From Mycobacteriales bacterium (GTDB lineage: Bacteria > Actinomycetota > Actinomycetes > JAFAQI01), in NCBI GenBank assembly GCA_035550055.1, contig DASZRO010000021.1, forward strand, positions 1 through 36,636: a DNA stretch of 36,636 bases, given 5' to 3'. A program made the translations under genes and the position numbers. Shown piece after piece: positions 1 to 36,636 of this stretch (positions are counted from its first letter, which is position 1; each line of letters starts with the position of its first letter). The notes beneath the pieces are model-generated. The model made no database searches. It was not told the DNA's origin and was given only the letters and a program-made list of their open reading frames with translations.

Positions 1-471
1 GATACGCCGGTCGGGCCGTACGACGAGGTCGCCGCGACCCTGCTGCCGGGCGACGGCAGTGCCCACGGGCACATCCCGTTCATCGTGGTCGACTCGCTGC
101 CGAGTGTCGTCGGCGGTCGGGCGAACTGGCTGCTGCCGAAGGCACTTGCCAGCTTCGACTGGGACGGCGACGAGAACGCCGTCACGATCGGCGCTGGCCA
201 ACCGGCGACGCCGGCGTGGACGATCCGGGTGGCGTTCGAGGCCGCCGGCGACGCGACCACGATCTCGCTCGCCAACCACGTCCAGCAGGTCAGCACGGAC
301 GGCGCCGTACGCCGCTTCTCCGGGACGATGAGCGGCACGATGCGACCGGCGTCGGTGACAGTCGACGGTCACGCCGACGGACCGCTGTCCGCGCTGCTCG
401 TTCCCGGCCGCCACCACGGCACGATGCTCACCGACTGCACGTTCGACTGCGCTGGACTCGACCCGGTCTAA
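1..471 (+). CDS. Acetoacetate decarboxylase-family protein (5' truncated)
   Basis: The reading frame is open from base 1 and ends with TAA at 469-471, so only the last 156 residues are visible. Early residues read VGPYDEV, followed about 20 residues later by HIPFIVVDSLPSVVGGR and a WLLPKALASFDWDGD segment. This arrangement (a GPY segment, a region where metabolite intermediates bind, then a strand-rich C-terminus) is typical of acetoacetate decarboxylase-like (ADC-fold) beta-barrel proteins. The true start lies outside the window. The catalytic lysine of genuine acetoacetate decarboxylases cannot be assigned with confidence, so decarboxylase activity is not claimed; many ADC-fold proteins in actinomycetes have unknown activity. 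The next gene begins 9 nt downstream on the same strand and its probable -10 box overlaps this stop codon. Confidence 0.6.
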   Translation, partial: DTPVGPYDEVAATLLPGDGSAHGHIPFIVVDSLPSVVGGRANWLLPKALASFDWDGDENAVTIGAGQPATPAWTIRVAFEAAGDATTISLANHVQQVSTDGAVRRFSGTMSGTMRPASVTVDGHADGPLSALLVPGRHHGTMLTDCTFDCAGLDPV

Positions 472-474
472 CGT
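469..474 (+). promoter_or_regulatory. Probable -10 box of a leaderless PHP-gene transcript
   Basis: TAACGT fits the actinobacterial TANNNT -10 pattern. It ends exactly 6 nt before the ATG at 481, so transcription would begin at or next to the start codon. Its first three bases are the stop codon of the upstream gene. No Shine-Dalgarno sequence precedes the ATG. The spacing matches several other genes in this window. This is inferred from sequence only. Confidence 0.4.
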
Positions 475-480
475 CGGCAT

Positions 481-1503
481 ATGGCGAAGGCTGATCGAGC
501 ACGCGATCCCCTTGCCGACCTCAGGCGCATCGCGTACCTGCTCGAACGGGCACACGAGGCGACGCCGCGGGTGAAGGCGTTCCGTACGGCGGCCGCGGTC
601 GTCGAGGAGCTACCGGCCGACGAGCTGGCCAGGCGTGCGGCAAACGACACGCTGAAGGACCTTTCCGGGATCGGCGACACCACGTCGACCGTGATCCGTG
701 AGTCACTCGCGGGCAAGCTGCCGGCGTACCTCGCGAAGCTCGAAGCCGCCCTGCCGCCGGTCAAGAATCCCGGCCGGATGCGGGCCGCTCTCAAAGGCGA
801 TCTGCACATGCACAGCGACTGGAGTGACGGCGGCTCGCCGATCGAGGAGATGGTCACCGCGGCTCGCGACCTCGGTCACGAGTACGTCGCCCTGACCGAC
901 CACTCGCCACGACTCACCGTTGCCCGCGGCCTGACCGCCGAGCGGCTGCGTGAGCAGATCAAGATCGTGAAACGGCTCAACGAGGAGATGGCTCCGTTCC
1001 GGATCCTCACGGGCATCGAGGTCGACATCAACGAGGACGGTTCACTCGACCAGGACGAGGATCTGCTCGCCGAGCTCGACGTGGTCGTCGCATCGGTGCA
1101 CTCCAAGCTGCGCATGGATGCAAAGCAGATGACCGAGCGGATGGTGGTCGCGGTCGCGAACCCCAACACCGACGTACTCGGTCACTGCACCGGGCGGATG
1201 CTCGCCGGTCGCGGTCGACCCGAATCGCAGTTCGATCCGGAGTTGGTCTTCGAAGCGTGCAAGCAGTTCGGTACGGCGGTCGAGATCAACTGCCGGCCCG
1301 AACGCATGGATCCGCCGCGCCGGCTGCTGGCGTTGGCGGAGGAGATCGGGTGCATGTTCTCCATCGACACCGACTCCCACGCCCCCGGCCAGCTCGAGTG
1401 GCTCCCCAACGGCTGCGAGAAGGCCGACGAGATCGACCTCGACCCGGCACGCGTGATCAACACGAAGTCCGCCGACGCCCTCCTCACCCACCTCTCCCAG
1501 TAA
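481..1503 (+). CDS. PHP-domain phosphoesterase with N-terminal PolX-like helical domain
   Basis: A 340-residue protein. Residues 1-100 resemble the N-terminal helical and helix-hairpin-helix region of family X DNA polymerases (RRIAYLLERAHEATPRVKAFRTAA, then LKDLSGIGDTT). From about residue 105 a PHP metal-dependent phosphoesterase domain follows: LHMHSDWSDG with His109 and His111 (the HxH metal motif), then TDHS with His141, a central GIEVDI segment and a late IDTDSHAP motif. The nucleotidyltransferase palm of bacterial PolX is absent, so this is the PHP plus HhH part alone. Such proteins are common in actinomycetes and are often labelled histidinol-phosphatase-like. A DNA-end or phosphate-ester hydrolase role is plausible but unproven. 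It ends with TAA and is convergent with the next gene. Nothing ties it to the catabolic genes. Confidence 0.8.
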   Translation: MAKADRARDPLADLRRIAYLLERAHEATPRVKAFRTAAAVVEELPADELARRAANDTLKDLSGIGDTTSTVIRESLAGKLPAYLAKLEAALPPVKNPGRMRAALKGDLHMHSDWSDGGSPIEEMVTAARDLGHEYVALTDHSPRLTVARGLTAERLREQIKIVKRLNEEMAPFRILTGIEVDINEDGSLDQDEDLLAELDVVVASVHSKLRMDAKQMTERMVVAVANPNTDVLGHCTGRMLAGRGRPESQFDPELVFEACKQFGTAVEINCRPERMDPPRRLLALAEEIGCMFSIDTDSHAPGQLEWLPNGCEKADEIDLDPARVINTKSADALLTHLSQ

Positions 1504-1581
1504 CGCTGCGTTGGTGGGGCGAACCGCCAGGTGACGCTGCGTTGCTGGGGCGATCGGCCTAGCAACGCAGCGTTGCTGGGG
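1503..1581. repeat. Degenerate 31-bp tandem repeat containing a hairpin, between convergent genes
   Basis: The core ACGCWGCGTTGSTGGGG occurs three times, starting at 1503, 1534 and 1565, a period of exactly 31 bp. Copies 1 and 2 match at 19 of their first 20 bases. The third is cut short after about 17. Within the array ACGCTGCGTTGCT (1534-1546) is perfectly inverted as AGCAACGCAGCGT (1561-1573), giving a 13-bp stem with a 14-nt loop. A smaller AGCAACGC-A-GCGTTGCT palindrome lies at 1561-1577. The array starts in the stop codon of the PHP gene and ends 7 nt before the stop of the convergent amidohydrolase. A bidirectional terminator is the simplest reading, though there is no T-tract. Confidence 0.7.
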
Positions 1582-1587
1582 AAGGGG

Positions 1588-3312
1588 TCAGCTGGTGGGG
1601 ACGGTCACCGTGTCGCGGCCGCTTCGCAGGACCTTGCCGGGGCGGGCGTCGGTGGCCTGGCCGTCACGGATCGTCTCGACGCCATTGACCAGGACCCGCT
1701 TCACGCCGATGCCGCCGGCGGTCAGCCGCGGCGCCCCGCCCGGCAGGTCGAAGTGCAACGCCGCGTCCTCCGACGCCACGGTCTCGGGATCGATCACCAC
1801 GATGTCCGCGTGATAGCCCTCGCGCAGGTAGCCACGGTCGACGAGGCCGAACAGGTCCGCCTGCGCGCCGGTGATCATCCGTACGGCGGACTCGACCGGC
1901 ACCAGCTTGCGGCCCCGAATCATGTCGCCGAGGAACCTCGTCGGGAACGGCGCACCCGCCATCCGGTCCAGGTGCGCACCGGCGTCCGATCCGCCGAGCA
2001 TGATGTCGGGCTCGTCCCACGCCGACTGCCGCAGCGCCCAGGTGTCGGGGTCGTTGTCGTTCGGCATCGGCCAGAGCACGGTACGAAGATCGTCGGCGAT
2101 CACGATGTCGAGCAGGCAGTCGAACGGGTCCTGCCCACGCTCCGCGGCGATGTCCTTCACGACGCGGCCCTTCAGACCGTCGTTCTCCGGCGCGTAGGTG
2201 TCGCCGATGACGTAGCGACCGAACGAGCCGAGCCGCTTGAACACGCCGGCCTCCGGCGCGTTGACCAGCTCGACCATCTTCGCCCGCGTCGCCGGATCCG
2301 ACAGCCGCTTGATGCGCTCCTCGACCGGGCACTGCAGGATCTCGCCCCACCCTGGGATCAGCCACAGTCCGCAGAAGTTGAGCAGGCTCATGTTCATCGG
2401 CACGAGGACCGGCATCGTCAGCGCGACCACCCGCCCACCGAGCTCGCGGGCCCGCGTCGAGGCCTGCAGCTGGCGCGGGATGCGGTCGGGCTCGCGCGAG
2501 TCGATCGTCAGCAGGTTCCAGTTCAGCGAACGGTTCGCCGCCGCCGACATCTCGGCGAGCAGATCGATCTCGGAGTCCTCGAACTTGTCGAGGCAGCCCG
2601 ACACGATGCCTTCCAGGAAGGTCCCCTCGTGCTCACCCACCGCCGTACACAGCGCGAGCAGCTCGTCCTTGCCCGCCATCCGCGAGGCGACCGGCTTGCC
2701 CTCACCGTCTGAATGAGTGCGGGACAAGGTTGTCGAGAAGCCGAGACCGCCTGCCTCGATCGACTCGTGGAGTACGGCGACGAGCTGCTTGATCTCGTCA
2801 TCGGTCGCCTCGCGATCGGTCGCCTCAGCCCCCATCACGTAGCGCCGGATCGCACAGTGTCCGACCAGGAACCCGGCGTTGACCGCGAGGTCCGCGCGCT
2901 CGACCGCGTCGAGATACTCGGCGAAGGACTCCCAGCTCCACTCGACGCCGGTCTCGAGCGCCTCGAGCGGCATCCCCTCGACCTTCTGCATCATCCGCCG
3001 GATGTAGTCGGCGTCTTCCGGTTTCAACGGCGCCAGCGTGAAGCCGCAGTTGCCGCCGAGCACCGTCGTCACACCGTGCTCGTTGGAGGGCGTGAGCAGC
3101 GGGTCCCAGAACAGCTGTGCGTCGTAGTGCGTGTGGTTGTCGATCACGCCCGGCATCACGATCAGGCCGGCCGCGTCGTAGGTCTCGGCGGCGTCCTCGT
3201 CGACCGACCCGATCGCCACGATCCGGCCGTCGCGCACTGCGACGTCACCGACGTACGACGGGCCCCCCGTCCCGTCGACGACGGTTGCCCCCTTGATCAG
3301 GTAGTCGAGCAT
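1588..3312 (-). CDS. Amidohydrolase, N-acyl-D-amino-acid deacylase-like
   Basis: A 574-residue metal-dependent hydrolase. It opens with the small beta-sandwich strand pattern of the family (LIKGATVVDGTGGPSYVGDVAVRDGRI), then a TIM-barrel start, MPGVIDNHTHYDAQ, carrying the HxH metal ligands near residues 60-62. A late GGSDAGAHLDRM segment supplies the usual Asp and His. The length and the split-domain plan match the D-aminoacylase/dihydroorotase-like group (amidohydrolase family 3). Substrate is unknown; in this context it might hydrolyse an amide, lactone or cyclic intermediate. The ATG at 3312-3310 overlaps the last base of the upstream gene's TGA, so the two are probably translationally coupled. 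The operon is likely controlled by the palindrome at 4551-4565. Confidence 0.8.
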   Translation of the reverse strand: MLDYLIKGATVVDGTGGPSYVGDVAVRDGRIVAIGSVDEDAAETYDAAGLIVMPGVIDNHTHYDAQLFWDPLLTPSNEHGVTTVLGGNCGFTLAPLKPEDADYIRRMMQKVEGMPLEALETGVEWSWESFAEYLDAVERADLAVNAGFLVGHCAIRRYVMGAEATDREATDDEIKQLVAVLHESIEAGGLGFSTTLSRTHSDGEGKPVASRMAGKDELLALCTAVGEHEGTFLEGIVSGCLDKFEDSEIDLLAEMSAAANRSLNWNLLTIDSREPDRIPRQLQASTRARELGGRVVALTMPVLVPMNMSLLNFCGLWLIPGWGEILQCPVEERIKRLSDPATRAKMVELVNAPEAGVFKRLGSFGRYVIGDTYAPENDGLKGRVVKDIAAERGQDPFDCLLDIVIADDLRTVLWPMPNDNDPDTWALRQSAWDEPDIMLGGSDAGAHLDRMAGAPFPTRFLGDMIRGRKLVPVESAVRMITGAQADLFGLVDRGYLREGYHADIVVIDPETVASEDAALHFDLPGGAPRLTAGGIGVKRVLVNGVETIRDGQATDARPGKVLRSGRDTVTVPTS

Positions 3313-4529
3313 CAGCGCTTCCAGCGTCCTTCGGGTGTGAGGTCGTAGAACCGGATGGCGTTGCCACGCACGATCTTTTCGACGATGTCGTCGTCGAGGT
3401 GCTTCATCTGCTGCTCGGCCACCGCGCGGGTGTTGGGCCAGGTGGAGTCCGAGTGCGGGTAGTCGCTCTCATACGCGACGTTGTTCACGCCGATCGCCTC
3501 GATGTTCATCAGGCCGTGCGGGTCGTCGAAGAAGCAGCCGAGCACGTGCTCGTAGTACAGCTCCGACGGCGGCCGCTTCACGGTGTCGGCGACACCGCCC
3601 CATCCGCGGTTCTCCTCCCACACCACATCGGCGCGGTGCAGGACATAGGGAATCCAGCCGATCGAGCCCTCGGAGAAGGCGATCTTCAAGGTCGGGAACC
3701 GCTCGAGTGCCCCGCACATCAACCAGTCGACGAGGGAGTAGCAGGAGTTCGCGAACGTCAGTGTCGAGCCGACCGCGGCGGGCGCGTCCTTCGACGTCGA
3801 CGGCATCTTCGACGACGACCCGATGTGCATGTTGATCACCGTGCCGGTCTCGTCACACGCGGCGAAGAACGGATCCCAGTAACGGTTCTTGTCGTGCACG
3901 CTCGGCAGCTCGAGGAACGGCGGAATCTCGGAGAAGCAGGTCGCACGTACGCCGCGGGCGGCGTTGCGGCGTACCTCCTCGGCGGCGAGCTCGGCATCCC
4001 ACAGCGGCACGATGATCAGCGGGATCAGCCGGCCGTCGGCGTCGCCACACCACTCCTCGACCTGGAAGTCGTTGTAGGCCTTCACGCACTCGAGCGCGAC
4101 GTCTTTGTCCTTGGCCTCCAGGAACGTCTGGCCGCAGAACCGCGGGAACGTCGGGAAGCACATCTGTGACTCGGTCCAGTTGGTGTCCATGTCCTCGAGG
4201 CGCTCCTTCACGGAGTACGCCCCGGTGCGCATCTGGTCGTAGCCCACCAGGCGCAGGTCGACCTCGTCTCGGTCGAAGCCGACGGAGGCGTCGAGGCGCA
4301 TCAGCGGCCGCTTGAGGTCTTCGTACAGCCACCACGCAACGTCCGGTCCACTTCCCGGCTCGCCCATCGACACCGTCAGCTTCCCGCCGACGAACGTAAC
4401 ATCGCCCTTGGGTGCGAAGACGACCTTCGGAGCCTTCTCCTTCATGGCGGCCGGCACCCGGTCCTGCCAGAGGTTGGGAGGCTCGACGACATGGTCGTCG
4501 ACCGACACGATCTTGGGAAACTGCTCCAT
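3312..4529 (-). CDS. Amidohydrolase 2 family metal-dependent hydrolase/decarboxylase
   Basis: A 405-residue protein starting MEQFPKIVSVDDHVVEPPNLW, where DDHVVEPPxLW is the N-terminal signature of a large actinobacterial branch of amidohydrolase family 2 (PF04909; relatives are hydrolases or aromatic-acid decarboxylases). Later INMHIGSSS supplies a probable metal-binding His and YESDYPHSDSTWP the catalytic Asp region. The frame stays open upstream to 4718, but the family homology begins at the chosen ATG, and TAAAGT (4542-4537 on the minus strand) lies 7 nt before it, fitting a leaderless transcript. CTGACG at 4565-4560 could act as the -35 with a 17-bp spacer, so the operator would sit on this promoter. 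It is first in a two-gene operon. Substrate is unknown. Confidence 0.82.
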   Translation of the reverse strand: MEQFPKIVSVDDHVVEPPNLWQDRVPAAMKEKAPKVVFAPKGDVTFVGGKLTVSMGEPGSGPDVAWWLYEDLKRPLMRLDASVGFDRDEVDLRLVGYDQMRTGAYSVKERLEDMDTNWTESQMCFPTFPRFCGQTFLEAKDKDVALECVKAYNDFQVEEWCGDADGRLIPLIIVPLWDAELAAEEVRRNAARGVRATCFSEIPPFLELPSVHDKNRYWDPFFAACDETGTVINMHIGSSSKMPSTSKDAPAAVGSTLTFANSCYSLVDWLMCGALERFPTLKIAFSEGSIGWIPYVLHRADVVWEENRGWGGVADTVKRPPSELYYEHVLGCFFDDPHGLMNIEAIGVNNVAYESDYPHSDSTWPNTRAVAEQQMKHLDDDIVEKIVRGNAIRFYDLTPEGRWKR

Positions 4530-4550
4530 GCGCTCAACTTTAGTCAGTTT

Positions 4551-4565
4551 CTGACGCCTCGTCAG
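4551..4565. promoter_or_regulatory. Operator copy 1 (CTGACG-N3-CGTCAG) in a divergent promoter
   Basis: CTGACGCCTCGTCAG is a perfect 6-3-6 palindrome midway between the divergent starts at 4529 (minus) and 4582 (plus). A further GTCAG half-site (4543-4547) is inverted against its left arm with 3 nt between. Probable -10 boxes flank it: TAAAGT for the minus gene (4542-4537) and TAGGAT for the plus gene (4569-4574). A bound repressor would cover both core promoters. The same motif recurs at six other places in the window. Confidence 0.8.
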
Positions 4566-4568
4566 ATT

Positions 4569-4574
4569 TAGGAT
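4569..4574 (+). promoter_or_regulatory. Probable -10 box of the secreted hydrolase gene
   Basis: TAGGAT fits TANNNT. It ends 7 nt before the GTG at 4582, consistent with a leaderless or nearly leaderless mRNA. It lies 4 nt from the operator at 4551-4565. Confidence 0.5.
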
Positions 4575-4581
4575 CCAGCCC

Positions 4582-6783
4582 GTGGTCCGAACCGCATTCG
4601 GGTGTCTGCTCGCCACTGTCGCCGCCGTCGCCGCCGTCGCCGCGACGATCATGCCGAGCGCTGCTGCCGCCGCCTCACACCACCCGCCGCCGCCTCTGCA
4701 CCGCCAGGTGTCGGTCACGGACTACTCGCGTCCGGTCGACCTGCCGGCCGACGCGCCGCCGGCGCTCTATGCGCCCGAGCCGAAGCTGCCGGCCGCCGAC
4801 GGCTGGCCGGGGAGCAACGCGGCGTTCTCCCGCACCTCGGGCACCGGGCGGCTGGCGGACGGCGGTCTCTACTGGACGGACTGGCTGTACGACGACCACG
4901 GCACGACGACCGCGTCGCCGGGCGACCTGTCGGTCACCGCGGGCTCGCCGAGCTTCGGCCTCTACACCTACCCGCCCGGAGCGGCGCACGGAAACGGCGC
5001 CGACATCTTCACCGCGGCGGTCCTCGACCGGCCCGGCGCGACGTACTGGCGCGTCGACTGGAACACCCTCGCCGATCCGTCGGTGCCGGTCGCCGAGTGG
5101 ACCTTCGACCGTGACGACGACGCAGCCACCGGAGGCAGTGCCTGGCCGGCCGGCGCAGGTGTGCACTCCCCGGGCATCGACACCGCACTGACCATGTCGA
5201 GCCACGGCGCGCAGCTGATCTCGGTCGGCTCCGGCAAGGTGCTGGCGACGTTCCCGGTCACCGTCGACGGCGCGGCGCAGTCGTTCGTCGTCCGCATCCC
5301 CAAGTCCGTGCTCGACCCGACGGGGTCGTGGCGGATCCGGCTCGCGGCAGGTCTCGCGGACGCCGCCGGGACCAGCTTCGCCCGGCCGCCGGATGCGCTG
5401 CCGACCGAACCGGCGGTCTACAACGTCACGTTCCGGCGTATCGACCAGGAGAAGATCGCCGCCAACTTCTGGGACGACCAGGCGCAGACGCTCGCGCTGC
5501 TGACCGGCAACGTGAGCGCGTTCTCCCACGTGGTCCACTGGTCACTGCTCGCCCGGCACACGCGGACCTCACCGCCGCGCCCGACGGGCTGGAGCGACCG
5601 CTGGTACGTCTCGGCCGTCTCGCTCGGTCAGGGCATCGTCACCGGCGCCAGCACGATCCTCGACAACCAGGCGAACTATCTCGGCCGGGTACAGCCCTAT
5701 GCCGTCTACGTGCCGAAGAGCTACCGACCCGGCCGGCCGACGCCGCTGACCTTCCTGCTGCACTCGCTGACCCAGAACCACAACCAGTACGCCGCGACGA
5801 CCCCGAACTTCAGCCGGCTCGCCTGCGAGGACCGGCACTCGATCTGCGTCACCACACTGGGCCGCGGGCCGGACGGCGACTACTTCGACTACGCCGAGCT
5901 CGACTTCTGGCAGGTCTGGCACGCGGTGGCTGCGGCGTACGACGTCGACCCGGACCGCACGCTGCTGTGCGGCTACTCGATGGGTGGGCTGGGCACCAAC
6001 CAGCTCGCGATGGCCCACCCCGACCTGTTCGCGAAGGCGGTGACGCTGGCAGGGGCGGTCGGCAACGTGCCGGCGCTGCACAACCTGCGCTGGATCCCGA
6101 CGTACCTCGCCGGCGGGGTCACCGACGAGCTCGTTCCGCTGCCGATCGAGATGGCCGAGGCGAACGGCCTGGCCGCGCTCGGCGATCGCTACCGCTGGGT
6201 GATCTACCCGGCGGTCGACCACGTGGCCTTCGAGTTGGCCGACGCCTTCGCCGACGCCGCGAAATACATGGGAGACGCCGAGCGCGTCCGCGACCCGGGC
6301 CGGTTCTCCTTCACCTGGTACCCCGCCAACGGCGGCGGATTGTCCGGCAACCAGCTGACCGGAGGCGGCATCTCGTGGACGCAGCTTCCCCAATACGGCG
6401 TCGGTACGACGGGCGACTACTGGGTCCGCGACCTCACAGCGCGTTCACGGCAGCGGTACGCAACGGTGAAGGCCTACTCCGGCGTGCGCCCCGAGCGATC
6501 GGTCGCCACGCACTCGGCGCACAACATCACCGTCGACGGCCCCGGCCCGGGCGTCGCGTCACAGCTGACCTGGACCCGTGGCCGACGACCCGCCGCGAAG
6601 CCGCTCATCACGTTGCGGCTGACCAACGTCCGGCGGCTCGTGGTGCTGCTCCGCGCGGCCGGCTTTCACCAAGGCCAGGCCGGCACGCTGCGCGTCGTCA
6701 CGGACGGGCCCACGACGCTGGGCCTCGATCGTCGAGTCCTTCGCCTCCACAAAGGCACCAAGACGGTGCGCTTCACGGCGTAG
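4582..6783 (+). CDS. Large secreted alpha/beta-hydrolase (prolyl-oligopeptidase/esterase-like)
   Basis: A 733-residue protein with a GTG start and a Sec-type signal peptide: VRTAFG, then an Ala/Val-rich hydrophobic stretch to about residue 28, followed by Ala-rich cleavage candidates. Residues 50-280 look like an all-beta region (repeated W, D and G patches such as YWRVDWNTL and AEWTFDRDDD). Residues 370-570 form an alpha/beta-hydrolase domain: FLLHSLTQNHNQY (oxyanion-side strand), CGYSMGG with nucleophile Ser466, TDELVP with Asp515, and AVDHVAF with His547. A third, beta-rich C-terminal domain ends in RVLRLHKGTKTVRF. An extracellular esterase or peptidase that releases a substrate for the catabolic genes is plausible, and the shared operator supports co-regulation. 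The exact family is not recognised. Confidence 0.75.
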   Translation: MVRTAFGCLLATVAAVAAVAATIMPSAAAAASHHPPPPLHRQVSVTDYSRPVDLPADAPPALYAPEPKLPAADGWPGSNAAFSRTSGTGRLADGGLYWTDWLYDDHGTTTASPGDLSVTAGSPSFGLYTYPPGAAHGNGADIFTAAVLDRPGATYWRVDWNTLADPSVPVAEWTFDRDDDAATGGSAWPAGAGVHSPGIDTALTMSSHGAQLISVGSGKVLATFPVTVDGAAQSFVVRIPKSVLDPTGSWRIRLAAGLADAAGTSFARPPDALPTEPAVYNVTFRRIDQEKIAANFWDDQAQTLALLTGNVSAFSHVVHWSLLARHTRTSPPRPTGWSDRWYVSAVSLGQGIVTGASTILDNQANYLGRVQPYAVYVPKSYRPGRPTPLTFLLHSLTQNHNQYAATTPNFSRLACEDRHSICVTTLGRGPDGDYFDYAELDFWQVWHAVAAAYDVDPDRTLLCGYSMGGLGTNQLAMAHPDLFAKAVTLAGAVGNVPALHNLRWIPTYLAGGVTDELVPLPIEMAEANGLAALGDRYRWVIYPAVDHVAFELADAFADAAKYMGDAERVRDPGRFSFTWYPANGGGLSGNQLTGGGISWTQLPQYGVGTTGDYWVRDLTARSRQRYATVKAYSGVRPERSVATHSAHNITVDGPGPGVASQLTWTRGRRPAAKPLITLRLTNVRRLVVLLRAAGFHQGQAGTLRVVTDGPTTLGLDRRVLRLHKGTKTVRFTA

Positions 6784-6795
6784 GACGACCGCCGC

Positions 6796-7134
6796 TCAAT
6801 GCGCGATGCCGACGGCCGCGCCCACCGACGCCGCCATCGTGGTCACCATCGCCAGCATGAGCGTGCGGGTCTGTGTCGCCATTCGCCGGTCGATGGTGGA
6901 GGCAAAGGACGCCAGCTCGGCCCTGAGATCGGAGCCGAACTTCGCCATCTCGAGCCGCAACAACGCAATCTCGTGCTGCATATCGGCCTTTGCGGTCGCG
7001 ACATCGGACTTGGTAGCCAGGTCGGCCCACCCCGCGGGCGGCAGGTGCTCCATGAGAACCTCCGCGGCCTCCTCACCCATCGCGTCGACGAGCCGGTCGT
7101 GCAGCAACCGTCGCCTTGCGTCACTGATAATCAC
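6796..7134 (-). CDS. Small coiled-coil protein with C-terminal membrane anchor
   Basis: A 112-residue protein of unknown function. The GTG at 7134 is preceded by GGAAGG with a 7-nt spacer. Residues 1-40 form a basic then acidic helix (SDARRRLLHDRLVDAMGEEAAEVLMEHLPP), followed by GWADLATKSDVATAKADM. Residues 50-85 are a charged heptad-like helix (EIALLRLEMAKFGSDLRAELASFASTIDRRM). Residues 90-110 are a single hydrophobic segment ending at the C-terminus. This layout resembles DUF1640/CCDC90-like tail-anchored coiled-coil proteins common in actinomycetes. It is convergent with the secreted hydrolase gene, only 12 nt away, and no operon partner is visible. The N-terminus would face the cytoplasm if it is tail-anchored. 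Confidence 0.6.
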   Translation of the reverse strand: MIISDARRRLLHDRLVDAMGEEAAEVLMEHLPPAGWADLATKSDVATAKADMQHEIALLRLEMAKFGSDLRAELASFASTIDRRMATQTRTLMLAMVTTMAASVGAAVGIAH

Positions 7135-7284
7135 GATGCGTCCTTCCGGGCAGGTGAGTCAACGTGGAATCACCGTCCGTCGCGCCTGCGACACGATCTC
7201 GCCGACAGGACGGGCGCTGTGGGAGGTCCGATGCGCGAGCGCCCACGGTGGGCAAGCGGGCATCCCCGTCGTACCGTTCGAGAC

Positions 7285-7743
7285 ATGACGATGACCGCTC
7301 CCCGCCCGCTCGCCGTGCACGTCGGCGCCGACGACCTGCCGTTCGTCGAGTTCGGCGGCGGCAACAAGATGAAGGTGCTTCGGGTCGACGAGGCCGAGAG
7401 CCTCTGGATCGTCGAGAACATCTTCATGGCCAACCTCGAGGTGCAGACCCATCGGCACACCGGCCCGGTGTACGGCTACACGGTGTCCGGGGCGTGGAAG
7501 TACAAGGAGTACGACTACGTCAACCGCGCCGGGTCGTTCCTCTACGAGCCGGCCGGCTCGGTGCACACGTTGACCGTGCTCGAAGACAACACTCAGGTGT
7601 GGTTCCAGATGTACGGCGCGAACCTCAACCTGCGTGAAGACGGCACGATCGAGTCGGTGACCGACGGCGCCGGCACGCTCGCGGCGTACTACGCGCTGGC
7701 CGAGAAGCAGGGCTTCGGGCGGCCGAACGTTCTCGTGTCTTGA
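7285..7743 (+). CDS. Cupin-domain protein, dihydroxyacetophenone dioxygenase-like
   Basis: A 152-residue single-domain cupin. The first cupin motif is LEVQTHRHTGPVYGYTVSGAWKYKEY (His ligands in THRHTG) and the second is YEPAGSVHTLTV, so a 2-His-plus-His/Glu metal site is likely. The spacing and the GPVYGYTVSGxWxY pattern resemble 2,4'-dihydroxyacetophenone dioxygenase-family cupins, which cleave a C-C bond next to a ketone. Substrate assignment is inference. The frame stays open upstream, but cupin homology begins at this ATG, and TACCGT (7272-7277) lies 7 nt ahead. Its TGA overlaps the TTG start of the P450 gene, so the two are co-translated and probably act on the same compound. Confidence 0.72.
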   Translation: MTMTAPRPLAVHVGADDLPFVEFGGGNKMKVLRVDEAESLWIVENIFMANLEVQTHRHTGPVYGYTVSGAWKYKEYDYVNRAGSFLYEPAGSVHTLTVLEDNTQVWFQMYGANLNLREDGTIESVTDGAGTLAAYYALAEKQGFGRPNVLVS

Positions 7744-8936
7744 ACGATCTCGACCTGTCCGATCCGGACACCTACCGCGACGGCCCCCCGCACGCCTACT
7801 TCACCGAGCTGCGGGCGACCGACCCGGTCCACTGGCAGCCGATGCCCGGAAGCGGCCGGGGCGGCTACTGGGCGGTGCTCAAGCACCGCGACGTCGAGAC
7901 GGTCGCGCGTCAGCCACTCCTCTTCTCCTCCGCCGAGCGCGGCGTCGTTCTGGAAGACCTGGAGGGCGAACGACTCGAGCAGATGCGCGGCATGCTGCTC
8001 GCGATGGACCCGCCGAAGCATCGGCAGGTCCGCAAGCCGCTGACGCCTCGCATGACCCCGCGCGCGCTCTCCGGCCTGGCCGACGGGATTCGCGCGATCT
8101 GCAACGACATCTTCGACGAAGCGGCGCAGGCGGCCGAGGTGGAGTTCGTCGACGACGTCGCCGCCGCACTACCCACCCGGGTGGTCGGCGCGCTGATGGG
8201 GCTGCCGCGCGAGGACTGGGTGCGCGTGCACAAGCTCGCCGAGGCGATCACCCACGGCCAGGACCCGGACTACGTGAGCGAAGGTGGCTCGGCAGCGGAC
8301 GCGAGCACCGAGATGGGGATGTACGGCTACCAGTTCGCCGTCGACCGCGCGGCGCGCGAGCCGGTCGGTGACGGCGACATCACCGATGCCCTGCTGGCGG
8401 TGATGGATCCGGTCGCCTTCGCGATGCTGTTCATCCAGCTCGTCACCGCGGGCCAGGACACGACCCAGACGATGCTGTCCTCGGGGTTGCTCGCGCTGCT
8501 CGACCATCCCGACCAGCTGGCACTGCTGCGCGCCGAGCCGAGCCGCATCCCGGCAGCCATCGAGGAGATCGTGCGCTGGGCCAACCCGCTGCACTACTTC
8601 CGGCGTACCGCGACGGAGGACACGGTGATCGGCGACACGAAGATCGCGGCGGGCGACGCGGTGGCGATGTACTACTCGTCCTGCAACCGCGACGAGGCGG
8701 TCTTCGCCGACAGCCAGGCCTTCGACATCACGCGTACGCCGAACAAGCACCTCGGGTTCGGCCAGGCCGAGCACTTCTGCGTCGGCGTACACCTGGCTCG
8801 CCTGGAGGGCCGCATCTTCTACGAGGAGCTGCTGGCCAGGTTCACCGGTATCGAGCTGGCCGGCGTACCGCAGCGGCTCCGCAGCAACCTCAACAACAGC
8901 TACAAGAGCGTCCCCGTCACCCTCACACCCGCGTGA
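7740..8936 (+). CDS. Cytochrome P450
   Basis: A 398-residue soluble bacterial P450. The I-helix reads AGQDTT (residues 237-242), the K-helix ExxR is EEIVR (Glu276, Arg279) and the heme loop is FGQAEHFCVG with Cys347 as the thiolate ligand. The canonical loop is FGxGxHxC; here the second Gly is Ala. The start is a TTG sharing three bases with the cupin stop region (TTGA), which fixes it as translationally coupled. It probably hydroxylates a hydrophobic substrate using ferredoxin and a reductase not seen in the window. The N-terminus LDLSDPDTYRDGPPHAYFTELR is typical of actinobacterial CYPs of lipid, steroid and terpene metabolism, but the subfamily cannot be fixed here. A long palindrome begins at its stop codon. 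Confidence 0.9.
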   Translation: MNDLDLSDPDTYRDGPPHAYFTELRATDPVHWQPMPGSGRGGYWAVLKHRDVETVARQPLLFSSAERGVVLEDLEGERLEQMRGMLLAMDPPKHRQVRKPLTPRMTPRALSGLADGIRAICNDIFDEAAQAAEVEFVDDVAAALPTRVVGALMGLPREDWVRVHKLAEAITHGQDPDYVSEGGSAADASTEMGMYGYQFAVDRAAREPVGDGDITDALLAVMDPVAFAMLFIQLVTAGQDTTQTMLSSGLLALLDHPDQLALLRAEPSRIPAAIEEIVRWANPLHYFRRTATEDTVIGDTKIAAGDAVAMYYSSCNRDEAVFADSQAFDITRTPNKHLGFGQAEHFCVGVHLARLEGRIFYEELLARFTGIELAGVPQRLRSNLNNSYKSVPVTLTPA

Positions 8937-8991
8937 TCTTGACGCTTTCGGCCTGATGGCAGCGTCATCAGGCCGAAAGCGTCAAGATCAC
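8933..8991. repeat. Perfect 26-bp inverted repeat with 7-nt loop at the P450 stop codon
   Basis: The left arm, 8933-8958 (starts GTGATCTTGACGC, ends GGCCTGATG), is matched base for base by the right arm at 8966-8991. The loop GCAGCGT occupies 8959-8965. The left arm contains the P450 stop codon (8934-8936). No T-tract follows. It could terminate transcription in both directions, or be a copy of a dispersed intergenic palindrome. A perfect 26-bp stem is longer than a terminator needs. Confidence 0.85.
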
Positions 8992-9041
8992 CGGGGACGG
9001 TAGACCGTTGTGAGGTCACGCGCGGCACCGTACTCTGCAAC

Positions 9042-9066
9042 CTGACGGAACCTGACGAGGCGTCAG
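9042..9066. promoter_or_regulatory. Operator copy 2 with an extra half-site, upstream of the NMO gene
   Basis: CTGACGAGGCGTCAG (9052-9066) is a perfect copy of the palindrome. A third half-site, CTGACG, lies at 9042-9047, exactly 10 bp (one helical turn) upstream in direct orientation. TACTCT at 9031-9036 may be the -10 box, in which case the operator would lie downstream of the transcription start; this promoter assignment is weak. The first gene downstream starts at 9126. Confidence 0.75.
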
Positions 9067-9125
9067 AAACTGTGTCGCCGGTGACCCGAGTGGTCACCGG
9101 GACATCTGAGACGGAGGCTGCAAGC

Positions 9126-10253
9126 GTGCGTACCCCGGTCTGCGAGAAGCTCGGGATCGAGTTCCCGATCTTCGCGTTCTCCCACTGCCGCGACGTGGTG
9201 GCTGCGGTCAGCCGCGCCGGCGGGTTCGGGGTGCTCGGCGCCCTGGCGTTCACGCCGGAGGAGCTCGAGATCGAGCTGAAGTGGATCGAGGAGCACGTCG
9301 AGGGCAAGCCGTACGGCGTCGACCTCGTGATGCCCGCCAACTACATCGGCAAGGGCGGCAAGCAGCCGTCCGAGGAAGAGCTGCGGGCGATGATCCCCCA
9401 GGAGTACTGGGACTTCCTCGAAAGCATCATGCAGGAGTACAACGTCCCGCCGCTGCCGGAGGACCTGCAAAACGACCGCGCCAAGGCCGCGGGCCTCGGC
9501 GTCGACGACCAGGCGGGCCGCTCCGTCGACGTCGCGCTGAGCTACCCGAACGTCCGGCTGCTCGTCAACGCGCTCGGCCCGCCGCCGGAGGACGTCGTCA
9601 AGAAGGCGCACGACCACGGGGTCCTGGTCGGCGCCCTGATCGGCAACAAGCACCACGCCGAGAAGCAGATCGAAATCGGCGTGGACATCCTGGTCGCCCA
9701 GGGCGGCGAGGCAGGCGGCCACACCGGTGACGTCGCCACGATGGTCCTCGTGCCCGAGATCGTCGACGCGGTCGGCGACCGCGTCCCCGTCCTCGCCGCC
9801 GGCGGCATCGGGTGCGGCCGCCAGATGGCAGCCGCCTTCGCGCTCGGCGCGCAGGGCGTGTGGACCGGTTCGATCTGGCTGACCGTCGCGGAGGCCGACA
9901 CCCAGCCCGAGCCCCTCGCCAACCTGCTCGCCGCCGACTCGCGCGGCACGGTCCGGTCGCGGACCATGACCGGCAAGCCGGCGCGCCAGCTGCGCACCGC
10001 GTGGACCGACGCCTGGGAACGCGAGGGCGCACCCAAGACTCTCCCGATGCCGCTGCAGGGAATCCTGTGGAACGCGATGGCCCGCCGGGTCAGCCGGTCG
10101 AGGACGAAGGAGCTCTCCGGCTTCCCGGTCGGGCAGATCGTCGGGCGCATGAACAAGGTCCGCCCGACCCAGGAGGTCATGCACGACCTGGTCGAGGAGT
10201 GGATCGCGACCACCGAACGGCTGTCCGCAATGCTCGACGAGACCTCGGCCTGA
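9126..10253 (+). CDS. Nitronate monooxygenase-family FMN protein
   Basis: A 375-residue TIM-barrel flavoprotein. GTPs of the family are seen as RTPVCEKLGIEFPIFAF at the start, GGFGVLGA near residue 35, a central VAQGGEAGGHTGDV segment (FMN phosphate region and the His used as base in class I/II enzymes), and VPVLAAGGIGCGRQMAAAFALGAQGVWTGS. This matches the nitronate monooxygenase/2-nitropropane dioxygenase fold. Many actinomycete members sit in steroid or lipid catabolic clusters and probably act on substrates other than nitroalkanes. GTG at 9126 was chosen because GGAGG (9113-9117) lies 8 nt ahead; the frame extends upstream to 9072 without family similarity. The probable operator lies at 9052-9066. 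It is followed after 7 nt by a PPOX-family gene. Confidence 0.85.
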   Translation: MRTPVCEKLGIEFPIFAFSHCRDVVAAVSRAGGFGVLGALAFTPEELEIELKWIEEHVEGKPYGVDLVMPANYIGKGGKQPSEEELRAMIPQEYWDFLESIMQEYNVPPLPEDLQNDRAKAAGLGVDDQAGRSVDVALSYPNVRLLVNALGPPPEDVVKKAHDHGVLVGALIGNKHHAEKQIEIGVDILVAQGGEAGGHTGDVATMVLVPEIVDAVGDRVPVLAAGGIGCGRQMAAAFALGAQGVWTGSIWLTVAEADTQPEPLANLLAADSRGTVRSRTMTGKPARQLRTAWTDAWEREGAPKTLPMPLQGILWNAMARRVSRSRTKELSGFPVGQIVGRMNKVRPTQEVMHDLVEEWIATTERLSAMLDETSA

Positions 10254-10260
10254 ACCACGC

Positions 10261-10776
10261 ATGGGCGTCAACCAGCGGTCCGCCATCGTCTTGACCCAGG
10301 AGGAGATCGACACCTTCCTCGCGGGTACCAGGTCGATGACGCTGGCGACCGTCGGTCCGGACGGCCAGCCACATCTCGTCGCGATGTGGTTCGCCGTGAT
10401 CGACGGCGACATCTGCTTCGAGACCAAGGCCAAGTCCCAGAAAGCCGTCAACCTCAGGCGCAACCCGAAGGTCAGCTGCCTCGTCGAGGACGGTGCGACG
10501 TACGAACAGCTGCGAGGCGTGGCGATCGAGGGCACTGCCGAGATCTCCGACGACCCCGATCTCTTGTGGCGCATCGGGGTCAACGTGTGGGAGCGCTACT
10601 ACGCGCCGTACACCGATGACGTGAAGCCGTTCGTCGAGGCGATGCTCAACAAGCGGGTCGCCGTACGGGTCAAGGCCGAGCGCACCCGCTCGTGGGACCA
10701 CACGAAGCTCGGCATGCCCGCCACCGGCCCGGCCGGCGGCTCGACGATGACGGTCGCAGGTCGCCGGCCCCGCTAG
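10261..10776 (+). CDS. PPOX-class flavin/F420-dependent oxidoreductase
   Basis: A 171-residue split-barrel protein. LTQEEIDTFLAGTRSMTLATVGPDGQPHLVAMWFAVIDGDICFET is the characteristic N-terminal half of pyridoxamine-phosphate-oxidase-like (PPOX) folds, followed by KSQKAVNLRRNPKVSCLVEDG, a pattern common in F420- or FMN-binding actinobacterial members. The C-terminal AVRVKAERTRSWDHTKL completes the barrel. A reductase or monooxygenase-accessory role is likely; the cofactor is not certain. It starts 7 nt after the nitronate monooxygenase-like gene, so the two form an operon. Confidence 0.8.
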   Translation: MGVNQRSAIVLTQEEIDTFLAGTRSMTLATVGPDGQPHLVAMWFAVIDGDICFETKAKSQKAVNLRRNPKVSCLVEDGATYEQLRGVAIEGTAEISDDPDLLWRIGVNVWERYYAPYTDDVKPFVEAMLNKRVAVRVKAERTRSWDHTKLGMPATGPAGGSTMTVAGRRPR

Positions 10777-10812
10777 CTGTTCCGGTCGTCAATGACGAGG
10801 CGAAGGAGTCCT

Positions 10813-12327
10813 ATGCGCACCCCCCGCGCGGCAGCTCTACTGATGGCGGCTGGCCTGCTGGCCAGCGCGTGTGGTGCTCGGCTTCCCGCCGAGGTGAAGA
10901 GTCAGGCGCAGGCCGCCGTCCTCAGCTCCGGCGGCACGGGCGCCACCGGCACGGGTACGACGGACAACGGCGAGGGTACGACGTCGCTGCCGTCGACCAC
11001 CGGCGGCGGGCAGACCACCACGGGCGGCGCGCCGTCCACGACGACCGGCGGCCAGACCACCACCGGCGGTAGCCAGACCACCACGGGCGGCGGGCAGACC
11101 ACCACCGGTGGCGGCCAGACGACCACCACCGGCTCCACGACGGGCAAGTGCGGCACCGGCACGGACGTCGGTCTGACCTCCTCGACCATCGACCTCGGCA
11201 CGATCGCCGACGTCACCGGGCCGGTGAGCGGCCTGTTCCAGGGCGCCGAAGAGGGCGCGATCACGTTCGCCAACTACGTGAACAGCACCCAGGGCGGCCT
11301 GTGCGGCCACAAGGTCAACATCGACTTCCGCGACGGCGGCACCAACTGCACCCAGACGCAGAACGCCGCGCAAGACCTGGCAGGCAAGGTGTTCGCCTTC
11401 ATGGGCACCTTCGCCCTCTACGACGGGTGCGCCGCGACGGTGCTGAAGTCGAACCCGACCATCCCCGACATCCACGACTCGCTCGACGCATCGGCGCAGT
11501 CGCTGCCCAACCACTTCGACATCGAGCCCGGCGAGCCGGGCTACGCCACGGGCATGTTCGAGTACTACAAGCAGAAGTACGGCAGCAAGGTGCTGCACGT
11601 CGGCACCATCTCCGAGGCGCTGCCGTCAGCCGACGCGAAACAGCACAACATCGTGCACGCCGCGGAAAGCGCCGGGTGGAAGTTCGTCTACCAGCAGGAC
11701 GAGCAGCCGACCAACGGCAACTTCGAAGGCGACTTCGTCAAGATGTGCCAGCAGGACCACATCCAGATCTTCTTCACGGTCACCGAGGACGCGCAGAACG
11801 CCGCCACGATGATCCAGAACGAGAACCAGGCCGGCTGCCCGAAGACGCTGATCAACATCATCCCGATCGCTTATGACCAGGCGTTCCTGCAGGCGTTCAG
11901 CGGCAACACCTCCGCCATCGAGGGGCTGCAGGGATACAACGAGTACGCGCTGTTCTTCAACAAGACCGACGCGCAGAGCATCCCTGAGCTCGGGCTGTTC
12001 CAGCAGTGGTTCGCGCGGACCTACCCAGGCCAGCCCGCCAACCTCTACGCGATGTTCGCCTGGGCATCAGGCGTGATGCTCGAGCAGGCCATGGAGAGCG
12101 CCGGTCCCACGCTCAATCGCAAGACGGTGCTGGCGGCCCTACACAAGATCAAGAACTTCACCGCCAACGGCATGATCGCGCCGGAAACACCGAGCTCGAA
12201 GACCGAGGGCGTCCACTGCTACGTGCTGTGGCAGTTCGTCAACGGTCAGTTCGAGCGACAGGCCGATCCGCCGACCAACGGGCCGACCGGCGGCTTCCGC
12301 TGCGACGGACGGTTCCTGCCGGCCTAG
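10813..12327 (+). CDS. Liv-type ABC transporter substrate-binding lipoprotein
   Basis: A 504-residue lipoprotein. RTPRAAALLMAAGLLASACGA is a lipoprotein signal peptide with the lipobox Cys near residue 21. Residues 35-115 are a low-complexity Gly/Thr/Gln linker, including 7-residue repeats (QTTTGGx). From about 120 onward it is a periplasmic-binding-protein type 1 fold of the branched-chain amino acid (LivJ) class: VGLTSSTIDLGTIADVTGPVSGLFQGAEEGA, then GTFALYDGC and later ANLYAMFAWASGVMLEQAM. ATG at 10813 follows AAGGAG closely; an in-frame ATG at 10792 is possible but spoils the signal peptide. It heads the transporter operon. The real ligand may be a catabolic substrate rather than an amino acid, as often found for Liv systems in actinomycetes. 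Confidence 0.87.
   Translation: MRTPRAAALLMAAGLLASACGARLPAEVKSQAQAAVLSSGGTGATGTGTTDNGEGTTSLPSTTGGGQTTTGGAPSTTTGGQTTTGGSQTTTGGGQTTTGGGQTTTTGSTTGKCGTGTDVGLTSSTIDLGTIADVTGPVSGLFQGAEEGAITFANYVNSTQGGLCGHKVNIDFRDGGTNCTQTQNAAQDLAGKVFAFMGTFALYDGCAATVLKSNPTIPDIHDSLDASAQSLPNHFDIEPGEPGYATGMFEYYKQKYGSKVLHVGTISEALPSADAKQHNIVHAAESAGWKFVYQQDEQPTNGNFEGDFVKMCQQDHIQIFFTVTEDAQNAATMIQNENQAGCPKTLINIIPIAYDQAFLQAFSGNTSAIEGLQGYNEYALFFNKTDAQSIPELGLFQQWFARTYPGQPANLYAMFAWASGVMLEQAMESAGPTLNRKTVLAALHKIKNFTANGMIAPETPSSKTEGVHCYVLWQFVNGQFERQADPPTNGPTGGFRCDGRFLPA
11011..11133 (+). repeat. 21-bp tandem repeats encoding a QTTTGGx linker
   Basis: About six in-frame 21-bp units start at 11011, 11032, 11053, 11074, 11095 and 11116, encoding QTTTGGA, PSTTTGG-type and QTTTGG(S/G) blocks. 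The last is partial. They form a flexible spacer between the lipid anchor and the ligand-binding fold. Copy number is likely to vary among relatives by slippage. Confidence 0.8.
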
Positions 12328-12340
12328 GCCGCACCACGCG

Positions 12341-14281
12341 ATGATTGCTTTCGAGGGCTTCCTGATCACCGGCCTGGTGATCGGGTCGATCTATGCCCTG
12401 ATCGCGATGGGCCTGGTCGTCACCTATCAGACGACCGGCATCTTCAACTTCTCTCACGGCGCCATCGCGATGGCGGCGGCTTTCATGTACTGGCAGCTCT
12501 GGCAGGGCTGGCATCTGAACGTGATCCTGAGCTTCCTGCTCGTCCTGCTCGTCATCGCGCCCGTGTTCGGCCTGCTCATCGAATACGTCCTCATGAGACC
12601 GATCCGCGGAGCGTCGGTCGACCTCACCATCGTGATCACGCTCGGCTTGCTGCTCGCGTTGGTCGGCGTCGCGAACATGAAGTGGAGCCCGACCGTCACA
12701 CGGGTGCTGCCGCAACTCGACGACGGCCGCGGCTTCCGGGTCGGCGCGGTCCTCGTGACCTACCACGAGCTGATCACCGTGCTCGCACTCGTGGCAGTCG
12801 CCATCGTGCTGCGCGCACTGTTCACCCGCTCCCGGATCGGCATCGCGATGCGAGCGGTCGTCGACAATCCCGACTTGCTGGCGATGGCCGGCGGCCGGCC
12901 GATCCGCGTGCAGCAGCTGTCCTGGATGCTCTCGACGTCGCTCGCCGCTCTCGGCGGGATGCTGTTGGCCCCCATCGAGCAGCTGAGCATTCTGAACCTG
13001 ACGCTGTTGGTCGTCGACGGGTACGCCGCGGCGATCATCGGCCGGCTGCGCAACCTGCCCGTCGCCGTCGGCGGCGCGATCGTCATCGCGGTAGGCCAGC
13101 AGATGGCGCTCGGCTACCTGCCGACGTCCGGCTTCTTGACGCGCGTGCAGAACATCATCCCGATGATCGTGCTGTTCATCGTGCTGATCGTCCTGCCTCA
13201 AGACCGGCTGCGTAGTGCGTCGTTCGCCTCCGAGGTGGCACCGCGGGTGGCAAGCCTCAAGTCGTCACTGAGTGTCGGGGCGAGCGTCATCGTGGTCGCC
13301 GCGGTCGTCTCGGCCTTCCTGTCCGGCCCGAACCTCAAGACGGCGTCAAACGGCTTCATCACCGGCATCATGCTGCTCTCGCTCGTGCTGCTCACCGGGT
13401 ACGGCGGCATGGTCTCGCTGTGCGTGCTGTCGTTCGTCGGCCTCGGTTCCTACGCGATGTCCCACGCCGGAGGGACCAGCGGCTCGCTGCTCGGCGTCCT
13501 TGCCGCCGTCGGCCTCTCCGCAGGCGTCGGCGCTCTCGTCGCGCTGCCGACGCTGCGGCTACGGGGCCTCTACCTCGCGCTCGCCACGTTCTCGTTCGCG
13601 ACCGTCATGGACCTCGCCGTCTTCACCCAGATCCTCGGCACCGGCGGCAACCTCGACGTCGCGCGAGTGCACATCCCGGGGATCCCGACCAAGTCTGACC
13701 GCGCGTTCTTCATGGTCTGCGCCGTGACGTTCGTGCTGGTCGCCGTGGGCGTGCTCGCCTTGCGGCGCAGCGCCTTCGGCCGCCGCCTCGTCGCCACCAA
13801 CGACTCCCCCGCCGCCTGCGCGACTCTCGGCGTCAGCGTCAACAGCACGAAGCTGATCACGTTCACCATCGCCGCCGGTCTCGCCGGTCTCGCCGGCGCG
13901 TTGTACGGCGGAGTCCCGGGCAGTGTGTCGGCCAACGACTTCCAAGCGCTGGTCAGCCTGGTGATCCTGCTGCTCGCCCGCGTCGGCGGCATCAACACCG
14001 CCACGGGGGCGCTGCTCGGTGCCTCGACCCTGACCGCGTTCCAGGTGGCGCAGCCTCATCTGCCGATCTGGGCAGGTCAGCTGCAGTACACGCTGACCGG
14101 ACTCGCCGCGATCAGCGTCGGACGCTCCCCCAACGGCTTCGGCGGCCGGATCGCCAAGCTCATCGAGCGGCTGCACCCAGCCTCCGACGAGCTGCCGGCT
14201 GCGCTCGACCACGGAAACCCGAGCAACGTCGGATCGGTGTTCTTCGCTGAGGAGCAGGAGCTCGCGCATGCCGGCCGCTGA
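12341..14281 (+). CDS. Fused LivH-LivM ABC permease
   Basis: A 646-residue membrane protein combining two normally separate permeases. Residues 1-290 are LivH-like (GFLITGLVIGSIYALIAMGLVVTYQTTGIFNFSHGA, then a GMAMRAVVDNP-type loop seen as GIAMRAVVDNPDLLAMAGG). Residues 310-600 are LivM-like (LSFVGLGSYAMSHAGG and RRSAFGRRLVATNDSPAACATLGVSVNSTKL, the coupling-helix EAA-like region). About 16-18 hydrophobic segments are present. The C-terminal 45 residues are hydrophilic. It starts 13 nt after the binding protein, and its end overlaps livG by 14 nt. Fused LivHM proteins are known in actinomycetes. Confidence 0.87.
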   Translation: MIAFEGFLITGLVIGSIYALIAMGLVVTYQTTGIFNFSHGAIAMAAAFMYWQLWQGWHLNVILSFLLVLLVIAPVFGLLIEYVLMRPIRGASVDLTIVITLGLLLALVGVANMKWSPTVTRVLPQLDDGRGFRVGAVLVTYHELITVLALVAVAIVLRALFTRSRIGIAMRAVVDNPDLLAMAGGRPIRVQQLSWMLSTSLAALGGMLLAPIEQLSILNLTLLVVDGYAAAIIGRLRNLPVAVGGAIVIAVGQQMALGYLPTSGFLTRVQNIIPMIVLFIVLIVLPQDRLRSASFASEVAPRVASLKSSLSVGASVIVVAAVVSAFLSGPNLKTASNGFITGIMLLSLVLLTGYGGMVSLCVLSFVGLGSYAMSHAGGTSGSLLGVLAAVGLSAGVGALVALPTLRLRGLYLALATFSFATVMDLAVFTQILGTGGNLDVARVHIPGIPTKSDRAFFMVCAVTFVLVAVGVLALRRSAFGRRLVATNDSPAACATLGVSVNSTKLITFTIAAGLAGLAGALYGGVPGSVSANDFQALVSLVILLLARVGGINTATGALLGASTLTAFQVAQPHLPIWAGQLQYTLTGLAAISVGRSPNGFGGRIAKLIERLHPASDELPAALDHGNPSNVGSVFFAEEQELAHAGR

Positions 14282-15026
14282 CTCCACCGCGACTACGCCG
14301 GTGCTCGAGATCGTCAACGTCTCGGTGCGCTTCGGCGGGATCAACGCCGTGTCCGACGTCTCGTTGTCGGCCCCGCCCGGGCAGGTCACCGGACTGATCG
14401 GACCCAACGGCGCCGGCAAGACCACCACCTTCAACGTCGTCACCGGCCTGCAGGCTCCGACCAGCGGAAAGGTGTTCATCGACGGGCGCGACGTCAGCAA
14501 GCTCGCGCCACACAAGCGCGCACGGCTGGGGCTGGCCCGCACCTTCCAGCGGCTGGAGGTCTTCGGCTCGCTCACCGTCTTCGAGAACCTGCTTGCCGCC
14601 GCGGAGTTCCACAAGTCGTGGTCGCGCGACGCGACTCCGCCGCGGGACGTCGCCACCCAGGTGCTCGACCGCGTCGGGTTGCGACCGGTGGGCAACGCGC
14701 GCGTCGACGCGCTCCCTACCGGAATCGCCCGGCTGGTCGAGCTCGGCCGAGCCCTGGCGACCCGGCCGCGGGTGCTGCTTCTCGACGAGGTCGGTTCCGG
14801 CCTCAACGCCGAGGAGACCGATGCGCTCGGCGACCTGATGCTCGACCTGGTCAGCGACGGGACCGCGATCCTGCTCGTCGAACACGACGTGGAGCTGGTC
14901 ATGCGGGTGTGCCGTGAGATCTACGTCCTCGACTTCGGGCGCATCATCGCCGACGGCACTCCTTCGCAGATCCAGCACAACCGCGCGGTGCAGGCGGCGT
15001 ACCTCGGCAGCGAGGAGGTTGCCTAG
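14268..15026 (+). CDS. LivG-type ABC ATPase with atypical signature motif
   Basis: A 252-residue ATPase. Walker A is GPNGAGKTTT (about residues 45-54), Walker B is VLLLDEVGSGLN and the switch His is in VEHDVEL. The usual LSGGQ or LPYG-type signature is replaced by LPTGIARLVELGRAL, so the ABC signature is degenerate. The Q-loop LARTFQRLEVF is normal. LivG-family length and the C-terminal IQHNRAVQAAYLG extension are intact. ATG at 14268 lies inside the end of the permease gene, and GGAGCAGGAG precedes it. The divergent signature may be characteristic of a subfamily rather than a defect. Confidence 0.87.
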   Translation: MPAADSTATTPVLEIVNVSVRFGGINAVSDVSLSAPPGQVTGLIGPNGAGKTTTFNVVTGLQAPTSGKVFIDGRDVSKLAPHKRARLGLARTFQRLEVFGSLTVFENLLAAAEFHKSWSRDATPPRDVATQVLDRVGLRPVGNARVDALPTGIARLVELGRALATRPRVLLLDEVGSGLNAEETDALGDLMLDLVSDGTAILLVEHDVELVMRVCREIYVLDFGRIIADGTPSQIQHNRAVQAAYLGSEEVA

Positions 15027-15740
15027 ATGAGCAACCACCACGCGATCGACGTGATCGACCTGCACGCCGGCTACGGGCGGATCGAGGTCCTGCACGGCGT
15101 CAGCTTCGCGGTGCCGTCAGGCAGCGTGTTCGCGCTGCTCGGCCCGAACGGCGGGGGCAAGTCGACGACACTGAAAGTGATCTCCGGTGAGATCGCGCCG
15201 ACCTCGGGTTGCGTGCACATCGCGGGCGCACACGTCAACGCGGCGAACCCGGACGCGCTCGCTCGCGCCGGCGTGACCCGCATCCCCGAAGGGCGAGGCA
15301 TCTTCCCGAACCTCACGGTCGACGACAACCTGCGCATCTGGACGTACGCCGCGGGCATGTCGTTGAAAGCGGTGCACCGGACGACCTTCGCCCGCTTCCC
15401 GCGCCTCGAGGAGCGACGCCATCAGCGCGCCGGGACCATGAGCGGCGGAGAACAGCAGATGCTTGCGATGTCACGCGCACTCGTGGCACGACCCGCCGTC
15501 TTGCTGCTCGATGAGATCTCGATGGGTCTCGCGCCGATTATCGTGAGTGAGCTGTACGCACTCGTGCGCCAGCTCGCCGAGGAGGGGATCACCATCCTGC
15601 TCGTGGAGCAGTTCGCGACGACCGCGTTGCGGGTCGCCGACTTCGCGGCGGTCATGACTCAGGGCCGCGTCGTCGCGGTCGGTGAGCCGCAGGACATCCA
15701 GGAGCAAGTCTCCGCGGCCTACCTCGGCGGCGCAGCGTGA
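15027..15740 (+). CDS. LivF-type ABC ATPase
   Basis: A 237-residue ATPase with Walker A GPNGGGKSTT, signature MSGGEQQMLAMSRAL, Walker B VLLLDEISMGLAP and switch VEQF in place of the usual His (common in LivF). The LHAGYGRIEVLHGVSF opening and GRGIFPNLTVDDNL segment are LivF hallmarks. It starts directly after the livG stop codon. Its own stop overlaps the next start (GTGA), so the two envelope-protein genes that follow are part of the same operon. Confidence 0.88.
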   Translation: MSNHHAIDVIDLHAGYGRIEVLHGVSFAVPSGSVFALLGPNGGGKSTTLKVISGEIAPTSGCVHIAGAHVNAANPDALARAGVTRIPEGRGIFPNLTVDDNLRIWTYAAGMSLKAVHRTTFARFPRLEERRHQRAGTMSGGEQQMLAMSRALVARPAVLLLDEISMGLAPIIVSELYALVRQLAEEGITILLVEQFATTALRVADFAAVMTQGRVVAVGEPQDIQEQVSAAYLGGAA

Positions 15741-17032
15741 GGCCCGGCCTGAGCACCCGTCGCCGGCTGGCGGTAGGGGCCGTCGCGATCGGGCTCGTCG
15801 CTCTCGCCCCGGTGACCGCGAGCCTCGAAGCAGGCGCCACGACCGCCGCCCCGCTCGGCGCCGTCAACGTGAGCGCACTCGCCACCGGGATCCGGGCGCC
15901 GCTGTACTCCCACCAGGGCGAGGACGCCGAGATCGAGCTCCCGTATTCGTTGTCACAGCTGGGGGCCGGCGGCGTCGGGCATGCGCTCACCTCGATCTTG
16001 TGGCCGGGCAGCACCGGCGGCGCACTCGGCTCGACACTGGGCGTGCTCGGCATCAGCGGCATCCCGACCTCCCTCGAAGACGCGCTCAACGACCCGTTCA
16101 AGGCCGAGGCGCCGACCACCACCGGGGTCACCAACGTCTCGAAGACCAATCCCGGCCTGATCATGCAAGCGCTCGCCCTCGCAGATCACGTCAACGCCAG
16201 CTCGGCGTTCGGCCCGTCGAACCTCAGCGGCTTCGGCGACGACGCGGGACCACTGGTGAGCTCGACGACGAACATCGTGCAGGGCACCAGCAGCGTGGTC
16301 GCCGACGCGCGTACGGCACTCACCGACCTGTCGATCGGTCCGCTGTCCATCGGGTCGCTGGTCTCGACAGCACACGCGACGTCCAACGGCAAGAGCGCGA
16401 CCGGGACCACCGAGACCGAGATCGCCGGGGTCAAGGTCGCGGGCATCGCGGTGACGATCGACCAGAACGGCATCGAGCTGTCGGGCAAGGGCGTTCTGCC
16501 GAGCAGCGTCGTCAAGACGTTGAACAAGACGGTCAACTCGGCGCTGAAGGCAGTCGGCTTGCAGGTGTACGTCGCGCCGGTGACCAAGACCGTCCACGGT
16601 GCCGCCGTCACGTTGGACTCCGGTGACCTGATCATCAGCCTGAAGAAGCCCGGATACCGCTCATCGCTCAACGACACCGGCGTACTACTCGAGCTCGGCG
16701 GCGCGAGCATCACGATGAACGCGACCCCCGGCTACGTGCCACCGGCGATCTCGACCAGCCCGCCTGCGACGAGCGCGTCGACACCGCCCGGCACCGGCGG
16801 GATGCCCGGCGTGATCCAGCCACCGACCATCCCGGGCTCCGAGCAGACCGAGCCGCCGAGCGTGGCGCCGCCTGAGCTCGCCAACACCGCACTGTCACTG
16901 CCGAAAGCACTGTCTTCGTGGTGGACCGTCGGCGGCATCCTGCTCGCCTTGCTCGCCGCTCTCGCCCTCGCCTTGTGGCCGAGCGCTGCACTTGCCGCTG
17001 CAACCGACTGCAGCCTTGAGGAGGACTCATGA
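15737..17032 (+). CDS. Secreted, C-terminally anchored protein co-transcribed with the Liv transporter
   Basis: A 431-residue protein not assigned to a known family. Residues 1-38 are a signal peptide (STRRRLAVGAVAIGLVALAPVTASLEAGA). Residues 40-340 are Gly/Ser/Thr/Asn-rich with alternating hydrophobics, suggesting an extracellular beta-structure (for example TEIAGVKVAGIAVTIDQNGIELSGKG). Residues 340-390 are a Pro/Ser/Thr stalk (SPPATSASTPPGTGG). Residues 398-422 are a hydrophobic helix followed by a short tail. Translation is coupled to livF (GTGA) and to the next gene (ATGA). It may present or channel the substrate near the lipoprotein receptor, or anchor it to the wall. It resembles actinobacterial choice-of-anchor proteins in plan only. 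Confidence 0.65.
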   Translation: MRPGLSTRRRLAVGAVAIGLVALAPVTASLEAGATTAAPLGAVNVSALATGIRAPLYSHQGEDAEIELPYSLSQLGAGGVGHALTSILWPGSTGGALGSTLGVLGISGIPTSLEDALNDPFKAEAPTTTGVTNVSKTNPGLIMQALALADHVNASSAFGPSNLSGFGDDAGPLVSSTTNIVQGTSSVVADARTALTDLSIGPLSIGSLVSTAHATSNGKSATGTTETEIAGVKVAGIAVTIDQNGIELSGKGVLPSSVVKTLNKTVNSALKAVGLQVYVAPVTKTVHGAAVTLDSGDLIISLKKPGYRSSLNDTGVLLELGGASITMNATPGYVPPAISTSPPATSASTPPGTGGMPGVIQPPTIPGSEQTEPPSVAPPELANTALSLPKALSSWWTVGGILLALLAALALALWPSAALAAATDCSLEEDS

Positions 17033-17592
17033 CGACCTCGGTCGAGACCCTCGGCGACGGGGCAACCGCCTCGGGCCGCATCAGTCGGCTCTCCGAACAG
17101 GTGCGCTCGGTGCGGACCCGCTCGACCGGATTCCGGTTCGACCGCTTGATGCTCGTCGTCGGCGGGGTGCTGATGCCGCTGGGCATCATCTTCATCATCC
17201 TCGGCTGGGCCGGTGCGGCGCGCACGCCGCTGCCGTTCGAGCAGAACGACTACCTCATCTCCGGTGGCCTGCTCGGGCTCGGCCTCACGTTCGCCGGCGG
17301 CTTCCTCTACTTCGGCTACTGGCAGACCGTGCGGATCAACGAGTCGCGGGCGCAGACCCGCCAGCTCGCCAACGCGCTCGCTCGGGTCGAAGCGCTGCTG
17401 GCCGGCGGGGCGACGGTCGACGAGCGCGGCAAGGCGGTCCCCGCCCCGAAGCGGTACGTCGCGACGCCGAGCGGCTCGATCTTCCACCTGCCGGACTGCG
17501 CAGCGGTGGCCGACCGCTCCGACCTGCGGGAGGTCGACCCGGGTCGTACCTCTCTCAAGCCCTGCCGCATCTGCAATCCCCTCAACGACTAG
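17029..17592 (+). CDS. Two-helix membrane protein with C-terminal Cys/His metal-binding motif
   Basis: A 187-residue protein of unknown function. Residues 41-60 and 76-97 are hydrophobic helices in hairpin topology. Residues 103-127 are a likely coiled coil (ESRAQTRQLANALARVEALL). Residues 143-184 carry FHLPDC and LKPCRICNP, that is His153, Cys157, Cys179 and Cys182, spaced like the small zinc motif of Ada-type N-terminal domains (HxxxC...CxxC). The cytoplasmic tail could bind zinc. Its ATG overlaps the stop of the secreted protein, and its TAG overlaps the GTG of the next gene. It probably works with the transporter operon; the actual role is unknown. Confidence 0.7.
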   Translation: MTTSVETLGDGATASGRISRLSEQVRSVRTRSTGFRFDRLMLVVGGVLMPLGIIFIILGWAGAARTPLPFEQNDYLISGGLLGLGLTFAGGFLYFGYWQTVRINESRAQTRQLANALARVEALLAGGATVDERGKAVPAPKRYVATPSGSIFHLPDCAAVADRSDLREVDPGRTSLKPCRICNPLND

Positions 17593-18518
17593 TGCTTCCC
17601 GAGGCGTTCGTCGATCTCGCGAAGACGGTCAACAACTGGGGCCGGTGGGGCCCGGACGACGAGCGCGGCACGCTCAACCTGATCACCCCCACGCGGGTGC
17701 GGGAAGCCGCTGACCTGGTCCGTGACGGCAAGCGTTTCAACCTCGCCATCCCGATGTCTGACGACGGCCCGCAGCTCGGCTTCGTCCCCGGTCGGGTCAA
17801 CCCGCAACGGTCGACCATCGCCGACTTCGAGCTGTACGGCAGCGACGACGCCGGGATCCGGTTCAACGACGACGTCGTGACGATGGGTGTCCAGGCCGCC
17901 ACGCACTGGGACGCACTCGGGCATGCCAGCTACAGCGGGCGGCTGTTCAACGGCTTCCCGACCGAGTCGATCACCGCCGAAGGCGGAGCCAGCCGGCTCG
18001 GCGCCGAGAAGCTGGGCCCGATCGTCGGTCGCGGTGTGCTCCTCGACGTCGCTCGCGCGCTGGGGAGCGACATCACCGCTGGCGGTCACGCGATCACGCC
18101 CGCCGACCTCGATGCCGCCGAAGAGCTCGCCAAGGTGACGGTGGGAGAAGGGGACATCGTCCTGCTGCGGACCGGCCAGATGCGACACCTGCACGCCGGC
18201 GACAAGATGGCGTACTGCATCTCGACCGCCGGACCTTCCACGCAGTCGGCCGGATGGTTCCACCAGCGCGGGGTTGCCGCGGTTGCCGCCGACAACCTCT
18301 CCTTCGAGGTGTTTCCCGGCGAGGACGACGCCGTGATGTTCCCGGTGCACATGCTGCATCTCGTCGAGATGGGGATGCCGCAGGGTCAGAACTTCGACCT
18401 CGAGGAGCTGGCAGCGGACTGCGCCGACGACGGGCGCTACGCCTTCCTGCTCTCGGCAACGCCGGAACCGATTGTCGGCGCGACCGGAGCGCCGGTCACC
18501 CCGGTTGTGATCAAGTAG
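17592..18518 (+). CDS. Cyclase-family hydrolase (kynurenine formamidase-like fold)
   Basis: A 308-residue member of the putative cyclase family (PF04199). GVQAATHWDALGH near residue 105 is the metal-binding HxxDxxxH element of the family, in which known members hydrolyse N-formylkynurenine, isatin or lactone-like rings. Later GDIVLLRTGQ and the AADNLSFEVFP stretch follow the family plan. Many actinomycete homologues sit in catabolic clusters, where ring-opening of a lactone or imide would fit. The GTG shares its first base with the TAG of the previous gene; the frame is open further upstream but without family similarity. Confidence 0.8.
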   Translation: MLPEAFVDLAKTVNNWGRWGPDDERGTLNLITPTRVREAADLVRDGKRFNLAIPMSDDGPQLGFVPGRVNPQRSTIADFELYGSDDAGIRFNDDVVTMGVQAATHWDALGHASYSGRLFNGFPTESITAEGGASRLGAEKLGPIVGRGVLLDVARALGSDITAGGHAITPADLDAAEELAKVTVGEGDIVLLRTGQMRHLHAGDKMAYCISTAGPSTQSAGWFHQRGVAAVAADNLSFEVFPGEDDAVMFPVHMLHLVEMGMPQGQNFDLEELAADCADDGRYAFLLSATPEPIVGATGAPVTPVVIK

Positions 18519-18522
18519 TCGT

Positions 18523-19500
18523 GTGAACTCGACGCACCTGCTCTCAGGCCGGCGCGGCATGACGGGGGTCGCGGCGATCACCGCACTGGTGCTTGCGCTC
18601 GCCGTACCCGGGGTCGCTGCGGCCTCCGCCAACGGCCACCCGTCCTACCCGGTGCCGTACAGCTTCCTGCCCGACATGGCGGCGGCGCCGTCGAATGCGC
18701 CGCCCCCCGGCGCGAACCACTGGTCCTGCAAGCCGACCGACGCCCACCCCTACCCGGTGATCCTCGTCCACGGACTGCTGTCGAACCAGGCAGACAACTG
18801 GCAGACCTACGGTCCGCTCCTCGCCGACAACGGCTACTGCGTCTTCACGCTGACCTACGGCACCCGGTCGAGCAGCCCGCCGTTCAGCTTCATGGGCGGG
18901 CTGACTCCCATGCCCGGAGACGCGAAAGTGCTCGGCCGATTCGTGGACAAGGTGCTGGCCGCCACCCACGCGCGCAAGGTCGACATCGTCGGTCACTCCG
19001 AAGGCGCGACGATGCCCTACTGGTACCTCAAGTTCGACGGTGGCGCCGCGAAGGTCGCCCACATGGTCGGGCTGTCCCCCGTCGTACACGGGTCGTGGGT
19101 GTCCGGCGTACCGCTGATCGACAGCTGGCTGACCGCACTCGGGCTGCCCCACGCCATGGAGTCGGTCCTCGGCGGCGCCTGCGCGGCGTGCGCGGAGATC
19201 AACCCGGACTCGGCCTGGATCGCGAAGCTCGACCGCGGAGGAGTCGCTGTGCCAGGGGTCATCTACACCCAGGTCATGACCGAGTACGACGAGCTTGTCG
19301 TGCCCTACACGAGCGGCAACGTCGACGGACCGAACTCGACCAACATCGTCATCCAGCACCAGTGCCCGGCCGACACGGTCGACCACGTCTCGATGGGGGT
19401 CGACCCCAACGTGGCCCAGGACGTCCTCAACGCCCTCGACCCCAGCCGGCACAAGCCGGTCGTGTGCTCGCCGTTCGTCCCGGTCGTCGGCCAGCTCTGA
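18523..19500 (+). CDS. Secreted triacylglycerol lipase/esterase (lipase class 2)
   Basis: A 325-residue secreted alpha/beta hydrolase. A signal peptide spans roughly residues 1-35. YPVILVHGLLSNQADNW provides the oxyanion strand, and VGHSEGATMPYW carries nucleophile Ser159 in GHSEG. The acidic and His catalytic residues are probably in the YDELVVPYTSG and DHVSMGVDPN segments. It matches the Streptomyces-type lipase class 2 (PF01674) length. The GTG start is 4 nt after the cyclase-family gene, so it may be in the same transcript. It could release a fatty or steroid ester substrate outside the cell. It is convergent with the thiolase-like gene after 10 nt. Confidence 0.82.
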   Translation: MNSTHLLSGRRGMTGVAAITALVLALAVPGVAAASANGHPSYPVPYSFLPDMAAAPSNAPPPGANHWSCKPTDAHPYPVILVHGLLSNQADNWQTYGPLLADNGYCVFTLTYGTRSSSPPFSFMGGLTPMPGDAKVLGRFVDKVLAATHARKVDIVGHSEGATMPYWYLKFDGGAAKVAHMVGLSPVVHGSWVSGVPLIDSWLTALGLPHAMESVLGGACAACAEINPDSAWIAKLDRGGVAVPGVIYTQVMTEYDELVVPYTSGNVDGPNSTNIVIQHQCPADTVDHVSMGVDPNVAQDVLNALDPSRHKPVVCSPFVPVVGQL

Positions 19501-19510
19501 GGTCGTCGGG

Positions 19511-20704
19511 TCAGACGGAGAGCAGGACCGATGAGCCGTGGCCGAACAGGCCCTGGTTCGCGGTGATGCCGGCTTTCGCTCCTTCGACCTGACGAGCGCC
19601 GGCCTGGCCGCGAAGCTGCCAGGTGAGCTCGCAGACCTGGGCGAGCGCCTGGGCGGGCACCGCCTCGCCGAAGCAGGCGAGCCCGCCGGACGGGTTGACC
19701 GGGATCCGGCCCCCGATCGTCGTATCGCCGTCGTGCAGCAGCTTCTCCGCCTCACCCTGCTTGCACAGGCCGATGTCTTCGTACCAGTCGAGCTCCAGCG
19801 CGCTCGACAGGTCGTAGACCTCGGCGAGGGAGAGGTCCTCTGGACCGATTCCCGACTCCTCGTACGCCGCCTTCGCGATCGCGGCCTTGAACGGCGTGAC
19901 CGCATCGGGTACGGCGACGCCGGAGTCGGTGGTGAAGTTCGGCATCTCGATCACCGTTTGCGGGAACGACGGCGTGACGGTCGAGATCGCGCGGACCGCC
20001 ACCGGCTTCGCGACGCCGCGCCGAGCTGCCCAGTCGGCGCTGGTCAGCACGACGGCCGCGCCGCCGTCACTCGTCGCGCAGATCTCGAGCAGCCGCAACG
20101 GGTCGGCGACCATCGCCGAGCCGAGGATCTCCTCGACGGTGAACGCTTTGCGGTATCGGGCGTTCGGGTTCCCCAAGCCGTGCTTGCCGTTCTTCTCGCG
20201 CACCAGTGCGAAGTCGTGCTCGGTGGCGCCGTACAGCGCCATGCGGCGGCGTGCATACAGCGCGAAGTACGTCGGGTTGGTCGCGCCGAGCAGGCGGAAG
20301 CGCAGCCAGTCCGGGTCGTCGGGCCGGTCCCCGGAGTTGGGCGCGAGGAACCCCTTGGGCGTGGTGTCCGCTCCCACCACGAGGGCCACCTCGCACCGGC
20401 CGGCGAGGATCTCGGCCCGCGCGACCTCCAACGCCGTGGCGCCGGATGCGCACGCGGCATAGGAGGAGGCGACGCGGGCGCCGGTCCAGCCGAGTGCCTG
20501 CGCGAAGGTAGCGCCGCTGACGTAGCCGGGGTAGCCGTTGCGCATCGTGTCCGCACCGGACACGAACTGCACGTCACGCCAGGCGACGCCCGCGTCGGCG
20601 AGGGCGGCGCGGGCCGCCGCGACGCCGTACTCCACAAAGTTGCGACCCCACTTCCCCCACGGGTGCATGCCGACCCCGGCAACGACGACGTCACTACTGC
20701 TCAT
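19511..20704 (-). CDS. Thiolase-like lipid-transfer protein (Ltp type), atypical active site
   Basis: A 397-residue thiolase fold. SYAACASGATALEVA places a Cys at residue 85, where thiolases have the acyl-accepting Cys. However, the C-terminal GHPxGASG-type motif is replaced by NPSGGLACFGEAVPAQA, so the usual catalytic His is absent. EVYDLSSALELDWYEDIGL contains Tyr residues of the kind used by SCP2-thiolase-like retro-aldolases (Ltp2-type). It is adjacent to and translationally coupled with a DUF35 protein (overlap tcat at 20701-20704), the same pairing as Ltp2 with ChsH2 DUF35 in steroid side-chain loss. A role as an acyl-CoA aldol-lyase or acyltransferase partner is inferred. Confidence 0.82.
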   Translation of the reverse strand: MSSSDVVVAGVGMHPWGKWGRNFVEYGVAAARAALADAGVAWRDVQFVSGADTMRNGYPGYVSGATFAQALGWTGARVASSYAACASGATALEVARAEILAGRCEVALVVGADTTPKGFLAPNSGDRPDDPDWLRFRLLGATNPTYFALYARRRMALYGATEHDFALVREKNGKHGLGNPNARYRKAFTVEEILGSAMVADPLRLLEICATSDGGAAVVLTSADWAARRGVAKPVAVRAISTVTPSFPQTVIEMPNFTTDSGVAVPDAVTPFKAAIAKAAYEESGIGPEDLSLAEVYDLSSALELDWYEDIGLCKQGEAEKLLHDGDTTIGGRIPVNPSGGLACFGEAVPAQALAQVCELTWQLRGQAGARQVEGAKAGITANQGLFGHGSSVLLSV

Positions 20705-21147
20705 GGCGAAACCGGCTTCCAGCGGTAGACGAGATAGTCGCGGTCGTCGTCGGCGTACAGCGGCTCGACGACCAGTTCGACCTGCTGCCCGACACTGAGG
20801 TCGTCGATCCCGTAGCCGTCGGCAACCTGGCCGAGCACGACCATCTGCTCGGCGTCGAGCTCGACCGCGGCGAGCGCGAACGGCGCGTACGGATCACCGC
20901 GCGGGATGTACGGCGGCGGCGGCTGGTACTGCGCGTCCGTGTAGGACCAGACCCGGCCGGTCCGCGACAGCTCGGTGTCCTCGAAGGACTCTCCGTCACA
21001 GTCCGGGTTGCGGCAGAAGTGCGCGGCTCGCGGGAAGAACACCGTGCCGCACGACGTACAACGGTTGCCGATCAGCGCCGGCGAGTCACCGGTCGTGAAC
21101 CAGCCCTCGATTGCCGGAACCTGTTCGCGTGCGACGGTGTCAGACAC
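20701..21147 (-). CDS. DUF35 OB-fold/zinc-ribbon partner protein
   Basis: A 148-residue DUF35 protein. An N-terminal helix (EGWFTTGDSPALIGNR) leads into a rubredoxin-like zinc ribbon, CTSCGTVFFPRAAHFCRNPDC (Cys pairs x2 and x4 apart), then an OB-fold from about residue 60 (GRVWSYTDAQYQPP). DUF35 proteins bind thiolase-like Ltp proteins or MaoC-type subunits and activate them. The GTG start at 21147 lies 6 nt after a TACGCT -10 box (21159-21154, minus strand), so the transcript is probably leaderless. Its stop overlaps the ltp start (ATGA). It shares the operator at 21161-21175 with the divergent LLM gene. Confidence 0.87.
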   Translation of the reverse strand: MSDTVAREQVPAIEGWFTTGDSPALIGNRCTSCGTVFFPRAAHFCRNPDCDGESFEDTELSRTGRVWSYTDAQYQPPPPYIPRGDPYAPFALAAVELDAEQMVVLGQVADGYGIDDLSVGQQVELVVEPLYADDDRDYLVYRWKPVSP

Positions 21148-21153
21148 GTTCCG

Positions 21154-21199
21154 AGCGTATCTGACGGGTCGTCAGATCACGTCGGCTCTGCCTTAGGAT
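21154..21199. promoter_or_regulatory. Divergent promoter with operator copy 3
   Basis: The operator CTGACGGGTCGTCAG occupies 21161-21175, extended to ATCTGACG-N3-CGTCAGAT. On the minus strand, TACGCT (21159-21154) follows it by 1 bp and ends 6 nt from the GTG at 21147. On the plus strand, TAGGAT (21194-21199) ends 6 nt before the ATG at 21206. Both divergent mRNAs therefore look leaderless. Confidence 0.78.
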
Positions 21200-21205
21200 C
21201 CCGGA

Positions 21206-22105
21206 ATGGCTCCGATCGTTCCTGCCGGCAAGGTCGTCTACGGCATGCAGCTGCCGGTCCAGGCGCAGAGCACGTTCTTCGTCGAGCCGTGGGAGACCGA
21301 GGCGGGGCCGGCGGAGATGCTCGCCGTCGCGCAGGCTGCTGACGATGCCGGGTTCTTCTACGTCGGGGTCTGCGACCACGTCGCGATCCCCGACGACCTC
21401 TCGCCCAAGATGAGCGCGGTCTGGTACGACACGATCGCGACGCTGGGCTGGCTCGCCGGCCAGACGACTCGCACCCGGCTGCTCTCCACCGTCTTCAACC
21501 TCGCCTACCGGCATCCGCTGGTCAGCGCCAAGTCGTTCGCCACCCTGGATCTCCTTTCAGGCGGTCGGGTGATCGTGGGTCTCGGTGTCGGCCATGTCGA
21601 CAAGGAGTTCGCCGCACTCGGTCTGGACGTGAGCAAGCGCGCCGAGCTCACTACTGCGGCGCTGCCCGTCTTCGAACAGGCCCTCGCCACCGGAAAGGTC
21701 GGCGAGATGGAGGTCGAGCCGCGGGCCGTACAGCAACCCCGTCCGCCCATCTGGTTCGGCGGCGGCGTACCGGCGGCCGTCAAGCGCGCCGCGAAGGCCG
21801 ACGGCTGGATCCCGCAAGGCACGCCGCAGGATCAGCTGCCCGACCTCATCAAGCTGTTCCGCGAGGAACGCGGCGACGACACCGGCGACATCGGCGCGAT
21901 CAGCGAATGGATCTACGTCGGCGAGCCGTCGTGGGACCTCGGGCGCCCGGCGGTGACCGGATCGCCCGAACAGATCGTCGACGCGATGCACGCCTGGACC
22001 GATCTCGGCGTCAACCATCTGCAGGTGCGCTTCCCCAGCCGCTCGGTGACCGAGCTGGTCGATCAGGTCACCGCGTTCGGGGCCACTGTCGGGCCGCTGC
22101 TCTAG
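21206..22105 (+). CDS. F420-dependent LLM-class oxidoreductase
   Basis: A 299-residue luciferase-like monooxygenase-family TIM barrel. VVYGMQLPVQAQS, ADDAGFFYVGVCDHV, TRLLSTVFNLAYRHPLVSAKSFATLDLLSGGRVIVGLGVGH and RPPIWFGGGVPAAVKRAAKADGW are the classical LLM segments. Actinobacterial members of this type normally use F420 rather than FMN. The start ATG lies 6 nt after a TAGGAT -10 box. It is divergent from the DUF35/Ltp operon across the shared operator, so it belongs to the same regulon. The substrate is probably a ketone, alcohol or enoyl compound of the pathway. It runs directly into the NUDIX gene. Confidence 0.85.
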   Translation: MAPIVPAGKVVYGMQLPVQAQSTFFVEPWETEAGPAEMLAVAQAADDAGFFYVGVCDHVAIPDDLSPKMSAVWYDTIATLGWLAGQTTRTRLLSTVFNLAYRHPLVSAKSFATLDLLSGGRVIVGLGVGHVDKEFAALGLDVSKRAELTTAALPVFEQALATGKVGEMEVEPRAVQQPRPPIWFGGGVPAAVKRAAKADGWIPQGTPQDQLPDLIKLFREERGDDTGDIGAISEWIYVGEPSWDLGRPAVTGSPEQIVDAMHAWTDLGVNHLQVRFPSRSVTELVDQVTAFGATVGPLL

Positions 22106-22771
22106 ATGTCGGCAGAGTCGGCGACCCCGCCGCTCGGGGGACGCCGCGCCGGCGATCGTCGCGAGGACGGCGACCTCGACCGGGCGGTGCTTGCCGAACG
22201 GGTGCGGGGCTTCGCGCGTCGCGAGCTCGAGCTGGGAGACCGCCGTCCCGCGGCGGTGGCGGTTGCGATCGTCGTGGACGGCGAGGGTCCCGGGATGCTG
22301 GTGACCCGGCGCGCCGCGAGACTGAGGGCGCATCCCGGACAGTGGGCGCTGCCGGGCGGCCGCCTCGATGAGGGCGAGACCCCGCAGGCCGCTGCGCTGC
22401 GCGAGCTCAGTGAAGAGCTCGGCTTGGCTCTCGGCGAGGACGTCGTACTCGGGATGCTGGACGACTACTCGACGCGCTCCGGCTATCGGATCACGCCCGT
22501 TGTGGTGTGGGCCGGCGAGGTCTGCGATGCCGTCACGCCCAACCCGGACGAGGTGGCGGCGGTCTACGTCGCGCACGCGTCCGACTACGACGTCGAGCCG
22601 ATGTTCGCCACCATCCCGGAGTCACCTGACCCGATCATCCGGGTGCCGATGCTCGGCGCATGGATCCACGCGCCGACCGCGGCGGTGATCTACCAGTTCC
22701 GCGAGCTGGCGCTGCACGGGCGTACCACCCGGGTCGCCCACTACGAGCAACCGGTGTTCGCCTGGCGCTAG
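22106..22771 (+). CDS. NUDIX hydrolase (CoA-diphosphatase-like)
   Basis: A 221-residue NUDIX protein. The NUDIX box GGRLDEGETPQAAALRELSEELGL (residues about 88-111) fits GX5EX7REUXEEXGU. VTRRAARLRAHPGQWALPGGR, just before it, is typical of CoA/acyl-CoA diphosphatases (NudL-like), which would recycle or salvage CoA species made by the ligases. The C-terminal AWIHAPTAAVIYQFRELALHGR resembles the same group. The ATG follows the LLM stop codon directly, so they form an operon. Hydrolysis of CoA esters is inference. Confidence 0.8.
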   Translation: MSAESATPPLGGRRAGDRREDGDLDRAVLAERVRGFARRELELGDRRPAAVAVAIVVDGEGPGMLVTRRAARLRAHPGQWALPGGRLDEGETPQAAALRELSEELGLALGEDVVLGMLDDYSTRSGYRITPVVVWAGEVCDAVTPNPDEVAAVYVAHASDYDVEPMFATIPESPDPIIRVPMLGAWIHAPTAAVIYQFRELALHGRTTRVAHYEQPVFAWR

Positions 22772-22830
22772 TTGGCCAGCGGCCGGCCGACCACGCCGGG
22801 GAGCGCGGTCAGACGGCCGTCAATCAGCGG

Positions 22831-23238
22831 TCAGGCAGCGACCAGGTCGCCGGAGCGCTGCGCGGCAACCTTGTGCACCTCATCGGCAACCACCGGTTCG
22901 GCCAGCACGCTCGCGAACTCCTGAGCGCTCATCACCAGCGCCTCGACCCGGCCCGCCGCGGTGACGGTGGCGGTCCGAGGGCCGTGACCGAGCAGGGCGA
23001 GCTCGCCGACGACGGATCCGGCGCCGAGCGTGGCGAGGTGGTCCGCACCGCGGCTGACCTCGACCTCACCGTCGACGATCACGAACGCCTCGCGACCGAG
23101 CTTGCCTTCCTGACACAACACATCGCCGTCGTTGAAAACAACCGGCGTCAGCAGCGCGTCGACGCGTGCGAGTGCACGTCGTGACAGGCCTGCGAACATC
23201 GGCAGCTTGCGCAGATCGGCCCGGGTGTTTCGAGCCAT
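22831..23238 (-). CDS. Stand-alone cyclic-nucleotide-binding domain protein
   Basis: A 135-residue cNMP-binding domain without a DNA-binding or effector domain. FNDGDVLCQEGKLGREAFVIVDGEVEVSRG and the phosphate-binding-cassette-like GSVVGELALLGHGPRTATVTAAGRVEALVM region (GELALL followed by RTATV) match CRP-type beta rolls. The ATG at 23238 is preceded by AAGGAAGG at 6-nt spacing, and no helix-turn-helix follows, since it ends at residue 135. It could buffer cAMP or regulate a partner. The upstream region contains two CRP-like palindromes and a further 12-bp palindrome. It is convergent with the NUDIX gene. Confidence 0.8.
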   Translation of the reverse strand: MARNTRADLRKLPMFAGLSRRALARVDALLTPVVFNDGDVLCQEGKLGREAFVIVDGEVEVSRGADHLATLGAGSVVGELALLGHGPRTATVTAAGRVEALVMSAQEFASVLAEPVVADEVHKVAAQRSGDLVAA

Positions 23239-23260
23239 GACGCACCTTCCTTGTGGGATG

Positions 23261-23272
23261 AGAACGCGTTCT
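23261..23272. promoter_or_regulatory. KstR-like 12-bp palindrome upstream of the cNMP-domain gene
   Basis: AGAACGCGTTCT is a perfect palindrome centred 28 nt upstream of the ATG at 23238. It contains AACnnGTT, and GTTCTA on the right matches the mycobacterial KstR consensus TnnAACnnGTTnnA at all but one fixed base on the left. KstR controls steroid catabolism. A single site without the regulator gene is weak evidence. Confidence 0.4.
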
Positions 23273-23329
23273 ACTGCTAACTAAAGCAAGCAAACGTGAA
23301 CGGAGTATTTCCGCAAGGAAGGTTTTTCC

Positions 23330-23363
23330 TGTGACGTTGGGCACATCAGTGACCCAGGTCACG
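23330..23363. promoter_or_regulatory. Two tandem CRP/GlxR-like sites
   Basis: TGTGACGTTGGGCACA (23330-23345) differs by one base from TGTGA-N6-TCACA. AGTGACCCAGGTCACG (23348-23363) has a perfect GTGACC-CA-GGTCAC core, that is GTGA-N6-TCAC. The centres are 18 bp apart. Actinobacterial CRP/GlxR proteins use TGTGA-N6-TCACA. The sites lie 92-125 nt upstream of the cNMP-domain gene. Confidence 0.55.
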
Positions 23364-23384
23364 CCCACGGGCTCACCCCCAGCC

Positions 23385-23465
23385 CGAAGTAGCACACAAC
23401 TACCTTCAATACGCCCCAGTTGTGGTCACTTGTCCGGTTCAGGAGCCACGTTGTGTGCTACTTCG
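23385..23465. repeat. 81-bp element, copy 1 (16-bp terminal inverted repeats)
   Basis: The left end CGAAGTAGCACACAAC (23385-23400) is perfectly inverted at the right end GTTGTGTGCTACTTCG (23450-23465). Read on the minus strand, the element is CGAAGTAGCACACAAC, 10 nt, AACCGGACA, 30 nt, then the inverse end. Copy 2 at 32263-32343 has the same length, ends and internal 9-mer offset, but otherwise different interior sequence. No open frame or recognisable transposase is present. Confidence 0.85.
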
Positions 23466-23466
23466 T

Positions 23467-23508
23467 ACCGGGGTCGGTTCGGTCGGAACCGGGGTCGGTT
23501 CGGTCGGG
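23467..23508. repeat. Two tandem 21-bp repeats
   Basis: The 21-bp unit at 23467-23487 (ACCGGGGTCGG then TTCGGTCGGA) is repeated at 23488-23508 with one mismatch at the last base. It lies directly after the right end of the 81-bp element and before the 3' end of the minus-strand gene at 23522. Its role is unknown; a slippage duplication is possible. Confidence 0.7.
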
Positions 23509-23521
23509 GCGGGGGCCGGCC

Positions 23522-24364
23522 TTACCAGAGCTGGTCGACGTAGGTGTCGGTGCCGACGACGGTACGAAGGAACGGCGCGACCAGCAGGGTGTCGGCCAGG
23601 CCGATCTCGGCGAGTGCGTTGGTGTAAGTGCGAAACCAATCCATCGACGCGCGCACGTCACCGCCGATGAAGCAGACCTGGCAGAGCCGGTTCTCACGCC
23701 CGCCTGGTGAGCCCAGCGACATGGGCGCGCTGTCCCGGGAGTTGCGGAACTCCGGACGCGGCGTCCACGACGACACGATCTCGATGTCGGAGCCGGCGAA
23801 CAGGTCGCGCACCGCGTCGCTGGCCTTGATCCGCTCGTGAAGCGCCGCGGCGTCCAGGCCCTCCCGACCGTCGAGCCAGATGCACACGATCGCCTCGTAG
23901 TGGTGGTCGAGTGCCAGCTCGACCGGCACCGGGTCAGCGTCGCGGTAGAGCGCGCCGACCTGGTCGAAGGTCGCCGTGTGCACGTGCGACCGCTCGGCGA
24001 AGCCCCGGCCGTCGGCGTACAGCTGCTGCACCTGCGGCAGCGCCCAGTCGTCCCAGTCCTTGTGGTGCCCGGCTTCGACCCAGTAGATCGCGACGTAGGA
24101 GCCGGCGTCGATCGGCGACGCGACCTCCGTCCCGCCCCAACGCAAGCTCTTCATCTCGCGGGTCGCAACCCACCGGGAGCCGGCGATCTGCCACGGCCCC
24201 TCCATGCATCCGGCATAGAAGTGATCCCGCTCGTACCAGCGGTTGTAGGCGCTCTCGAAACCTTTGTGGGGGTCGACCAGGGTCAGCAGCATCGAGCCGA
24301 CCTTGACCGGGTAGTCGTCCACCCCGGCAGGGGTAAGCGGGTAGTTGTCCGGCGGGTACGCCAT
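23522..24364 (-). CDS. Conserved protein of unknown function next to an acyl-CoA ligase
   Basis: A 280-residue soluble protein with no recognised motif. Two similar-looking halves can be seen: residues 20-110 (VGSMLLTLVDPHKGFESAYNRWYERDHFYAGCMEGPW) and 150-200 plus 225-280 (LDHHYEAIVCIWLDGREGLDAAALHERIKAS, RLCQVCFIGG). Each has strand-helix spacing like EthD/dimeric alpha-beta-barrel (ferredoxin-like) proteins. No signal peptide is present. It is the second gene of a minus-strand operon, 2 nt after the acyl-CoA ligase stop. That linkage suggests it handles the ligase substrate or product. The role is unknown. Confidence 0.65.
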   Translation of the reverse strand: MAYPPDNYPLTPAGVDDYPVKVGSMLLTLVDPHKGFESAYNRWYERDHFYAGCMEGPWQIAGSRWVATREMKSLRWGGTEVASPIDAGSYVAIYWVEAGHHKDWDDWALPQVQQLYADGRGFAERSHVHTATFDQVGALYRDADPVPVELALDHHYEAIVCIWLDGREGLDAAALHERIKASDAVRDLFAGSDIEIVSSWTPRPEFRNSRDSAPMSLGSPGGRENRLCQVCFIGGDVRASMDWFRTYTNALAEIGLADTLLVAPFLRTVVGTDTYVDQLW

Positions 24365-24366
24365 CG

Positions 24367-25863
24367 CTACTTCTCCTCGAATCGATCCATCACTTCGGCA
24401 CGCACCACCTTGCCGGTCGCCGTTCGCGGCAGCGGCTCATTGTCGATCACCCAGCGGCTGGGCACCTTGAAGTAGGCCAGCCGCTCCTTCACGTACGCCG
24501 TCAAACCAGACGCGTCGACCGAGGCGTTCTCGACCGGTACGACGATCGCGGCCACGATCTGACCGAACTCCTCGTCCGGCAGCCCCACGACGACCACCTC
24601 GTCGACATCCGGGTGCCCTTCGAGGCAGTTCTCGATCTCGGCCGGGTAGACGTTCTCGGCCCCGCGCAGGATCAGATCCGTACGCCGGGTCGACAGGAAC
24701 AGCAACCCGTCACGGATCTCGCCGAGGTCGCCGGTCCGCAGCCAGCGCTGGTCGTCGATCACGTTTGCGGTGGCGGCTTCGTTGTTCCAGTAGCCGAGCA
24801 TGACCATCGGGCCGCGGATGAAGATCTCGCCCTTCTCGTCGACCCTCAGCTCGACCGTCGGGACCGGCTTGCCGACGTTGTCGGGGTGGGCCTGCAAGTC
24901 GGCGAACGACGAGGTGGTCGCCAGCCCGCAGCACTCCGTCTGCCCGTAGCCGATCCCCCAGCTGATGTGCTCGCCGAAGGTGTCGCGGATCGCCTGTTGC
25001 AACGCTGCCGACCAGGCGGCGCCCCCGCCACCCACGTGCATCAGCGACGACGTGTCGTAGTCCTTCGCCGTCGGCTCGTGGACGACCCGCCACAGGGTCG
25101 TCGGCATCGTGGTCCAGGTGGTGCAGCGCTCACGCTCGATCACCTGCAGCGTCGAGACCGGGTCGAACCTGCCGTCCTGCCAGACGGTGGTGTTGCCGGC
25201 GCCGAGGCAGGCGATCACGCCGCTGTGGAGCCCGGAGACGTGAAAGAGCGGAGTGCTGGTCAACGCGCGCGAGGGCGGCAACGTGAACCCGGCCGGGACT
25301 CGCGCCGCGATGATCGCCTGCTGCGCCTGCACCAGGCAGTTCAGGTTGCGGTGGGAGTGCACGGCGCCCTTCGGGCGCCCCGTCGTACCGGACGTATAGA
25401 GGATCAGTGCCGGGTCGTCCTCGTCGATCTCGACGACCGGTCGGGAGACCGGCGCGCCCTCGAGCCGTGCCGCGACCGGCGTCATGTCATCGACCAGGAG
25501 CTTGGGGGCGCAGTCGGCGATCGCGTAGTCGAGCTCGTCTCGCGCCCACCAGACGTTGAGCCCGACCGCGATCGCACCGATCGACACCGTGGCCCAGAAC
25601 AGCACCACCCACTCGATCGAGTTCTTGCCCAGGATCGCGACCCGGTCGCCCTTCTCGACGCCTTGCTCGACGAGATACGCCGCGACCCGGCCGACCGCCG
25701 CGTGGTGCTGTGCGTAGGTGATCCGGCGATCGCCGTCGACGACGTACTCCCGGTCGCCGAACTCCAGCGACCGGTCCAGGAGGTCGCCCATCGTCGCGAG
25801 CCGGTCGCGGAAAACCGTGAGGCGTACGCCGAGGACGTCTTCCTCGGTAAGGTCAAAGTTCAT
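24367..25863 (-). CDS. Acyl-CoA synthetase (AMP-binding family) 1
   Basis: A 498-residue adenylate-forming enzyme with phosphate-loop motif LYTSGTTGRPKG (Tyr156-Gly162 region), GYGQTECCG near residue 310, and a C-terminal KVPSRWVIDNEPLPRTATGKVVRAE region with the catalytic Lys near residue 488. It would activate a carboxylic acid to its CoA thioester. Substrate is unknown; the sequence is of the medium/long-chain or aromatic ligase type. The start ATG (25863-25861) overlaps the ATG of the divergent SnoaL-like gene by 2 nt, so no promoter gap exists and a start further downstream is possible. It leads an operon with the 280-residue protein. Confidence 0.85.
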   Translation of the reverse strand: MNFDLTEEDVLGVRLTVFRDRLATMGDLLDRSLEFGDREYVVDGDRRITYAQHHAAVGRVAAYLVEQGVEKGDRVAILGKNSIEWVVLFWATVSIGAIAVGLNVWWARDELDYAIADCAPKLLVDDMTPVAARLEGAPVSRPVVEIDEDDPALILYTSGTTGRPKGAVHSHRNLNCLVQAQQAIIAARVPAGFTLPPSRALTSTPLFHVSGLHSGVIACLGAGNTTVWQDGRFDPVSTLQVIERERCTTWTTMPTTLWRVVHEPTAKDYDTSSLMHVGGGGAAWSAALQQAIRDTFGEHISWGIGYGQTECCGLATTSSFADLQAHPDNVGKPVPTVELRVDEKGEIFIRGPMVMLGYWNNEAATANVIDDQRWLRTGDLGEIRDGLLFLSTRRTDLILRGAENVYPAEIENCLEGHPDVDEVVVVGLPDEEFGQIVAAIVVPVENASVDASGLTAYVKERLAYFKVPSRWVIDNEPLPRTATGKVVRAEVMDRFEEK

Positions 25864-26314
25864 GGGGGTTCCCGCTCACGAGCAGATCCGCAACCTGTTG
25901 GGTCGCTACTGCGAACGAATGGACGCCGGCGACTTCGCGGGCCTCGGCGCTCTGTTCGCACACGGCAGCCTTGCTGATGACAACGGCACGGTGTTCGCGA
26001 CCGGCGCCGCCGAGATGCAGGCGATGTGGGAGCGACAGACGATGACCTACGGCGGGTCGCCGCGCACCCGTCACGTCACGGCCAACCCGGTGATCGAGGT
26101 CGACGAAGACGCCGGCGTCGCCACCTGCAGCTCGTCCTACGTGGTGTTCCAGGGAGTCGACGACTTCGCGCTCCAGCCGATCGTCACCGGACGGTACGCC
26201 GACCGGTTCGCGCGCGGCGACGACGGCGGGTGGTACTTCACGGCACGCCGTTATGCCGTCGACCACGTCGGCGACCTCTCTCACCATCTGAAGTTCGAGA
26301 TGCCGAACGGCTAG
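25862..26314 (+). CDS. SnoaL/NTF2-fold protein 1
   Basis: A 150-residue member of the SnoaL-like/NTF2 superfamily (polyketide cyclase, limonene-epoxide hydrolase and ketosteroid isomerase fold). IRNLLGRYCERMDAGDFAGLGALFAHG is the characteristic N-terminal helix-turn, with the Asp of the DxGDFAGL element. RHVTANPVIEVDEDAGVATCSSSYVVFQ and the final YFTARRYAVDHVGDL complete the cone. Its ATG overlaps the start of the acyl-CoA ligase on the other strand, and its TAG (26312-26314) overlaps the stop of the next ligase (26311-26313). A TAAGGT box (25848-25853) lies 8 nt before the ATG. Role: isomerase, dehydratase or cyclase step, unknown. Confidence 0.75.
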   Translation: MGVPAHEQIRNLLGRYCERMDAGDFAGLGALFAHGSLADDNGTVFATGAAEMQAMWERQTMTYGGSPRTRHVTANPVIEVDEDAGVATCSSSYVVFQGVDDFALQPIVTGRYADRFARGDDGGWYFTARRYAVDHVGDLSHHLKFEMPNG

Positions 26315-27891
26315 TTGACTCGCCGGTCCGCGCCCTGCCAGTACTGCGCCCGCAGCGCCTTCTTATCGGGCTTGCCCAGCGCCGAAAGCGGGATCGCGTC
26401 GACGAAGTCCACCGACTTCGGGGCGTGGGTCGCGCCCTTGCGGTCCTTGACGAGGTCGTAGAGCTCCTCGGCCGTCACCGTCTGATCCGGCCGCAGGACG
26501 ACGACCGCCTTGACGGCCTCACCCCACTTGTCGTCGGGGACGCCGATCACTGCCACCTGGCCGACGGCCGGGTGCGTCCCGATCACGTCTTCGATCTCGC
26601 GCGGGAAGACGTTGAAACCGCCGGACACGATCATGTCCTTCTTGCGGTCGACGATCGTCAGGAAGCCTTGCGCGTCCTTCTTGGCGATGTCGCCGGTGTG
26701 CAGCCAGCCGCCGGCGAGCGCCTCCGCGGTCTGCTCGGGCTTCTTCCAGTAGCCCTTCATCACCAACGGGCCGCGCACGCAGATCTCACCCGGCTCGCCG
26801 TCGGGCACCTCGTTGAGGTCGTCGTCGAGCAGCTTGACGTTGAGCCACGGCACCGGCCGTCCGCAGGTCGCGAGCCGGTCGAGGTCGTTGACGTCGTGCT
26901 CCCCCTTGCGCAGCACCGAGATGGTCATGCCGCACTCGGACTGGCCGAAGAACTGGAAGAAGATGTGACCGAACTTCTCGATCGCCTCCTTGAGGCGGGT
27001 CGGTGAGATGGCGGACGCGCCGTAGTACACCGTCTCCAGGCTCGACAGGTCGTAGTCGTCGATCTTGGGATGGTCCATCAGGATGTAGAGCATCGTCGGC
27101 ACGAGCATCGTCGCGGTGATCTTGTACTTCTGGATCGTCTCGAGGACCGCGGTCGGGTCGAAGCCGGGGAGTACGACGATGCTGCCGCCACGCAACAGGG
27201 TCGGGATGAAGAACGCCGCACCCGCGTGCGAGAGCGGGGTGGCGATCAAGAACCGCGTCTCCTCCGGCCACTCCCACTCCATGAGCTGGATCTGGGTCAG
27301 GGTGGCGCCGCTGCGGTAGGTCTGCATGACGCCCTTGGACGCGCCCGTCGTACCGCCGGTGTAGGTGAAGCCGCTGACGTCGTCAGGCTCGACGATCGGG
27401 GCCACGAGCGGCTTCGGCTCGAAGGTCTCGGCGAGCGCGATCAGGTCGATGCCGACCTCGGAAGGACCCAGCGACAACAGCCTCTTGAGGCCGGGCGCCC
27501 TGTCGCGCAGCTCGGCGGCGCGCTCGTCGAAGGCACTCGGGTCGAACACGAGCGTCTCGATCTCCGCGTCTTCGAGCACGTACGCCTGGTCGTCTGCCGA
27601 GCCCATCGGGTGCAGCGCGGTACTGCGGCACGGCGTGAGCATGTTCGCGCCCATCGTGAACAGCACCTCGGGCCGGTTCTTGGACAACATCGCGATCGGG
27701 TGATGGGCCGTGATGCCGAGCGAGGCGAAGGCCTGGACGTACTTGCTCACCTGAGCCGCGACCTGGGCGCCGGTGAGGATCTCCTCGCCCAGATACACCG
27801 CTGGCTTGTCGGCATGCCGCGACAACGCCGCGATCAACAGGTCGGGCATGAAAGCGGGGGTGTGGAGCGCGTCGTCGGTGACGGTCGACAT
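26311..27891 (-). CDS. Acyl-CoA synthetase (AMP-binding family) 2
   Basis: A 526-residue adenylate-forming enzyme. The phosphate loop FTYTGGTTGASKGVMQTY (Tyr177 to Lys187) has TGG instead of the common TSG. FGQSECGMT is the A5 motif and KDMIVSGGFNVFPREIE the A8 hinge region. LSALGKPDKKALR ends the protein and carries the catalytic Lys. The start is well supported by GGAGGA (27906-27901 on the minus strand, 9-nt spacer). A TATCGT -10 box (27929-27924) abuts the operator at 27931-27945. It is divergent from the second LLM gene. Confidence 0.85.
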   Translation of the reverse strand: MSTVTDDALHTPAFMPDLLIAALSRHADKPAVYLGEEILTGAQVAAQVSKYVQAFASLGITAHHPIAMLSKNRPEVLFTMGANMLTPCRSTALHPMGSADDQAYVLEDAEIETLVFDPSAFDERAAELRDRAPGLKRLLSLGPSEVGIDLIALAETFEPKPLVAPIVEPDDVSGFTYTGGTTGASKGVMQTYRSGATLTQIQLMEWEWPEETRFLIATPLSHAGAAFFIPTLLRGGSIVVLPGFDPTAVLETIQKYKITATMLVPTMLYILMDHPKIDDYDLSSLETVYYGASAISPTRLKEAIEKFGHIFFQFFGQSECGMTISVLRKGEHDVNDLDRLATCGRPVPWLNVKLLDDDLNEVPDGEPGEICVRGPLVMKGYWKKPEQTAEALAGGWLHTGDIAKKDAQGFLTIVDRKKDMIVSGGFNVFPREIEDVIGTHPAVGQVAVIGVPDDKWGEAVKAVVVLRPDQTVTAEELYDLVKDRKGATHAPKSVDFVDAIPLSALGKPDKKALRAQYWQGADRRVN

Positions 27892-27920
27892 CAGTGCGAA
27901 TCCTCCGGTGCTGGCTTAGC

Positions 27921-27945
27921 CTGACGATATCTGACGACCCGTCAG
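27921..27945. promoter_or_regulatory. Divergent operator copy 4 with extra half-site
   Basis: CTGACGACCCGTCAG (27931-27945) extends to TATCTGACG-N3-CGTCAGATA, a 21-bp palindrome. A third CTGACG lies at 27921-27926, exactly 10 bp upstream of the main left arm. On the minus strand a TATCGT -10 box (27929-27924) begins 1 bp past the palindrome, serving the acyl-CoA ligase. The plus-strand promoter of the LLM gene is not clear. Confidence 0.8.
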
Positions 27946-27983
27946 ATAAGCCCATGCCGTTGCTGGAGAGGGTGGACGACGAC

Positions 27984-28874
27984 ATGACAGTCACCCTCAA
28001 CGTCGGGGTGTCGAACTTCGGCGGATGGTGCGGCGGGGACTGGAAAGCGCTGGTGGACCTCGCCCGAACCGCCGAGGACGCCGGCATCGACCGCATCACT
28101 GTCGTCGACCACACCGTCATGGGGCGCAACACCGACGCCTACGCGTGGGGCCGGTTCCCGGTCCCCCCGGAGGCACCCTGGCTCGAGCCGTTGACGGTGC
28201 TGACTGCGATGGCGTCGGTCACGTCGCGGATCCGGCTGGCGACCGGCATCCTCATTGCGCCGCTGCGTCCGGCTGCCCTGCTGGCCAAGCAGGTCGCGAC
28301 CCTCGATCTGCTTTCCGAAGGCCGGGTCGACCTCGGCGTCGGCGTCGGTTGGCAGAAGGAGGAGTATGACGCGCAAGGCCTGGCCTTCGCCGATCGCGGG
28401 CTACTGCTCGAGGAGACCATCGCCGCCTGCCGTGAGCTCTGGTCCCATCTGCCGGCGGCCTACCACGGCAAGACGGTCAGCTTCGACGACACGTTCTGCG
28501 CGCCGCAGCCGGTCCAGCCCCGCCTGCCCGTCTGGTTCGGCGGCACCCTTACCGAGCGGATGCTGCGCCGCGTCGTCGAACTCGGCGACGGGTGGATCCC
28601 GATCATGGGCGCGACCGCCGCCGACGTCCGCGACGGCGCCGCACGGATCGCGGCCGCCACCGACCGCCGAATCGACATCCAGTGCCGCGCCCCGATGGTG
28701 GTGGGCGAGGACAACCGCCCAGACCTGGCTGCGACGATCGGCGGCGTACCGCAGCTCGTGGCGGTCGGCGTCACGGACGTGACGGTGAACCTCGCGTCCT
28801 TCGCGCCCGCCCTTGCGGACGCGCCGGGCGCACTGGAGGCCCTCGCGGCCGCGTTTCGCAAGGAGGTCGGATGA
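27984..28874 (+). CDS. LLM-class F420-dependent oxidoreductase 2
   Basis: A 296-residue luciferase-like TIM barrel: NVGVSNFGGWCGGDWKALVDLARTAEDAGIDRITVVDH, IRLATGILIAPLRPAALLAKQVATLDLLSEGRVDLGVGVGWQ and RLPVWFGGTLTERMLRRVVELGDGW are typical. The fold is clear; F420 is the likely cofactor. The start was placed at ATG 27984, where the family homology begins, with GGAGAGGG (27965-27972) upstream. An in-frame ATG at 27954 would be closer to the operator. It ends with ATGA overlap into the next SnoaL-like gene. It may oxidise a hydroxy or ring ketone; the substrate is unknown. Confidence 0.82.
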   Translation: MTVTLNVGVSNFGGWCGGDWKALVDLARTAEDAGIDRITVVDHTVMGRNTDAYAWGRFPVPPEAPWLEPLTVLTAMASVTSRIRLATGILIAPLRPAALLAKQVATLDLLSEGRVDLGVGVGWQKEEYDAQGLAFADRGLLLEETIAACRELWSHLPAAYHGKTVSFDDTFCAPQPVQPRLPVWFGGTLTERMLRRVVELGDGWIPIMGATAADVRDGAARIAAATDRRIDIQCRAPMVVGEDNRPDLAATIGGVPQLVAVGVTDVTVNLASFAPALADAPGALEALAAAFRKEVG

Positions 28875-29314
28875 GCGAGCTGATGGACCGCTGGGAGATC
28901 CGGCTGCTGGTCGAGCACTACGCAAGCGCCGCCGACCGTGCGGACGGCGCGGCCGCCTCCGAGCTGTTCACCGACGACGGCGAGTTCTTGATGTGGCTCG
29001 ACCCGAACGTGGAAGACCCCACGTCACACCGGCGCGGTCATGAGGAGATTGCTGCCGCGATCGATCGGATCCGTGACTACAGCCACACTCACCACACGAT
29101 CGGCAGTCATGCCGTGCTCGAGCTCCACGACGATCACGCCCACGGCGAGACCCGCTGCGAAGCGCACCATCTGGTCGGTGCGCCGCCGAACGTCAACGAC
29201 CACGTGATGTTCGCGTTCTATCGCGACGACTACGTCAAGCAGGACGGTCGATGGCGCTTCCGCCGCCGCGAGCTTCGCGTCAACTGGATCAGCATCCTGC
29301 CGGTGGGGAGCTGA
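28871..29314 (+). CDS. SnoaL/NTF2-fold protein 2
   Basis: A 147-residue SnoaL-like protein. MDRWEIRLLVEHYASAADRADGAAASELFTDDGEFLMW is the standard helix pattern, with the Asp of the DxxDG turn, and RRGHEEIAAAIDRI with THHTIGSHAVLELHDDHAHGETRCEAHHL provides several His and acidic residues lining the cavity. The ATG overlaps the LLM stop, preceded by AGGAGG, so it is co-translated with that enzyme. Pairing of an LLM oxidoreductase with a SnoaL protein suggests a redox step then isomerisation or dehydration. Confidence 0.77.
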   Translation: MSELMDRWEIRLLVEHYASAADRADGAAASELFTDDGEFLMWLDPNVEDPTSHRRGHEEIAAAIDRIRDYSHTHHTIGSHAVLELHDDHAHGETRCEAHHLVGAPPNVNDHVMFAFYRDDYVKQDGRWRFRRRELRVNWISILPVGS

Positions 29315-29317
29315 CGG

Positions 29318-30352
29318 TTGGCCGACACAATGCGCGCCTACCGGCTGCTCGACTGGCAGCGCGCCGACTTCGACGAAGTGCCCGTGCCGGTGCCCGGACC
29401 TGGCCAGGTGCGGGTGCGCGTCGGTGGCGTCGGGCTGTGCCACTCGGACGTGATCTTTCTCGAAGCCCCGGCAGGGCTGCTCCCCTACGACCTGCCGTTC
29501 ACACTCGGCCACGAGATCGCGGGATGGATCGACGCGATCGGTGACGGCACGTCCAACGTCGCACTCGATGAGCCGGTCGCGGTGGCCTGCATGTCGCCGT
29601 GCGGTGACTGTCGTTGGTGCCGTCGCGGTCAGGACAACTACTGTGTCGACACCTGGCACGGGCGGGGTTTCGGGATCGACGGTGGCCTCGCCGAGTACCT
29701 CGTCGTCGACGCCGGACAGGTGGTGCCGCTCGGCGATCTCGACCCGCGCATCGCCGGCCCGCTCACCGACGCCGGCGCGACGTCGTACCACGCGGTGAAG
29801 AAGGTGCTGCCGAAGATCTACGACGACTCGACCGTCGTCGTGATCGGGGTCGGAGGCCTCGGGGCGTACGGCGTGCAGTGGCTGCGGATGCTGACCCCCG
29901 CTCGGATCATCGCGGTCGAGGCGAAGCCGGAACGCATCGAGGCGGCCGTCGACCTCGGAGCCCACGACGTCGTCGAGGCCGGCGAGGGTCTTTCGAAGCG
30001 GCTCGCGGCGGCGATCGGCGACGGCGGCGCCGACGCGATCCTCGACTTCGTCGGCAGCGACGCGACGATCCGAGCATCGTTCCGCAACGCGGCGAAAGCG
30101 GGTGCGATCGCCTTGGTGGGCCAGGGGTTCGGCTCGGCCGAGGTGCGCTATGGCGCGATGGCGCACGACTGCGACCTTTTCAACCCGCAGGGCGCCACGA
30201 TCGCAGAACTGCACGAGGTGATTGCGCTGGCCAAGACGGGTGAGGTTGTCGTCGAGGTCGAACACTTCGCGTTCGACGACACGCCGGCCGCCTACGACCG
30301 TCTCGAGGCCGGGACGCTCAACGGGCGTGCGGTCGTCCTGCCGAACGGCTAG
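29318..30352 (+). CDS. Zinc-dependent alcohol dehydrogenase (MDR superfamily)
   Basis: A 344-residue medium-chain dehydrogenase. GVGLCHSDVIFLEA (catalytic zinc Cys), GHEIAGWI (His-Glu), structural-zinc lobe SPCGDCRWCRRGQDNYC (four Cys, x2 x2 x7), Rossmann motif VVIGVGGLGAYGVQW, and a late AVVLPNG end are all present. The start is TTG at 29318, because GGGGAG (29305-29310) is 7 nt ahead; an ATG at 29330 is worse placed. It begins 3 nt after the SnoaL gene, so it is the third gene of this operon. It likely oxidises an alcohol to aldehyde or ketone. Its stop overlaps the stop of the convergent membrane protein gene (CTAG). Confidence 0.88.
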   Translation: MADTMRAYRLLDWQRADFDEVPVPVPGPGQVRVRVGGVGLCHSDVIFLEAPAGLLPYDLPFTLGHEIAGWIDAIGDGTSNVALDEPVAVACMSPCGDCRWCRRGQDNYCVDTWHGRGFGIDGGLAEYLVVDAGQVVPLGDLDPRIAGPLTDAGATSYHAVKKVLPKIYDDSTVVVIGVGGLGAYGVQWLRMLTPARIIAVEAKPERIEAAVDLGAHDVVEAGEGLSKRLAAAIGDGGADAILDFVGSDATIRASFRNAAKAGAIALVGQGFGSAEVRYGAMAHDCDLFNPQGATIAELHEVIALAKTGEVVVEVEHFAFDDTPAAYDRLEAGTLNGRAVVLPNG

Positions 30353-30879
30353 TCGACCTGCTGGGATCGCCGCAGCCGGCGCCGCAACGCCCACGTCGTG
30401 AGCTCGGGTCCGGCCAGTGCGACCGTGACGGCGAGCGCCGCGCCGACGATCCAGCTGGCGGTCGACCGGGACGTCACGGCCTCCAGTCCTAGCTGCGCCA
30501 GAGAGCCGAACACGAGCAACGTCAGCTTCATCGCGAACCAGTACCAGTTCCACGTCGGTCGCTTCGCCGGCGCGGTCTGACCGCGCGAGCGGCGAGCCAC
30601 CCAGCGAACCGCCGGCACGACGAGGAGCATCACAACCGCGAGCCGCACCAGCCGTTCCCACAGCGGGCTGCTCGCGTGCCACACCCACGTGCCTCCCAGG
30701 AACAGGCCGGCGACCGCAAATCGGATGCGAAGCGCGGTGCGCCACTGTCGTCGTGATCCCTCGCCGTGCCGTTGGAGCCGGCTGCGGATGCCGAGCCGCG
30801 CCAGCGGCAGTACGACGACGAGGAGCAGCAGAGGGGACAAGCCGTGATGGGCGGCGCCGGCAATCGCCTGGTCGGTCAC
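30349..30879 (-). CDS. Polytopic membrane protein of unknown function
   Basis: A 176-residue protein with about four or five hydrophobic segments: LSPLLLLVVVLPLARL, IRFAVAGLFLGGTWVW, LVRLAVVMLLVVPAV, WYWFAMKLTLLVFGS and SWIVGAALAVTVALAG. These are separated by basic loops (RSRLQRHGEGSRRQWR, RRSRGQTAPAKRP), and the C-terminus is basic. No enzymatic motif is visible. The GTG start shares four bases (GTGA) with the stop of the MarR gene, so it is co-transcribed with the regulator, a common arrangement for efflux or membrane-stress functions. The role is unknown. Confidence 0.7.
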   Translation of the reverse strand: MTDQAIAGAAHHGLSPLLLLVVVLPLARLGIRSRLQRHGEGSRRQWRTALRIRFAVAGLFLGGTWVWHASSPLWERLVRLAVVMLLVVPAVRWVARRSRGQTAPAKRPTWNWYWFAMKLTLLVFGSLAQLGLEAVTSRSTASWIVGAALAVTVALAGPELTTWALRRRLRRSQQVD

Positions 30880-31337
30880 GACGGTCCGCCGTACGCGGCC
30901 TTGATCTCGGCGAGTGCCGCGAGTCCTTTGCGCAGCGCCGCCAGCTCCGTCTTGGACAGCCGCTGCCTGAGCTGGTCATCGACGTCCTGCGCCCCCGCCA
31001 CGACTGCCTCGGCGGCATCGCGGCCGCGAGCGGTCAGCCGCAACACGAGTCGCCGCCGATCCGCGGGGTGTTGTTCGCGCACGACATAGCCGCGCGAGAC
31101 CAGCGTCTCGGTCAGCTGGCTGAACGCCTGCTTGGTGACGCCGAGTCCCCGGACGAAGTCCTCGACGGCCTCGCTGCCGGTCGACAAAGAAGCGAGGACG
31201 AACCCGCCACCGCGCGGGAGGTCGGTGATCCCTCGTGCGGCCAGCTCGGCCTCGACCCCTCGCTTGTAGCTCCCCCGAGCGCCGCGCATCAGCGCGGGGA
31301 TCGACGCAGCGTAGTTGCCGGCAGGAGACGCAGCCAC
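30876..31337 (-). CDS. MarR-family transcriptional regulator
   Basis: A 153-residue winged-helix regulator: TDLPRGGGFVLASLSTGSEAVEDFVRGLGVTKQAFSQLTETLVSRGYVVREQHPADRRRLVLRLTARGRDAAEAV contains the HTH (TKQAFSQLTETL) and wing (DRRRLVLRLTARG) of MarR proteins. The GTG start is 6 nt after an AATACT -10, with TTGACA as -35 and a 17-bp spacer, so it is predicted leaderless. Two tandem 15-bp palindromes overlap the -35 region and probably mediate autoregulation. Divergent from a secreted protein gene and in an operon with a membrane protein. Its ligand is unknown; a phenolic or carboxylate effector would be usual for the family. Confidence 0.87.
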   Translation of the reverse strand: MAASPAGNYAASIPALMRGARGSYKRGVEAELAARGITDLPRGGGFVLASLSTGSEAVEDFVRGLGVTKQAFSQLTETLVSRGYVVREQHPADRRRLVLRLTARGRDAAEAVVAGAQDVDDQLRQRLSKTELAALRKGLAALAEIKAAYGGPS

Positions 31338-31343
31338 GCCGCC

Positions 31344-31382
31344 AGTATTTGGTCAATCGTCCTGACTGTCAAGACTGTTGAC
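31344..31382. promoter_or_regulatory. MarR gene promoter with tandem operator palindromes
   Basis: On the minus strand TTGACA (31372-31367) and AATACT (31349-31344) are separated by 17 bp, ending 6 nt before the GTG at 31337. GTCAA-N5-TTGAC (31368-31382) is a perfect palindrome, and GTCAA-N5-CTGAC (31352-31366) is a near copy with centres 16 bp apart. Together they overlay the -35 box and spacer and also face the divergent gene at 31425. Confidence 0.72.
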
Positions 31383-31424
31383 TAGTTTGCACAGCGGAGG
31401 GCCCGCGTCGGTAAGACTCGTTAC

Positions 31425-32270
31425 ATGCGCCCGGCCACCGTGTGCGCGGCGCTCGTCGTCGTACTCAACCTCCTGGGCGCGCCCGGCAATGCCCTCGCCG
31501 CCGCGCATCAGCCACCGCGCACCGCGGTGCGGCCTTATCCGTTGCAGACCTTGCAGGTGCCGCGGCGCGCCGACGTCGTCTTCACTGTCCCGCCCCGGAC
31601 GCCGCCGGCTCCCGGGTTTCCCGCATTGCCGAAGGCGTTGGGCGACTACTTCGCGCTCTACTTCCCCGCGATCGCGCAGGGGTGGGTGAACATGCGCGAT
31701 CCCGGTTCGGCGTACGGCTGGTCCTCGCAGTTCCCCTTGATCGGCAGCAAGCGGTTTCCGGACCTGGTCCCGCACCGCCGCTACCGCATGCTGGTGGCGG
31801 TCCAGCGCCCCGGGCGGATCCAGCTGCCGTTCCCGATGCACGTGTTGCGGGTACGCCGTACCGCGTTTCGGGTCGGCGCTGTGACGCATCCGATCCGGTT
31901 GCCGGCACCGGCGAGCCCAGTCGCGATCGGCGCAGCGCCCGACACCCTGCACGACTTCGCCGTCGAGTCGACCGGGATCGTCCTCGACTGGGCCGCGGAC
32001 CCTTCGCTCACCGAGTCGGTGCAGGGGGACGCGTGCCCGGCCGCCCTGGTGGTCGGCGCTCTCGCCTGCCCGAAACGCAACTTGTCGACCTACGTCATCA
32101 CCCAGACCGGGTTCGGCCGCGGCACCCCGCTTCAGGTCACGATCGGCGAGGGCTTCGACCGACCCGTCGACGCGGCGTACCTCAGCAGCTACGCCGCGAA
32201 CCTCCCGACGCCGTTCGACCGAGCGACGATCCTCGCCTTCGCCATCACCCCCCGCCCCCGTTCGAAGTAG
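31425..32270 (+). CDS. Secreted protein of unknown function
   Basis: A 281-residue secreted protein. RPATVCAALVVVLNLLGAPGNALAAAH is a signal peptide cleaving near residue 26. The mature part is rich in Pro, Val and aromatic residues with beta-strand spacing and Cys pairs (DACPAALVVGALACPKRN), with no recognised domain. It is divergent from the MarR gene and its promoter region overlaps the MarR palindromes, so it may be a MarR target. A weak -10, TAAGAC (31412-31417), lies 7 nt before the ATG. The last eight bases, including the TAG, are inside the left terminal repeat of the second 81-bp element. Confidence 0.62.
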   Translation: MRPATVCAALVVVLNLLGAPGNALAAAHQPPRTAVRPYPLQTLQVPRRADVVFTVPPRTPPAPGFPALPKALGDYFALYFPAIAQGWVNMRDPGSAYGWSSQFPLIGSKRFPDLVPHRRYRMLVAVQRPGRIQLPFPMHVLRVRRTAFRVGAVTHPIRLPAPASPVAIGAAPDTLHDFAVESTGIVLDWAADPSLTESVQGDACPAALVVGALACPKRNLSTYVITQTGFGRGTPLQVTIGEGFDRPVDAAYLSSYAANLPTPFDRATILAFAITPRPRSK

Positions 32271-32343
32271 CACACAACCGCCGTACCTAACCGGACATCC
32301 GGGGGCAAGCGCGGCAATCCGCCGCGGGTTGTGTGCTACTTCG
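32263..32343. repeat. 81-bp element, copy 2
   Basis: CGAAGTAGCACACAAC (32263-32278, extending one base) and its perfect inverse GTTGTGTGCTACTTCG (32328-32343) bound an 81-bp block. The plus strand reads end, 10 nt, AACCGGACA, 30 nt, end, matching copy 1 (23385-23465) read on the minus strand. The stop codon TAG (32268-32270) of the secreted protein is inside the left end. The interior also contains GCGG and CCGC self-complementary stretches. Confidence 0.85.
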
Positions 32344-32378
32344 GGGTGGGAAACGGCGGCGAGGTACGGCGGTGTCGC

Positions 32379-33827
32379 TCAGCCGGTGTAGCCCATCGGC
32401 ATCAGGATCGACTTGAGCTCGCAGAACGCCGCGAGGCCTTCAGGGCCGTCCTCGCGACCGATGCCGGAGCACTTGTAGCCGCCGAACGGCGAGCCCATGT
32501 CGAAGGCATACCAGTTGATCCCGTAGGTGCCCGTGCGGACGCGGGTCGCCACCTGGTAGCCGTGGTCGACGTCCTGGGTCCACACCGATCCGGCCAGGCC
32601 GAAGTCACTGTCGTTGGCGATCGCGACCGCCTGCTCCTCGGTGTCATAGGGCACCAGCGAGAGCACTGGGCCGAAGATCTCCTCCTGGGCGATCGTCATC
32701 TTGTTGTCGACGTCGGCGAAGACCGTCGGCGCGACGTACCAGCCCTTGTCGAGGCCTGCCGGACGGGTGCCGTCGAGGACGAGGCGAGCCCCCTCCGCCT
32801 TGCCCTTCTCGATGTAGCCCTCGACCCGGTCGCGCTGCCGCTCGGCAACCAGGGGCCCGAGCTGCGTCGCCGGGTCGGCCGGGTCGCCGACGACGAACAG
32901 CTTCGCCGCCTCGGTGATCGCTTCGGTTATCTCGTCGTAGCGAGTGCGCGGGGCGAGGATCCGGGTCTGCGCGACGCACGCCTGACCACTGTTCATCAAT
33001 CCGGAGAAGGCGATCATGAACGCACTGGAGGCGAGGTCGACGTCGTCGAGCAGGATCGCGGCCGACTTGCCGCCGAGCTCGAGGGAGACCCGCTTGAGCC
33101 GCTCCGTCGCCAACGCACCGACCTTGCGCCCGGCGGCGGTCGAGCCGGTGAAGGACACCTTGTCGACGCCGGGATGGGTCACGAGGTACTCGCTGACCTC
33201 GCGTTCGGCCGGTACGACGGAGATCACGCCTTCGGGTAGACCGGCCTCGACCAGCAGGCCGCCGAGCATGAGCGCGTCGATCGGAGTCTCCGGCGCAGGC
33301 TTCAGCACGACGGTGCAACCGGCCAGCAGCGCTGGGATGACCTTGTTGATCGCGATGAACAGCGGCACGTTCCACGGAATGATCGCCGCGACGACACCCA
33401 CGGGTTCGCGGCGCACCTTGGTCATGCCGAACGCGCCGTGCCGCGTCTCCTCCCAGCCGAACGTGTCGGCGAGGCCGAGGAAGACATCCATTGCACCCTT
33501 GGCGGGCGTCCACATCATCATCTCGACCGTGGTCGGCGGCGCACCCATCTCGGCCGAGATGACGGTCTTGTAGTCATCCAGCCGCTGCTCGAGCAGCTTC
33601 GCGAACTTCGCGATCACCATCGCGCGCTCACTCGGCGGCGTCGTCGGCCAGGGGCCTGAGTCGAACGCTCGGCGCGCCGCGGCCACCGCCGCATCGATGT
33701 CCGCCTCGGCGCCCTCAGGCACCGAGCCGACGACCTCCAGGGTGGCCGGCGAGGTGACCTCGAACCGCCGATTGGTCGACGGAGCGACCCATTCGCCACC
33801 GATCAGAAGCTGGTCGTACGACGTCAT
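32379..33827 (-). CDS. Aldehyde dehydrogenase family protein
   Basis: A 482-residue NAD(P)-dependent aldehyde dehydrogenase. SLELGGKSAA carries Glu250 and NSGQACVAQT carries catalytic Cys284. IIPWNVPL and FTGSTAAGRKVG are the NAD-binding segments, and EEIFGPVLSLVPYD completes the fold. It would oxidise an aldehyde to a carboxylic acid, perhaps downstream of the alcohol dehydrogenase at 29318. The start is MTSYDQ at 33827, with AAGGGG 6 nt ahead. A frame extension to 33881 would run through the -10 box. TATGGT (33882-33877) and operator copy 5 (33884-33898) lie upstream, giving a leader of roughly 45 nt. Confidence 0.9.
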   Translation of the reverse strand: MTSYDQLLIGGEWVAPSTNRRFEVTSPATLEVVGSVPEGAEADIDAAVAAARRAFDSGPWPTTPPSERAMVIAKFAKLLEQRLDDYKTVISAEMGAPPTTVEMMMWTPAKGAMDVFLGLADTFGWEETRHGAFGMTKVRREPVGVVAAIIPWNVPLFIAINKVIPALLAGCTVVLKPAPETPIDALMLGGLLVEAGLPEGVISVVPAEREVSEYLVTHPGVDKVSFTGSTAAGRKVGALATERLKRVSLELGGKSAAILLDDVDLASSAFMIAFSGLMNSGQACVAQTRILAPRTRYDEITEAITEAAKLFVVGDPADPATQLGPLVAERQRDRVEGYIEKGKAEGARLVLDGTRPAGLDKGWYVAPTVFADVDNKMTIAQEEIFGPVLSLVPYDTEEQAVAIANDSDFGLAGSVWTQDVDHGYQVATRVRTGTYGINWYAFDMGSPFGGYKCSGIGREDGPEGLAAFCELKSILMPMGYTG

Positions 33828-33883
33828 CCTTGACCCCTTTGTCGTTGGCCGCGACAACCGCGCAATGCCCTCTGCGACCATAT

Positions 33884-33898
33884 GTGACGCCCCGTCAG
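33884..33898. promoter_or_regulatory. Operator copy 5, aldehyde dehydrogenase promoter
   Basis: GTGACGCCCCGTCAG has one mismatch (G for C at the first base) to CTGACG-N3-CGTCAG. On the minus strand TATGGT (33882-33877) begins 1 bp past the palindrome, the same geometry as copies 3 and 4. It probably serves the aldehyde dehydrogenase gene. The lipoprotein gene at 33975 is divergent and may be affected too. Confidence 0.72.
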
Positions 33899-33962
33899 AT
33901 TCGCCACCGGGTGGGCCGAAAGATGATCATTGTTGACCACAGACGTCGCGGTGCGGCAGGCC

Positions 33963-33968
33963 TACTTT
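33963..33968 (+). promoter_or_regulatory. Probable -10 box of a leaderless lipoprotein gene
   Basis: TACTTT lies 6 nt before the ATG at 33975. A good -35 at the usual distance is not visible; TTGACC at 33933-33938 is too far upstream (24-bp gap). Confidence 0.35.
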
Positions 33969-33974
33969 CAGCTC

Positions 33975-34451
33975 ATGAAGGCGCGTACGTCAGCAATCGC
34001 ACTCACCGCACTCCTCGGCCTCGCCGGCTGCGGAGGCGCCAGTGAGAGTCACCCTCCGACGACAGCGCCGTCATCCGCCGCGGCCTCGGTGGGCTCCCAG
34101 GCCGCGGCGGACATCACGTCCGCCTGGATGACCTTCTTCCACACCGGCACCAAGCCTGCCGCGGCGAAACGGCTGCTGCAGAACGGCGACCGGATGACGC
34201 AGGCGATCAAGGTCGCGGCACAGGTGCAGCGACAGACGAAGCTGAAGGAGGACGCCCGGGTGACGAAGGTCGCGATCACCAGCCCGACGACGGCGACCGT
34301 CACCTACGACCTGCTCAGCCACGGAACGACGCTGCTGCCCGGTGCCACCGGGCAAGCCGTCCTGCAGGACGGTCGGTGGAAGGTGTCCACCGAGACCTTC
34401 TGCACGCTGGTCGAGCTCGGCGCCGGCGGCAAGAAGATCCCCGGCTGCTGA
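33975..34451 (+). CDS. Small lipoprotein of unknown function
   Basis: A 158-residue lipoprotein. KARTSAIALTALLGLAGCGG is a signal peptide with lipobox LAGC and the lipidated Cys near residue 19. A Ser/Thr/Pro/Ala linker (residues 22-45) precedes an alpha/beta domain (DITSAWMTFFHTGTKPAAAKRLLQNGDRM, TKVAITSPTTATVTYDLL, WKVSTETFCTLVEL). This plan resembles low-molecular-weight actinobacterial lipoproteins with an NTF2/DUF4878-like fold; the identity is not certain. The ATG at 33975 is preferred over 33930 because the lipoprotein signal begins there. It may sit outside the catabolic pathway. Confidence 0.72.
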   Translation: MKARTSAIALTALLGLAGCGGASESHPPTTAPSSAAASVGSQAAADITSAWMTFFHTGTKPAAAKRLLQNGDRMTQAIKVAAQVQRQTKLKEDARVTKVAITSPTTATVTYDLLSHGTTLLPGATGQAVLQDGRWKVSTETFCTLVELGAGGKKIPGC

Positions 34452-34464
34452 AGAATCGACGGGT

Positions 34465-34535
34465 GTGACGACCCGTCAGACGTCCACCACCCCACCCACC
34501 ACCCATCAGCGGAGACGGGTCTGACGACCCGTCAG
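34465..34535. promoter_or_regulatory. Tandem operators (copies 6 and 7) upstream of the FadD19-like ligase
   Basis: GTGACGACCCGTCAG (34465-34479, one mismatch) and CTGACGACCCGTCAG (34521-34535, perfect) lie 56 bp apart centre to centre, close to five helical turns. The second overlaps the likely -35 (CTGACG at 34521-34526) and is followed by TATAGT (34543-34548), which ends 6 nt before the GTG at 34555. Two bound repressors could form a loop or cooperate. Confidence 0.75.
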
Positions 34536-34554
34536 GTTTCTATATAGTCCGGGC

Positions 34555-36189
34555 GTGGCTGGCTTCAACCTCGCGGACCTGTTCGAGCTGGTCTGCGACG
34601 CGGTGCCTGACCGTGAAGTCATCGTCTCTCCCGCACGGCGGCTGACGTTCGCCGAGCTCGACGCGCGTGCCAATCGCCTCGCGAACGCGCTCGCCGACCT
34701 CGGCATCAACGCCGGCGACCACATCGGTCTGCAGCTGCTCAACGGGTCGGAGTACATCGAAGGAATGCTCGCCGCGTTCAAGCTGTCCGCGGTGCCGATC
34801 AACGTCAACTTCCGTTACGTCGAGGGCGAGCTGCGCCACCTCTACGACGACGCCGACCTGATCGCGGTCATCCACCACCAGCAGTTCTCACCACGTGTCG
34901 GCGCAGTCGTGCCAGACGCGGCGACGGTTCGGCATCTGCTCGTCGTCGCCGACTCCTCCGGTGCGCCGCGGGCAAGCGGCGCACTGGACTACGAGACCAC
35001 CCTCGCCGCCGCGTCGGACTCCCGGCCCGACGGCACGGGCCGCAGCGGCGACGACCGCTACATCGCCTACACCGGAGGGACCACCGGGCTGCCCAAGGGC
35101 GTCGTCTGGCGCCAGGAGGACATCTTCTTCGCCGCGATGGGCGGCGGTGACGTGTTCCAGTCCGGCAACTTCATCGCCACTCCCGGCGAGCTCCTCGAAC
35201 GGCTTCCCGAGGTCGGCGGCACGATCCTCACAACACCTCCGCTGATGCACGTCAGCGCCCAGTGGGGGGTCTTCCACTCGCTGTTCGCGGGCGGCCGTGT
35301 CGTGTTCCCGCCGCAGGGCGCCTTCGACGCCGCCGCGATCTGGTCGCTGGTCGCCGCCGAAGGCGTCAACATCCTCACCATCGTCGGCGACGCGATGGCG
35401 CGACCGCTCGCAGACACCTACGCCGAAGCGCTGGCCGCCGGCACGCCGTACGACGCGTCGTCGCTGTTCGTCGTCGGGTCCGGCGGTGCCGTCCTGTCGA
35501 CCCAGGCGAAGGCGAAGCTCACCGAACTGCTGCCGTCGCTGATGGTCGTCGACGGCTTCGGCTCCTCAGAGACCGGGATCGTCGGCAGCAAGATGCACGT
35601 CAGCGGTGACACGACCACCGCGCCGAAGTTCACCGTCAACGCGCAGACGCAGGTCCTCTGCGAGGACGGCCGGCCGGTTGCACCGGGCTCCGGAGCGGTC
35701 GGTCGGCTGGCACGCAAGGGGTTCGTGCCCCTGGGCTACTACAAGGACGAGGCGAAGACGAAGGCCACCTTCGTCGAGATCGACGGCGAACGCTGGGTGC
35801 TCCCGGGTGACCACGCCACCGTCGATGCCGACGGCACCGTGGTGCTACTCGGTCGTGGGTCGACGTCGATCAACACCGGCGGCGAGAAGGTCTACCCGGA
35901 AGAGGTCGAGACCGCGCTCATGACGCACGACTCCGTGGCGGACGTGATCGTGGTCGGCGTTCCGGACGACCGCTTCGGCGAACGAGTCGTCGCCGTAGTC
36001 GCCGCCGCCGACGGCGCGGCGCCGTCCCTCGATGCGTTGCAGGGCCACGCCCGCAGCGCGCTGGCCGGATTCAAGATTCCCCGAGAGCTGGTTCTCGTCG
36101 ACGCGGTCGAGCGGACGCCGGCCGGCAAGCCCGACTACGCATGGGCGAAGCGAGTAGCAACGGAGGGGACCATCGATGGACAGCTCTGA
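34555..36189 (+). CDS. FadD19-like acyl-CoA synthetase
   Basis: A 544-residue AMP-binding ligase, close in length and motifs to actinobacterial FadD19/FadD17-type CoA ligases for steroid side chains: FNLADLFELVCDAVPDREVIVSPARRLTF at the N-terminus, phosphate loop YTGGTTGLPKGVVW (Tyr172), VDGFGSSETG as A5, and STSINTGGEKVYPEEVE as A8. VERTPAGKPDYAWAK contains the catalytic Lys. GTG at 34555 lies 6 nt after a TATAGT -10, so it is likely leaderless. It overlaps the next SnoaL-like gene by 14 nt. A polycyclic or branched carboxylate substrate is inferred from resemblance only. Confidence 0.85.
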   Translation: MAGFNLADLFELVCDAVPDREVIVSPARRLTFAELDARANRLANALADLGINAGDHIGLQLLNGSEYIEGMLAAFKLSAVPINVNFRYVEGELRHLYDDADLIAVIHHQQFSPRVGAVVPDAATVRHLLVVADSSGAPRASGALDYETTLAAASDSRPDGTGRSGDDRYIAYTGGTTGLPKGVVWRQEDIFFAAMGGGDVFQSGNFIATPGELLERLPEVGGTILTTPPLMHVSAQWGVFHSLFAGGRVVFPPQGAFDAAAIWSLVAAEGVNILTIVGDAMARPLADTYAEALAAGTPYDASSLFVVGSGGAVLSTQAKAKLTELLPSLMVVDGFGSSETGIVGSKMHVSGDTTTAPKFTVNAQTQVLCEDGRPVAPGSGAVGRLARKGFVPLGYYKDEAKTKATFVEIDGERWVLPGDHATVDADGTVVLLGRGSTSINTGGEKVYPEEVETALMTHDSVADVIVVGVPDDRFGERVVAVVAAADGAAPSLDALQGHARSALAGFKIPRELVLVDAVERTPAGKPDYAWAKRVATEGTIDGQL

Positions 36190-36631
36190 CGTGCAGGCGA
36201 TCAGTGACCGGCTCGCAATCCAGGACCTGATCAGCCGCTACCCGGTACTGGTCGACAACCGCGACCTCGACGCACTCGACGCGCTCTTCACCGCCGACGC
36301 ACACCTGGACTTCACGAGCTTCGGCGGGCCGAACGGCGGTCTGGCCGAGGTCAAGGAGTTCCTCACCGTGTCGCTCGGGATGTTCGCGAGCACCCAGCAC
36401 ATGATGGGGCTGCCCGCGATCGCCCTGAACGCGCACACCGCCACCGCGAAGACCTCCTGTCACAACCCGATGGTCATGGCGGGGCCGGACGGCAAACGAC
36501 AGGCGTGGCTGATCGGGCTCTGGTACGACGACGAGTTCGTCAAGACCGCGGACGGCTGGCGCATCGCGTCACGTACCGCGACGCGCTGCTACGCCGTCCT
36601 CAATCTCCACGACACCAGCCTGACCGCCTAG
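36176..36631 (+). CDS. SnoaL/NTF2-fold protein 3
   Basis: A 151-residue SnoaL-like protein: VQAISDRLAIQDLISRYPVLVDNRDLDALDALFTADAHLDFTSFGG is the family's N-terminal helix-turn with the DxRDLDALDALF pattern and the conserved Asp. STQHMMGLPAIALNAHTATAKTSCHNPMVM follows. The C-terminal half ends in WRIASRTATRCYAVLN, typical of the family. The ATG at 36176, preceded by GGAGGGG, lies inside the end of the ligase gene, so the two are co-translated. It may act as isomerase, hydratase or cyclase on the ligase product. TAG at 36629 ends the window. Confidence 0.78.
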   Translation: MDSSDVQAISDRLAIQDLISRYPVLVDNRDLDALDALFTADAHLDFTSFGGPNGGLAEVKEFLTVSLGMFASTQHMMGLPAIALNAHTATAKTSCHNPMVMAGPDGKRQAWLIGLWYDDEFVKTADGWRIASRTATRCYAVLNLHDTSLTA

Positions 36632-36636
36632 TGGCA

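Follow-up and report, generated by a model that had tools for sequence, protein, structure and literature searches.

A perfect palindrome at a P450 stop codon belongs to a dispersed hairpin family with a putative DUF559/AbiEi-type nuclease partner

As far as the available parts of the sources describe them, REP-type repeats are common and include a large class, the CGTC REPs, without a known enzyme (PMC3733652); REPs are located downstream of genes, and those ≤15 nt from a stop codon can stall ribosomes (PMC3733652, PMC12306157). REPINs, in the available text, consist of a variable spacer with compensatory changes between conserved, inverted ends whose distance is fixed, their copies are extragenic and dispersed, and the gene for a DNA-processing enzyme is flanked by copies (PMC3116915). 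An EDxHD homing nuclease, in the available text, binds as a dimer to a target that spans nearly 60 bp (PMC3943268).

Here, we present an analysis of a perfect palindrome in a stretch of 36,636 nt of DNA (the window), based on 13 genomes of the order, including the window's own genome (G000) and its sister species (G001). On balance, we favor the reading that this palindrome, as a non-autonomous copy, belongs to a family of hairpins dispersed in a poorly known group of actinobacteria and that a DUF559/AbiEi-type nuclease is its likely partner. Palindrome families often flank genes for DUF559-type nucleases, which suggests an enzyme-driven kind of mobile repeat; it would best be read as REPIN/RAYT-like or homing-like, with the DUF559 nuclease both spreading and renewing its palindromic target.

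The sequence-only reading had described two perfect 26-bp arms that span the P450 stop codon and lack a T-tract. This description is accurate: positions 8933-8958 pair with 8966-8991 at zero mismatches around a 7-nt loop, the TGA lies inside the left arm (Table 1), a T-tract is absent, and a terminator scan does not flag 8933-8991. Once mismatches are allowed, the inverted repeat reaches further into both flanks. By chance, 4.7e-9 perfect 26-bp palindromes with a loop of 0-20 nt are expected in the window, where the next longest perfect arm is 13 bp; in 20 Markov sequences of window length, the longest is 13 bp at most. As RNA, the palindrome folds at -62.9 kcal/mol (z -13.3).

Table 1. Features of the window that bear on the palindromes
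Feature	Position	Strand	Remark
Family 1 palindrome copy, 59 nt	8933..8991		outer arm GTGATCTTGACG, inner arm CTTTCGGCCTGATG, 7-nt loop
Imperfect stem extension	8928..8996		into C-rich / G-rich flanks
TGA stop codon of the P450 gene	8934..8936	+	provided by the palindrome's left arm
Cytochrome P450 gene	7740..8936	+	3' end inside the palindrome
Nitronate monooxygenase family gene	9126..10253	+	next downstream; start from own gene caller, longest ORF begins 9072
Family 2 palindrome copy, 79 nt	23386..23464		arms GAAGTAGCACACAAC
Family 2 palindrome copy, 79 nt	32264..32342		

Orthologs of the P450, 63-74% identical to the window protein, are encoded in G011, G010, G008, G009, and G006. None of them has such a palindrome within 230 nt 3' of the stop codon, and the palindrome at this stop was seen in G000 and G001 only. 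Four of the five orthologous proteins end within ~3 residues of the window protein and the G008 protein ~10 residues later; because these ends nearly coincide, the palindrome does not noticeably truncate the P450. A recent insertion, raised earlier as one option, is not supported at this site, since the sister species has a hairpin with a different inner sequence at the same P450 stop. A function, the other option raised, would agree with the location of the copies and with the unchanging outer arm. In G001, an extra F420H2_quin_red family gene (L087 1863-2285) lies between the P450 palindrome and the next gene; window positions 8992-9125 are without it.

It had also been proposed that the palindrome is a copy of a dispersed family, to be recognised by searching for its arm elsewhere, and this search returned 18 full copies in the window's own genome and relatives in 4 other genomes of the order. 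By similarity, we found 19 places in G000, comprising 17 full copies, all of 59 nt, and 2 half or decayed ones; the 59-nt pattern (≤3 mismatches) detected 18 copies, adding C8:33170, in which the inner arms are different. In the 17 copies, positions 3-12 and the matching right-arm positions are (nearly) invariant and are followed by YTKTCGGCC and then by a variable 17-nt centre. The 59-nt units have sharp borders, and a single-arm scan of G000 found the arms always paired except at 2 half copies, as far as draft assemblies allow. Identical centres recur at unlinked places in G000 (C55 and both C56 copies; C3 and, as the reverse complement, C14), and the 150-nt flanks of these copies have no similarity, which argues that whole units were copied.

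The outer arm is constant across genomes. With the same 59-nt pattern and ≤3 mismatches, GTGATCTTGACG is common to G001 (10 copies), G005 (at least 15), and G010 (7), and G006 has 5 copies with the outer arm in a 70-nt form; the remaining 8 of the 13 genomes of the order matched neither pattern. In a sample of 396 genomes of the phylum that lacked these four relatives, the outer arm occurred in G000 only, and no family 1 copy was found on plasmids or, by exact pattern, on viral contigs. Rfam returned only matches below the gathering score, mostly to microRNA hairpins. The sole exact-arm match in a collection of 84,980 species, a Sphingomonas coding sequence, lacks the second arm and was dismissed as chance. 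Two 60-nt copies (G010 C36:14392 and G005 C28:14482) were picked up only through fetched neighbouring loci; because contigs break inside family 1 palindromes (L185 end and L186 start; G005 C28 and C36), draft assemblies may undercount the elements. Several G006 copies (L093-L096) contain an inner third copy of the motif (GTGATCTCGACGTT) that could pair with either arm. On C13 of G001 (L089), identical 59-nt palindromes at 3008-3066 and 3594-3652, 586 nt apart, surround a 120-codon ORF without a Pfam match.

The inner arms are genome specific and covary, i.e., they differ between genomes but remain paired in each copy. Based on 50 copies, the Watson-Crick pairing of positions 13-21 falls from 0.87 inside single copies and 0.86 when copies of the same genome are compared to 0.52 across genomes; for positions 1-12, the corresponding values are 0.96, 0.96, and 0.94. 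Among 47 sequences, 90.1% of the cells are paired vs 77.3% after shuffling and 29-44% after sliding, and 201 cells are changed on both sides vs 90 in the shuffles, counts that are inflated by the kinship of the copies. Arm-to-arm conversion could yield such covariation without selection.

At four G000 sites, namely the window P450, two on C43, and one on C65, a palindrome lies at the same gene end in G001, and the inner arms are different. They follow the type of their own genome and not the ortholog: the inner identities of the four pairs are 0.46, 0.49, 0.51, and 0.49, compared with 0.48 for random cross-species pairs and 0.75 and 0.69 for pairs within a genome. By our estimate, four coincidental independent insertions are unlikely, as the two genomes have thousands of gene ends and only 18 and 10 copies. 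This argues for replacement on the spot, and judging from their sequences, the copies at shared sites appear to have been overwritten in place; repeated insertion at preferred sites could also have produced them. At a tRNA-Leu gene, family 2 repeats the pattern of non-orthologous inner arms between G000 and G001. One gene end carries a family 1 half copy in G000 (C18:3641, L023 2642) and a family 2 copy in G001 (C151, L160 1268-1347). In G001 C152 (L092 1210-2589), the partner of the C65 palindrome doubles as the beginning of a coding sequence: it provides the start and signal-peptide codons of a PI-PLC-like gene that G000 C65 lacks at the corresponding position.

The copies are placed at gene ends. 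Among 60 copies in fetched loci, annotated with our own gene caller, the neighbouring genes are in tandem in 32 cases, convergent in 21, divergent in 5, and unclear in 2. A gene stop lies on a side of 54 copies, ≤45 nt away in 48, and 17 copies themselves supply the stop as the TGA of G-TGA-TC. Copies are preceded by 15 nt rich in C and followed by 15 nt rich in G (0.50 C vs 0.22 G; control gene ends, 0.38 and 0.33), and 21 offset/length combinations on 59 copies revealed no target-site duplication (largest z, 1.93). In 28 tandem copies read on the sense strand, G.U mismatches equal A.C mismatches (18 and 18), and these counts do not point to selection at the RNA level.

Family 2, which is unrelated to family 1, consists of palindromes of 79-80 nt (arms GAAGTAGCACACAAC), with 43 copies in G000 and 13 in G001; its pattern has no match in the 11 other genomes of the order. 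The arm contains TAG, which often ends the adjacent open frame. Three palindromes in G005 (C36:102485, C87:3797, and C87:7933) have CGTTTCAGCACACAAC arms, of which AGCACACAAC is in common with family 2 of the window's genus. Another palindrome in the window (1534-1573), with a CCCCCAGCAACG-type arm, occurs at 3 further places in the surveyed 0.79 Mb of G000, and no DUF559 gene adjoins the copies of this type in that survey. A helical-step spacing, considered for the lengths 59/60, 70, 79-80, and 89, was dropped because 62-nt and 85-nt copies exist.

In the window's own genome, the candidate partner gene (G000:C43:43412-44182) lies on another contig than the window and has a family 1 copy on each side. 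Pairs of family 1 copies around single genes number 9 within 2.5 kb vs 0.58 expected; with G010 C36 (from a local scan), G001 C178 and G000 C30 (family 2), and G000 C18 (family 3), this gives 13 pairs. The enclosed gene is of the DUF559/AbiEi type in 7 of the 13, a count that is not unbiased because the second palindrome at C30 was looked for because of the gene. These genes lie between family 1 palindromes in G000 C43, G001 C118, G006 C168, and G010 C36, between family 2 palindromes in G000 C30 and G001 C178, and between family 3 palindromes in G000 C18; the six family 1 and family 2 cases come from loci chosen for their palindromes. The other 6 pairs enclose no known DUF559 gene: the Pfam scan, which covered five of them (all but the pair G005 C36:138419 and 140828), identified the enclosed genes as cyclase-like and as coding for a DEAD helicase, a transporter, and an FG-GAP protein, and the fifth gene has no Pfam match. 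At G001 C178, the DUF559 gene, with a palindrome on each side, lies between two flanks that are also present at G000 C113, where they enclose a single palindrome and no such gene; the related DUF559 gene of G000 is located at C30.

A profile search of 0.79 Mb of G000, including the window, identified 5 DUF559-like ORFs: one on C18 flanked on either side by palindromes of a third family, one at the start of a contig (C95:3-890) with a fourth family on its open side, one on C31 with a 59-nt palindrome at its 3' end, and two without any palindrome. In a survey of 602 G000 genes, the same arm of ≥10 nt was present on both sides only at the C18 DUF559 gene; one other gene reaches 8 nt, with a GC-simple arm. 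Outside the order, 8 DUF559 loci were found by protein similarity in a plasmid collection, and 20 neighbour genes from five of them served as controls. Matching palindromes (8+ nt) lie on both sides of 5 of the 8 DUF559 genes vs 0 of the 20 neighbours (Fisher, 5.7e-4), i.e., at 3 of 4 loci in Tsukamurella, 2 of 3 in Arthrobacter, and 0 of 1 in Nonomuraea; at L201, one of the five, the shared arm is only 8 nt long. Combining both surveys, 6 of 13 DUF559 loci that were not chosen for palindromes have them on both sides vs 1 of 601 genes (1.6e-10), and 7 of the 13 do not; the proportion becomes 6 of 14 once a G005 gene is added. This gene (C36:25011-25987, L243), the sole DUF559-like one found when 0.36 Mb of G005 were examined, is divided between two overlapping frames and has no flanking palindrome, although G005 has at least 15 family 1 copies.

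Because a BLAST search with a palindrome as the query may count a single site twice, once per strand, we used the number of other records as the measure of recurrence. Four of the five palindrome families of the two-sided loci outside the order recur in other records (L197 in 7, L196 in 2, L198 in 8, and L201 in 1, the last also at 17 places in its own record). The L200 palindrome from Arthrobacter was found in its own record only, at 4 places, perhaps two flanking copies counted on both strands. The family of the one-sided L194 occurs in 1 other record. At L197, the downstream 64-nt palindrome begins directly after the stop codon, as in the window. Among the literature matches listed, with most subscription papers outside the scope, no paper links DUF559 with palindromes.

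Most of the proteins have a C-terminal DUF559 or MTES_1575 domain (PF04480, PF18741), in some cases below the curated cut-off, and several have an AbiEi-like region; the protein enclosed in G006 has no Pfam match and resembles the C178 DUF559 protein (E 2e-10) and AbiEi models. In the PDB, the DUF559 profile weakly matched 3hrl (E 0.009) and 3r3p, annotated as "Mobile intron protein" (E 0.019), and a single DUF559 member as the query had no relevant match. We take 3r3p to be I-Bth0305I. Palindromes of 57-63 nt accompany the enzymes of group A (48-75% identical), and palindromes of 75-89 nt accompany those of group B (49-65% identical). No viral relatives of the DUF559 proteins were confirmed.

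We propose that a cognate pair of palindrome and DUF559 nuclease, operating in the manner of REPIN/RAYT but with a different class of enzyme, accounts for the spread, the paired arms, and the overwriting. The nuclease, probably as a dimer, would recognise the two inverted outer arms at their fixed spacing and would cut there or at a related site. Repair of the break by copying from another family member would then spread the element, maintain the pairing of its arms, and replace the inner arm of older copies by the version current in that genome. The copies that persist would be mainly those at gene ends, where they should cause little harm and can provide a stop codon, and where the transcript may fold into a hairpin; a role at transcript ends, as their position might allow, would thus be compatible with a cognate nuclease.

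Alternatively, the palindromes could be bidirectional terminators or mRNA 3'-end hairpins that are kept by selection on the RNA and spread by occasional ectopic recombination, with DUF559 genes merely carrying one at each end. We consider this unlikely but deserving of some weight, as the gene stops beside 54 of 60 copies (≤45 nt away in 48), the 21 copies between convergent genes, the family 2 copy after a tRNA gene at a shared site, and the very stable stem all fit it, and REPs provide a precedent for a location downstream of genes and for ribosome stalling in the available parts of the sources (PMC3733652, PMC12306157). However, the missing T-tract and the 18 G.U and 18 A.C mismatches in 28 tandem copies argue against it, and it leaves unexplained both the genome-wide homogenisation of the inner arms and why DUF559 genes rather than other genes have matching palindromes at both ends.

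AbiEi antitoxins are autoregulators. Based on the AbiEi-like region and the palindromes adjoining the DUF559 genes, the proteins might therefore be autoregulators, the palindromes their operators, and the scattered copies a regulon; we find this improbable, because the copies lie at gene ends and not before promoters (divergent in 5 of 60), a palindrome is also present 3' of the DUF559 gene, and the C-terminal nuclease-like domain is left without explanation. A slightly smaller probability still goes to MITE-like elements moved by an ordinary DDE transposase, for which the outer arms would be the terminal repeats. While constant terminal repeats, a variable interior, and dispersed copies are consistent with such elements, the 21 tests gave no target-site duplication, the arms in G000 are paired except at two half copies, and no transposase is among the 25 of 97 Pfam families listed for 52 neighbour proteins. 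Integron-like recombination sites, i.e., palindromes after stops that bracket gene cassettes, would agree with the bracketing of single genes (9 pairs ≤2.5 kb vs 0.58 expected) and with gene gain or loss beside palindromes at three shared sites; however, the copies occur next to ordinary metabolic genes on many different contigs and have symmetric arms, and this reading is very improbable.

If a DUF559 nuclease does spread and renew its palindromic target, this would account for the renewal and homogenisation of gene-end hairpins, assign a role to DUF559/AbiEi proteins, and perhaps provide nucleases with specificity for ~60 bp palindromes. More tentatively, and with somewhat less than even confidence, we propose that actinobacteria harbour a general, undescribed class of selfish or domesticated palindromic repeats of ~26-90 bp, in which every family is propagated by a DUF559/AbiEi nuclease of its own; this nuclease would home by cutting the dispersed target, and repair would copy the newest version. 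If true, gene-end hairpins would undergo genome-wide concerted evolution, with both arms evolving together. The DUF559/AbiEi proteins are a candidate enzyme family for REP-type repeats outside the HUH transposases, with a directly testable target.

Compared with known systems, family 1 is most readily set beside REPIN/RAYT, with which it has in common inverted ends at a fixed distance, a single hairpin, a covarying spacer, dispersed copies, and a copy-flanked enzyme gene. However, the enzyme here is DUF559/AbiEi and not Y1, the arm is one contiguous stretch of 26 bp, stop codons are built in, and copies at shared sites appear overwritten. A Y1 (HUH) transposase/RAYT (Y1_Tnp, PF01797) was found in 0 of the 13 genomes of the order vs 5 of 14 control genomes, and the GTAG tag is absent from the outer ends of family 1, which read GTGATC; family 2 has the GTAG letters, but paired. 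Because the Y1 enzyme and the GTAG tag are both absent, we do not regard family 1 as a member of REPIN/RAYT. Like MITEs, the palindromes are short, with inverted ends and no coding capacity; in contrast to MITEs, no target-site duplication was found, and the arm scan of G000 showed no source transposon as far as a draft assembly allows. They differ from intrinsic terminators in that no T-tract follows the stem-loop. The CGTC-tagged REPs are similar in that they, too, are palindromes scattered 3' of genes and have no transposase known to move them; in the available part of the source, these have an unpaired CGTC tag, a stem of 8-9 bp, and a loop of 4-5 nt (PMC3733652), whereas here the CGTC letters are paired in a 26-bp stem. 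In contrast to EDxHD homing endonucleases such as I-Bth0305I, the DUF559 gene is not located within an intron, the putative target is the dispersed palindrome itself, and an AbiEi-like region is present. The likeness to these enzymes lies in the weak match of the DUF559 profile to 3r3p and in a target that, as far as the available text describes it, spans nearly 60 bp and so comes close to the 59-nt palindromes. DUF559 domains are encoded beside palindromes, an arrangement that would resemble a homing nuclease gene next to its target if the proteins cut them.
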